The position numbers and the translations under genes are program-made. The notes beneath the pieces were generated by a model that had not been told where the DNA came from, searched no databases, and worked only from the letters and a program-made list of their open reading frames with translations. DNA of 64,000 nucleotides from Sipunculus nudus (lineage: Eukaryota; Annelida; Sipuncula; Golfingiida; Sipunculidae): the NCBI GenBank assembly GCA_026874595.1, contig CM049317.1:32226901-32290900 (forward strand), read 5' to 3'. Below are positions 1 through 64,000 of this stretch, piece after piece; the first letter of the stretch is position 1, and every line of letters begins with the position of its first letter.

Positions 1-1740
1 AATTCTTATCAATATCCACGTGATAAATAAACATGCATTGTTTCACACTTAATGTTTTGTCCTTTTTGGATGCTCTTTTGTCTGTGTACCCTTACTTCTG
101 TAAAAGAATAATCGATCCGCCCCACAATTTATTCTTCCTTAGCTCGATTGACCCTTTCTTTACAAATTGCATTCAAATCAATAAAGAATTTTAAATATCT
201 TGCGGACAAGGAGAGTACCTTTAACGCTTATGAACTACAGTAATATATAAAGGCCTTTTGGGGTCGTTGTATCAAGGTAGTTTGCTGAGACGACAATGGC
301 CTCATATTAATGTCTTGCGGTCCTAACAAGCAACTCTTTGCAGGAGGGGGTTTATATCTAGATCGTGTTGCCCACCGCCACCCCCCCCCATTTTTCATGG
401 CATATATCTTTATAAAATAATTTCATATTTCAAAAATTGAGGAAGAGTACAGAACATAAGTTTATTTTGGAAAAAGGCCTCAGGCCCAAAGTTAAATACT
501 TTCCACCAATAATTCAATTAAATAATTGCATAAATAGAACATAAAGTAACAGTCTAATTATTTATTAATATTTAATGTCACTTAAACATGTAACATGATT
601 GCATACCTTCGTACACAATGTACCTATATTGCCATAATCAGTGTGTATGAAACGGATAATTTAACCATCTGTTATTCTTCGCCTACTGAAAAAGGAATTA
701 TATACATATGCATCAACATATATTATTTCAACATGATTGTCTTAATTTAATAATTTAATAAATTTTTGTTCACATCAATAATGTAAGTCTTGTCTGAAGT
801 ATTCTAACCTCAAATTACAAAAAGTGAGATCATTATCCTTATTGAATAAGCTAGATTATGCAGATGGATGCCGTGGTTGCTCATCGGCGACCTAGCTTGC
901 TCAGCATAACACTTTCATTTTATTTCTCATTCCAATCGAGAGAGCTGGGTTGTACGCGGTATGAGGTTATGAAATTCCTAACGTTGATGTAATGGCATAC
1001 TATTGAGTAGTTTGCCGTGTCCCAACAGCGTCTATTTGTTAATAGACAATAAATCTCCGACACGACGGTTGATTTTTAAAGAGGTCTTACAGTGACATTG
1101 CAAATAATCATAGGTGTCCCCTACTGTAAAATTGATGCGGTTTTTACTCCAATACCTAGTTTGAATGTTGAATTTGTGCACTCATCACCCGAAGTAATGT
1201 TGATCTGACACTTGCTCTTTCAACTTTATCGTGAATAGGGAGGGTTAAAATTATAAATACCTAATAAAACGTCTAAGTAAATGTACACATGTAGTATGAG
1301 TACACATTTTGTATGTTAATACATGTAGTATATGTTTTAGTAGATCAGTGACCCGTGGAATGATCAGAAGGATTATGATACAAAGGTCAACAACATTCGC
1401 TTCTCTCTTATTTTCGCTTTATTCATAATCAACTTTTGCCTGTAGTTTAACATTATATATTTTGCAGTAAGTCTCAAAGCCGAATTCTTGCATACATTAC
1501 GAAATGATTTTTCTATCAGAAAGATGAACACGGGTGGTAGGGGTATGACGAACACATTATGTTCACTTAAAAATGACACTTTGGGTTTTACAGTTTATTA
1601 ACTAAATTTCTTTTGACTTTCTTTTTTTTAAGCTGTTACTCAATTCTGCATCGAGAAACTATAATATCATGTATAATAATAAATGTTTGACAAATTGCTG
1701 TAACCCTGTAACTAACCTGTGCTTTCACCTATTGAGTACC
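1..1740. other. AT-rich intergenic DNA, no gene seen
   Basis: No frame in this stretch shows a recognisable domain; the longest open frames are under 70 codons and compositionally random. A short C-run lies near 380-390. The stretch around 440-500, with a phrase reading roughly TGGAAAAAGGCCTCAGGCCC, loosely resembles 6390-6440 just after a LINE remnant, so it may be a very old LINE 3' end. That link is weak. Confidence 0.5.
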
Positions 1741-1749
1741 ACTAATTAG

Positions 1750-2010
1750 AGACCACAGATGAGTTCCTGCTGGTAATAAATGATTCCCTTAGACAGATGG
1801 ATTTTCATACAAAATTCTTCCTGCAACCCATCTTGTTTATCTTGATAAAATAGATACCTCAATTGTATAGAATACATAGATTTTCTATACTTTTTTGTCA
1901 TAGATTTCAACAAAACTACTTTACGTACGCACAGTACTTTGCATGCGATCCAAAGGGAAGAGGTTTTGGCTTAGTAACACCCCCTTGCTTCAACAAGATT
2001 ATCAGGTATA
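1750..2010 (+). repeat. Diverged dispersed repeat A, copy 1
   Basis: This stretch shares several ordered blocks with 38440-38750 in the same orientation: a 'caaattctt-ctgcaaccc' block, a 'tttcaac' block, and a 'gatccaaagggaagaggttttgg' type block followed by 'taacac-cccctt'. Identity is patchy with indels, so it is an old family. There is no coding capacity or terminal structure that I can see. Confidence 0.4.
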
Positions 2011-2307
2011 CCTGGCTATGTCAAACACAATATATAAGTTTTGAACGGAGAGTGGTTTTGCTCAAATGCAAAAGACATGTTAAATGTGCCTTAGCATAAC
2101 TTGACCCTTAGGAATCCTGGATGGTCGTTTTATTCTGCTGACTCACATTCCGCTTAATTATCAGTTTTTTTTTATACATGTTTAAATATTTTGTACATTA
2201 GAAATATGAAGCGCAATCTTGGATTAAATCCAGGTACTGGACAGGTAAGGGGTTGAAAATAAAAAATGCTAATAGGAATCTCGATATTAGCTTTGTAATA
2301 GAATTTA

Positions 2308-2790
2308 TCATTGTAAAATCGGGTAATGCTTTCGCACAGGTACCTTATGGGACTTCTGATGGTGACCGTCTGATTGAAAACATACCAAACTGTATCTGAG
2401 ATATAAATATAACATCGTCAAAACAATATTAAGTACACATTGGGCCCGCTGATGCTGATTAGAGATATTATGATCCTGACTAATAGTGAAGATTTTGTTT
2501 ATCAGTACAACAAAAGAGGGTATGCAGACAATACCAATTGGGACCCGTTTATCATTCTTGTTTTGTCTCTCAAACAAAAGGGAAACAATATGCCGCGGCT
2601 GACGCAATAGCTTTTCAGAGTAGTATACAAGCCTAACAGAAGCATCATAACGCTAATGAGACAAAGGGAAGAGATATAAACCAGCATGATGTAAACTGCG
2701 GCTATCTGATCACATTCCCTGTAAAGTGATTTGTCCTTAATGCGGTATGCTTGAGATTCCAGGGTGTGAAGTGACAACAAGTGTGTAACC
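2308..2790 (-). pseudogene. GPCR-like (rhodopsin-type) gene remnant, TM5-TM7, copy 1
   Basis: Read on the minus strand, three frames in succession give hydrophobic segments in the order expected for the C-terminal half of a seven-transmembrane receptor. The first is a TM5-like helix (AAVYIMLVYISSLCLISVMM) ending in LYTTLKSY. The second is a charged loop rich in K, R, D and N followed by a TM6-like segment (RVPIGIVCIPSFVVLIN). The third is a TM7-like segment containing FNQTVTIRSPIRYLCESITRF, which fits the P-x-x-Y-x(6)-F pattern of TM7/helix 8. At least two frameshifts separate these parts, and I see no start codon or N-terminal half, so it is a pseudogene fragment. A related copy lies at 44210-44600 in the same orientation. 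Receptor subfamily cannot be assigned; a chance run of hydrophobic codons or a repeat of other origin remains possible. Confidence 0.4.
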
Positions 2791-2799
2791 CCTTAGGTG

Positions 2800-4840
2800 G
2801 ATTTGACTGTTCAACCCTCCGCCCCTTTATTTTTTTTTATTGATTCCACCTGCTCCTCTGGAGTGAGCATTGAAAGAAATATTTAATTATGGTTCATCTG
2901 TTTATATAATCCTTGGTAGATTATTTATCAAATAAGGTTATTGTTTGTTCACAGTAGCTATTGTATTAATATTCTTTCATATATACTGTCAGGTGTCAAG
3001 GTATTGCTATATTGTTATATTATAACAGCACAATACCGGTCGTAATAATGTATATGCTTTTATGTATGTCCACTGGTAAACATAGGTGCTCCCGCCACGG
3101 TTGTTTTTATACATTTATAACCTTAATGTATATGTACGGGTGGAATCATTTAGCGTTACAGAGACCATCTGTGTATTGGTCTTCCGCGTATTGATGTATT
3201 GATAGTACGACACGGGCCATGACCTGGCGTTTGTTGTGTTCATGAATATTTAGTTTTACTTGACCGCAAGTCTCACATGTCAACACGTATAAATGTGTTT
3301 ATGTTCTGCGTGGCCTACCGGTAAAATTTTTCTACAGCTTTTTCTGACAAGTTTTATAAACAAGTGACGTTACCTCTGTTGCCGAGGTGTCCTATGGAGA
3401 ATGCTAGATTCCGTTCACTTCCGTACGGCACCACGATAGGTTGCTTCAAGTGTATGCACTTCGTTTACAGGTAGGCTCACTTTGTTATCTTTATTCGCGT
3501 AGGTTGCCGGAAAGCAGTGTAGTAATAACTTTTGTCTTATACTTTATGTATCATTTTTTTATGCAATAGGAATTTTATGTAACATGAATTTAGATTAACA
3601 AGTTATACTTCTTTGAATTGCAAACCTATGAAACATACGAGATAAATATGTACCTTATGAACTGGAGGCCAATGGACCACGTTTATAAACTCCAATGGCT
3701 CACGTCGGTAAAGAATAAGGCTCTTAAGCATTGGGCAAACTGATGGGAACTCTCTAAATAAAGTAAACGAAATATTCTTATTTCCAATTTTAATACATTC
3801 TACATGGGGCACTCCATTGTCTTTTTAACACTGAGAGAAATAATGCCATCTAACAACAGTGCCGCCATCTGGCGAACAAATCTGGAACTGATTCGGGCCC
3901 CTATTTTTCTTCTAACAAAACCACGTCATGAAACAGCACTGTTGGAGTAAATTTACTGTTTAAACCGTTAAATTATTCCTTATGTCAATGGTTTTATTTT
4001 TTAATGGTAACTGCTCAAATCGGACGGAAAGCCTGGTCCAGTCGGCTAGAAATACGAAGTAATTGTCACAACACATATATTTTTTACTGTTATCATCTCT
4101 TGGTTAACAACACAGTACGAATATTCCGACTAGGCCGTTATTATATATCTGAAATATTGATAACATGAGTGAAGATAATACTAATACTGTTTGTAACATT
4201 GCTTAACGCGACTCGTTATTCAATTGATGTTAAGATTGTCAGAGAAGTGTTTACTCACTCAAAATCAGCTGGCACTAATCTTATTGTTTTCATGACAATG
4301 CGGGGTGGCGCTCGTATCACATGACTCTCTGAATTAGAAACAAGCTCGTGTAAATAGCGCATGAAATGATATTCCTGGTTTAAATGGATCTTGAATTTTA
4401 TAACATAGTATATAACATATTACAGATTATAATCTGAATATATATATTGAAGCTGACTGTATCTTATTTAAGAATAAGGAACACTCACCGATACATAACT
4501 GCGCAGCCCCTCTATACGTCCCTCCGCTTCATCGGTAAGGGCTGAAGTGAACGTATTTAGAGCTTTTTTAAGTCAAAAACGCTGTCACAAGCAGAAATAG
4601 TTTTGAGTTTTCAATTTAACAGATAAATTAGGTTATTCTACTGATATCTGCTACGTCACATGTTTTACTTGTTTCTTTCAGCCCAATGTTACAATACTTT
4701 CTTATTGATATATCTCCATAAGCAAGGAGGAACCCACACTTTTTCCAGTCCATAAGATTATTGCGCGAGTACTGTAGTCTCCTCACGGAGAAACCTTTAT
4801 ATACATGTTAACGTTAAATTGCACCATGTAAGGCTTGTAA
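2800..4840. other. Intergenic, no gene seen
   Basis: Ordinary AT-rich sequence. The short open frames at about 3012-3194 and 3603-3812 show no recognisable motif. No structured repeat was found. Confidence 0.5.
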
Positions 4841-4842
4841 AG

Positions 4843-4843
<1 letters not shown>

Positions 4844-4904
<61 letters not shown>

Positions 4905-4914
4905 GTATATATAT
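4844..4914. repeat. (AT)n microsatellite
   Basis: About 70 bases of alternating A/T with one CG interruption near the 3' end. Long (AT)n tracts of this kind recur through the window. Confidence 0.95.
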
Positions 4915-5058
4915 TGTTATTATGTATTAAGTATAAAGGGAGGTGTATGATACTAAATTGGAAAAAGAGTGATCCATTAGATCACTTCTTAGACAATTTG
5001 AAACATGAACAATTATAACAATTTGACGAAAGAATAGGATGAACACACACACACACCT

Positions 5059-5606
5059 ATGACACCATCTCTTAACTACATGATAACACAAAAACCAAGA
5101 TTACTTTGCTTTTCTGGAGTTCTTTCTGCTCAATATCTTCCGTATCTTCAGTGGAGGTACCATGTTCAGTTCCTATTAGATAACCCTTTACATTCAGATG
5201 CTGAAGTGGTTGAAGCCATGAGGTCCTCCCTAAGGGGTACTTCAGCATGACTCTGCGTGTGTTTTGATTCCGATAGTTCATCCCGAGAACTCCTCCAACA
5301 ATTTACCTAACTTTTGAGGAAGTCGTTGATACTAATTTAGTGAGAGAGCAGTTCTATGGGACGAAACAGGCGCCTGGGAAAAATGTGGTAAAATGGAGCT
5401 GTATATTACAGAAAATGCTATTTAGCTTGAAAAGTGTTGAGGCCATTAGAGCAACGGAAGCAGCTATTAGTTTACGGTCTAGATTCTGCTACGGGCTAAA
5501 CGAATCTTACAATCAGGTAAAAGAGGTCCTTAAGATCCCCCTTAAGACCTGTGCTTCATTAGAGCAGTTGCTTAGTACCGCCAGACATTTATCAAATACA
5601 GAATAA
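5059..5606 (+). pseudogene. Ty3/PNMA-like retrotransposon gag (capsid) remnant
   Basis: The first frame (5059-5250) carries an aromatic-rich start with a P-R-L-L-C-F-S-G phrase, then QWRYHVQFLL and a SLRGTSA block. This order is typical of the N-terminal capsid domain in PNMA-type and Ty3-like Gag proteins. A middle stretch (SSRELLQQF) appears in another frame. The third frame (about 5310-5606) reads VREQFYGTKQAPGKNVVKW and ends with SRFCYGLNESYNQ and a LEQLLSTAR block, matching the capsid C-terminal domain. The protein would assemble into a capsid around element RNA. At least two frameshifts and an in-frame stop break it, no CCHC knuckle follows, and no protease, integrase or LTR is recognisable next to it, so it is a dead fragment. 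Assignment to the Ty3/PNMA-type Gag family is by motif order. Confidence 0.7.
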
Positions 5607-6004
5607 AGAAGTAGCAGTTGGGGAGAAATTGGAGTACCACGGGGTTGTAGAAGTAGTTGTAACCTTTTCTACTTTTGCAATGTTATTCCCTACAACAATT
5701 TTACCAGTGAAGGACACATCATTCAACCGTAAACCCCACTGCTTTTAGGAAAGAATGTAATTAACCGTTGTTTTGACAATCTGTATTCGGGTTGAAGGAC
5801 GTTACGATTAAAAGATTATTCGCCTCAGAATTTAAGCACCTTTGTCTAAACCTCTGTACCACTAGACTTCTACAATATTTCATCTAAGTTCACTCACAGC
5901 TTTGAAATATTTGTGTAGAGAGGCAAGGTTATTTAGGTAATCGCGTCGTTAACTCTCTCATGTTAGCTGGCTGCAATAAGAGAACAAATAACAAACCAAT
6001 ACCA

Positions 6005-6420
6005 AAGATGATGACATACTTGAACAACCTACCTTTACTTATTCTCAAAGTTACCCTCCTCAAATGCGTCAACAGGCTTTAGCTAAACATCTAAATCAAC
6101 TGAAGAACAAAACTGGACTTGATAAGGTGAATATGCAAGGGTCATTGCTCGGGGAGGCTGCGGACAGTTTGTCGCCATCGCTGTCACATATTATCAAATT
6201 AGCGATCCGTACAGGTACCGTTCCTGCACTTTAGACATTTGTGAGAATTGTTCCTATTTTAAAGGTAAAGGGAAATTTCCTCCACCTAACAACTATCGGC
6301 CAATTTTCGTCACATGCCATATCATAAAAAATCATTAAAAGAACATAAAACCTCATTTATCAAGTACCTGGATCACAAGCGTTTTGAATGAACATATTTC
6401 TTCTGGAAATGAAGGCCTCA
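6005..6420 (+). pseudogene. Non-LTR retrotransposon (LINE) reverse transcriptase remnant 1
   Basis: One frame reads through the N-terminal fingers of a LINE reverse transcriptase: LNQLKNKTGLDKVNMQG, then EAADSLSPSLSHIIKLAIRT, then (after a stop) VRIVPILKVKGN and NNYRPIFVTC. These match the 'K..GLD', 'L..L.N.....G..P' and 'NYRPI' motifs of Jockey/CR1/L2-type enzymes. The fragment ends before the catalytic palm. Internal stops and the abrupt end mark it as a 5'- and 3'-truncated dead copy. It lies about 400 bases after the gag remnant but belongs to a different element class, so the two are independent insertions. Confidence 0.75.
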
Positions 6421-6599
6421 GACCATAAGATCCAACATATATACATACAAAATACATAATGCATGGTCACGTAAAAATTTTAATAATAATGATATGACCA
6501 AATAATAAATAAATAAACATTAACATGTAATATATAGTTTTCAACATTACACAGTTATAATTTATAAAATATTAATATAAATAACCATTTTTATCAACT

Positions 6600-7245
6600 T
6601 AATAAATACACACTGTAATAATATTCTAAAGAAACTTATGATATACACATGCAGTATACAAACCAACAAAGGTTTGATATGAGTATATTATGCAAAAATT
6701 TAATAATTTCTTTGAGATTCTTTTTGAACAGAATTAACAGAAATGTATTTGAATATACAAAAGTAAACTCAAAAAGACTTATTAGAAATAATACTGTTTG
6801 CTATAATAATTATTGAATGAATAAATACTGTAAGGAGGTTACTAATGATATATGAATGCGCTATACTAACTGACAAAGGGTTAATATGAATGTACAATGC
6901 AAACATTAAATATTTTCTTTGACATTCTAGTTAACAGACTAAATATAAAATGTATTTTAATATGCAGCAATAATTTTTAAAAAACTTATAAGAAATAATA
7001 CTGCTTGCCATATTAGTTATTTCACAAACCATTTTATCAAATGAATAAACAGAGACTGTAATACAAAATACATTATTATATATAAATGCAATATACAAAC
7101 CAACCAAGGTTTAATATGAGTATATGATGCATAAATGATTTTTTTCCTGAGATTCTTGTTGAACAGAATTTTTTCATAATGTATTTAAATATATATAAAT
7201 AAAAATGAAATAACAAATTATGAAACATTGGCAAGAGAAACAGCT
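6600..7245 (+). repeat. Three diverged tandem copies of a ~215-bp AT-rich unit
   Basis: Three successive blocks begin near 6645, 6855 and 7080. Each carries 'gcaatatacaaaccaac-aaggttt-atatgagta', then a 'ttgagattcttgttgaacagaatt' block, then a 'tgtatttaaatatac' block; the first two also share 'agaaataatactg-ttgc'. Identity between units is moderate, so the array is old. No coding sequence. A 16-base G-run (7251-7266) directly follows the last unit. Confidence 0.65.
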
Positions 7246-7250
7246 TGTTC

Positions 7251-7266
7251 GGGGGGGGGGGGGGGG
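7251..7266 (+). repeat. Poly-G homopolymer
   Basis: Sixteen consecutive G residues. It could form a G-quadruplex and is also a likely place for assembly error. Confidence 0.95.
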
Positions 7267-7329
7267 TATTAAACGCGTTTGGTCCCTTCGATGAGATTAA
7301 TATTGATATAACCAAGAGGAAATAAAGAA

Positions 7330-8080
7330 AACTTAAAAAAGGATATGAAAAGTGGTAAAGCTCCTGGGCCAGACGGGAACACGGTTGAATTATTGAAAAA
7401 AAATAAACTCTTTTGTACCATTATTAGAATGTTTCTTTCATATTATAGTCCCGGCAGAATAGTCTTAAGCCATTTTTTTCCATTATATTAAAAGGGCTCC
7501 ACCAATGATCCAAAAAATTAGAGAGGTTTCTTACCTTTAAATACTGTTAGCAAGTTATTCACAACAATTCTTAATGAAAGGTTAATTAAATGGGCTGAGG
7601 CCAATTTCTTGAAGAGCAGGAAGGTAACAGAAAAAATATAGTACTACATATAATATGTTTATTCTTGTCTTTAATTTAAACATTTCCGACCAAAAAGAAA
7701 GGACGATCTAATGCAATCTTTACCGATTTTTCCAAAGCTTTCGATTCTTTACAACACAAAATATTACTTTATGTACTCCATAAGTGTGGGATACAAAGAA
7801 AAAAATGTTAAATATTTTTAAGTCCATGTATGCTAAATTTCAATAATGTGTTATTACAAATGAGGGCTTTCAAAATATTTTTCATGTAATATTGGAGTGA
7901 GACAGGATTAATTTACTTTCTTCATGAATGAATTGTATTATATATTGCAGGATTTAAATCAAACAAAACATGACAATGTTAATGTTCGCTGATGACGTTA
8001 CAAAAGGTTTTAATCCCCTAAATTATGATATACTGTTGGATATATTAAAATTATCTGGGGTAAATGGAAAGTTGCATAGC
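7330..8080 (+). pseudogene. LINE reverse transcriptase remnant 2 (different clade)
   Basis: Frames carry SGKAPGPDGNTVELLKK (the 'K.PG.DG' finger motif), then NDPKN-RGFLPLNTVSKLFT and NERLIKWAEAN (the 'YRGI.LLNT..K..T' motif). Next come DFSKAFDS-like residues in the region 7715-7750, VRQD near 7900, FMNELYYILQDL, and finally LMFADDVTKG at about 7985-8015, which is the catalytic Y/F-ADD palm box. The motif order is right for a complete RT domain, but it is spread over all three frames with many stops. The 'YRGI.LLNT' and 'FMNELY' wording suggests a clade different from remnants 1 and 3. Nothing of an endonuclease is visible. Confidence 0.75.
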
Positions 8081-8169
8081 TAGTTTTATAATAACTGATA
8101 TGACCGATTCAATGACCATAGTACGGGGCACGACAAGGCACGGTACTTTGGCCGACTCTGTTCTAATTA

Positions 8170-9010
8170 TATCCTAAGGCTTTGCCCGCTAATATACTAG
8201 ATGCTCAATGTTCGATATATGCTGATGATATAACTCTCACGGTGATGGCCACAGACGCGAATTACCAAAACATAAGCTGCAGAGTGCTGTATACCAAGTA
8301 ACCAACTGGCTCCATAAAAACAAACTCTTTGCTAACGCCACAAAATCAGTTGAATTGCTAATAAGATCCAAAAAACGCAACCCATAAACTTTTATACATT
8401 ACAAATCTGTATTGATGAACATGTTATCCCGAGCTGTCACTTCGGCCTCATAATTGATTCACATTTCACATAGAAACCTCATACTTCTTCAGTTTTTTGC
8501 AAGATGTGCTGCATTATAGGTATACTATACAGCAACGTTCTTCTACTTAAGTTTATGCTCCCAGTATATTTAACGTTCGTCCAACAACTATATTGCCTTA
8601 ATTGGATGGGGCAGCAGCCCAAGCACTTTCAGTGCTGCATTGCAGTTTATTCAGTTTCAGGCGGCGAGGATTGTCACCAGAAACTATGACCAGTCATGAA
8701 GTAGTTTGGAGTTAATAACAAAGGTTGGTTTGATAACAGTCGAGCCGTATTTTTTTTTTTTACATTTTATCCGCTGTAACTTAAAAGTGCATCAAAGTTT
8801 TAGCCACTTTGAATCTGTGTGATAAGTTTGCCATGGCTAAAGAAACCATCCCTTTATTCCACAACCCATAACAATAGCTGTATTCCTTCGAAACCACACA
8901 TCGAATCCTTGAAGTCTGATTCATTCAATGTAAGTAGTGCCCTTTGGAATGACCTCCCCTTTAACATCAAGTACGCACCAAATTTGCAGTGCTTGAAAAA
9001 AGTATCGCGT
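8170..9010 (+). pseudogene. LINE reverse transcriptase remnant 3, palm to C-terminus
   Basis: The fragment starts just before the palm with CSIYADDITLTV (catalytic ADD). It continues with QVTNWLHKNKLFANATKSV and LLIRSKKRNP, then after frame changes WDGAAAQALSVL and RRIVTRNYD-like residues. It ends with the C-terminal signature SFNVSSALWNDLPFNIKYAP (8913-8975), the 'F..S....WN.LP..I+..' motif of Jockey/CR1/L2 proteins. Roughly the last third of a LINE ORF2 is therefore present, in at least three frames and with stops. A SINE starts about 200 bases further on. Confidence 0.75.
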
Positions 9011-9219
9011 TCATACTTCACCAATCGTTCAATGGTATTTTTTGGTTCTTGTACTGTACAAAGTCATTTTGTCAAACAAAACCATTCCATTGTTACTAAA
9101 TTATCTGTCTTAGTTCCGAAATGTACATGATAATCTAATGCTTTTAAAGTATCTATCATTTTTTTAGTCCTTAGTATGTCATTTACCTTTGTATTGTGAC
9201 TTATAATTTTAATTAGGGG

Positions 9220-9440
9220 CCTGAACAGCTGAGTGCTAAAACGCTTTGCTATCTCCGCTGGCGACCCGGGTTCGATCCTCGGCGTGGCTATGAGTGTGGG
9301 TTGTAGTTGCCCGTCCAAGGCCGGTGGTTTTCTCCGGGTACTCCGGTTTCCTCCACCTCTGCAGACTACCGAACGCCATCACCGGAGCCATGGAGAGTGC
9401 CTCGATTAGTTATAATAACTATTTGTACAATCCATGTTAA
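9220..9440 (+). mobile_element. tRNA-derived SINE
   Basis: The head resembles a tRNA, with a box-A-like region 'gctgagtgctaaaacgc' and a clear box B 'gggttcgatcc' (about 9268-9278). It is followed by a conserved central block 'ttctccgggtactccgg-tttcctcc' (about 9330-9353), a phrase common to a widespread family of invertebrate SINEs, probably of the MetaSINE/core type. The tail ends in an AAATAAATAAG-like A-rich stretch near 9445. It would be transcribed by RNA polymerase III and moved by a LINE partner. I see no obvious target-site duplication. Confidence 0.8.
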
Positions 9441-9445
9441 ATAAA

Positions 9446-9814
9446 TAAGTTTATATTTTAATTTATCGTCATGTTGATAAAAAATTTTTGTATTTATACC
9501 TGTTTACAAAGAATTGTGAAGGCTTCCATGCAGAATGTTGTAATAAAAAAAAAATTACATTTTGATCAATTGTCCCTGCAAGGCTGAATCTGTTTCGAAA
9601 TTTACATTCAAAGAGCGCAATAGTATTAAAAGAAATAGAATAACAAAAGGAACATGAAAATAGCTCTAAATTACATTTACAAGTAAGTATCATAAACTCT
9701 TTGATATAATCTATGTTTATCATCGCAGATTATCGGTCCGCAGAAACCCCGTACATTTTTTGCCACCCCTAGCCCAGCAAAATCGACGATTTAATATAAA
9801 GCCCATTGGATTTA

Positions 9815-9874
<60 letters not shown>

Positions 9875-11270
9875 TCACAATAGTCAAGTCAGTAATTAAA
9901 CTGTATTATTCCAGGAAGGATGCCTTCCAGTTTGATTGTTTGAAGTATAAAAGTTCAATTGCAGACCACTTTCCGAATATCAAGTTTGACAACCTGAGTA
10001 TGTATTATATTTTTTATAGTAAAAACTTCATTACAAATAAACATCCTATTTGAACTGCAAAACAAAGGTTGTTTTTATTCCACTCGGAATGTCGGGATAG
10101 ATTATTTCGACTCGTTATTTAGCCACGTCTGTCTAAACCTATGGGCTACTCTTCTATATTACATAATTCTACGTCAGTTTTGAGGTATGCTATGGACAAG
10201 CAAGATGAACCCAGTAGGGGATTTAGATGGATTAAACGACCAAAGATGAATCAAGTTACCATTTCCTGTCAGACGAAACAAATTGCTACGCACTATGTCC
10301 CTACTTTCTTTTTATTTCTATTTTTTTTTCTTTATGACTTTTTCCTATCCTTAACCATTAACAATCCGTGTATTAAAATGAATTAAAAAGAAAAAATGAA
10401 AATACCGGGCAGAATTCTGCATTCACGTGTTGTTCAAACTTTATTCATAATGTTCGCTTAAACAAATATGACTTTGATAAACATTGCAAAAGGGATTGTA
10501 AATGGTTAAACGACTTATACAGATTAATTTTCCATGTACTCATAATAAGTAACTGATGTGTATGAATATTCGGCCACAATATTTGTTTAGTGAATAGTAT
10601 TTAGAAAAGTATTATATGGAAAAAAAGTTTTATTATGACTGATCATATTTTTAACGTTCTTATTTTCTCTTAACCAAAAGGTATGTTCCCCCAGGATGGG
10701 CAGCGTTTTTTGGACCTTGAACTTTAAGTTAAAGATATATTTTTTGGATTTTGCTCAGTCACATAAGATTATCCGACATGGAACAACAGTTTACAATTTT
10801 TAAATAAGAAATGCATTAAGGTATCCCTATCCTCCCAATATCTAAACGGTCGTTTTTTTACATCAGTACATTACTAGTTATAGTTCGGGTTCCTTACTAA
10901 AAAAATGTATTTTTTTTTGTATTTGTCTGAAAGGTATTCTTGAACAAAAATGTAAAACATTCACCCAAAATGAACGTGCTACGCGATTGTATACCAACAC
11001 TGTGTTTTTACTGTGCTCTTAAGATCGACACAGGAGCAGCCAATATAGAGGAGGACCTGCAAAATCTGGGACAACTTGTCATTTTTTGCGGGTTATTGTT
11101 TAATCATATCACCTCCTTACTCCAGTTGTCAATGTCACCGTGGACCGTGCCATCCAAAGTTTGGCCTGCGATGAGATTGACTAGAAAACATGCAAGACAT
11201 GTTATGGGCGCTTTTATAACAGTTTAGGCAGGGAATGAAAAACATGAAGACTAGGTACGTCAAAACGAGC
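9446..11270. other. Intergenic with (AT)n tract, no confident gene
   Basis: An (AT)n microsatellite occupies about 9816-9870. Open frames at 9895-10050, 10141-10386 and 10940-11227 run up to 95 codons but show no motif I can name. The frame near 9900-10050 vaguely recalls LINE C-termini; I cannot support that call. Confidence 0.4.
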
Positions 11271-11274
11271 TAGG

Positions 11275-11480
11275 TGCAGTACACATTGGCATAAACAAGA
11301 CCATTTCCTGTACAAGCAAATGTCTCAGCTAGGTAGCAATGTCAATAAAGCTAGACTTTCCAACCGCTATTCCGTTAACATATTTGGGTTCAGATCCGAT
11401 TAAAAGAGCGATGCCCCACGACGTAACACACCCGGTCCAGCGGAATCTCGACCAATCGTTTATATTGGTCAGGCCTAATA
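11275..11480 (+). repeat. Diverged dispersed repeat B, copy 1
   Basis: It aligns in the same orientation with 30345-30545 over about 200 bases. Shared blocks are 'gtgca-acattgg', 'gcaaatgt-tcagc-ag', 'tttccaaccgctattcc', and 'aaaagagcgatgccc-acg' followed by an 'accggtc' block. Function unknown; it has the look of an old SINE or MITE family, but no box A/B pair or terminal inverted repeat was found. Confidence 0.5.
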
Positions 11481-12129
11481 ATAAATTTTTACGGCATACC
11501 AGACAGAGCATTCAAAAGTCTAGTGAGCTTGCTTTTTTTAGCAAAACCCAATTTATAAGCAGAATATCAGATATGACATATGTTAATTCATATGCTTACT
11601 GACAAATTGTGACGCAGAACCAGAACATAGTTGATGGCTTTGTCATAGACCAAACTGACTGCGCCCCGTACTATAGCACAAAGCTCAGCTTGGTGCATGG
11701 GCCTACAATTGTGCATGTAGATTTGTCTTGGATAGATTTCTCTTACACAAGACTCGTGTTGAAATTCCATCAGGAATTTTGAGAATACATTCAAGCTCAT
11801 ATCACTATAGTTACTTAAGAGGCTCTCCTGCCAGGAATGATTCCATGCCTCATTAATCTATGCTTCTTTTATTCGGGCGGTTACCTGTAGGATAGGCAAA
11901 TATTCCTAATAAATTGTAGGCAGAATTCTAAAGTCGCTCTGTAGGAATTTTTTATAATAAAGGCGTTATAACATACCTGACCTCATGTTCTTTCATTCGG
12001 TCATGAGCGATAAATAAACCATCATGCAATTTAAAGTTTAAATTACTTATTACTTTAAAAATTACTTATTACTTTAAAAATACTTATCGCTGGCATATCA
12101 GTTTTTCTATAGCAATTTGATCTTCAATC

Positions 12130-12245
12130 TTCATGGTAACACCTTCACTTAGATCATCCCTTCGTCAAGAAAACAAACTGCGGCTATCAGACAAGCTTTC
12201 CAGTCGAAGCAGTCGTCAACATTGGCAGCAATATTTTAAACTATT
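12130..12245 (+). repeat. Diverged repeat C, copy 1
   Basis: The block 'ccttcacttagatcatcc ... tcaagaaaacaaactg-cggctatcagacaagctttccagtcgaagcagt' recurs at 13003-13085 about 870 bases downstream, in direct orientation, with moderate identity. The two are probably remnants of an old local duplication or of two copies of one element. Confidence 0.5.
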
Positions 12246-12514
12246 CGGCTAGTCCATTTCTGATTATTAATTTTTGGTATTGCGCAGCATAATTTAACTC
12301 TTGCAAACATTACCAGTTGAATACGGCTATAGACGGCCCAGGGACATCCTAACAGGTCCAGAATATAAATTTCCAGAGTTGTCTGCAATGATTGTGAAGA
12401 ACTGGTTCATCCATTGTTCATTTTGCCCATATCCGCATGAACATATGTAGGGATGATGCAACTTGATTTCATTTAATAAGGTATTTAGTTATGAATGTAT
12501 ATAGGCTTAAATAA

Positions 12515-12700
12515 ATTGTCATGCCTGTTTAATCAAATAATACAAAAACTTTATATATTTACAGGTATATATCTATCAAATTGACTGTGAAACACGTTTT
12601 TGGATTCCGAACAAAGTTTAAAGCATGAGTGGCCGTTGTCAAAGCTTCCTCCAAGTCAAGCAATGCCATAAGATAATATGTCGAATCATGTATCTACATC
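12515..12700 (+). repeat. Diverged dispersed repeat D, copy 1
   Basis: It shares ordered blocks with 17550-17765 in direct orientation: 'attgtcatgcctgtttaa', 'tcaaattgactgtg', 'ggattcc', 'catgagtggccgtt', 'agcttcctccaagtcaagca' and 'ccataagataatat'. The second copy ends next to the left arm of the foldback element at 17798. Confidence 0.6.
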
Positions 12701-13002
12701 CAGTTTTTTAAAAGTGATTTAGAATGCGTGGCATACTCAAGCATATACACATAATAAAACACCGTTTTGAAAGGTTAAAAATACGATTTGAGTAAAAAAG
12801 GAAGAAACCAGATGGAAGAGGCCCCACTTTATCTTTTTAAAGCTAATTGCTAAGGCTAAGGTTTCATTAAATAGTTTTAAGATCGTTTTTTTATGCGTTC
12901 AAAGAAATCAGTAGATGTACAATATTCCGAAAATTAATTTACATGCTTACTGCCGGAACAGCTTAATCCCCCGACAACATTGGGGTCGTCACTTCTGATG
13001 AT

Positions 13003-13085
13003 AGCTCCTTCATTTAGATCGTCCACTTTATTAAGGAACTATATTGTGACTACCAGAAAAGCTTTCCAGGCGAGGCAGTTCTGTG
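13003..13085 (+). repeat. Diverged repeat C, copy 2
   Basis: Second copy of the block described at 12130-12245, with 'ccttcatttagatcgtcc' and 'aaaagctttccaggcgaggcagtt'. Several indels separate the copies. Confidence 0.5.
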
Positions 13086-13089
13086 TAAT

Positions 13090-16000
13090 CATTAGCGTTA
13101 TTTAGAGTATTGTGGGATACATCAGATGAAAATCAATCAGTTTATTCATAATGTTAGCGTTACTGGACCATGATCATCTAGCTAAACAATACCCTGCTTC
13201 ATTAAGAAAGGTATAATACACGATAGTACTTTAGAATACACAGAGAAGGAGATATCTTAAATATTTATAAAATATTTCTATAAAGTTCAAACTTGATTCA
13301 TGTATTATATCAGCTTTTACTCCATTTGCTTTTGAATTGGAAAACATTTAATCCCATTTCTTGAATTTGCATTTGAATTTCTTGAATTATTTGAATTTGA
13401 TCTTTGTTATCGAGTGGCCGCTGAGCCTTTCTCTGGGAACATTTTACCATGCATTTCCAAGCAGGTGTTGTACAAATACAAAACTGGCTCCGGAGACATG
13501 CTCCAAAACGTTACCGGCTGTTTGTTATCTTAGTTTCTAATAGAAACGGTGGAATATTCATGATTAACATCCGTTGATTTACACAATTCAAAACGACTTG
13601 AGGGATATCCGATTTTTATGTGTTAAAGGTTTTAGGTAAATATTGATCTTTATATCCTTCTTTTTTAGAAGTTGTGTGCATAGTTAGTCGTCTAAAATGT
13701 TCCAAATCACACAAGAGCACAGGCCCCTGTATCCCTATTAAGCGGATCTTATGCTATAGTATCAGGTTTATAAATGAGCATGTGACGCAATAGTATTAGG
13801 TTGATAAATTAATATGGCAGGGGTAATACTTTATTATAATAACATAAGATGTAAAGACGGGTGAAATAATATGTCTAAGGCTCAGCCATGTTTTATTATG
13901 TCATAGCCTGGTATTCGGTATTAGATTTATGAAAAATCATTACAGCCCAGTGGTCTGAATAGTGTTGGGCAAGCCTGAAAGGCATTGCTTGCTTAGTCGA
14001 TAAGCCACTGTCTTGTTCTTATTTATTTCAGACCTCACGAACTTCCAAAAAGCTTAGCACGTCATTCTTTACTGATGGTATTGATGTCAATATTAGGAAA
14101 TCAAACATTATGGACAATCGCTGATTCTTTACCTATAAAGACGACAACTTCCTGTATTATTTTTATTGTATGATATAGTCGTCTTATCTATCTTCACTAT
14201 CTTATAACGTTTATTTACCTTGTCGGGAATCGTTGGTATAACACGTGGATAATAAAAAAACCAAATCATGTTTTCTCGTTTCTCTGTACAAATGAGACAT
14301 TTACCGGTTGTGATTACCCTTACAACTTATATTACTTGGAAATACTATATATTCTTCGCCGAATCATCTTACGATATATTTACTTTTAACGGACATATTT
14401 TATTTTTTATATTTTGGTTCAAGTATGGATGCCAAATCTGCTTTTACTAAATTGTTCTGTTCACAAGTAAAGTTTCTCCGGTAATAAAACATTAATATGA
14501 TGGAGTCGGTTTTTACTTTAGCCGAGGTAATTGAAATGGCCGTCGATGATTTGCCCAGACTGTATCAGGTCTGAAACTACTTTAAAGATTTACACACTCA
14601 ATAAATATCCTCGCCATGTACCAATTCCAAATGTTCGAATATAATTCACCACTCTCCCTTTTAAATTATTTTAAATGAAAACAAGAGACGTTGCACCCTT
14701 GTCACGGGGCGCTTTTAATGTTGTCAACCACCGCACCATGTAGTATGGTCTTGCTGCCTTATCTGTCAGAGCTATTAGTGACGGAACCAAGGTAGCCCTA
14801 TCTTGCTCCATTTTGAAATAGTATTTCCTCCACAATGTCCTCATTGGGGTGTTTACATATAAATAATAATCCAATTTATTTTTCGAACTATCAATAAATC
14901 AATAATCAATATTATATTATCAATAAATGTTTTATTCTCATGTTGGTCAGACATTGATATAAGCTGGTTATAACTACAATCTTGAAAATTAACGACATTA
15001 CCTATTCAGTGGTCAAGAAATAATATTACTGAAATACACCATAAACTTGAATAGAGCATTCTTCTCCTTAGGATTTTATGAAAATTAATTAATGCCAGGG
15101 GCGTTTGTTTAGATAATAGACACATGAACTCCCACACTAGGTAAAGCACACTAAGGACTATCCCGAGGCCTTAAAATATAATCTGTTGATAAATTATCTA
15201 TTTCGAATTGTTAAGGCAAAATTAAAGTCTGAATATCCTTAAAATCATGTAAACATTAATGTTCATTATTGAAAAATGTGTTTACTACGACGTCGTGTTC
15301 TACGTACCTTGTCACCAAAATTCGTTATTGACAATTTAGTTCATTGTTAAAACAGTACCATTTTAACTGACCTGTATACCAAGTGTAGAGTGTAACGAGA
15401 ATTACATGTATACTCAGAGACAACCAACATATTCTGATTTTTGGTTAATTGAGCTATAGCTTGACTGATACTTGGGATTATGACCTGCAAAAACAATCGT
15501 TGTAGCCAAAGCACTGCTTATCTTGACATTGGTGCAAGCCAAAGTAGCCTGATGACCTAACTAGTTGTTGTTGTCCTCTGATCGCACCCCCCCCCCCCCG
15601 CTCAAGTTCTACACTTACAGACTTGACATCATGTGAATTCAGGACAACATTACCTTTCCGAACGTGTTTTCCAATTTTCTATAAAAATATGTTTTATCGG
15701 ATTACACAATCTGTCACCAGAGAACTGTGACTTGTTTGTTATTCATTGGAGTACTGCACATTTAAGTAAGGATAGAATGACGATGTGATTGTCTATGATT
15801 CGTTGTATATAAATAGGCCGTATCATGTATCGATGTTAAAGTGGGAACTTAGATTTATCAATCCAAGGTGTTAATTTTGGCGTTTGTTTCTGTTCATTCG
15901 TGATTCCGTGAGAATTGGTTCTTGTCAAACTTAGTCCGGACAGCTTCCTGTAATAACATTGTTCAATGTAGATTTCACCTTCCATCTAGATTTCGCAATT

Positions 16001-17545
16001 TTTTTCTCTAGAGGTGTGTCCATTTTAATATTAATGCGTTGAACTTCATATTTCATAATACTATAAGGCGATGGGCAAAAAGCAATCAGGAAGTGTGACG
16101 TAGGCATGGTAAAATCAGAATTTACTAGATCAACACACTAGGTAGTGGTGCCAAGCCGTACGATGGTCCAGAGGAGGGTCCTAGATTATTAGTTCACCGA
16201 TCAGTTGAGGGATGATTCCCGGAGTTTTCGTGTGTGAGAGTCTATTGGCGACCAGCGAAGCTCACTAACGGACTTGTGAATAATGTATAAAGAAGGGATT
16301 GGAAATAGCCGATATGTTTTAGCCGTTGGGGAGCCCATTGAACAGACCAGAGGGCATTTAATACGCTGATCGTTGTATGGTTTACTGAATATTGTCGTGT
16401 GCTGTGGCATACTCGTGTAAAAATATTGGTTATTCCAGGGTGGATTCCAGTGACAACTGCGTGTTTTACTGATATAGTCAACCTTACTAGCCTTGCAGCC
16501 AGTGTTACGGAGAAGTGCCAAAAAGAAAGAGACGGTGTTAAAACAAGGATTTGTTTGACGGTGATAAGCGCTTATGTATCGTGTGTACTGCGTTAAACCA
16601 CCAGGACTCGAGGAGAAAATTCCTAAGTCGACACGTGCTCGACGGTCATGTAACAAGCGGCCCTTGTGCTTTGGAAACTCTCTGTGTACGGTAGACTCAT
16701 CAGGTTACCGGAAAAAAACATGACTCTGTTATTATTTGTATTTATATGGACACAATGGATAATCTTTTGTGTGGAACTTCTCTTCCAAAGAATTGTTAGT
16801 CCATTTTCTTTATTGCATTTTTTTGCTTATGTTACACCCGACTTTCTTATCTTTTATGTGCGTATGTGTGAGCTTCAGCCATCTAAATTTGCTGTTTAAA
16901 AGAACCTGGAAATTCATTCCTTGGGGCGTGTGACACCGTCCTTATAGGGATGTTTCTCATATAAACGGTTAGAGGCCATTTACATCTAAGACATTTTTTT
17001 TTTCATTTTTATTTCGGTTATCATTGATTTTTATAATTCGGGAATCTTTTGCATGTTTCTTTTTATTCTATGGTGGAGGTAACCACCTCCATTTTATAAT
17101 GCTGACTTTTCCAACTCTAATCTTATGTATATACATCTGCAGAGTTTCCTATTCGGTTTAAGATTACTTGTCAGGGCGGTAGCACTCGCCTCCTGCAATA
17201 TTATTTGGTATCCTGGTGACACCAAAGTCAGGTGTCTATCACACCTCCGAATACGCGCTCATTTTCAGTGATACACAGCAGTGGGGTACAGCTTTCTGAA
17301 CCAAGGTAGTTTGAAGATATTAAGACCTTAAGACCGCAATATCACAGTTTAATGACAAGAGTACACAGAAGCCCACACTGGTACGCGCACAGGTTATGTA
17401 ACCTGAAACACAGGAATCAATGATTATGAAGAACCTTGTTTAGCGATTGCTCTAATTATCAATAAAGATATAAATATATCAAAGGATGGTGCATATTCAA
17501 TTCTTTTAATCATGTATTCAAATAGCCTTGAACAAAGGCTTCGAA
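13090..17545. other. Intergenic, no gene I can support
   Basis: AT-rich DNA with a poly-C run near 15589-15598. The longest open frame is 151 codons on the minus strand at 16201-16656. Its composition and lack of any motif do not allow a product call, and a shorter overlapping frame runs on the opposite strand. No repeats beyond the scattered ones listed were recognised. Confidence 0.45.
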
Positions 17546-17549
17546 AGAT

Positions 17550-17765
17550 TGTCATGCCTGTTTAAATAAGTGCTGGAACTGGAAAACACATAATTGAATA
17601 ATTGGATGATGGTAGATATAAATCCCCCAAATTGACTATGTCATACGCTTTGGGATTCCAGTTCAGTCCGCATCATGAGTGGTCGTTTCCACAGCTCCCT
17701 CTAAGTCAAGCAAATCCATAAGATAATATATTAAAAAATTCAACTATCCACATCGAGTGTATCCG
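17550..17765 (+). repeat. Diverged dispersed repeat D, copy 2
   Basis: Second copy of the family at 12515-12700, including 'catgagtggtcgttt' and 'tctaagtcaagcaaatccataagataatat'. It stops about 30 bases before the outer end of the long inverted repeat. Confidence 0.6.
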
Positions 17766-17797
17766 TAAAATGAAATTTAGTATGACTGAAGAAATGG

Positions 17798-17877
17798 TCA
17801 TCTGGTGCAAATGAAAGATCGGCTTATAAGTAAATCTATGCAATGGACAAGATATTCGTTGTCGCGGTTCAACCCTT

Positions 17878-17911
<34 letters not shown>

Positions 17912-17937
17912 CATAATTTAAAAGCAACTGAAGACAG

Positions 17938-17980
<43 letters not shown>

Positions 17981-18397
17981 TAGTGTACGTTTCTTTTTTA
18001 TATATTATATCACTGTATTACATTCCTCAGACATCATCAGATACAGTAAAAAAGTGTTATCTTAGGTATAATGATCAGTTGATTTAATTGTAATTGTTCA
18101 TGGTAAAATATTACATTTAATTATTCTTACACAATACAAAATGTTATGTCATGTATAACACAGCTAATAATACAATATAAGTGCTTTCTTCTGGTAATTA
18201 TTAGATAAGAGTACAAATGGACCCGTTCATTGAATACGGGTAAGACCTTTCATACATGTGTACCTTTGATGTACGAGTTCCCATAAATACATTAACATAT
18301 CGATAGTTCTTAACCTGATATGTCGTTTTATGCATGATGTGTTGGAATTGCGAACCATCATCTCTATTCCTCTCTATTGGTTCAAGGCCATTGATTT

Positions 18398-18458
<61 letters not shown>

Positions 18459-19344
18459 GTTTATTATATTTTTTAGATTCAACATTAATTGAAGCACTTC
18501 TTACATTAATGGGAGAATGTTGGCACCTTGACTACCACCATTTACAGAGGTATGCCTTAAGTACTAATTTGAGTGGTTGATAGTAGAGAGCTGAAATATT
18601 ATATCATAATTCCCCAAGTGTGCAAAAGTCTTTGGTGTAAAATGTATTTCCCTCAATTGTTATTTTTCCATCAATACTTCCACTTGTCAACTACCTTAAA
18701 ATTCTACTTGATATATTAAGAGTATGACTTTTAATTTTGTGTTTATAATTAAAATGCGATCAATTGCAACAATGAATATCAGATAACCACAATTTTGAAT
18801 AAAACACAATCTGCACCGAGTATAGGCAACAAAAAAAATCTCATTTAAATATTGTAGATTTAATGCATGGCAAATGGTTGTTTTTAAAATGATGTTCAAT
18901 AAAGCGTTTATTTTCTCCGTATAAAGAACAAGAATTTTCCCCAACTTTATCAAACCAAACTAGCGCCCATCGTTTCATAGGCCTATCCCTTACCAGAAAT
19001 GAAGCAAACTCAGGCAAAGGGAAATAAGAAGGGTAACTTGCATCTAAAAGATAGTCTAATCTCAATCCCCATAACCTCTGAGTCGGCTTTTTATACATAC
19101 TTGCAAATTGTTCAAATTTCCTGGAAGGGGTCATGTCAAAACACTATGTCTTTCTAGAAGAAATAAAAGTGTATCTTTATACAGAAATGTACATTATAAC
19201 CTTAATACAAATCTTTGAAAGTGCTTAGCATGAACATTTACAATTAGATCAACTGATCATTATACCTAAGAAAACACTTTTACTGTATCTGATGATGTCT
19301 AAGGAATGTAATACAGTGATTTAATATATAAAAAGAAACGTATA

Positions 19345-19384
<40 letters not shown>

Positions 19385-19509
19385 CTGTCTACAGTTGCTT
19401 TTAAATTATGTTATATTTAATATATATAAAGGGTTGTACCGCGACAACGAATATCTTGTCCATTTCATAGACTTAACTTATAAGCCGATTATTCATTTGC
19501 ACCAGATGA
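17798..19509. mobile_element. Foldback-type element with ~300-bp inverted arms
   Basis: The left arm (17798-18102) and right arm (19229-19509) are inverted copies of each other. The outer ends read 'tcatctggtgcaaatga' at left and its complement at right. Both arms then share 'cggcttataagt', 'atggacaagatattcgttg', 'tcgcgg-acaaccctttatat', 'cataatttaaaagcaactg', an (AT)n tract of different length in each arm, 'aagaaacgt', 'ctgtattacattcct', 'gacatcatcagatacagta', and 'ataatgatcagttga-t'. The inner ends are at 'gttcatg'. The loop of about 1.1 kb contains a third (AT)n tract (about 18404-18458) and a 97-codon minus-strand frame at 18841-19134 that I do not recognise. No transposase is visible, so it would be non-autonomous. 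The arms could fold into a long cruciform or hairpin RNA. No clear target-site duplication was found at the outer ends. Confidence 0.75.
18841..19134 (-). CDS. Unrecognised 97-codon frame inside the foldback loop
   Basis: This minus-strand frame has a balanced, protein-like composition in its first 65 codons (for example RLWGLRLDYLLDASYPSYF and RDRPMKRWALVWFDKVGE), then turns AT-biased. Nothing upstream on the minus strand supports a promoter or start context. It may be a captured exon or a fragment of a lost transposase. I do not recognise the family and would not claim a function. Confidence 0.25.
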   Translation of the reverse strand: MTPSRKFEQFASMYKKPTQRLWGLRLDYLLDASYPSYFPLPEFASFLVRDRPMKRWALVWFDKVGENSCSLYGENKRFIEHHFKNNHLPCIKSTIFK

Positions 19510-20193
19510 ACCCTCGACCTTGACGTGACTTCATAACATAAAACACATATATTTATGTTTTAAACATTATTAAGATCACATATTTACCCGGATCTCTGGT
19601 ATTCTAACAACAACGGTTTTGTACACCTACTAGTATACTTGTATACAAACATTACATGCATATTTGTACAGACATATAAATACACAAATTCATACATATG
19701 TATATATACATGAATATACATTGGCAACAGTGCATACATAGACATACCCTCATATCTAAATATACATGAAATATACACAAACATATATACACATACATAA
19801 ATACATATATATATATATATATAAGATTAAGTGAGATTATTGAGAATTTCACAAACTCTGTCCTGATACTACACAGTTTAGGTAGTCTTTTGTTAACATT
19901 TTTGCAAGCATACCTTCTTAAAATAGCACTATAGACGTGCACAATATATAGTAGAGAAGAATGACTTAAACATTAAAATCCTGTTCATGTTCCGTGGATT
20001 ATTGACATTTTGTTTTAATATATAAGCCCCAGTGAAGAAAAAAAGCCATTTGTTGTTGCATATCATCATCTTGTAAATTGTTATATAAAATACAGCCTAA
20101 ATATATGGATTTTTTAACGAAAGTCATTTGTGTTTTACCCGTTATAAGCATAAGCTTATGTACCGCCGAGGACAATACCTCACTTATACCAAT

Positions 20194-20195
<2 letters not shown>
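19510..20195. other. AT-rich stretch with (CATA)n-like simple sequence
   Basis: Between about 19640 and 19825 the sequence is dominated by imperfect CATA/CATATA repeats, ending in (AT)n at about 19806-19822. The open frames across it are simple-sequence artefacts. No gene seen. Confidence 0.6.

Positions 20196-20196
<1 letters not shown>

Positions 20197-20270
<74 letters not shown>
20197..20270. repeat. (AT)n microsatellite
   Basis: About 74 bases of perfect alternating A/T. Confidence 0.95.
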
Positions 20271-20271
<1 letters not shown>

Positions 20272-20755
20272 GGTTATTCTATATTTTAAGATATTTTAAG
20301 ATAAAACAATTCAAAGAAACATATTTCTATACAACAAAAATTTTATATATTTTCAAATACTCTTTCATTTTAATCATGCAAGTCATATAGATATTAAACA
20401 TAAGAATATAATATGACTCCGGGATAGATGTATGTTTAAAAGTTTTGTATTATATCCACGGCATGGCCATCGGAGTTTTCAATATCATTATTCAAATGAT
20501 AATTATGACATAAAACTATAATGCATTGTTTCGGGAGCGATTTGTAACATAATTTTTTTTCGGTAGACTTGTCCACCGGCAGGAGTACACTGAAAATGTC
20601 TATAGGTACAGGGTAGTTTGGAACGACTTTTTTGGAACGAATCTCTGACTTTATCCTTACTACTGTGCATTGAGAATCCCCAGATGCCGAAAGGTTCTTT
20701 TCTTTTCAGCACCCGAAACATTTTGCAGATGGTTTAACAATGTTATGTTTTTGTC
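20271..20755. other. Gap between microsatellite and Penelope-like element
   Basis: No motif recognised. Part of it may be decayed 5' sequence of the retroelement that begins downstream, but I cannot show that. Confidence 0.4.
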
Positions 20756-20779
20756 ACTCAGACTAGTATCAAAGAGCGA

Positions 20780-21415
20780 TTTGACGTGAAAATGGGCAGA
20801 AACTTGTGACCTGGTTGGATTTTATTTGCTGTCAGAACTACAAAACATTGATGGTATCGACGTAGGATTATACAGAGATGACGGCCTTGCCACATGCAAC
20901 TTGGAATCTAAAGACGCTGAACAAGTGAAAAAGAAAATTTGCAAGATCTTCAGCCAATTTGGACTGAAAATCAGAACCGAAGCCAATAAAAAAATATACT
21001 TTCTGGACATCACATTGGACCTGAACAGAGGAGAATACAAACCATACATGAAACCAAACAATATACCAACTTATAACCTTAAGTACAGTAACCACCCACC
21101 ATCTAAAATAAAGAATATACCAACAAGTATTAACAAAAGACTGTCCACCATTTCATCCAGCGCAGAAGTATTTGACCGAGCTGCACATCCATGCCAAGAT
21201 GCATTAAGAAAAAGCGGATATGACCACGAACTAAAGTACTCCGAACTGCAACAACCCAACTCAAACAGTAAGAAGAGAAAAAGAACGAGACATATCACAT
21301 GGTTCAATCCATCTAACGTGAAAACAAATATCGGAATAAAGGTTCTGCAACTCCTGGATAAGTGTTTTTCCCCCGGACCACAAGCTGCATAAATTACTGA
21401 ATCGAAACACCGTGA
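20780..21415 (+). pseudogene. Penelope-like reverse transcriptase, palm to C-terminus
   Basis: The open frame from 20826 reads MLSELQNIDGIDVGLYRDDG. The YRDD is the catalytic palm box, and the same frame extends upstream (ETCDLVGFYLLSEL) to about 20783. After it come FGLKIRTEANKKIYFLDITL, YKPYMKPNNIPTYN and SNHPPSKIKNIPTSINKRLS, then RHITWFNPSNVKTNIGI. This series is typical of the RT-thumb region of Penelope-like elements from invertebrates. The frame ends at 21392, where a frameshift moves the continuation ([16 protein letters not shown]) to another frame. The enzyme would copy element RNA into DNA at a nick made by its own nuclease. Fingers and the first palm Asp are absent, so the fragment cannot be active. 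Confidence 0.8.
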
Positions 21416-21539
21416 AATTCAGCTACAGCTGCATGACAAGCATGAAACAGATAATATCAGCACACAATCAAAGACTCCTCTGACATGAAAGAGAGAAAGA
21501 AAAAACGGAAGTTACCAGCACAAATTGAAACTACATAAA

Positions 21540-21960
21540 TGAAATGAATGTCCGATCAAGGAAGAATGCCTAACTCAAAGCGTAGTTTACCAAGTTTCAG
21601 TCACCAGACAAGATAATAATCTCGTGGAAACATATATTGGACTGACCGAGAACACCTTCAAAACAATACATTAAGGACACATCAGTAGTTTTAAGAATAA
21701 GAAACATTACCACACTAAGCCAGTATGTATGGACCTTGAAAGAAGATAAAGCACCATATGCAATCAAATGGAAAATTACCACAAAACGCAAAGTCTACTC
21801 CACCACAACGAAAAAAATGTAACTTATGCAACACGGAAAAATATTTTATCATATGCATACCAGAAGCACATTGAAAAATACAAGGGAACTGACCACCACA
21901 TGTAAACACAAGGCCAAACACCTGCTTTGTAACGTTAAGAAATCACACAAATCCCCATGG
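21540..21960 (+). pseudogene. GIY-YIG endonuclease domain remnant of the Penelope-like element
   Basis: In one frame the sequence reads ECPIKEECLTQSVVYQ (a Cys pair of a small zinc module), then VETYIGLTENTFKT (the GIY-YIG core, with YIG as the second half of the motif). Other frames continue with SSFKNKKHYHT, TLKEDKAPYAIKWKI, KKCNLCNTEKYFIICI and a final CRHKAKHLL-like piece. The CxxC (CNLCNTEKYFI) is a conserved feature downstream of the nuclease core in this element group. Several stops and at least three frame changes inactivate it. It lies C-terminal to the RT, the arrangement of Penelope/Poseidon/Neptune-type elements rather than the permuted Naiad type. Confidence 0.75.
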
Positions 21961-22068
21961 AACCAGCGCAACATAATAGCCACCTGGTCCCAAACATAAA
22001 TCCCACGGAACCGAATAACCCCAGATTAATCCTAACTATTATAGCCAAATTTACCCGCATATTTGATC

Positions 22069-22136
22069 AGTTCAGTAAGTACCTGAAGAGTGAGCCGGCT
22101 AGTCAGATGTACTCACGAAAAAGTAATACATGAACT
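22069..22136 (+). ncRNA. Type I hammerhead ribozyme motif, copy 1 (Penelope-like terminal region)
   Basis: The core is CTGAAGA (22083-22089), stem II GTGAG/CTCAC (22090-22094 with 22112-22116), then GAAA (22117-22120). The outer part of stem I is AGTTCA (22069-22074) paired with TGAACT (22131-22136). All conserved core bases of the CUGANGA...GAAA module are present. The stem III region is shortened compared with copy 2 (49641), and the nucleotides around the expected cleavage site read GTA-ATAC, so cleavage may be lost or weak. Hammerheads in Penelope-like elements cut the element transcript within the terminal region. Confidence 0.75.
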
Positions 22137-22222
22137 AACTGTATATGATACATTATTGATGCTCCCCGGCATGGTTTAGCACTTTCACTATGATGTATTG
22201 AATTTATATGTGTATTATTTTG

Positions 22223-22258
<36 letters not shown>

Positions 22259-22261
22259 AAA

Positions 22262-22420
22262 AATGGTATACACAGAAAAGTCGGTACACTGACGGTAGGA
22301 ATCGAACCCACGATCTTTCGATTTCCGGTCTATAGCATTAACCACTTGGATACGCTGGATTCCCCACCCCTCGGTGTATTTGGACATTTTTATAGGACCC
22401 GACAAAGTTGACGTAACGGT
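22262..22420 (-). mobile_element. tRNA-derived SINE, left half of a head-to-head pair
   Basis: Read on the minus strand, the head carries a box-A-like 'tatccaagtggttaatgc' (22338-22355) and a box B 'gggttcgattcc' (22297-22308), spaced by a Ser/Leu-tRNA-like 'gaccggaaatcgaaagatc'. The body ends with 'gtaccgacttttctgtgta-taccatttt' and runs into the (AT)n tract beside the Penelope-like element. It faces a related copy at 22470-22592. Confidence 0.7.
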
Positions 22421-22469
22421 AGTGACGTCATAGTCTCATCCACTAAATGTGTCGGGACGGCGACTTTAC

Positions 22470-22592
22470 ATGCAGCAGGGAGAACCTATGGCCTAATGTA
22501 TGTGCTGACCGGAATATGGTAAGACCAGAAATCGGAAGATCGTTGGTTTGATTCCCGACTTCAGTGAACCGACTTTTCTCTGTATACCATTT
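22470..22592 (+). mobile_element. tRNA-derived SINE, right half of a head-to-head pair
   Basis: The plus strand carries 'gaccagaaatcggaagatcg', a box B 'ggtttgattcc' (22545-22555) and the end 'gaaccgacttttctctgta-taccattt', closely related to the minus-strand copy at 22262-22420. The box A region is decayed. The two copies form an inverted repeat with arms of about 100-120 bp and a central spacer of about 100 bp. Confidence 0.65.
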
Positions 22593-22599
22593 AAAGCCA

Positions 22600-23250
22600 A
22601 ACCGTTTGACCAAAACCTTGTTATCTTCCACACATGGCTAACCCACCTTTGGATAAAGTACCCTGAAGATTTTCAGGTCATGGGGTGAATATTCACGGCC
22701 ACAAGGCCCACTTCTTTAAAAGGCTGGAGGTCAATTTAGTTCGAGGTGAAGGCCAGAAAGCTGCCCTCCTCGCTTTCTCACCGTGCAATACACCCATTCT
22801 TCTTATGCCCCGTGGGAAGGGATGCTCTGCTTTGCGTTGCCCTTGTTTTTTTTTAACATACTATAGCAGAGAAAAAAATGTTCATTCATCACGAAATCTC
22901 AAAAAAAAAAAAGATTCGGATAAATTATATTAAAATGTCGACAGGTAACTCCAAGAACTGGAAATAATTGATTTGTTGGAAATAATAAACATTTGTTATA
23001 TTGCACATCCCGTTTGTGTTGTTAGAACCTATTAATGGCTAAAGGGGCGGAAGCAATATATTATCTCGTTCATACCAGTATATAAAAAAAGCCAGGATTC
23101 TCTTATCAATAATTCATACGCATTGTCACTCTTCAGCAAACGGGTACACCTGATCAGTCGCTGAACAAATCCTGACAAACCACCTATGAGTTTTAGACCT
23201 CTACCGGGTGCCCCTATTAATGGTATTACATGTCACAGCTGTGTAAGCAT
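22600..23250. other. Intergenic, one 82-codon frame of unknown nature
   Basis: A frame at 22685-22933 (with RLEVNLVRGEGQKAALLAFS) has protein-like composition for about 55 codons, then ends in A-rich sequence. It could be a decayed LINE or gene fragment, but I do not recognise it. The rest shows nothing. Confidence 0.35.
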
Positions 23251-23268
23251 TGACAATTTTACAAGATA
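23251..23268 (+). repeat. 18-bp direct repeat, left flank of the 2.04-kb unit
   Basis: The sequence tgacaattttacaagata occurs here and again at 25305-25322, exactly bounding copy 1 of the large repeat. Perfect over 18 bp, it has the form of a target-site duplication. Confidence 0.85.
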
Positions 23269-25304
23269 ATCCCTAACTGTGATACCCTGTAAATTCCTAT
23301 GACCACACGAGAGTATGAAGGTTATGATATCATAGGATATTCGAAAAAAAAAATTACCAGCAATGCTTTCAATTTCTCCTCCAGCTATTGAACGGCAGAC
23401 CTTTTGTTTCGGCGTGTTGTCATAAGCTAATGCCTTCCGTGCTGGACAATGTATTTCAATGTATAAGAAACAGCTTCCTTAAATAGAAACATTATTTGTT
23501 TAGACCCCTGGACAAAGTAGGGTCTTTAAAGAAAACTAGATGTATCATGAATTATGGCATGTCTAACAGCTTTAGGTGTTGCCCTCCGATTAAATAAAAG
23601 CAACTCTCAAAATTGACTGCAACATTTCTATAGGACTGGTTCAATCAGGTGGTTATGTTGCGTGGAGAGGGATATAGGTAAGGATTATGGACATTACTTA
23701 ACTTTTATAATATAACTGAAAGCCTTGTTGTTACACCACACACGCAACGGTCATATTTTGTGTATATTTTTGTATTGAGTAACTTATTTAACTTTCCTAG
23801 ATGAAGAACGATATATAAAATATCGATGCAAGTGTTCGCTTTTCAGGTGTAACATTTTATATTCAATATCAATGCCAAATGTTAAAATAGGTTTCAATTG
23901 ACAACAACAAGATAGTTTGAAGCTCTCGTCAAATGCGGCTCTTACATATTTCCAGGCTTGGGTATCCAATAAACAATAAACTTGCTCTACTCTACTCGAA
24001 ACCTTCGATGATATGATGCTTATTAATGACATTGCCATCGGGTTTTATATTACAAAATTAATAACTACTCGTACCACGGATAGCCATATTCCAGGAGGCA
24101 TCGGTATGAAAATTCTGGCCAGACAAATTGACAAACATCGTCCACCAAACCTTGCGGTTTTAAAGGTACATCGAAAGCTCACAACACGAAGTTGAAGGTA
24201 TCTGCAAAACTGCTGAAGAAACACAATAATGACAGTCGAACTTCTTGCAGCGCATTTGTGAGTTGTTGACACTCCGCACTTACTGTCCGTTTGAGCATAC
24301 TTTTTTTGTGTTAGCACATAAATTCCCCAACATTATTTTGTTAAGGCGCCTTTATTTAAAGTAGCTAGGTAATATAAGAAAATCTGTATTATCAAATGGC
24401 CAATTGACAAAAAAAGCCACTGTGGAATACGAATTCCCCACCTTGAACAAATGTATTGGACATGACTGATGTGATTAGAGGAGGGTCAGTGAATAGTAGA
24501 ACGCCTTTAAACAACAAAATGAAGCCGTCAAAAAGTTTTAGCTTTTGAGAGGACCGCTTTGATGAACATATAGGACTTACAATGCGCCGCAAATAAGTAC
24601 ATGCTCCAGGAAGGCAGTCTCAGCGATACTCTGCAGTTTTCTCACGCGTTTTGTATGTAAGAAGAGCTCTACAATTGACGCAAATTTATCAGTTCATCCC
24701 TTGTCAGCAAAATTGTTGAGTCATGTGTCATTATGTATTCCAAAATATCTCATTTTTTTTTTACTTTTTGAAAATGGCCACCAGGGGGCATGGTACGTGA
24801 AACACTGTAACATATCATTTTTCTGATGTCTCTAAAATATTAAACATGTTATAATTTTTATTGTCTTATCTGAAACTAGGATCATCGGCTTATTCGTGAG
24901 CACATGTGGTATTGTGATGCCGTTACCACGGTTACGTAATTTTCGGGGTAAAACTTGACAATCTGAAAATATTAAGTTGTTTTTGCTTCTATCTCTGTTA
25001 ATATTTATGCTACAATGGAGCTACTTTTCCAAGAGGTAATATTCCCTTTGTTCTATGACATTAAATTGCATTTCTTGAAAAATCACGCTCGGTTTGCCGT
25101 CAAGCGAGAACTAGCAAGATCTCGCCGAAATACTTATAACTCGATCACGTTATAGGCAAAATAGGAGTAGTTTTCAGCACTTGTAACATTTCGGAAGCAT
25201 AACATGTTAAAACCGCAAATCTCGCTTCAGCAAGTATCAACGCGAATATTCGAGATTTTAAAAATTGACGTATATCTTGTTCATTTTAATTCTATAGATG
25301 TATA
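23269..25304. mobile_element. 2.04-kb repeat unit, copy 1, with 18-bp flanking duplication
   Basis: It begins 'atccctaactgtgatacc' and ends 'tctatagatgtata'. Copy 2 (26176-28212) matches it end to end in the same orientation; by eye I count about 25 substitutions and small indels, so identity is near 98-99%. No terminal inverted repeats, LTRs, poly-A tail or recognisable protein domain. Minus-strand frames of 60-90 codons (for example 24045-24317 and 23784-24038, in one frame with a single stop between them) are conserved in both copies, but recent copying alone would explain that. Both copies carry a CTCF-like CCACCAGGGGGC (24778-24789 here). The 18-bp flanking repeat suggests insertion, possibly LINE-mediated. 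Function and class unknown. Confidence 0.8.
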
Positions 25305-25322
25305 TGACAATTTTACAAGATA
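25305..25322 (+). repeat. 18-bp direct repeat, right flank of the 2.04-kb unit
   Basis: Second copy of tgacaattttacaagata, directly after the end of copy 1 of the 2.04-kb repeat. Confidence 0.85.
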
Positions 25323-26175
25323 TTAAATCCAAAACTGTGGAGAAATGAATAAACAGTTTCATTATTTAAATGAATGTCTGACATGTAGAGTTTCTCTGCT
25401 ACCTGTCTTAACATAATAAAAAAAAGATCTGGACATCTTCCACTTGGAAGAGTTGTCAGAGGAAACTGGTATTAGAAACCACCTGATTAAAATATCTCAG
25501 AAGTTTTTTTTGTTCAGGGAGATGACTGGGATATTACAAAGAGGAAACGCCGTCTAAATATTGAAAGGTGATTATTAAATAGTACTCAAATCACCTCATC
25601 TGATTTGCCAAGAACAAGCCAAGTTACCAAAACAATAAGACACATACCACGATTTAGAAAAAAAAATGTTAATAGTGTCTTATATGAAGTGAAAATAGTT
25701 GGAAAGGTCATTTTGGCTGAAGAAATGAACAGGATTAATACATTTGATAACTTTCTCGAGTAGAGCTGTGGTATTTTTGGAGATGCATATAAGTGTTTAC
25801 CCCTTGTCTTAATAAGAAGCTTAGTACCAGAACAGTTCCCGAGATAATCTTGTAAGTTATAGATAGTTTTCCTTCTAAATTTCAAATATATTCGGCGAAA
25901 TTTCACATATCAGTATAATGCAGGTTAAATTATCCTGTGTCCAACTGAGTCAGCTAGGCCTCTAGGGAAAATGAAACTGAAATCTGCAGTCCCGTTACAA
26001 ACCCCATATGCTGATGGAATCAATACGAGTTGTACTTGGTTCCACTGTTACTGCAACAGCAAATCCATTTCCAGATCAAAATAATTTACCTACTGTACGA
26101 GGAACAGCCTCATGATACATTCCGTTTCTGGTCACGACAGCCAAAGTTGGACAAATTTTTGCTGAAAACTTCAAA
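25323..26175. other. Spacer between the two 2.04-kb copies
   Basis: About 850 bases not shared with either copy. It has a 106-codon minus-strand frame (25586-25906) with a hydrophobic C-terminal half and no motif I can name. No repeat structure seen. Confidence 0.5.
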
Positions 26176-28212
26176 ATCCCTAACTGTGATACCCTGTAAA
26201 TTCCTATGACCACACGAGAGTATGAAGGTTATGATATCATAGGATATTCGAAAAAAAAAATTACCAGCAATGCTTTCAATTTCTCATCCAGCTATTGAAC
26301 GGCAGACCTTTTGTTTCGGCGTGTTGTCATAAGCTAATTCCTTCCGTGCTCGACAATGTATTTCAATGTATAAGAAACAGCTTCCTTAATTAGAAACATT
26401 ATTTGTTTAGACCCCTGGACAAAGTAGGGTCTTAAAGAAAACTAGATGTATCATGAATTATGGCATGTCTAACAGCTTTAGGTTTTGCCCTCCGATTAAA
26501 TAAAAGCAACTCTCTCAAAATAAACTGCAACATTTCTATAGGACTGGTTCAATCAGGTGGTTATGTTGCGTGGAGAGGGATATAGGTAAGGATTATGGAC
26601 ATTACTTAACTTTTATAATATAACTGAAAGCCTTGTTGTTACACCACACACGCAACGGTCATATTTTGTGTATATTTTTGTACTGAGTAACTTATTTAAC
26701 TTTCCTAGATAAAGAACGATATATAAAATATCGATGCAAGTGTTCGCTTTTCAGGTGTAACATTTTATATTCAATATCAATGCTAAATGTTAAAATAGGT
26801 TTCAATTGACAACAACAAGATTGTTTGAAGCTCTCGTCAAATGTGGCTCTTACATATTTCCAGGCTTGGGTATCCAATAAACTATAAACTTGCTCTACTC
26901 TACTCGAAACCTTCGATGATATGATGCTTATTAATGACATTGCCATCGGTTTTTATATTACAAAATTAATAACTACTCGTACCACGGATAGCCATATTCC
27001 AGGAGGCATCGGTATGAAAATTCTGGCCAGACAAATTGACAAACATCGTCCACCAAACCTTGCGGTTTTAAAGGTACATCGAAAGCTCACAACACGAAGT
27101 TGAAGGTATCTGCAAAACTGCTGAAGAAACACAATAATGACAGTCGAACTTCTTGCAGCGCATTTGTGAGTTGTTGACACTCCGCACTTACTGTCCGTTT
27201 GAGCATACTTTGTTTGTGTTAGCACATAAATTCCCCAACATTATTTTGTTAAGGCGCCTTTATTTAAAGTAGCTAGGTAATATAAGAAAATCTGTATTAT
27301 CAAATGGCCAATTGACAAAAAAAGCCACTGTGGAATACGAATTCCCCACCTTGAACAAATGTATTGGACATGACTGATGTGATTAGAGGAGGGTCAGTGA
27401 ATAGTAGAACGCCTTTAAACAACAAAATGAAGCCGTCAAAAAGTTTTAGCTTTTGAGAGGACCGCTTTGATGAACATATAGGACTTACAATGCGCCGCAA
27501 ATAAGTACATGCTCCAGGAAGGCAGTCTCAGCGATACTCTGCAGTTTTCTCACGCGTTTTGTATGTAAGAAGAGCTCTACAATTGACGCAAATTTATCAG
27601 TTCATCCCTTGTCAGCAAAATCGTTGAGCCATGTGTCATTATGTATTCCAAAATATCTCATTTTTTTTTTACTTTTTGAAAATGGCCACCAGGGGGCATG
27701 GTACGTGAAACACTGTAACATATCATTTTTCTGATGTCTCTAAAATATTAAACATGTTATAATTTTTATTGTCTTATCTGAAACTAGGATCATCGGCTTA
27801 TTCGTGAGCACATGTGGTATTGTGATGCCGTTACCACGGTTACGTAATTTTCGGGGTAAAACTTGACAATCTGAAAATATTAAGTTGTTTTTGCTTCTAT
27901 CTCTGTTAATATTAATGCTACAATGGAGCTACTTTTCCAAGAGGTAATATTCCCTTTGTTCTATGACATTAAATTGCATGTCATGAAAAATCACGCTCGG
28001 TTTGCCGTCAAGCGAGAACTAACAAGATCTCGCCGAAATACTTATAACTCGATCACGTTATAGGCAAAATAGGAGTAGTTTTCAGCACTTGTAACATTTC
28101 GGAAGCATAACATGTTAAAACCGCAAATCTCGCTTCAGCAAGTATCAACGCGAATATTCGAGATTTTAAAAATTGACGTATATCTTGTTCATTTTAATTC
28201 TATAGATGTATA
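26176..28212. mobile_element. 2.04-kb repeat unit, copy 2
   Basis: Same start and end as copy 1, same orientation. Unlike copy 1, its 3' end continues into a further, diverged copy of the terminal block (28213-28440), and no matching flanking direct repeat is visible. Copy 2 is thus the better candidate for the older or source locus. The CTCF-like CCACCAGGGGGC is preserved at about 27686-27697. Confidence 0.8.
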
Positions 28213-28440
28213 TTTTTTATTGCTCATGATTCATTTAAATAGTTTTAAGTGACATGCGTGTATATCTCATCATACCTCGCATCGTTTGTCGTCAAACGAG
28301 AAAATGAAACCTTTTGAACAAATGCCTATAATTCCGTCATTTTCACGCTATAGACATATAGTTTTCAGCATTTGACAGCGCCTGACACTCTCAGTCACAT
28401 TTTGTGATTATATTGCAATTCTCGTCAAATGACACACTGT
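28213..28440 (+). repeat. Diverged extra copy of the 3' terminal block of the 2.04-kb unit
   Basis: Blocks such as 'gtcgtcaaacgagaa', 'cctataattccgtca-ttttcacgctatagac' and 'agttttcagcatttga' parallel 'gccgtcaagcgagaa', 'cttataactcgatcacgttataggc' and 'agttttcagcacttgt' in the last 250 bases of the unit. The element therefore seems to end in a tandemly repeatable block. Confidence 0.65.
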
Positions 28441-28837
28441 TTTCACATCATCCGGTGTTTACTTGTTGGAAAGGCAGGTGGAAGTAAAAAATATTAGGAT
28501 CTTTTATTATTCCCGATCTTTATTCAGGTAGAAATTGTCAATAACATTCTGTATTTCTTTCTTTTTTTAATTTCTTAAGATTCCACTTCATTTGGCAAAA
28601 TGCAATAGAAGGGAAATCTTATTAACTTAAGAAAGAAAAACAATCAACCCTAGAGGATGCACGAAGAAAGATTTTGTTCCAAAAGGACTAAAAGTTATAA
28701 ATCCATTGACGAATGTCTACAAGACACACTATAGTGTCGTAGACTTTCCAAAGTGAGCAGTATGTACTGGTTAAAATGGTTCAGATGGCAACAGAGCCGG
28801 ACATATATAATTTACTTTGGATCGAAAGGCAAGTCAC

Positions 28838-28838
<1 letters not shown>
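28441..28838. other. Intergenic, no feature seen
   Basis: No recognisable gene or repeat between the extra terminal block and the next microsatellite. Confidence 0.5.
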
Positions 28839-28908
<70 letters not shown>

Positions 28909-28918
28909 TATATACATA
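28839..28918. repeat. (AT)n microsatellite with CATATA interruptions
   Basis: About 75 bases of alternating A/T. The long open frames on both strands across 28753-29094 are created by this tract and the TRIM that follows. Confidence 0.95.
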
Positions 28919-28939
28919 TGGCCAGGGGAGTATTCACAT

Positions 28940-29096
28940 TGTTACGGGGTGACATAAAAGCGGACCGAACTGTCTCGCTAGTGAAGCTTGCCTTTCTAGC
29001 GAAGCGGTTGGTTCGCCGGACTTGGGCGCCACCGACCTGGGTTCGACTCCCGGATCGGCTCAGGATTCTTCCCCTCAACAATTTGTCTTCGTAACA
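28940..29096 (+). repeat. TRIM 5' LTR with tRNA-like segment
   Basis: The tRNA-like part (about 28994-29060) has a box A 'tagcgaagcgg' whose GCGA and TCGC form a 4-bp D stem around an 'agcggttggt' loop. Its box B 'gggttcgactcc' is closed by a CTGGG/CCCGG T stem. Acceptor and anticodon stems are not intact. LTR 2 differs at roughly 20 positions. Confidence 0.75.
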
Positions 29097-29215
29097 AAAT
29101 TGGGGCTCGTCAAACGTGACAGTTAACTTTGTGGCCCAGGGAACAAGCTCACGAAAGTGTGACTCCTGGGATAATTGGTCTTATTCTGATAGCAGAACGC
29201 TCTTAAGAGGGGGTG

Positions 29216-29371
29216 TGTTACGGGGTGACATATAAGCGGACCGAACTGTTTCGCTAATGAAGCTTGCTTTTTTAGCGAAGCGGTTGGTACGCCGGACTTG
29301 TGCGCCACCGACCTCGGTTCGACTCCCGGATCGGCCCAGGATTTTCCCCTCATTTATTTATCTCCGTAACA
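29216..29371 (+). repeat. TRIM 3' LTR with tRNA-like segment
   Basis: It parallels LTR 1 from TGTTACGGGG to CCGTAACA. Box A 'tagcgaagcggttggtacgcc' and box B 'cggttcgactcc' are both kept, including the D-stem and T-stem bases. Confidence 0.75.
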
Positions 29372-29379
29372 ACATATAA

Positions 29380-30340
29380 GAATCAAATATTATATATGAG
29401 GTGGCAAGGGGATTATTCACATATGAAAAGGACCTACAGTTTCGACTCCCCATATAAATTACCGTGAACTACAGTTTGGACTGCCCAAAATAATTACAAA
29501 TATAATTTAAAATATTTCTGATTCTAAATAATAATTGCATGGATTCCCATGAATGTTGTCTTGAATAGTGAACATCACTAGTTTTATCAGTTACCAAAAA
29601 CTGGTGGCACCACCTGTAGTTAATTTTATTATAGACCCATTTTTCTCCAAATGTTGAGCTCAGAAGCAAAAGTGTCAGTTTCTCAGATATGTTCTGATAT
29701 CTCTTTTCTATAGACACAGTTGCGGCTTTCAATTGAACTCTTTCACTTATTCTTACTCATTAATGCACATTTTGTTATACATTTCAGTGGAGGTGGAATT
29801 TCGAATCCCCGCTATACACACCCAGGCCTTTTAAAAGATGTATGCCATATGTGTACTTTAGTCTGTATGATGATAAAAAGGTGATATGTGATAGATTTGG
29901 AAGTTCTCAGACCTACTAGTGTTAACAGGGTGGGCAATGTCGAGGATATGCTAGACGGGGCATCCTATTGGCGCGTTATGGACATTAACGCAATATTAAC
30001 CAGAAACATATTTCGTCTATTGGAAGCTGTTTTCAACTGAACTTTCCTACCCCTATCATCTTTAATTTTTATAATTTATTTCGTTATTTTGTTTTTATTC
30101 TATAATAGTATTATTAATTATATATTTCCTTAGTAAGAACGATATTGTGTTATTTTACTAAAATAAAACTAGTGTACTATTGCGTACCTCACACACATAC
30201 GTAAGTATATATATATAATTTTTATCCATAGTTGTAGCTTAACCACATGCAAACTGTTATGCTTTTTATAAAATCTCTAATCATGTGGTCAAAATTTGAT
30301 GCTGAGCCAAATGACTTCAATAACGTCAAATGACGGATAA
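29380..30340. other. Intergenic, no gene seen
   Basis: AT-rich; frames such as 29469-29732 have no motif. A short degenerate copy of the TRIM's left flank lies at about 29402-29421. Confidence 0.5.
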
Positions 30341-30344
30341 GTTG

Positions 30345-30545
30345 AAGTGCATATTGGTAAACACACGAATATTTCCCGCTTATGCAAATGTTTCAGCCAG
30401 TTTGAAAAAGTTAGTGAGGCGGGAATGTCCAACCTACTATTCCATCTACATTAATTACGTAAGTTCCGGTCTGTTAAAAAGAGCGATGCCCAACGGGGAA
30501 ACAGAGCCGGTCAAATCGCATTTATGCATCAGACCTGTTTATAAA
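30345..30545 (+). repeat. Diverged dispersed repeat B, copy 2
   Basis: Second copy of the family at 11275-11480, with 'gcaaatgtttcagccag', 'aatgtccaacctactattcc' and 'aaaagagcgatgccc-aacgg'. It ends at a short (CA)n tract. Confidence 0.5.
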
Positions 30546-30582
30546 CACACACACACACATAAAATATATAGATAAAGATAAA

Positions 30583-30727
30583 GAGTGACGCCGTTTCGAT
30601 AGCCTAACTCGTTCATTAAAACACGAGCTCTGGGAACAGGTACCCACTTACCACTTAACGAAGAAGCCTGCGCGCTTCGGACGGTCGAGTGTGAATAAAC
30701 AAGTAAGTCTATCGAAAAGGCGTCACT

Positions 30728-30728
<1 letters not shown>
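30583..30728. mobile_element. MITE-like element with ~33-45-bp terminal inverted repeats
   Basis: The left end reads 'agtgacgccgtttcgatag' then 'cctaactcgtt'. The complement of the right end (30696-30728) reads 'agtgacgccttttcgatag' then 'acttacttgttt'. The match continues loosely to about 45 bp. The whole element is about 145 bp, with no coding sequence. It sits between a (CA)n/(GATA)-rich tract and a (TC)n tract, which hides any target-site duplication. Confidence 0.7.
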
Positions 30729-30775
<47 letters not shown>

Positions 30776-30836
30776 TGACCTTCACTTCGACTACAGACAA
30801 ACACGGCTATACCATTAAGTATATATATATATATAC

Positions 30837-30867
<31 letters not shown>

Positions 30868-30870
30868 CGG
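30729..30870. repeat. Compound microsatellite (TC)n, (TA)n, (TG)n
   Basis: A (TC)n tract at about 30729-30772, a (TA)n tract near 30820-30845 and (TG)n at about 30845-30867 follow each other closely. Confidence 0.9.
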
Positions 30871-33440
30871 AGAACTAGTAATGTGCGAATATTTAACCAT
30901 AACAAGCTGATATATAATGTTTACAAGTTACGTATCTGAGCAAACTAATGCGAGTATATATTTGCAGAAGCCGAAAAAGTGCATATTAAAGTAATACAAA
31001 TTGTTTCACTTGAATACCATCTAATAGCGACCGCTCAGCTGACACGTGTCCTTTTTTTTTTTTGGTGTACAGTTGGTTGATACAAATCATTTATACTTAA
31101 CTCTATAATACATATACAGTTCGCGCAATAATATCATGGTAAGGAAGCTTCATTCACTTGGTGTAATTCGTTGTAATATCTTGTAAACTTCACAAGGACT
31201 GTAATTATGCGTGGGGAGGAATTTTTGCCGTTTTCTCTATTTGCAGTTTGAATGAAAAATTTAAATTTACATCGATATTTCTCATGTATTAAAACCAAAT
31301 AGCGTAACACATAGAGAGAATAAGTATTCTGAAAATCGCTCATGGACTGTTTAATTGATAGTCATGTAGATTGAATACTTCATCCGTGCATTTTAAAACG
31401 GTAAATATCTACAGTACATCTGATAAACGTATCGAACAAGCTTTCTTTGAGTATATTGTAATATTGTTGATAATTTACTGACTTGACATTTAAGGTCTGT
31501 TTACTGAAAAGCTTAAGTTTTAATACCATTATAACTTAATTTTCAATAATTTAAATAACATGTTTAATAATTTTAATATTATAATCTTCTGTCTTAATTA
31601 GACAGTGATGGAGGGAAACCCTTCAAATTATATTGAATTTATTCAATATTGTCTGTCAATGATCACTAACTTGACGGTCAGTCGAGCAGTTGTTATATTC
31701 TTGCCAGTAATATCTAATATAGAAAAGCAATTCATACGCAGCCTTGTTACAATTAACTTTTACCAACATTACACTTCGGGGAATGTAATGCATTTTCTTA
31801 GCGGCTCCAAGCCCAAACCCCCACTCCCAACCAACCCCCAACCTCGCCCCCCCCCCCCTTAAAAAAACTTAGTGTGCTATGATTGCTTACACTTGCAGAT
31901 GGCTACAGATCAATGGAAATGATTTTCTGAAAGAGTAGAAATACGAATCCGTGAAAAATGTATTGTTTGTGGATATACTTCACGCTTCTCTACATAATTT
32001 ATACGCTTTACGACATCATATGATAAAGCGGATAAGCTTTAGTGACAATCCTTGAGCAAAGTAGGTTGTTGACAAATCAAACATTAGGCAAGAAAAGCAG
32101 TCGGTCCCCACAACACAATCCTGCTAGAACCATGCGTAAACATTACCCGAATATAGAGAATAATAGCCTTAAAATGTCAGCTGTTATTATAAAGAGAACA
32201 ACAAACAATGTAGCTGAAAAACCTGACACCGAACCCTGATTTACATAGGTTGTAACTCTGTGACTGAATCTGTAAACTTGTCTAAAGGGTAAGAGTTGGA
32301 AACCGGCGATACTATTGAACCATCAGAGCCGCCTAATGAACAAAAATAAACCTGTCAGGATACTGTCCGTAGCTCTCAACAATATATTCAGATATGCTGA
32401 AGAATTGCTGTATTATTATGTTTATAGTTTTATACCCCTTGAAAACACAGAGAAAATTAATTTATCATCGAATACCGTTACACGAAATAATAAACTGTAA
32501 TTCGATTAACAGACAAATAAAGGTTGAGGAATCAAGGCGAAGAACTTTATCCTTCATAATGATCAATATAACTCTTTGGATCAATCGCCTCAAGTAAGTC
32601 AGTTTTATATAAACAGATACACTGTTTCATGCGTTTTATTTAGGGGGCTTGATGTACTATGGTCGACAGGTCTATGGCATAAAGGACTTCAACTGTTGAG
32701 TCCACCATCAAATGTGGTGATATTTGATATTAGGAAGGGCTCTACGTCTGACGAAAATATCGATGTGCTCTATAACTAGTCAGTACTAGCTTCTGGCGTA
32801 TATTTACGGATATGGTTGTAAAAGGTATGTCCGCCCGGCCACGTATGGCTGGTTATGTACTGAAATGGTGGCATGAGCATTGGTAGCATTAGCACTTAGG
32901 TAGAACAAAAAGGTGTCTCATCGATTCCATTCCGCCCAGTTCAGTAGGGCCAGTTAGCTGCGACAGATTATACGTGTGTTGGTTTCCTTAAACCGAAACC
33001 CAGAATATCTTCCTGCAGAAATGAACAATCCGACGATAAAAAGTGGCAATAAAACAGCAAACACACACTGAAATCACGTTGAAGAACATATTAGAAAATA
33101 ATTGATCTGTCAACTCTACAGTTAACAGTGTCTGAGCAGGAGACCACAAATGTTTCTAACATGCTTCGAGTTGTGATCAAATCATTCATAAACAGTTAAA
33201 TTAATCTAATAAACCATTATAATAATGTGAATGATCACTCCCTAAATTATTCTGTTATGCTTTTTCAGGGTGTAAAAAAAAAAAATACAGAGCAAATATT
33301 TTTTTTTATGGGAACCGTTCATTTTGTACGTGTTGCCGATCAGGCAATACGCTTACCGTCTCCCCTGTATGACCCTGAGATTGCCCCGCTGTACTATGAA
33401 GCCTATGGTTTTTCTGCGTGATCTGTCGATGAGAAGTTAA
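30871..33440. other. Intergenic, no gene I can support
   Basis: Open frames up to 85 codons (for example 31605-31862 ending in a Pro-rich tail created by a C-run at 31848-31858) show no motif. A frame at 33227-33421 has a protein-like end (PSPLYDPEIAPLYYEAYGF), but I do not recognise it. Confidence 0.45.
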
Positions 33441-33447
33441 TAGTATT

Positions 33448-33505
33448 ATAATAATAATAATAATAATAATAAAATTAATTATTATTATTATTATTATTAT
33501 TATAT
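33448..33505. repeat. Palindromic (TAA)n-(TTA)n microsatellite
   Basis: Eight or so TAA units are followed by a short AAAATTAA junction and about ten TTA units, so the two halves can pair into a hairpin. Confidence 0.9.
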
Positions 33506-34139
33506 TATTCTTATCAAAATTACTTTCACAATTTTTTTTGTTCTGAAATATTCTTGCAATGAGTGGAACTTTCTGGTGACCAGTTAGTACAAATAATATG
33601 AACATGATGTAACCTTTCTTGCAGGAGTTTTGTTTTTCTATCAAAAATATATCTTTCAGAACTATTGCTTGAGATTTGTGGCCTGTAGAGAGAAAAAAAG
33701 TGAAATCTTGTTATATCCGATTTGGCGAGAAATGGTACGAGATTTCCCGAGATTTGGTATAAAGTCCAGTAAAACTGATCCAATGATGCCTGAAGACCGC
33801 TCTACCTTTAAAAATTACAACGTTAGATAAATGAGACCTCATACTTTGGGATATCATGAATTCCCCCCCCCCCCCCAAAAAAAAATGCATAACCATGGTA
33901 ACAGCATATTTAGAAGTTACTTTCAAAAGAAAGTCCATGGAATGGCGAGTAAAATAAACTACAATTTATGCAACATCAATAACATTTGATGAAGATATGA
34001 AGAATAATTATTTTGTAGTTTTTCAATGACCTCAAAATTTACCTTTAGACTTTAAGTCTAAAAGACATCAGAAATTCTAGAATTTTAGGTGTTATATCAA
34101 CAGTATAACATTCAAAGGAATTGTTTATTAAATGGAAAG

Positions 34140-35420
34140 TCGAAAACTTACAGAATGACGGTCATTCTGACATACTGAGAGATCTGAGATGACAAAATAT
34201 TAGAGGGACATATTGAGCTATAGTTTATGTAGCTAAGGTTTATAGTTTTGGAGATATGGGCAAAAAACGGAATGTTGCAGTGTTTCGAATGCAGGGCACC
34301 TGAAAATGAAATCTCAGTTTTGATATATAAGTGTAAGACATAAGATGTACTAGTTTCCAAAGGATTCCTGCAAAACTCTGGCCTGTAGAATGGTATATGT
34401 AAGACACAAGGTCCAGCAAACGGGCAAAATTGAGGGCAACTAAAAAACAGACAGACATACTGACAAACTGACACATCCGAGATGACAGATGACAGTCCTT
34501 CTAAGAATGTATAGAGAAACAAATCGGGCTATGAATTTGGAGCTAAGGTTTAAAGTTTTGAAGATATGGCCAAAAAAATATGTTGCAGTGTAAGCGGCTA
34601 TTTTCCGAAAATTAAAATCAATATTGAAATATTTTATTAATCATAGAGGTACCAACTCCCAAAGGATTCCTGGACAAAAGACACAAGGACCAGCAAACAG
34701 GCCAAATTGAAGACAACTGAAAAACAGACAGACATACTGACACACTGACACATCTGAAATGACAGATTACTAGACCATTCGTTGAGGAAAGTATACAGGA
34801 ACAAATTGAGCTATAGTTTCTTGGAGCTATTGTTTATAGTTTTGGATATATGGCAAAATAACCATATTTGGAACGGTTCTAAATGCAGCACCCCTAGCGG
34901 ATATTTTCCGAAATAACAAACACAGTCTTGAAATATTAGTATAAGGCATAAGATATACCAATTTCAAAAAGGAATCCTGCAAACTTTGGCCTTTAGAATG
35001 GTATATGTAAGACACAAGAACCAGCAAGCAGGCGAAATTGAGGAAAACTGACAAACAGACAGACATACTGACACACTGATACATGGGGTATTTGATTAGA
35101 CTATCGCACGGAGAAAGCCTAGAGGAACAAAACGAGCTATAGTTTGTGAATATATAACAATTATAAACGAAGTTATGACGAAAATAAATTTTTGAAGTTT
35201 TTTATGACATTGACCTTTGGTATTTACTGACTAAAAACAATATAATTCCATGACTTTTGTATTTTATTCAACCCTGTAAGTCTTAGATCGATTGCTACAA
35301 AGTTGTGGGCAGGAGATTGGGGACAAACAAACACACACACGCACAAACAGACATACTCAACTGACCAACTTGTTTGCAAAAATCGAAGATGTCGGAGATT
35401 TTTGGCAAGCAGTAATAACA
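34140..35420 (+). repeat. Tandem array of ~300-bp units, three clear copies plus a decayed fourth
   Basis: Units start near 34190, 34510 and 34790, and a partial one near 35110. Each reads 'agaggaacaaattgagctatag', 'gctaaggtttatagttttggagatatgg', 'aatgttgcagtgt', 'ataagatgtaccaa-ttcaaaggattcctg', 'ggtatatgtaagacacaagg-ccagcaaac', 'gacagacagacatactgacacactgacac'. The fourth keeps only the start and the 'acagacatact' end. Identity between units is moderate. The repeated 'gacagacagacatac' stretches resemble microsatellite-seeded satellites of molluscs. No coding sequence; minus-strand frames in each unit are by-products. Confidence 0.8.
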
Positions 35421-35587
35421 TATAATGCGATATTGATGTAACCTATCGAAGACATTTCTGTAGAGTGTGTATTTTAATGTACATTGTATATATCCACCTT
35501 AAGTCCGCTTGATGAACATGCCATACAGAGTTATAATTGGGCTGTATGATTGTGCACCAATTTCTCAGGACAAAATGTCAAATTTAG

Positions 35588-36233
35588 TGTTACGTGTAAC
35601 TAAACTTTCATCCGGGTTCCACACGCAACCAACTTAACTGAAAAAAGACTCGTTAAACGACAATAATATTTATTATAAACAAATCATTATTTACAATATA
35701 TACAAACATACAAAAAGTTTAGGTTTACACAAAGGTATGTCCAAGTAAGACACCCATATTTGTAGAAACGGAATACTTAGCTCGAAATGAAGTAGGTGTG
35801 TCTCCAAATCATAAAAGAAATCACAAAGTTCCAGTGCGAGTACGCATACGGCCCCTGGGGTTGCGTAGGAGCCGATCACGGTAGAAAAAATGTTCATCCT
35901 CAAACGAAGCAATGTCCAAAACCAGGCCTGGTGAGCACCATGACATTTGATAAATGGCAGTCCATACGGGATCGGGCTTGTTATTCTTTTATAGTCGTAA
36001 GCGACGTGACGTCGTACCGTTTACAAAGGAACTTATTCCAGTTAATGAGAATACTTCACTGAATAATTACAATACGGGTTCTCCTGTGTTTTCACTGTTT
36101 GCCTGTTGTCTTTTGTGGTATCACGCTTCACCACCCTCCGTTCGGTTGTACTCCTGTTTTCTTCAGGTATCCTCCAGACCGGTAACCTGTACGGGCCCTG
36201 CCGTCATCTACGTCACTACGGTGCCACATAACA
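35588..36233 (-). mobile_element. Solo LTR of an LTR retrotransposon (minus strand)
   Basis: Read on the minus strand, the 646-bp block starts TGTTATGTGG and ends ACACGTAACA, the TG...CA ends of an LTR. About 235 bases in is a TATA box (GACTATAAAAGAA), followed by a transcribed-looking stretch. Near the end is a polyadenylation signal (AATAAA, about 35670). This U3-R-U5 layout fits a Ty3-type LTR. Flanking bases (ttag left, taag right) would be a 4-bp target duplication with one change. No internal domain lies next to it, so it is a solo LTR left by recombination. Open frames on both strands within it have no product. Confidence 0.6.
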
Positions 36234-36239
36234 TAAGCA

Positions 36240-38435
36240 ATAAAATGATTGCATCAATAATCAAATGTTTATCATTTCTATGGAATTATACATATTTTTG
36301 TCGACAATGTGTCAAGCAATTTTTAATTCATGTACACAACAATTTATATATCTATATATATATATATATATTAAATTAATTTTGATTTTGTTATTGGACC
36401 ACTTCTGAAATGATTGTAAATCTAAAATTGAAAAGTAAATTTAGCCTGTTAATGTTACCACTCACAACACCATTACTGGAATTTAGAATATAGAAACTGG
36501 CTAAAGTAGTCAGTGTTTTATTGTGCAAATTATGTAAGGAAAATAATATTGTTTCATGACTGAAATGAATAAATTAAATGTGTACTAAAGACTGCATTTA
36601 ACAAGGAGAAACATTGGTTAAGATATGTTGACATAGGTTAAATATGCCCGTTGATGTCTGGAATTCGCTTGACCTTATTTTATGCTAAGTTTAATTTCTT
36701 CCATATGGTTTTTAATGTGGTTTTACCAACACCTTTTTTTATAATTTTCAGGAAACATATTAATGCAAGCTGTCTGCATGTAAAGTTTTAACTTCCCTTA
36801 ACTGATGGTTTAACTTTATGCCCGGCTAAGGGTCCATCTTCTGTGCTTCTGCAGTATTCAAGCCTGTCTTTACCGACTAACTAAAAATTTACGTCACAGC
36901 TATTTCTGGTGAGGTCTGCAGCAATTTAGTGGAAAGTCTAAATGTCTCGACGAGGGGCAGAATATTTGCGTCTAAAAGTTACAACGTGTGCCCTGCAAAG
37001 TGATAGATAAATAGCATTTTCAAAAATACAACAACATTGAGTAAATATAAAAACATTACAGGATCATTTTTATGAAAATAAATGGATTTTTTTAATGTAA
37101 TTGTCTTTGAGAAAAGTTTCCTCTGCTACAGGGAAAAATATTTTAAAACTTTTTAAAAACTAAAATAGTAACTTTCATAAAAAAATAGTTTATAGTTAAT
37201 ACAGCCGGTGAATATTTTTAAGAGGAAGGTTAACATCTAGTTCCACATACTATTAAATTATTTTTGTGATACGCCTATTCTGTCCATCCCTAGAGTTAAT
37301 CTTTCTGTCGAAGAGGGATTTATGCAGTTTACTTTTTCAATTTAAACTAGGACAAATTAGTTTGACTATCATGAGTAAATAACAGTAACAGTATATGAGT
37401 GCCCGTTTATAAAATACATGCTGCTCTATGGGTGAGGAACAGTATCTTAGAATTTCCATATGTTTCATGCAAGAAAAGGCCAGTAAGTAAACATACTGCT
37501 TTTTACATCAGTATGGCGGTGTGTAAACCAAATACGTTTAGGTTACTGTCCTCATATCTCCGGATTATATTATGTACGTATGCCAACATTCCCAAAAAAT
37601 GAGAGCGCTTGTCGCATGTTTAACATTTGGAGCTGGATGCACAATGCAATACCATGCTCTTATTTGTCTGATCACAATTCATCCCAGAGAACTGTTCTAT
37701 TTAAAAGCTCTTAAAACAAAATATTTCTGGGACGACTACAGGGTATAACCGCTGTGTGAGGAGGGTATGGATCAGAAGTCAGACTTCGTTTATGAAAATT
37801 GATTAATATATCTAAAGATGCTATAGTAAAATATAAAATCGGTTTACCCACGTATATCCTATATAATCTAATTGAATAGTGTAAATCCTGATTCACTATG
37901 GAATTTCATGTATTTACTGATAATCCTCTAAAATACGAGTTTTGTTTTAAACTTTAGGGTCAAATTGTTCATGTATTTCCCGATGTAAAACAGAAATAAA
38001 TCTATGTTAATATCAATGCAGCAAATTAGGATACTAATAACATTGTGTAAGTTTTAATTTTTAAAATTATATTCTTTATAATTTTGATAATGGTTTCATG
38101 TTAGTACTCCATTTGCATTTACAGAATTTGAAGCTGTCTGTCTGACACTGAAATTGTTTGACTAAACTTCTTGTTTATTAGATGCAGATTTCGCAGTAAC
38201 AACAAAATTGAAAAACAAATATTATATCATATTACTACACATCATCACATTATCAAATTAGAGGCCTTCACGTCTGAACTGGGTATTATTAATATACGCA
38301 AAAATAAGGATAATAAATACATAAATAGATTTAGTAGATAAACCAATAAGATATACACGAGAAAGCAATGAGCTTTATTTTATTTTATTTTTTTTTTGTT
38401 TTATCTGATAGACCACTTGTCTCCTTTCTAAAGCT
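36240..38435. other. Intergenic, no gene seen
   Basis: AT-rich DNA with a short (AT)n at about 36350-36372. No frame above 70 codons and no recognisable repeat. Confidence 0.5.
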
Positions 38436-38439
38436 ATTT

Positions 38440-38750
38440 AAACCAAGAGGTTCTTCTGGTAATTCGTGGTTCAATACGCAACCAGTGAATCATTAGACTT
38501 GTGAGTTTTATCAAATTCTTACTGCAACCCGTACAATATATCTTTATATAAAAGAGCCCTAAATTCCTCGAAATACATACACTTCCTATACATTTCATTT
38601 ATATGTAATCACCAATAAAAATAAGATTTAGTGCCTTAAATTTCAACCGTGCTTTGTTACCTTAGTATATTCCCTACGCATATTCCCTTGAACGGAATCC
38701 AAGGGGAGACGTTTTGGTTTTATAACACTGCCCTTCTATTTTTTTTAAAG
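38440..38750 (+). repeat. Diverged dispersed repeat A, copy 2
   Basis: Second copy of the family at 1750-2010, including 'ttcttactgcaaccc', 'tttcaaccgtgctttgttacctta' type sequence, and 'ggaatccaaggggagacgttttggtt'. Identity is patchy. Confidence 0.4.
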
Positions 38751-38759
38751 CCTGATTGT

Positions 38760-39780
38760 GTGTCTATCATAAAGGTATGAGAATAATTTTTTGAGAGAGT
38801 GAACTCCCAGCTACCGATGAAAAAAATACTGATACTTATATTATCTGTGTAATTCTGTACTATATATTGGTAAAATAGCTTGCAATAACATTAACAATAA
38901 ATAAACAAGAATCCCAGTTTTAAAATATAGATTTGACTAAAAGGCTACAAGTAATGTGCAAGGGATACAACTATTAACCGTTTAGACATTTCAGGCATGA
39001 ACTTTGTTTGACGAATAATGGAAATCACCCCTATCTATCATTGACTCCTAACGGTCTTTTGCATACCATGTGATTGTAATTTAAACGTGTGCACGGCCAA
39101 TAATTCAACCTTGTCTTCTTCCCTCACTGATTAGCATTTCTCCCACCATAATGTGTATATGATTTGCTTGCATAATTTTAATAGAGAATTTATAAATTCA
39201 ATAACATATACCTATAACAGTTGGAGGCATGGTCATACAGGAACAGTATTATTTTAATTCCCTTTTTATTACTAGTCGAAATCTTCATAAAATACTCAAT
39301 TAAAATCAAGGAAGTATGTGTGCTTCAGTAGATCGGAGATCTTTCTATTTTCACATCGTCCACACTCAACATTTGCTGGGGTGTTCAATCATATTTTCTA
39401 CAGTCAGACCCGATTTCTTGCATCATGAGATTGGTAATCGCTGGAAGGGGCGGATTCATTTCGAAATGGCTTTCTTGTGTCCCATCCTTCTATGTTGTTG
39501 GAAAAGTTGGGGACAGCGTCACAGTGGTTTCTGCTTGACGAGGGCCAAACTGTCTATGCCGTTTTCCTCGCCACACGGGGGCGCTGCGGTCATTCCTTCA
39601 CCACTGTTAAAGTCCAAGTCTCAGCACGGAGGTCGATTAGTGTCATATGCCCGTTTTCTATGTATCAAAACACGATGTTATGTCCAATTAACATTAATCT
39701 AGCAATTTAATCAATTAATTCGACTATTTGAAACTGACGCGCCGAATACACTCCGGAAACTGCCGAAAGCCCAGGGGAAA
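38760..39780. other. Intergenic; 128-codon frame of unknown nature
   Basis: Frames at 39316-39702 and 39477-39710 overlap in a moderately GC-rich stretch just upstream of the P2X7-tail gene remnant. Neither shows a motif I can name. The stretch may be promoter-proximal or part of a larger mobile unit. Confidence 0.35.
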
Positions 39781-39783
39781 TCC

Positions 39784-39800
39784 GTGACGTCACGTGTGGC
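39784..39800 (+). promoter_or_regulatory. CRE/E-box composite element upstream of the P2X7-tail gene
   Basis: gtgacgtcacgtgtggc contains a full CRE (TGACGTCA) overlapping an E-box (CACGTG). It lies 21 bases before the first ATG of the gene remnant. The same 17 bases occur in inverted orientation at 43898-43914, upstream of the convergent THAP gene. Confidence 0.6.
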
Positions 39801-39820
39801 AGTCGTCTCACACAAGCATC

Positions 39821-40109
39821 ATGGCGGTGATGCAAAGTAAACAATTCGATGAAACTTCCTATGCGTAAAGTGACAACCAAGCGTCCACCGACTATGGTTC
39901 AAAATTAGTTATTTCGGAAGTATGTCACAAAGTGATTGTAGTGATGTATAATTTGAAAATCCTTGTGATATTGTACCATTTCGATCTGAGCCATTGGCTC
40001 GACGAGACGAGATCGAAGGAGGGTGTACCAAGTCTGAGAGTGACAGCCGTGTCAACAAAGAATCCGATGAACCGTCTCGGGCGTCAATGGGAGCAGACAC
40101 ATATGACTG
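39821..40109 (+). pseudogene. P2X7 intracellular-domain-like gene remnant, first exon
   Basis: The ATG at 39821 starts MAVMQSKQFDETSYA, then a stop, then SDNQASTDYGSK in the same frame. A second frame carries SQSDCSDV and FENPCDIVPFRSEPLARRDE, then SESDSRVNKESDEPSRASMG and ends GADTYDW at a GTAATT donor. An acidic/Ser-rich leader followed by '-DW-' is the usual start of the many invertebrate proteins that carry the P2X7 receptor's cytosolic zinc domain without a channel. One stop and one frameshift make it a pseudogene, or the assembly has errors here. The matching final exon lies at 41557-41729. The middle exon with the CxC cluster was not found. Confidence 0.55.
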
Positions 40110-40119
40110 GTAATTATTT

Positions 40120-41550
40120 TATTTTACTCCTACAGTGAATACATCTTAAGTTTCTGTAATTGGGGCAGGTTGATTATTACACTGAGATAAATATCGCTCA
40201 ACAAACGCATGTAGCACTGAATGATTTCATGACAGTCATAGGTTTTCCTGGAAAGATGGGTCCCAGCTAGCCCGTTCCTGAGATTTATTAAAATGCCATT
40301 ACTTATCAGTCAGTGGTCATATCTTGTTGATTTAAGAACCACATTGAATAAGATCATGGAGCAAAAACCAATCTTGCAGTGTATTTATTATTTGAAAATC
40401 TTTATTTTGAAAAAAAAAAAACTGATATACCTAATATTAAAGTTGTCATTTGACAAGTGACTTGTGAATTCTCAACCTGTATGCTATTAAAATTGTAAAA
40501 TTATTTACACAAAACTAATAATGATAACATTATAAAATTTATAATTTTTTTTTTAAATTAAATTTTCACTTTTATTTTTGCACATATATATAATTATTAA
40601 TTATTTAAAAAAAATAATTTTGCAAATACTAGATATATACTAGAAATATTTACTGATCTTTTATGCATTCCAATAGCCTTGCAAGGGTTATTGTTTTCAG
40701 TCGATTCTCCGTGTGTGCAAGGGTGTCAATATAGGTAGGGGGGGGGCAGGGATATATATCCCCCAGGAAAGGAATGGTCAGTGTAATCACCCCCCCCCCT
40801 TTCCACACCACCACCACCACCACACACACTTTTCTGAGAATATATTATATTTTACAAATGAAATATATTAATTAATTGAATTGTATACTTTTGTTCAATT
40901 TACGATCTTATATATGCCTTTTTTCTAACTTTGATTATCCTCCCATGCCTGTCATCCCCCCTCCAACCTTGCGTGTCATATCAACACCCTGCAAGTCACC
41001 CTTCCCCCATCCTTGAAGCCACTGTGTGTGTGTGTGTGTGTGCAAGGTATCTTAATAATTGCATTACAGATGTTATTGCAGTTTTTCATATAGATCAGTT
41101 TAGTGAAAATCCAGGTGATTTCATTTTGGTGTAAATTCAACTCTGGGGTTAATGGTTTATGGAGTTTTATAACTTATTTGTTTACACCAAGACATATGTG
41201 ACAAGATTAACCTATATATTGCCATCTTTGGAGTGTAGTCATGATGTCACTCCACATGCCATTTCCCGCAAAGGTGTCAGTAAATCTTCATACAGCAAGG
41301 CAGGCCAAGTTTGTTGTTCATTATGTTTATAGCCAAGGGCAGCAGTATCCCAGTGTCCAGGGATGATTTTCAAAATAATCTGAGTGGAATAAAAGTTCCC
41401 AGGAATAACACAGGTTGATTTACATTTCAGAACACTACCTCTGAACATAATCTTCCACTCGGGACATGCATCCCCAATCAGACACTTTTTAATTTTTCTT
41501 TAATCATCCTTTGAGATATTGACATTACTTATGATACACAACATGTCTTT
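40120..41550. other. Region between exons of the P2X7-tail remnant
   Basis: It would be intronic. It holds AT-rich sequence, poly-G and poly-C runs (about 40740-40750 and 40790-40799), a CAC-rich tract and a (TG)n tract near 41025-41041. A minus-strand frame at 41239-41448 (KCKSTCVIPGNFYS, then GHWDTAALGYKHNE) has protein-like composition but I do not recognise it; it lies downstream of the THAP gene on that strand and might be a further part of it. Confidence 0.35.
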
Positions 41551-41556
41551 TTGTAG

Positions 41557-41729
41557 GAAATACAGATACGCCACATTCAGGCAGCAGGTTTGATGGGACT
41601 GGGGATTCCTTGGAAGACACATCAGGATACCACTATCAGCATGTGCAGTGAAAAGGATTGAGCAGGCATTCATGTCACATGATGGGACATAACTTTATGA
41701 AGGGTTCAGATGCCCTAGATGGAACTGAT
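41557..41729 (+). pseudogene. P2X7 intracellular-domain-like gene remnant, last exon
   Basis: After an acceptor-like 'tctttttgtag' the frame reads KYRYATFRQQV, a stop, then WDWGFLGRHIRIPLSACAVK and RIEQAFMSH, a second stop, and LYEGFRCP. This is the conserved end of the P2X7 cytosolic domain family ('YR..AYRQ...W.WG.LG...R..LP.CAV..IR..FP....Y.GF.YP'). The domain binds zinc in the P2X7 receptor and in stand-alone invertebrate proteins of unknown role. Two in-frame stops (one where an Arg is usual) disable it. It converges on the THAP gene remnant from the opposite strand. Confidence 0.65.
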
Positions 41730-41884
41730 GGGTGTTCATCCTTGAGCACATTGATGATATCATAGTTGATAAGATGTAACAATGAACTTCATTATTTCAG
41801 TGCAAAAGATCTTACACCACAATTATTAGAGCATATTAAATCAATTCTTGCAGTCAAATGCACACATATCCTGTATAATAACAG

Positions 41885-42105
41885 TAATCAAGTTTTTACA
41901 ATTACAAGATGCAGAAATGGAGCCTTCAAGTCCATGTTGTGTTTGAGCTCAAGTTTACCAGCAGGCATCTGGCGAATATAAGGTTGATTCCGCCACTTCT
42001 TGTGCAGGTTACAGTTGTTGCATATCTCGCTTACCTGGACTGCTGTTCCCTTAACAAGAATCACCTGATCGTGTGTACAAGATGTGCTGTTTGGACAAAT
42101 GCTAA
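41885..42105 (-). pseudogene. THAP-type gene remnant, zinc-finger exon
   Basis: On the minus strand, after an acceptor-like 'gttgtttag', the frame reads CPNSTSC, then VKGTAVQVSEICNNCN, LHKKWRNQPYIRQMPAGKLE and a Leu-rich end. The pattern C-x2-C, ...W..QP.I..MPAG.L... is one I associate with large, repetitive families of THAP-containing proteins in fish and bivalves. There it sits between the acidic linker and a DDE/RNase-H-like region. The continuation of that region was not found in this window, so the gene is truncated or its remaining exons are decayed. It follows the acidic exon (42590-42824) and THAP exon (43340-43785) in the right order. Confidence 0.5.
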
Positions 42106-42589
42106 ACAACTCCATCAGTTATGAGTGGAATACAATAAATTTTGGCACTTGATCTTGGTGTATTTCTTCATATAAGTTAATGTTTTTGGACCATAAAGGT
42201 CCTTAAATAGGGCCACGCAGTCAAAAATATCCTCAAATCCAAGCCCTGTTGCCATATTGGATGTCACATTGGCCTGAAACTTATCACCCCAAATAACCTG
42301 AAAGGGATCTATATTCAGAAAATTTTTAAAAGATTACTGAGATGAGGCATTAAGAGGTTCTTAAGGTACATGTATGTGCTAGGAAGCTGCGTTGGATTTG
42401 GATTTATAGGAATGATGGATGGACCAAGGACTGATGGACAGACATCAAGGCAATTATTCTTGAGCGGGGCCTGAATAAAGTTAGTCAGCATGAACAGATT
42501 GAATAAACTTATCTCATTTTCTTTACTTCATACATATATACTGATATAAGAAAAATCTATACTAAATATCAAATTTATAAAGATTAAAT

Positions 42590-42824
42590 ATTTAACAATA
42601 AGTTCATCGAAGGATGAATCGGTATCATAATCTTCATCATCAGAAGGGAAGTATTCATCATCTTTATAAACTGGTGGTGTTTCATCATCATCATCATTAT
42701 TATCTTCTGCTTCTTCTTCATCACTGAAGATGCTGCTATCTTCTGTATTTTGGCCGACCCGAGCTTCACCAATCAGTGAGCACTGGACACCAGCATTTTT
42801 TGTGGATACATTCACTGGGCAACC
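42590..42824 (-). CDS. THAP-type gene, acidic linker exon
   Basis: Minus strand. An acceptor-like 'tttcaaattcag' (ending about 42826) is followed by an open frame: CPVNVSTKNAGVQCSLIGEA, then a strongly acidic run (SDEEEAEDNNDDDDETPP, then FPSDDEDYDTDSSFDE). 'VGTQCS'-type phrases followed by Asp/Glu-rich linkers are common after the THAP domain in this kind of protein. The frame is unbroken, unlike its neighbours. The exon end is uncertain; a weak donor could lie near 42590, and the frame then runs on in AT-rich sequence. Confidence 0.5.
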
Positions 42825-42829
42825 TGAAT

Positions 42830-43335
42830 TTGAAACAATATGCTATTTTCATTGATTTCCAGGACAACTGTTAGAAAACTTTTTCATTTGTAAATTTAAA
42901 AATATATATATATACTAACATAACTTGTCATAAGATCTGTTCACACAATATTTATAGTATTTATGCTTTATTAAAATAAAATTGTGCATGTGAAATAATA
43001 TAGGGTAAATAAGGCAAAACGTCACAACTGTAAGCATTAAATGTTCAGAGTGAACACTGTAATTTGTTAACAAGCGATGGGGGTTATGGACACACCCCTT
43101 GACGCACCTCTAATTTGCTGGCTGACTGCCAGGCGATTTGGCAGGAGTGGTGGGTGTTCACAGGTTCCCTGGAACAAAAGGGCATAATCCCAGCTTTATA
43201 AAAATGCAGCAACTTTGCACTAGGCCTCGGAGTACATTAAGCACAACAACCGTGTTTACATGGGCGATAATAAGATATATTCAAATCACGTGACAATTTC
43301 TCAAAATTTAAAATAAATAAATAACTTCCCCTTTT
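42830..43335. other. Presumed intron of the THAP-type gene
   Basis: AT-rich on the left with a short (AT)n at about 42901-42915. A GC-richer stretch around 43080-43190 has no recognised coding content. Confidence 0.35.
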
Positions 43336-43339
43336 AGCA

Positions 43340-43785
43340 GTCAATTTACAGTTATGGAGCCCTTTTCTTGTGACCAAGCAGGCTTCACGCCTTTTCCCAG
43401 CGAGTACCTCGGGCGCTTGGCGGCGTTATATTGCCCCGGCCCTTGCTTGACCGAAGTTGAAGCAAGGCTGGATCCACTCTCAGTCGGCCTTGCAGCGGGT
43501 TCTTGTGGATATATACTCGGAATAGCCCCTTGTATCAGATCTAGTTTTTTTTTTTAAATATCCGGCTTACCATTGCTGATAGTTTTAAAATCGTCAGGAA
43601 TCCGGAATTGTGCCCCATACATCACACTGGAAAATTTTGCAAGGAGTTCCCGACCTACAATCGGCTCGTCTTTGTCTGACAGGTCCCACTTTTTTCCCTA
43701 AACGTAAGTCTTTCGGCCAATTGTGGACGTTCACACTATCCTTGTTGGTATTATTGCGTCCACTAAGAACATCTCGCTTCGTCAT
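43340..43785 (-). pseudogene. THAP domain exon, decayed
   Basis: Minus strand, ATG at 43785: MTKRDVLSGRNNTNKDS, then VNVHNWPKDLRLGKK, the phrase that follows the first Cys pair in THAP domains. It continues with VRQRRADCRSGTPCKIFQCD in the same frame. Another frame carries PDDFKTISNGKPDI, a stop at an 11-base A-run, then KKKLDLIQGAIPSIYP, which matches the AVPTIF-type motif that closes the THAP fold. A Ser/Pro/Lys-rich tail (to SQEKGSI) ends at a GTAAAT donor near 43340. THAP is a C2CH zinc-dependent DNA-binding domain of P-element-like transposases and domesticated regulators. The first Cys pair is missing and there is at least one frameshift and one stop, so this copy is probably dead; homopolymer sequencing error could account for part of it. 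Confidence 0.6.
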
Positions 43786-43897
43786 TTTGATACTGTGTAA
43801 GATATACAGTGTTTATCGAGGGGAAAAAAACACGGCAGTCAAGGATGCAGACCGGCAAGACGCGGCATGTTGACCCATGTGATGTTTACCCAGCCGT

Positions 43898-43914
43898 GCC
43901 ACACGTGACGTCAC
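43898..43914 (-). promoter_or_regulatory. CRE/E-box composite element upstream of the THAP-type gene
   Basis: The exact complement of the 17-bp element at 39784-39800 (CRE plus E-box). It lies in a GC-rich, CpG-containing stretch (about 43850-43960) some 115-130 bases upstream of the THAP ATG, as a promoter would. Confidence 0.6.
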
Positions 43915-44209
43915 TGATGCCACGCCCACCGCGTCTCACCGAGTGCACCTTTAAACTCAGCAGCGTGATTACCGTGATGTTTCACGGATAAAATGGTGCA
44001 TAAATTCGATCTCGTTCAGCTTGAAATGGTGTTGTAAGCACTGTATTAACTTATTAAAAGGGTACATTACGCTTTTTTAACTTATAAAAGTGCATGAAAC
44101 TTGGATTTAAGATAGAGAGTGCGCCCTTTTATCATATCACACTCTTTGCTTGATACGCTGACTTAACAGTCAACGGATGTTGTACTGATTCTGCTATTTC
44201 AACTGTCAT

Positions 44210-44600
44210 AAAGAGAATCCGTTCTTATATAATCGGGATATGTTTTCGCAGAGGTACCTAAGGGGACTGATTATGGCGACCGTCTGATTGAAAACATACC
44301 AAACTTTATCGGAAATATAAATATAGCATCGTGAAAACAATATTGAGTTCATGCAGGTCCCGGTGATGCTGAATAAAGATGTGATCATTCTATCTCATTG
44401 TAAATTATATTTATCAGTACAACAAAGGAGGTTATGCAGAAAGTACCACTTGGGACCCGTTTATCATCCATGTGCTGTCTCTCAAGCAATAGGGAAATAA
44501 TATGCCGTGGCTGACACAGTGGTTGTTCACTGGCGCGTACTAGCATAACAAAAGCATCATTGTACAAGGGAAGTGACACTTGCTGATATAAAAGAACAAC
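44210..44600 (-). pseudogene. GPCR-like gene remnant, copy 2
   Basis: It aligns with 2308-2640 over some 330 bases in the same orientation, including 'cgtctgattgaaaacataccaaact', 'tttatcagtacaacaaa', 'tgggacccgtttatcat' and 'tctctcaa-caa-agggaaa-aatatgccg'. On the minus strand one frame gives the loop and TM6-like part (DDKRVPSGTFCITSFVVLIN) and another gives RCYIYISDKVWYVFNQT and AIISPLRYLCENISRLY, a TM7-like P-x-x-Y segment. The TM5-like part is more decayed than in copy 1. Same caveats as copy 1. Confidence 0.4.
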
Positions 44601-44609
44601 CTAAAAGCT

Positions 44610-45252
44610 GCTGCTCCAAGATTAAATGAGTTGTCGATTATGCAATATCACCCGTCATATTAACAGCCTACGGTTTGGCGGCCTGTTACACAAATAGTCT
44701 ATCTATAGTAATACGTATGAAATGCGTGGTATATCTTTTTATTCTAACTATTGACATCAGTATTGCAAACCTTTTGATTTTCTATGAATTTATTTTTCTC
44801 GGCTATCATGGGCTGGACTTTAGGTGGGATTGATAAAAAAAGTCAGTCTGATTTTAGGAAACGTGCGTTCCACTTTCACATGACAATCACGAGAAGGAAA
44901 AGTCAAATGACGTCGATATTTGTGTTACTTTCCTTAATATCGCACTGCCGATGACAGTGTGGTATATTTAAAATGAATGAAAGGCGATAGAAATTAAGCT
45001 TTTTAAACTATGAGTGAGCAGAATAGTGGCAAGTAAAATTAGATAACTCCACTGCTTTGGAAAGGCTAAGTGGGATGGCAAGGTTCGCAGGCACTGGTAG
45101 GAGCTATGGATGAATGATACCTCACTGATCCTCATGTGAGTAACTGCTCAGTTGTTTGGCACACAAAATAACAAGATCATAATGACAATATAATAATGAT
45201 TATTGAGCATAATCTTAGAAAAGTTAAATATGAGTGGAGTTCCACTACGTAG

Positions 45253-45304
<52 letters not shown>

Positions 45305-46300
45305 GGTGGGAAGTTAAGCATGCCTATGTAAAGTAATCTGTCTGTGTTAAACTTTAAAAAAGAATACAAGCCTGAATTTCGCGAGTGCTTAGGAAATCAA
45401 ATGTAAAACAAATCACCGAAATATCGGGATCGAATTACTTAAAATAAATGAAAAGAAGTAGCTAACAGGAAATTTATGAATATAAGATCATTGTTATAAA
45501 CTCTAATACAAGGTTCACGTAGATTCCAGATTATTTTGTATTATCGAAGAAAAAGGATGCCAACTTTTGTTGTATATTATATGTATTAGTGTGAACATAT
45601 AAATTAGATTTTTATGGTATATGAATTTACACCTGAAGGGTTGTGTACACAAACAATAATACTCAATTCTCCAGGACTACCCGTATATGATATTCGAAAT
45701 CATTCCCCAGAATGATTTTCTCAAACTTAACATGGTATTAAGAAAGTGTCTTGTTTACGATTATACCCATCCTATAAGTACGCATATGTCAGGATTGTTT
45801 TCCGTGTATTTATTTTGTGTTGCCAGTGGCAAATTTTACTTTTGCCATATTACAAGGGTTATTTGAATCAAAATGAATTATGCCCCGGAATATTTCTTTT
45901 TATTTGAGAGATTATAACCGATTGTGTTCACTATAGAAAATGTTTAGCTGATTCAAGTTTATATACCACATGTATGGATGTGTGAATAACATGTCAGAAA
46001 AGTAAGATTCTCACAACCTGAATACAATTATGTCCAGAGTGGCCCTAATAGAGTATACTGTGCCAGCATGACCTATATGTGCTGTTCCTATTAGCAATGT
46101 CGCATGAACCCGGATAAATATGTGTTTCATATGGTAAGCTGATGAGGGATCATTCGCCACTAAACACGCGGAAGGTCACAAGGGTACAAACACAGGAATG
46201 TTGATGTCAATGCTGATAACATAGCATAAACTCTTACAGAGCAAACCAGTTGTATCTTCATTACAATAAAGATTGCCATTTACTAAATCCTGCCCCAAAA
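44610..46300. other. Intergenic with (AT)n tract
   Basis: An (AT)n tract occupies about 45255-45300. No gene or repeat recognised elsewhere. Confidence 0.5.
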
Positions 46301-46309
46301 TGAACATAT

Positions 46310-48340
46310 AAATTAATAACAAATAGAAGAACAAATCAGATAATCCTTTTAATCTTAAATGGATTAATCTGTCCAAAGATTCTATGAAAATACTTGGGAT
46401 ATTTTTCTCTTACAATATAAAACTGTCAAATGAACTAAATTTTTCAAGAAAACTGTTACAATTTAAAAGTGTACTGAAACTGTGGAAAAGTAGACAGTTA
46501 ACTGTATATGGGCGCTTGGAAGTAGTCAGAACCTTGGCCATCTCAAAAATATTATATGTATTGAATATGTTAGATCCACCACATGGTTTTATCAGAGAGG
46601 TCCAAGGTACGGTACACAGTTTTGTTTGGAAAGGAAAAAAAGCAAAAGTTAAATTTAGCACGGCAATTGGGCAGTACACTAATGGAGGTCTTAAATTACC
46701 AAGTGTCGAGGCTAGATACAAGACACAGCGTGTAATATGGGCATCTAATATACTGAATAAATTCGATGGAATGGCCAAAATGCTTCTTAATGCATTCTGT
46801 AGATCTATTGGTGGTTTGCAGTGTATTCATAAGGACTTTGAAATGAAATGTTTCCCAAATGTCTGTGCACCTTTCTATGCGTCTTGTTTTAAGGAATGGT
46901 TTCAGTTTTTAAAAAGTTCATATACAGGTATTGAGGATGTATCTAAACAATTTATATGGAACAACAGACATATCAAGGTGAATGAATGTTCAATATTCTA
47001 TAATGATTTATTCAGGAACAACATTAGGTGCGTGAAGGATTTACTAGATAGTAAAGGTTCATTTAAACGTGTAACACAGATAGCAAATGAGTGTTCAGGT
47101 GTTTCCAGGGATTTGGTGTGTTTCCAGTTGAACTGTATCATAAGTGCTATACCAAGTGACTGGAAAAGAAAAATCAGAGATGGCATTGAAAAAAATTCAG
47201 ATACTAGTACGGATGCATCTGTGACAACCCCAAAGAGCAAACATGTATATGAAAATATGATATCACTTATCTATCAAAGTCCTACTTGTTTAAAACATAT
47301 TTTCTGGGGTTGGTCATGTTGAGTGGCAGCTGGTATTTGATAATGTATATAAATGCACCAACGATACATATATGAGAGAATTTCAATTTAAAATCATTAA
47401 TAACTACCTACCTGTGAATAAGAATCTTTACAAGTGGAACTTGGTTGATTCACCAAGATGTAGCTATTGTTTTTTTCATAATGAGTCAATCGACCATCTA
47501 TTTTACTCTTGTTCGGTAGCAAAAAATCTTTATCTCAGAGTTCAGCAATGGATAGGGCAAGTGAACTATGTACTACCAGAATATACAAAATCTATCATAA
47601 TTTATGGTTACCTACCTGCATGTACAAAAACTTTGCTCACTAATACTATTTTGCTTATATTTAAATATGTACTATATTATAAGAGAGATGCTACAACTCC
47701 TCACCTGTTTGAGACTCTACGGCTGAAACTGAAAGATGTTCAAAATATTGAAGGTTATATAGCAAAACATAATGGGAAAACAGATCTGCATCTGCAGAAG
47801 TGGTCACCAATTATGCAACTTTTAACTTAATTCATATTTGATTGTCTACAATGTACAATTTATAATACACGGTCTTCTGTAAAGCTTTGTTTAATGTTTA
47901 ATGTTGTTCAGATATATGGATGCATTCATTTATGCCAGGCAATTACTACATCTTGCTAACACTGATATAAATGTGTCCTTGTCAATGTCATAATGTTTCA
48001 AGTGGTTATGCGCATGGAAAAACGATCAGTAGTTCGTTTAATTAATGATACTGGATCCAACCATAAGGCTGACGTAAGCAAGTGGTTTTCCCTCTCATCT
48101 CTTGCAGTGCTGAGGGACAAGCTTTGCCACCACCGGGTGTTTAGCTTTGCTGGTATGGGCCATGTTGGGTTTTCCATGAGCAAAGTTCAATATTCGATCA
48201 AACTGATTGTGTTTATTATATGTACAAATATGTATATGGTTTACATTTGTATGTAAATACTGTGTCACTGTGTATACTGTCATCATGTATATCGTTTGGT
48301 TAATAAAAAAAAAATAACAAAAATAAAATAATAAATAGAG
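46310..48340 (+). mobile_element. L1-Tx1-type LINE, 5'-truncated, 3' end with A-rich tail
   Basis: The copy covers the C-terminal third of ORF2 (about 46310-47830), a 3' UTR of about 470 bases, and an A-rich tail ending about 48340 (AATAAAAAAAAAAATAAC, then AAAATAAAATAATAAATA). Truncation at the 5' side and an A-rich 3' end are typical of target-primed reverse transcription. One frameshift near 47316 is the only obvious break, so it is one of the younger elements in the window. No target-site duplication was found. Confidence 0.8.
46330..47830 (+). pseudogene. L1-Tx1 ORF2 C-terminal region (RT thumb, linker, CCHC zinc finger)
   Basis: The frame opens (without its own start) at about 46330 with DNPFNLKWINLSKDSMKILG and runs to 47322. 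It contains SRQLTVYGRLEVVRTLAISK, the RT thumb motif, and HSFVWKGKKAKVKFS followed by NGGLKLPSVEARYKTQRV, a linker typical of L1-Tx1 proteins. After a one-base shift near 47316 the second frame (VEWQLVFDNVY, MREFQFKIINNYLPVNK, LYKWNLV) leads to CSYCFFHNESIDHLFYSC, a C-x2-C...H-x4-C zinc finger of the zf-RVT type. It ends LQKWSPIMQLLT. The protein would nick and copy DNA with its missing N-terminal endonuclease and palm. The two open stretches are 312 and 152 codons, the longest in the window. Confidence 0.85.
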
Positions 48341-48344
48341 TCCT

Positions 48345-49285
48345 TGACCATCTTCACGGTCAAACCAGGTACAATGATTATTAATTGATAAAAAAAACCT
48401 TTCAACTTTTTAGCATATTGAACTCATCAGATTTCATACCCATTTTCCAAAAAAATTACTAGGTGGAACATATAATTCTGAAACATTCCATATTTTTTAT
48501 CATACTTGAGAAACAAATCATTCCACCAGTAAGTAACTAAAATCTATGTGTTACAAAAATTTATTTAACTTTTACTTGTTCGAGTTTGGAAATGGTTGAC
48601 ATTTACCTTGATTCTCAAGGGCAAATCACCTCATTAGGTAAAATGGATATAACAGTAGATCTGGATCTTGGAAGCCTATATATGTCACGGTAAATGTGTA
48701 AAGTAAGTCAAGTTGTAAATTACCTGAAGTTTTAGTCAATATACAAATTGCTTGATTCAGACATTTTAAAAATTGACTGAAATATCAGCAAGTTCATTTG
48801 ACAAATTGACGGAATCGACATGAAATAGCCTTTTTTAACATGTCAAGTTAGTGTGAAATATACACTGTCTTTACCTGTTACTTTTGAGTAAACATTTTGC
48901 CTGTTTCTTTTTTCTAGGCTATATATGATAAATATTAATCAGATAATAAGACTAGAATTCACTTAATTATGAAGAGCTTCAAGAATCATATAGCTGGAAT
49001 ATGCAAAGGATTATAACATAGTTAAACATGCATACTATTTTACATCTCAAATGACTAAATATTTTATTATTAGACTCTTCTTCATTTAAATGTTCAAAAA
49101 TATGTAAAATTTAATATTTAGAACGGTTTGCTTGTATATAATACATTTATAACATATGCTTAGATAAGATGGAAAAGGAAGGGTTTAATTAGTAGTCAGC
49201 ACTTTTAATGAGAAAGCACATAAACGCAATTAGGAGGGGGCGGAGGACACCCCATAGGAGACCGCCGTATTACCCCCCTCCCCCC
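48345..49285. other. Intergenic, no gene seen
   Basis: AT-rich sequence, ending in a G- and C-rich stretch at about 49233-49290 that holds a GGCGG...CCGCC hairpin (49236-49264 area) and a 10-12-base C-run. Confidence 0.5.
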
Positions 49286-49290
49286 CCCCC

Positions 49291-49375
49291 AGCTGGAGAT
49301 CTCGGACCGTTAACAGCTCGGCCCACACAAAGTTGAACCATTTCACATCAGACCACTACGGTCTCAGACCAATGT
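49291..49375 (+). repeat. Inverted-repeat end with GGTCYGAGAT motifs, left
   Basis: 'ctggagatctcggaccgtt' and 'tcagaccactacggtctcagaccaa' occur here. The complement of 51395-51545 carries 'ctggagatctcagacc' and several 'atctcggaccac' units. Both sides are preceded by C-rich sequence. The spacing is about 2.1 kb. Confidence 0.55.
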
Positions 49376-49559
49376 AACATACATGTCCTGCCTGGTTAAA
49401 ATATCATGAAATAACCGAGGTTATGTTAACAATAAACATTGGGAATATTGAACACAGACGACCCACGCTTCTATATAGGTTAACAATATTATTTCGTCTG
49501 AGCCCGAATCAGATATTAAAAATTCCACTTGGACAAGTTAGGACTACGACATAGCTCTC

Positions 49560-49566
49560 TCTCTCC

Positions 49567-49635
<69 letters not shown>
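49560..49635. repeat. (TC)n-(AT)n compound microsatellite
   Basis: Short CTCTCT tract followed by alternating A/T, ending beside the Penelope-like terminal fragment. Confidence 0.9.
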
Positions 49636-49637
<2 letters not shown>

Positions 49638-49640
49638 TAT

Positions 49641-49733
49641 GTGTATAGTTTATACCTGAGGAGTGGACTGGCTGGCTAGCTGAACCCACGAAACAATACT
49701 GTAGTACATCATGAAATCAAGCTAAATATACAC
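49641..49733 (+). ncRNA. Type I hammerhead ribozyme motif, copy 2
   Basis: Core CTGAGGA (49656-49662), stem II GTGG/CCAC (49663-49666 with 49686-49689), GAAA (49690-49693). Stem III is minimal (AC with GT around a 6-base loop), and the predicted cleavage site follows GTA at 49703. Inner stem I pairs TAC (49653-49655) with GTA (49704-49706). Outer stem I pairs GTGTATA (49641-49647) with TATACAC (49727-49733). All conserved core bases are present, so this copy could be active. Confidence 0.78.
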
Positions 49734-49814
49734 ATAGTAAAATATTATTAATGCTCCTCATACGGAAGAGCACTTTCACTGTGATGTATTGTACCTTAAT
49801 GTATAATATTGATA

Positions 49815-49815
<1 letters not shown>
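49641..49815 (+). mobile_element. Penelope-like terminal fragment with hammerhead, between two (AT)n tracts
   Basis: After the ribozyme, the block 'attattaatgctcctcatacgg-aagagcactttcactgtgatgtattg' matches 22143-22201 beside the RT/GIY-YIG element. No RT or nuclease sequence is attached, so this is an isolated terminal region or a retrozyme-like unit. Confidence 0.7.

Positions 49816-49817
<2 letters not shown>

Positions 49818-49898
<81 letters not shown>
49818..49898. repeat. (AT)n microsatellite
   Basis: About 80 bases of alternating A/T with one TTAT interruption. Confidence 0.95.
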
Positions 49899-49899
<1 letters not shown>

Positions 49900-50485
49900 A
49901 CTCAGAAAACATATTATGCAGACACACTAAATCTATAAACGTTTGTTTTGAAATGCATGACACCATATTTTAACTGAAAGAACTGACAAAGTTTAATAGA
50001 TTTAATATATACAATATAGACAGAGGTATGAAAACCGAAATATGAAACATAAAAAAATCTACATCAACCAAACATGCATAATTGAGCATGTGTGAATCAA
50101 AGAATTGAAACAGCTATTACATTTCTAAGTCTACAATTTTACTACTGTACTAGATAAGATTCAATAGTGAAAACAGTTGTAGTTTCGATATATAAATAAA
50201 AGATAAATTTAAATGTGGGAAACGATTGACACCATACTTTAACTCAATGAACTGACATGGTTTATTAGAATTTAATATATAAAATATAAAAGGAGACACG
50301 AAAACAGAAATATCATCAAACGAACTAACAAAACAAATCACACTCTCATCGTATATTACAGAGTAAAAACGGTTGTAGTTAAGATATAAACATGAAACAA
50401 AAAAATAATTTGTAAAAAGTAGCCTATGCTATAATAATTATAGTATAAACATTTATTTTACATGGATTGTACAAATAGTTTTGTT
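49900..50485. other. AT-rich intergenic DNA, weak internal repetition
   Basis: The phrases 'actttaact-aa-gaactgacaa-gtttaatagatttaatatata' (about 49966-50010) and 'actttaactcaatgaactgacatggtttattagaatttaatatata' (about 50233-50280) recur 270 bases apart, so a small old tandem duplication is present. No gene. Confidence 0.5.
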
Positions 50486-50489
50486 CGTT

Positions 50490-51165
50490 CATTCTTTCAT
50501 TCATTATAATCTTTCTTTCATTCAATCTGTCTATCAATGATTCTGTCTATCATTTATTCTTTCTTCCATTCTTTCTTTCATTCATTCAATCTTTCATTCA
50601 TTCAATCTTTCTTTCATTCAATCTTTCTTTCATTCTGATCTTTCTTTTATTCAATTTTCTTTCATTCAATCCTTCATTCATTCAATCTTTCATTCATTCA
50701 ATCTTTCTTTCATTCAATCTTTCTTTCATTCTTATCTTTCTCTCATTCAATTTTCTTTCATTCAATCCTTCATTCATTCAATCTTTCATTCATTGTCTAT
50801 CATTCAATCTATCAATCAATCTTCCTTTCATTTATTCTATTATTCATTCAATTTTTCATTCATTCTGTCTTTCTTTCATTCAGTGTTTCATTCATTTAAT
50901 CTTTCTCTCATCCAATTTTTCTTTCATTCAATCTTTCATTCAATCTGTCTTTCTTTCATTCACTCTTTCATTAATTCAATCTTTCTCTCATTCAATCTTT
51001 CTTTCATTCAATCTCTCTTTCATTCAATCTTTCACTCATTCTGATATTTTTATTCCACCTGTCTATCATTCAATCTTTCTCTCATTAAATCTCTCATTCA
51101 ATCTTTCTTTCACTCACTCTTTCATTCATTCAATCTTTCATTCATTTTTTCCTTCTTCAATTCTT
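50490..51165 (+). repeat. Long CATT/CTTT-type satellite
   Basis: About 670 bases built from TTCATTCAATC, TTTCTTTC and TCATTCATT units, with a higher-order repeat (about 105 bp) visible between 50620 and 50800. The 83-codon frame across it is simple sequence (Phe/Ser/His/Ile-rich), not a gene. Confidence 0.9.
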
Positions 51166-51394
51166 TATCACACACATTCGAATACTTTATAGACAATCAA
51201 ATGCACAAAACTTAGAATTACATAAAAATTATGATTAAGACGATTTTTTAGGGAATGATTAATGATGGAGAGAATGAAAAAGAAAAAGAGGCAATGGTTA
51301 TGTGTAGAGAAAGCAAGGCTTTTTCTTGTTTTAACAATTAGCTTTAACATGGTTTGAAGACAGAACATAAACATTTGACAACGACATCATGAGT

Positions 51395-51545
51395 CCGATC
51401 GAGGCCTGAACGGGTCCGAAATAGTGGTCCGAGATGGTACGGAATGTGGTCCGAGATCGTCGACCCGGTGGTCTGAGATTGTACTAAGTGGTCCGACCTC
51501 GTATGGGTCCAGATGTAAAAGGTCTGAGATCTCCAGGGGCCAGTG
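51395..51545 (-). repeat. Inverted-repeat end with GGTCYGAGAT motifs, right
   Basis: Four or five imperfect units of 'gtggtccgagatngtac' (starting near 51424, 51446, 51467 and 51488) are followed by 'ggtctgagatctccagg'. It is the inverted counterpart of 49291-49375. The 66-codon frame through it is a by-product. Confidence 0.6.
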
Positions 51546-51879
51546 CCTTCCCCTCCATCCCACCCTATCTCATTTTGTCAAAAAAATTTCATTTCACCAT
51601 TATGGTTCTAATTTCTATAATTAAAATATGATTTATAAACAAAAAAATTAACAATATCCTCAGTTATTAACAAAGTTTAATCTTTTATATATAACCAAAA
51701 ATAAAATGATGACTGATAATATGATATGAGTCATTTATTTCAATGACATTGTGGAACTCGGGTAAAGAGAAAGATACTAAATAATAAAAGGCTGGCATTT
51801 GTTTTTGTAAACATCTCATATCATAATTTGAGCGGATAAGGTTCACTCCACCTTTTACCTGAAAATATTTATCTGGGAT

Positions 51880-52215
51880 AAATTTCCATGTGTGAGTATT
51901 TTCGGCATTTAACCTTTAACCCACATCACTCTTTGAGTTTCTAGATAATAATCCCTTCAGTAATATGTTTGTACATTTCTTCTAATGTTTGTTTCTTAAT
52001 TTCATAGTTTTTCTTGAATTCCTCAGAAGAATTTAAATTAAGGTTGTCCTCTAATTCTTTAATCTCAGTCGCTAATTTTGCCAGGTCCATTTTCGTCTTC
52101 TTCGTTTTAAGCTTAAATATTTAAGTAAAATTTCCCTATCCTTGTATTTTAGATACTCCCACTTTATCACTGGATTTTTTTACTTTATTTTCCTTTCCAT
52201 ACCGGGTATAGTTCC
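51880..52215 (-). pseudogene. L1-Tx1-type ORF2 remnant, region upstream of the RT palm
   Basis: Minus-strand frames give WEYLKYKDREILLKYLSLK and then KMDLAKLATEIKELEDNLN, SSEEFKKNYEIKKQTLEEMY, KHITEGIII. This Lys/Glu-rich, coiled stretch lies between endonuclease and RT in L1-Tx1 proteins. Frame changes and stops follow ('...SKSDVG'). It is on the strand opposite to the element at 46310 and is much older. Confidence 0.6.
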
Positions 52216-53097
52216 GTTAGATGTTTAACGTAGTCTGTGTCTTAAAACAAGGACACATTAAAGCACCAATGGCCTGGGCCATGCTTCTGGGATAAAGATT
52301 TAATTTTAAATAAATGACTCAATGATCTGATGACACACTATATAAGCTAACAAAGGGGGCAGGGGGTTATCAGTTACGTCAGTGCTAATGCGTGTTCAGT
52401 TGAATCAGGCTTGCCTCCACGAATGGATCTGTGTACACAGGTAGTACCCTTTATAAACGGACCTTTACAGATGCTGTGCTCAATGCTCATGTGCTGAACT
52501 CCCAGGCAAGGTAATTTTATGCTAGCGATGCTGGGCTTGCTCACTGCCAACAAGTTGAAATATGACTTTGGTGATAAGAGTATTGGTCATGCCAGATAAT
52601 CATTGGCAATATTTAAAAATGTTTTTGCTCTGAAATGATATCGACATTTTAGCCCGACAAAAGTAGAACACATACCCCCCCCCCCCTCCCCCTTAGAACT
52701 CTATGTTCAACCCCATAATTTTTTTTTTATTTTTTTTGCGAAAATTCCTACCTCTATTTTGTTAATGCTTCTTACACTACTTACACTATAAATGGTTCGT
52801 TTTCGCTGCCTTGGCTTGGTTGGCATCACGTCTATTGACTCCTTCAAAATTTATAGTCTAAAGAGACAACCGGGGCGGTGGTCGCAGACCACCTCAACCG
52901 TGTCTATATAATGACTATGGAAACTATATCCTAGTCCTAACACACCAACCATCCATAACCTACATGCAGTGTGATTAATTTATAACCAATAAGGTTCGGA
53001 TTTTTTTTTTCTGAATCACCAGGTATATTGTTGTATATATGTATAAATATTGTTTAAAATATGTTTATTTTTATGGCTCATACATTGTTTAATATGT

Positions 53098-53147
<50 letters not shown>

Positions 53148-53420
53148 ACATAGGAAATGTTACAAGGACAAGTTAATCCTTTTGTAGTCCTGATGTTATT
53201 ACCAACATTTTCTATTCATGTTTTCAGGAGAAAAAAAATATTATTTGAAATGCGATGAATTTCAACAAAACACGAAATGTGTGATGAGTCCTAGTTGATC
53301 GCCACACAGCATGACGTCTACATAAGGATTTGTGGTATGCAAGCGTCACATCTTTAGATTACGTCACATCGTACAGATTAGATGCACTAGAACACTAGTA
53401 TAAATAAAGCAATTATATGG
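52216..53420. other. Intergenic with (AT)n and a perfect hairpin
   Basis: Contains C-runs at about 52675-52690, a perfect 7-bp hairpin GGTGGTC-GCA-GACCACC at 52877-52893, and an (AT)n tract at about 53103-53142. No gene seen. Confidence 0.5.
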
Positions 53421-53423
53421 AAC

Positions 53424-53720
53424 TGGCACCTGTGGCTCAGGGGTTGAGCACAGGACTCAAAGCTCGAAAATCGTGAGTTCTAAGCCGAGGCGATGACATT
53501 TTGAACGGTCGGCCCAAGGTGAGCGCTCTGCAGGCTTTATGGGAAAGCAGTACCCGATGGGCGTGTTTCATTTATAGACGAGTGGGCCTTTAAGGGATTC
53601 CTTGTTAGTATGACCCAGGAACTGGGATGATTACACACCAAGAGTGCGCAGGTGCAGTAGTCACCGGACCTAAGATGAGAAGAAGCAATGTGATACTGCC
53701 CTGCCCTGTCACGTTGTAAA
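53424..53720 (+). mobile_element. tRNA-derived SINE, third type
   Basis: The head reads 'ggcacctgtggctcagggg' then 'ttgagcacaggactcaaag', with a GCTC/GAGC D stem and box A. A degenerate box B 'gtgagttctaagcc' lies at about 53473-53486. The anticodon-arm wording resembles a Met-type tRNA. The body of about 220 bases ends at 'cctgtcacgttgtaaaaaagg'. It differs from the SINEs at 9220 and 22262. Confidence 0.65.
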
Positions 53721-55285
53721 AAAGGACATTCTACAGATGTTCATATACTTAGAGTTAATCCAGCATTAAAAATGTAGATAGTATTCTCCAACAAGAAAAA
53801 TATATTTTATTTTTTCAAATACACTTATAGTAAAATAAACCAATATATATGTACCTTTTTTGTCATAACCATAATGTGCAGCTGCTCCCGTACAAATGTA
53901 ACAATGTACTCCATTAAGCCCTTATCGTAAAAAAATAGACGGAGTCCTGGGTTTGTTGCTGGTTTCTGCTAATAGGTTTACCTGCACGACTGTTCCCTCT
54001 TTACTAACAAAAGGACCGGTCTCATTCATACGTGTATCATTTATAACTGGCATCCCCACAGTACTCGTTAGGTCGCGTGGTCAAGTGATGGCATGGATAT
54101 AAGTAAGCCTATATTGAGATCCACTTTTATAACAGCACTTGATCCCGGTATTACGTCCGAATTATGCACTCGACACAGGTGAAGCACAGGAGACATCCGA
54201 ACGAGTGATTTAGTTCGATCGGCAGTAGCCTTACACATTGATACCTCGTCACGTCGTCAGGTTTCACTGACTGGCCACAGACAACTTTTTTTAAATAACT
54301 GTATACCGTTTACTTCGTACACGTCTCTCATAGCATTTATAACCGAAACAAGTGATGACAAAGGACTCCAGCGTTAAATTATCTGTCGCATCATCTGACT
54401 ACATATATTAATCTCCATGAGCATAGCTTAGGGGTATATCTTGAGATCTCTTCTTACAGTTTATTCCGACAGAGTCGAATAAAAGTATACTGATGGACTG
54501 TCCGTATTAACTACTGATTTACAAATCAAACAGCAGGTGCATTAGTATTTCCATATTTGGACTTCATACCATCGTAAGGGCATAATAGCCTTTTTTTTTA
54601 AATTAAGTGTACATCCAGAATCATGAAAGTAGGGCTAAGACACGTTTTATGCCGAACTGGAGAGTATGGGGATTCTTGCTTATCCGCCAACAGGTGAAAT
54701 GTAAACTTCATACGCGGATACTCCAAGTTGCGGGCCGTTTGAGGACCTCAGAAGCTAAGGCATTTGTAAGTAAACATCAATGCAAAGGACGAACTTCATG
54801 AGAACAATAGTGTGAATTGTCTGGAAATTCGAATGCTATTTGACCTTGAAGGACGTTTACAGTTTAAAAGACTGGTAGTGTTTTTTTAAGAAGAAAAAGA
54901 TGGCGCTCGAGCGCCGTAGTTGAGAAAGTCAGGGATCCCCGCCCTAGGCGCTCCTTCAGCAACGATAAAGATGATACCTAATTGAATGTTTAATTATTAT
55001 CTATTTACTATTAGGCCAAAAAATTAGGGGACAATCAGAGGAGATACAGATGAAAAAGGTTTTATAATAGCTAAGGTTTATAAATATTTAACTGGTTCAA
55101 GATAAGATCAAGCTGACTTCAAAAGCCTGCTTGCTTAGTGGATGTGATGTTAGAATCTTTCTACATAGGATGTGGAAGGATTATTTATAGAGGAGAAACG
55201 GATTTATTTTTGGCTATTGTATGCTCGTGGTCATTTGTTAAGATCTGTATTGAGTTTATATGTTTTATCATATTGTAAGTATTGA
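53721..55285. other. Intergenic; possible 3' UTR of the Jockey-like LINE at its right end
   Basis: No gene seen. A perfect 14-bp palindrome GGCGCTCGAGCGCC lies at 54902-54915. The last few hundred bases may be the 3' untranslated part of the minus-strand LINE that follows, but its end could not be located. Confidence 0.4.
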
Positions 55286-55301
55286 TGGATTGTTCTATCA
55301 T

Positions 55302-56949
55302 TTAGTCTTTAACAGTCGGTGTGTTTGGGTATGCTGTTAGTTCTGATGTTTTAGTGAACCTACTAACTCTTAAGGCTGCTCTGGGGGCTTTATTTTGTTG
55401 AAATTCTAGTTTATATAAGTGTGTCTTATCTGCACCTAAGAAAGCTATAGATCCGTATATGCCTATAGGGCGGATCCATTGTTTATATAGGTGTGCAGCT
55501 GTCTCCAGGTTAGGTCCGTCCTTCTTATAGCACACAGCCTTTAGAACATTAATCCTACTCTACATTTGTTGACTGATATGCTCTATGTGAGAGCGCTAAG
55601 TGTGTTTTTTTCTGTCAAAAATTACACCTTATAACCTGGCAGCATAAGACTCTTTTAAATTTTTACCTAATAGTTTTAAGGGTTCAAAATATTTTGGTTT
55701 TTACGTTTAACTAAACAAAACCGTTTGTGTTTTTGTTGGATTCAGTTTGATTCTCCAGGTGTTGCACCAGTTGCTTATGCGGTCGACCTAGGCTTGGACT
55801 GCGTCGCGTGAATAGGAAACGTTGGTACAAGTGGCCCAGATGGCTATGTCGTCAGCGTATTGTAAAACGCTGACCATTTGTCCCGTCTTCTGAAGGTGGT
55901 TAACATTCATGATGAAGAGTAAAGGGCTCATCACTGAGCCCTGGGGAGTCCCAGCTTCAAGCGTAAAAACCAAAATATTTTAAACCCTTATGATTAACCA
56001 TAAGGGATCTTTCTGTCAGGAATAAGGAGATTAATCTCACTAGATTATGTGGCAGATGGGATTTCATAACTTTTATGCGGAGAACGTCAGAACATACTGC
56101 ATCAAAGGCCTTTTCTAGGTCGAGAAATGTGGCTAAGGTGTGCTGTCTTCGTTTCATACCATTCATAATGGCCTGACTGAGCCGGTTTTTCGGTTTCGGT
56201 TTTTAAGGATTTTTTTCAAATAGCTTGCCGAGGCAGGGTAGCAAGCTGATAGGCCTGAAATTTGTCGGTTTGACAGTTGTCTTGCCAGGTTTTGGGATCA
56301 TGGTTACTAATGCAATTTTCCATTCAATCGGAAAATATCCCCATGAAATGCACAGCGTGTAAAGGTTTGCAATTCTCCCTAGACAGGGGTCTGGCATTTT
56401 CTATAGTATTTTGTAAGTGAGTTTGTCTAGACCAGGGGATGATTTGCCTTTGGATTTGGCAAGAGCCTGTTGAACTTTAAAAACTTCCACTGGTCTTACT
56501 GCTGCGTTATCGTCACTGTCTTCCGTAGTAGGGTTTTCTAGAGGATGAAACAATGTTTTATTTTCATCAATTATTTGTTTAGCTGTTCTTAAATAATCAT
56601 TCTTGAAGTCAGGGTTTGTCGGAGTCTTGTGTATTTGTTTAAAAGTATTCGCTAACAGATCTGCACGCCACTTTGCTGAAGCAGCAACTGTGCCGTCAGG
56701 GCGTATTAGGGGTTTAGCCTGTCCTGTATTTGGGTTTAATTTATAGTAAGAGAAACGTTTGAATTGTTTCCAGAATTCACCTGAGTTTGTTTTATGATAT
56801 AGACTGTAAATATAATCTGACCATTGAGATCGTTTTTGTGCCAAGAGAGCTCGATCTACTAACCTAAATACTCTATTAAACAAAGCTATGGCTTCCGTGG
56901 TAGGAGTGTGTTGTTGGTAGCGCCTGACTCGTCGCCTTAAGGCTACCAT
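55302..56949 (-). pseudogene. Jockey-like reverse transcriptase
   Basis: The best-kept frame (182 codons, 56401-56949) is the linker and fingers, ending KSKGKSSPGLDKLTYKIL ('K..S.G.D.....'). Next come ANLYTLCISWGYFPIEWK, MIPKPGKTTVKPTNFRPISL and LPCLGKLFEK (56203-56397), then DLEKAFDAVCSD (first palm Asp) and LISLFLTERS (55957-56166). LEAGTPQGSVMSPLLF and QYADDIAIWA (catalytic ADD) lie at 55788-55973. The C-terminus reads KAPRAALRVSRFTKTSELTAY (55302-55535), one residue group short of the usual 'R.+TGA...TP...L'. 'YFP..WK.A.V.MIPKPGK' is Jockey/I-group wording. Three or more frameshifts separate these pieces. Confidence 0.8.
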
Positions 56950-57144
56950 CTCTTTTATTTCTGGGGTGAAGTTCCACCAGTTTTTATTTTAACTTCTCTC
57001 CGGAGCGAACGCATTAATGGCCCCAGTGATACCATGTGGTATATCTCTTTCGATGCAATTTACTGTAAATGTGTGATTACGTCAATTTTAGAAGGATCTG
57101 GCATATTATTTATGAGCTTTTCCTGAAAACGACCCTAATCAGCT

Positions 57145-57946
57145 TTAGCTATATTGCGAAATATTTTTTTTTTGCGGGGAAACCTGTGGTTTCAATCTAA
57201 TGTCTACATGGATCGGGAGATGGTCCGATCCGATATACTGCCCTATATAGAACTCCGAGAAGACAGCTATGTTTGGAGTGGCAAGAGCGAGATCTAAAAT
57301 GTTCCAAGCGCCGTTAGTCGCACTGTAGAACGTTGGCTTACCATAGTTTAACAAAACCAAATTACCATCTACAAGTTCAACCAAAGTATTTTACCAGAGG
57401 CATTACTATATATAGCACCGTAGTCTGTATATTGGGCGTTTAGATCATCTAGGATTAGATAATTATTACTTTTTGATCTATTTTTTTCTGATAATCTGTT
57501 TTTGCAGTTTTAATGTTGGGGGTTATAATAAACTATTAAATCCAGGTTTTGAGCTGCCCCATCCGCTCCGTTTATTCTGATTGAGGGGGATTCGGCTTTA
57601 ACATTCTCCAACCACTTATTAACAGAATAAACAAATTTTCTGTCGACATCGATACCCACACCCCCTCCTTGATCTTTCTCTCTATCTGACCGAATCAGGT
57701 CATCGTTACCAAGCGTGAAATGTTTACCTGGTGTGAGTTCAGTTTTAGATATTGAAGCAATTTCTTTATTATTTTATCTAGAAAATTTAATAATCCAAGT
57801 TTACGCGCGTTTAAGCCGTTGGTGTTTACATGTGAAATATTAATACTATTGAAGAAATTAACACTATTTACAAGGTGTTTTGATAGTTCCTGTTCAGACA
57901 AAGGTTGGCCAGTTGTCATCACTGGCCAATTCTTCCAACCTGTCAA
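57145..57946 (-). pseudogene. AP-like endonuclease domain of the Jockey-like LINE
   Basis: The intact part (57145-57384) reads LNYGKPTFYSATNGAWNILD, then LALATPN and YIGSDHLPIHVDI. SDHLPI is the catalytic His motif of AP-type LINE endonucleases, and the 'T......S..D..L' before it is standard. The N-terminal half is decayed: HVNTNGLNARKLGLLNFLDK is at 57755-57835, and a GGGVGIDVDRKF-like stretch appears in another frame around 57620-57670. The enzyme would nick the target DNA before reverse transcription. Confidence 0.7.
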
Positions 57947-58833
57947 TGTCCGATCTAATGGCAGCGTGGTCGACCTTCTGGCGGAAATACTTCCAGATCA
58001 ATGCAGCAACTGTCTCGCAGATCTGATCAAGTTGAACACCGGGGTTAAAGTTGTACACCAGATGGGTGATGAACAACACGGTGTTCCAGTCAAAATGTGT
58101 CGTTTTTGTTTCCTTGGTTGGTTGTAGGACTGGTCTAGTAGTCAGTCCAGTTATCAGTGACGTCCAGGGGAACTCTATATACTACCCCATATCTGCGTGA
58201 TGTTGTGGTTGGCTGTGGCCGCTTGCCAGTGACAGCAAAGGTAGCACGGCTACATCCTGGCAGCTTTTGCCATGTGGGGTCGTCATGTGGGGTTTGTCAG
58301 CTTCTGTCTCGGAGGTGCAGCGGATGGAGCTCGTTGGCCTGGTTTGTGTTTTGTTTGACTTGCGTCCTTGGTTGTTTTTGTTTTGTCTATTCCTTGGTCG
58401 GTTGAAGGACTGGTCTAGTAGTCAGTCCAGTTGTCTTTTGGTTAGCCTCCGCAGAAAGTGGAGTGCTAGCCTTCCGTTTAGCTAAAGTATCCGCCTGGAA
58501 GTGCGGCTGCAGGTTAACTGCTGGTGTCTGAGCCTCTGCCTACGTCGAGGATGTATCCTGAGTTCCCATTACTCAACTCAGGAGTGCTGGTCCGGAGTCT
58601 GAGGTCTGGTCTGTATGCACTGTGAAAGCTTGCTTAACCATGTGCTCAAGTGCATCTATCCTCCTGGACAGAGTCACGATAAAGCGGTCTCTTTCCATCA
58701 GTGTCTAGTTAAGGTCTCTTGTCGCTGTTGTATAATAACCATGTCCTTGTCCTCAAGTTGTTTGTCAGCGCGCAGCGGGGGTATAACCAGACTGACTGGG
58801 CTTACCACGTTTCTTTGTCGAGCGTCTAGTCAT
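57894..58833 (-). pseudogene. ORF1-like region of the Jockey-like LINE
   Basis: It starts at an ATG at 58833 with a basic N-terminus (MTRRSTKKRGKPSQSGYTPA), breaks at a stop, and is followed by a heptad-like stretch (RDRFIVTLSRRIDALEHMVK) suited to a coiled coil. A later frame (57894-58079) reads VQLDQICETVAALIWKYFRQ and DRLEELASDDNWPTF. ORF1 proteins bind element RNA. No CCHC knuckles were seen. Many breaks. Confidence 0.5.
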
Positions 58834-58860
58834 CTTGGCCGATGATAACCTAGATGGTGA

Positions 58861-60500
58861 TGTAGGTCAGTGTGTCCAGTGAGCCGTGAAATGGCTTGAC
58901 CTGTTAATTAGCTGATCGTTAATCAGCCTGAGGTTTGCAGTCAGTGCACCGTAACAAGTGCGTTTCGTTCTAGTCTATTGATTTGTTGTTGCTTGTATGT
59001 GTTCTTCAGTCGTGTTTGCTTGTTTTATGTTTGCGTATTTTAATAGCTTTTTATATGAAAATGTCCTCAAAATATAGTGTGCTTCGTCGATTTTGTAGTT
59101 GTTTTAGTTGCTTAGTATCTTTGGCTTTTTTCCCCAATAATATATATGAGTTTGTAGATGACTAAACAGTGCTTGATGATATGTTATATGTAAACAAATC
59201 CCGGAGTCTACACGTAGTTTAGGTAATACATTTTTTATATGTTATTATTTTTATATTTATTTTGTCTAATGTTTAATATTTCCGAATAGACCTGCACTGA
59301 TTCTATATATTACAATACTGAAGTCTGTATAATTTTCCTTGTGATTTTCTTTGTCCAACGCTGGCTTAAACAAAATTCAAATCTATAAAATGATAATACA
59401 CCGGTCTATTTTCTCTGCTTGGATAAGCCGAAATTTAACCAAGGTTAAAGAATGCACCTACTGGCTCTGCAACCCGATCTCTACAAGGAGAAATACAGAA
59501 TTAGTTCAACACCAGTCGGCTTAACCCTCTAAGGGGTGCCGGTGGGCTCTTGAGTCTTGGTGTCTGCACCTGAAAAACTAAGTTTTGAGAACGATTAGAC
59601 AGATGTAATGCAAAATTTCCGATAATCGGGAAATCGAAGTCCTTACAAGGACTGTTGGTGGGCACACCAAGTGCTACACCGAATAAACAAACGCTTTTAC
59701 GATGTTTGAACTGTGTAGACCGAGCGTGGACTTGAGTTCGTCGACAAGCAAAGATGCAACCCAGGCGAGAGCAGCTGTAAGACACGTCCGCACGCGGCCG
59801 TGTCTAATTAGCAAGTGAGACTGGTAGTGCTATCTGCGAATTTCCTATTTATTACAAATTATACCTGCAAATTTGAGAAAAACAGATTACCCCTACTGAT
59901 CCAACCCGGTGTCTTCTGTGGGATGTTAACAAATAAGCAATTATAGACTCATATTTGATTAGTAGAATTTCGTACAAAAGGCGACATTTTAAAACAACGT
60001 CAGTTTAAACAGTCACAACATTCGCAGTCGTCATGCGAATACAGGTATGCCGCCAAATTCACGAAACATGAATAAACTGAAACACGGGATCTCTACTGAT
60101 GTGAAAGCCCTCAAACTTGTGTGGCATCAGAGATGCCCAAGTATCCGAAGACGCATATATGGACAAAACAAAATTCACGTGGCACCACAGTTCATGTGTA
60201 CAAGATAATGCCAATTTCAGGCGGATTCCTAAGAAAACTCCCGAGATAAATGTATGAACGTATTTCCAAATACGTGTTAATACGTGGCGCCAACTATCAT
60301 GTGTACTAGAAGGCAAACTAAGATGGATGGACAATTTTACGTCAGATTGAAGTATTATTTCTACTATAAGTTATCACTCTAAATAAAGCTGTTGCTTACA
60401 TAGTTGCCGATATTTCATAATTCCAGCAGATGGGCATATGCTTTTTAAAACTATTTATTTGATTGAATTTATATTTTATTTTTCTGTGTCCCCGAGAGTA
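58861..60500. other. 5' flank of the LINE and intergenic DNA
   Basis: The first 150 bases may be the 5' UTR of the minus-strand LINE. The rest holds frames below 95 codons without motifs. Confidence 0.45.
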
Positions 60501-60504
60501 AACG

Positions 60505-61130
60505 TGAGATTGTATGTAAGAGAAAGAATGAGTGTGATCATGAATGAGAAATAAAAACTGATATAGCAAGAGTGAGGTAGAATGTGAGAAGAATTTTTTG
60601 CACTAGACAAGACGCGATTAAAGTGAGGTAAAATCTGAGATACAAGCAAATCAAAACGACGAGACTGAATGTGGGGAAGTGTTGGGTTTTATGTGTATTT
60701 TTTTTTTGGGGGGGGGGGGCTGTGAGTGAGCCCGTTTGTCTATCAGTGAGGGTGAGAGAGAGAGAGATGGGGAGAGAAATAACAGTTAATAAGTGAATTA
60801 GTCTTTGGTAGAGGATATTTAGAGGAAACTGTGAGCTTGTATGAAAGAAAAAGAATTGGTGCGATCATGAGAATTAAAAACTTACTGACTGAACAAGAGT
60901 GAGATAGAATGTGAAGAATTTTTGGCACTAGACTATACGCGGTAAAAAGTGAGCTAAAAGACTGAGATACCAGGAAAGAAAACGACGAGATTGAATGAAT
61001 GGGCATTCCGGTTGAGTGTGTTTGTTTGGGCGGGGGGGGATGAGTGAGCCCTTTTGTCTGTCAGAGAGGGTGAGAGAGATAAGGAGGGGAATAACAGCAA
61101 ATAAGAGAATTAGTCTGGGATTGAGGGAAT
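60505..61130 (+). repeat. Two-copy tandem duplication, unit ~320 bp
   Basis: Unit 1 (about 60505-60828) and unit 2 (about 60829-61130) share 'agattgtatgtaagagaaagaa', 'gcactagacaagacgcg', 'aaacgacgagactgaatg', a poly-G run, 'gagtgagcccgtttgtct', 'gtgagagagagagag' and 'ataacagttaataag-gaattagtct'. Identity is about 75-80% by eye. No gene. Confidence 0.75.
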
Positions 61131-61134
61131 GAGA

Positions 61135-62495
61135 GAGAAATCAAGTCGTTCTCATTGGCTATATTTCATGGCAATATTTCAAAAACGAAATATGGAAATA
61201 TTTCTTATATGTACTTAGTATATGAGTATATAGTTTTAAGTATGTACTTTGTAAGCAATACTAAAATAAATTAAAAAGTAAAGGTTCGCACAGAGAGATA
61301 CAGGTGGTGTGTACAATCACAGTCTTGTTCTTATACAATATTCCTGTTAACTGGACACTTGATCTTAATGCTGTTGTCATAAGATGTGAAGAGAGAATAT
61401 TAATGAATGATTAATTTTTATGACCGTATTCAGTACATCTTTCTTTTAGATGCATGGGGAAACTTATCGTACACCAATAATTCATCGAGCAGATATGCAA
61501 ATATTCTGAGAGAAGCCTTTGATCTATGGCATATCAGGCCTTCTTGGATATTTCCAAATAACCGTCTAAAGACACAGTAGCTGCTTCCATTATGCCTGTC
61601 ACTAATCCAAGCCCTGTTGGATGTCTAAATTTGCAACAGAAACATTGTTTGTACTACAAAAATCTGTTTAAGGCATGTTTAACATATCATCGAAAAATAT
61701 GCGAATCACCGTATCGCGGTATACCGATATATCAATGATATCGCACACCTAAACGATGAACTCACGTCCGGTAAATATGATGAAATTGATCTCTTCCTTA
61801 AGAAGATAATACGATTTCTCACAACCCTGTTCCTTGTACAAGCCAACCAAGGATGAACATGGGGACAACATTTCAATATGCCTAATCATTGCTGAGAAAA
61901 ACCTGTTTGTAAATCCATCTATCCCCCACCCCCCACCCTCCCCCCTTTTCATATTTAGTCTGTTTATAGTGTTGTTTTTTTCCTTGAATTTGTTAAAATC
62001 TAGATCTTGTGAAAAAGTATGGACCAGGCAATTGACATTGTGGTGTGGGTTCAACTGTTATGTATAGGTTTGTCCAACTATCCACCTTATACGCATGTAG
62101 ATAATAACCCGGAAACATTCTGGTGGCGTTTTGTGTACAATTCTTAAGTATCCTTGTTGCGAATTCCCTGTGCATGCGCTCACCGGATTTCAAATAATTT
62201 GTTTAATTGTTTAATGTAAATTCATACTCAGTACCGGGTTGACTGGTTCCTGCCACTTCATGGTCCAATGCCCGGCCATGTGTAAATCGTGCGGACGGTC
62301 ATGTGACTTGCTAGTCATTCAGGACGAAAGAGATAACAAGATGGTGACGGATCTTTTCCTGGAAAAGAAAACTCGCCTAACCTGTTTGGTTAAACCTATA
62401 TCGGTCCGACGAATTTAACTGAATATATGACAAAACAACAGTTCCGGTCAGTTTATGTATCAAAAGTAAGGGCAAACTTATTTTTATATTTATTC

Positions 62496-62542
<47 letters not shown>

Positions 62543-63080
62543 AACGCACGAACAAAACGACGCTGCGTTCAGCTATTTTAAGAGAACGCGGATATTGGAA
62601 TTAAGCAGCAAAAATGTGGAGAAAAGGTTGAGGTATTCAGAGACTGTATCACAGAAACTAATATCATATTCGTATGAGGTGGAGGACTTCGTTACCGGTC
62701 ACAAGGCTTTTGTTTCCTGTATGCATGGTTGGTTAATGACTGAACGTATGTGTTGTTTTAAGTAGAATTTTACAAATAAAAGTTTTAATAGATATGTTTC
62801 CCGAATACTATGATTCCATATCACATGAAAGGAATTAACAGGTACACAAATTACAGCTGAAATAACTTTTACTTTTATTCCTCCAAGTCCTCCAAGTTTT
62901 TCCACATTTCATGAAAATATCTATTGAATTATATCATATGATCCATCAAAAGTGCTTTCCTTTTCCAGAAGGCAGTATTAAAGAATACATATTCGTTACA
63001 TATCTTCGACACAAACGATACTTGTTCTATTTCCCATCTACATAATTAATCCTTGTTGTTTTATATTACACCATGGACTT
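61135..63080. other. Intergenic with (AT)n tract
   Basis: An (AT)n tract lies at about 62499-62541 and poly-C runs at about 61925-61950. Frames such as 61749-62054 and 62427-62765 include simple sequence and have no motif. No gene seen. Confidence 0.5.
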
Positions 63081-63084
63081 TAGA

Positions 63085-63345
63085 ATATAAGCCTTCTTTA
63101 AAGGTTCCATAAAGAACCATATAGCTAGGGTTCAACAAAGAACCTTCCACAAAGTTACCCACTCATTCCACTATCAAGGACCTTAAAGGTCTCCTTCGGG
63201 ACCTTTTGAACAGGTTCTGGATGGAACCTGTAAGGTCCAAGAAAAGAACCATCCGGAATTTAAAAAACAGAGCCATGTGTTTAAGGTTCCAGTTAGATCC
63301 CCTGAAGGTTCCCCACTCAGTCTACTGCGAAGAACCCTTTTGTTT
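63085..63345. repeat. Cluster of short palindromic GGTTC/GAACC motifs
   Basis: At least a dozen 'aaggttcc', 'aagaacc', 'ggaacct' and 'ggttc' words occur in both orientations (for example 'ggttccataaagaacc', 'ggttcaacaaagaacc', 'aggttctggatggaacct'), forming nested inverted repeats. Each pair can fold into a small hairpin. The 60-codon frame over it is incidental. Confidence 0.7.
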
Positions 63346-64000
63346 TTTTTTCTGGAAACTTGATTTCTTTGAGTGCATGTATATATAGTTGTATGTGAAT
63401 GTGTGTGTGTATAAGTATAAATTATCTATACATGTAGTCATCTTAGTCTCTATTTAAATGGATGAGGAATTATGCTTTTTTGACAAACTTTTAGATAGGG
63501 AGTTTAAATCGACGGCACATCACTGGGATGTGTATCGTTTATCGGCTGGCCTTGTATGTGACAACGGACTGGTAGGCAACTTGGGATTAATGAACCCTTC
63601 TTTTCACAGTCAAGGTGTCAAAATGAGCTGAAAGGGGTTTATACATCAGGATGATGATTTTGCTCTACGTTTCGGCGCACACCTCTTTATTTAAAGTTTT
63701 ACAAAAGGTACAATGCAGTTGTCAGCACGGGACTAAATATCTTGCCAAATAGCTTCCGTCCACTGAAATATATTAAGAACAATTAGTTTGATGAAGAACA
63801 GATATGTTATGTTACAGGGACCGTTCCTAATTCATGTCATCAAGTCATGCAGAGATGAAGCCATGGATTCTTAGTTTTCTAGTGTGGATAAAATTGTTTC
63901 TGCTTTTGGAACACTTTTTCTTTAATAAAGTGATGGAATTGTGTTTTCATCTGGTAACAACTGAAATGTATATTTGATTAAACCTTTTCTATTTTCATTT
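63346..64000. other. Intergenic, no gene seen
   Basis: AT-rich; a few TG repeats near 63400. No recognisable gene or element to the window end. Confidence 0.5.

Follow-up and report, generated by a model that had tools for sequence, protein, structure and literature searches.

The window analysed here is a 64,000-nucleotide stretch of the genome of Sipunculus nudus, which NCBI places in Annelida, Sipuncula; a first-pass annotation had implied a mollusc host. Positions 28940-29371 of the window are occupied by a non-coding LTR element of 432 bp, with the following features and borders (coordinates, strand, feature, basis).

28936-28939, unstranded: left target-site duplication ACAT, 4 bp (letters; 31/45 exact in the family)
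28940-29096, plus: 5' LTR, 157 bp, TGTTACGG...CGTAACA (direct-repeat comparison)
28954-28960, plus: TATA-like ATAAAAG of the 5' LTR (letters; putative role)
28960-29016, unstranded: imperfect inverted repeat across box A (69% here, 76% in the 3' LTR)
28997-29007, plus: box A of the 5' LTR, TAGCGAAGCGG (motif and shuffle test)
29040-29050, plus: box B of the 5' LTR, GGTTCGACTCC (motif and shuffle test)
29066-29070, plus: TTCTT of the 5' LTR, TTTT in most family LTRs; possible pol III stop, interrupted here
29100-29111, plus: primer-binding site (PBS) TTGGGGCTCGTC, 11/12 letters of the tRNA-Pro 3'-end complement
29205-29213, plus: polypurine tract (PPT) AAGAGGGGG (letters; purine run of at least 8 in 88/93 of the family)
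29216-29371, plus: 3' LTR, 156 bp (direct-repeat comparison)
29231-29236, plus: TATA-like TATAAG of the 3' LTR (letters; putative role)
29273-29283, plus: box A of the 3' LTR, TAGCGAAGCGG (motif and shuffle test)
29316-29326, plus: box B of the 3' LTR, GGTTCGACTCC (motif and shuffle test)
29342-29345, plus: TTTT, 15 nt past box B of the 3' LTR; possible pol III stop (letters)
29372-29375, unstranded: right target-site duplication ACAT, 4 bp (letters)

The two LTRs (28940-29096 and 29216-29371) are direct repeats with 90% identity and TG/CA termini (TGTTACGG at the start, CGTAACA at the end). They enclose a 119-bp internal region in which AAA comes first, followed by the 12-nt primer site, and AAGAGGGGG-TG comes last, adjoining the 3' LTR. 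The pair of ~157-bp LTRs with TG/CA ends and the 4-bp flanking repeat described in the first-pass annotation were confirmed (157 and 156 bp, ACAT), and its classification of the element as a TRIM is upheld by the LTRs, the primer site, the purine tract, the 4-bp duplications and the lack of coding capacity. A stop-to-stop frame of 122 aa on the minus strand (28812-29180) runs over the 5' LTR and a TA repeat and is read as a chance frame. The 21-bp flank at 28919-28939 is repeated with 90% identity on the other side of the element, at 29402-29422, so that insertion was probably into a locally duplicated sequence.

Elsewhere in the window, a direct repeat of 2.04 kb (23268-25305 and 26175-28213) has 98.8% identity, its first copy being bordered by a repeat of ~16 bp (ACAATTTTACAAGATA), as after retroposition, and an inverted repeat of ~300 bp (17798-18106 and 19225-19509) has 87% identity. 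Pfam searches with four frames of the window gave 0 matches each. In the wider genome, of 63 scored tRNA matches 46 fall in one array on chromosome C9 (C9:40605435-40699894), many of them ~1.67 kb apart, and runs of tRNA-Pro-type 3' ends a few kb apart occur at C5:41589675-41807380 and C14:19081324-19319681. Numerous tyrosinase exon matches lie on a single chromosome (C16:39305214-60479726), as in an expanded gene family, and no evident hemocyanin array emerged from the tyrosinase search.

The primer site TTGGGGCTCGTC begins 3 nt past the 5' LTR and is one letter off the 12-mer TGGGGGCTCGTC. A search of the genome with a tRNA-Pro-type 3' end pattern gave 102 matches (74 + 28), and most of the matches listed terminate in CCCGGACGAGCC; the complement of CCCGGACGAGCC extended by a discriminator C and CCA is what we take the 12-mer TGGGGGCTCGTC to be. 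Among 93 internal regions of the family, the 12-mer was found exactly in 57, with one mismatch in 26 and with two to four mismatches in 10, and 51 of the 57 exact sites begin 3 nt past the LTR end. A purine run of at least 8 (longest run counted) lies near the 3' end of 88/93 internal regions. Both the resemblance to the proline-tRNA complement and the polypurine tract remarked on at first pass were thereby borne out. Integrase trims letters from cDNA ends, and such trimming here would account for the 3 extra nt ahead of the PBS and the 2 that follow the PPT. When the sampled loci were scanned for Pro-type PBS that do not belong to the family, three places came up: two proved to be copies of the family and the third looks like a chance match.

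The element is a member of a large family with thousands of related segments. The 432-bp query gave at least 53 matches in the S. nudus genome from the best 40 of 2,850 candidates. Allowing up to 3 mismatches, a 26-nt internal segment has 2,473 matches genome-wide and a 26-nt segment of the T-arm has 2,601, against 0 in the reversed-pattern control of each. With two LTRs per internal region, a ratio of internal to T-arm matches of ~1:2 is predicted, whereas ~1:1 was observed; the CpG-rich T-arm may have decayed faster, or some internal regions may have other LTRs beside them. A search with the start of the LTR in IMG/VR produced three candidate contigs, which were dropped because they had a 17-mer alone in common with the query and no BLAST match to the LTR or the internal region.

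Arrays were delimited in 77 best-scoring loci, partly overlapping and not a random sample, which yielded 60 distinct LTR-internal-LTR arrays; arrays that do not both start and stop with an LTR, the 15/60 arrays with incomplete ends and 17/134 incomplete LTR units were left out where complete ends or LTRs were required. A 4-bp duplication flanks 31 of the 45 complete-ended arrays exactly and 38 of the 45 with at most one mismatch, against exact 4-bp matches in 125/1980 (6.3%) of mispaired flanks from different copies; a 5-bp duplication was found in 0/45. The duplications are A/T-rich, with ATAT accounting for 9/31. Three to five LTRs are present in 11/60 arrays, eight of which have complete ends and four of these eight an exact duplication. 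Among 30 loci found with the LTR as sole query, three were script-called solo LTRs, two of them clean, and both clean ones lie between 4-bp duplications and lack an A tail.

These copies bear on a reading of the locus as a pair of adjacent tRNA-derived SINEs with the look of LTRs, a reading which would account for a unit with boxes A and B and roughly the length of a SINE. The duplications have a fixed length of 4 bp in 31/45 arrays, the PBS and PPT sit at the same place in most of the 93 internal regions, the ends are TG/CA, and the two clean solo LTRs carry 4-bp duplications in place of A tails. Single units with longer, variable duplications and an A-rich or LINE-type tail, which would mark tRNA-derived SINEs, were not found in the sampled loci. 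On the strength of the 4-bp duplications, PBS and PPT we rejected two adjacent SINEs as exceedingly improbable. The first-pass annotation had proposed to judge its call by whether other copies keep LTR, PBS and PPT with short duplications or are lone ~157-bp units with A-rich tails and long duplications, and the sampled copies are of the former kind.

Divergence within LTR pairs ranges from 0.006 to 0.155 in 71 copies, with a median of 0.084 and a value of 0.09 for the copy in the window; it is below 0.05 in 12/71, so most copies are old and a few are young. The median difference of 5' LTRs between copies is 0.090. In variants such as L072, L084, L093, L069 and L075, several LTRs lack ~23 nt of the inverted-repeat stretch before box A, with box A kept, and in some pairs this applies to a single LTR. 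An autonomous relative, for which a search had been suggested at first pass, was not seen among 30 loci found with the internal region (40 scored of 788 candidates, ranked by likeness to the element): in all 30 the internal region has a family LTR next to it on one side or both, and this likeness-ranked sample thus contains no visible helper. In one of the 30, L076, the 3' LTR lies ~800 bp from the internal region.

Within each LTR, box A (TAGCGAAGCGG) and box B (GGTTCGACTCC) are separated by 43 nt from start to start, a tRNA-like spacing. When each LTR was dinucleotide-shuffled 20,000 times, a strict box pair arose in 0 shuffles and loose pairs in 5 and 3 for the two LTRs, and the rest of the 64-kb window, both strands included and the element excluded, contains one loose pair with a spacing of 64. 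Judged by these counts, the occurrence of boxes A and B inside the LTR is beyond chance. The D-arm with box A and T-arm with box B reported at first pass thus stand as motifs at tRNA-like spacing. Rfam gave no tRNA match at E<=10 across 601 bp around the element, where 5S rRNA was likewise absent from the 19 matches at that threshold, and for 20 other family loci it gave no tRNA at E<=1 but four weak tmRNA matches in or near the element. ARAGORN, run with the bacterial code, found no tRNA in the window or in 42 loci. Folding was no better than in shuffles for three of four segments and weakly better for one (z -1.78). A full tRNA in the LTR was set aside, as neither the Rfam nor the ARAGORN searches support it.

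Across 117 complete LTRs of the family, box A was found by motif in 92, loose box B in 91 and both in order in 73, and 69 of these 73 pairs have one single spacing. Of at least 108 LTRs, 87 have a TATA-like motif 44 nt ahead of box A, and a run of four T (T4) lies 15 nt past box B in 93 of the 103 LTRs in which box B is strict. The succession of TATA-like motif, box A, box B and T4 is that of a tRNA-type pol III gene. Among 19 LTRs that are shortened or diverged, 10 have no box B by motif. Among the 71 paired copies, T4 is present in 62 5' LTRs and 58 3' LTRs, and its frequency in the 5' LTRs means that a full-length RNA made by pol III would need read-through. Internal regions are free of T4 in 67/71 copies, which carries no weight as evidence because 66% of shuffles also lack T4.

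Conservation of the boxes across the family does not exceed that of the other LTR positions, the mean majority share being 0.946 for box A, 0.931 for box B and 0.909-0.936 for the rest. This speaks for a TRIM of the ordinary, pol II-transcribed sort, whose box-like letters would have been left behind, without function, by a SINE or tRNA gene inserted into an ancestral LTR; in such an element the TATA-like motif near LTR position 15-21 could serve pol II, and the T4 of the 5' LTR would stand in the way of pol III. Nevertheless, of the 12 least-diverged pairs (<0.05), 9 retain the two boxes in their 5' LTR and 12 retain T4 after box B, and boxes and T4 are spaced as in a functional tRNA gene. 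Helenus-like layouts are also known from several phyla: Helenus comprises the TRIMs with tRNA-like LTRs described by Kojima 2024, in the parts of that paper available here (PMC10886601). We consider inert boxes unlikely on balance.

The preferred reading draws on the LTR-PBS-PPT-LTR order, the 4-bp duplications, the thousands of related segments and the boxes A and B, preceded by a TATA-like motif and followed by T4, all of which can be read from the sequence. According to it, with a probability of roughly 0.8, the locus holds one copy of an S. nudus TRIM family with Helenus anatomy, non-coding and with a predicted tRNA-type pol III promoter in the LTR. Pol III, perhaps together with pol II, would start near LTR position 42-47, read through the T4 of the 5' LTR some of the time and end transcription at the T4 of the 3' LTR; with such a start and stop, the repeated R region would approximate the tRNA-like segment. 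A tRNA-Pro may act as primer, reverse transcriptase and integrase would be supplied in trans by a gypsy-type element, and the tandem arrays may stem from LTR-LTR recombination or joined cDNA. With its fixed TATA-like motif, boxes and T4, the S. nudus family is a place to try the proposed pol III transcription. For annotation it is relevant that LTRs with tRNA-type boxes can pass for tRNA-derived SINEs.

In comparison with known TRIMs, biv-TRIM of bivalves is, in the excerpts of its description, also an animal TRIM with tandem arrays and solo repeats, and differs in its terminal repeats of 202-218 bp and inner domain of 77-80 bp (PMC6934838); its PPT GGGGAGA and conserved inner segment are absent from the S. 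nudus internal region. Ajax, a nemertean TRIM, has a small-RNA-type promoter in the LTR, as is predicted for S. nudus, but this promoter is 5S-derived and the duplications are of 5 bp, a length seen in 0/45 S. nudus arrays (PMC10886601, in part). The plant TRIM Cassandra, as far as its description was at hand, has a pol III promoter in the LTR, a feature predicted in S. nudus, as well as tandem LTR-internal arrays, and is transcribed from the 5' to the 3' LTR; its promoter is that of 5S rRNA, in contrast to the S. nudus element, which has no 5S match at E<=10. TRIMp3 is a TRIM with a working pol III promoter. The ant element PbTRIM is an animal TRIM that prefers TA-rich sites and has ATAT duplications, which make up 9/31 in S. 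nudus; it is not known to carry tRNA-type boxes.

Kojima 2024 was the only paper on Helenus-type elements among the literature matches listed, with Repbase outside the search, and the accessible portion of an annelid LTR paper (PMC8556966) contains nothing on TRIMs with tRNA boxes. The first-pass annotation knew of no well-described animal counterpart with tRNA-type boxes, a view overtaken when Helenus was published in 2024, with hosts among fungi, plants and animals of six phyla, bivalves included (PMC10886601, as are all further statements on Helenus, from the parts of the text available). For Helenus a SINE-LTR hybrid origin is proposed there, an idea also raised at first pass for the S. 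nudus element, and its tRNA similarity was judged with Censor and tRNAscan-SE. Animal Helenus have 4-bp duplications and are presumed to be mobilised by gypsy elements, and the bivalve families have the anatomy seen in S. nudus, 4-bp duplications and in some cases Pro primers. The S. nudus element fits a Helenus-type TRIM by anatomy, and is known here by that anatomy and not by homology to a named family. It has the same non-coding LTR-PBS-PPT-LTR layout, at 432 bp it lies within the range of 311-1263 bp, and boxes A and B are inside the LTR (both by motif in 73/117). The 4-bp duplications agree with animal Helenus, the tRNA-Pro primer with some bivalve families and the tandem arrays with LTR-11_DR.

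Most Helenus have TRGCY...YGG as box A and GGTTC as box B, and the S. nudus letters (TAGCG...CGG and GGTTC) match throughout save for the Y after TRGC. This G in place of Y, along with the several origins for which Kojima 2024 argues (PMC10886601, in part), speaks for a TRIM that gained pol III boxes independently in annelids and works like Helenus without common descent with the Helenus families. Against it, Helenus is defined by anatomy and not by descent; we give independent gain a little under an even chance. Doubtful, in our estimate, is the stronger version in which an annelid LTR family of separate origin is driven by pol III, its R region is the tRNA-like unit, and T4 leads mostly to an RNA of ~85 nt and only by read-through to full-length genome RNA; if true, one promoter would yield both a tRNA-like RNA and a retrotransposon genome. 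In its host the S. nudus family differs from the published Helenus, as Annelida is missing from host Table 1 of Kojima 2024 in the version at hand (PMC10886601). With its thousands of related segments, it extends the reported host range of TRIMs with tRNA-type boxes to Annelida/Sipuncula.
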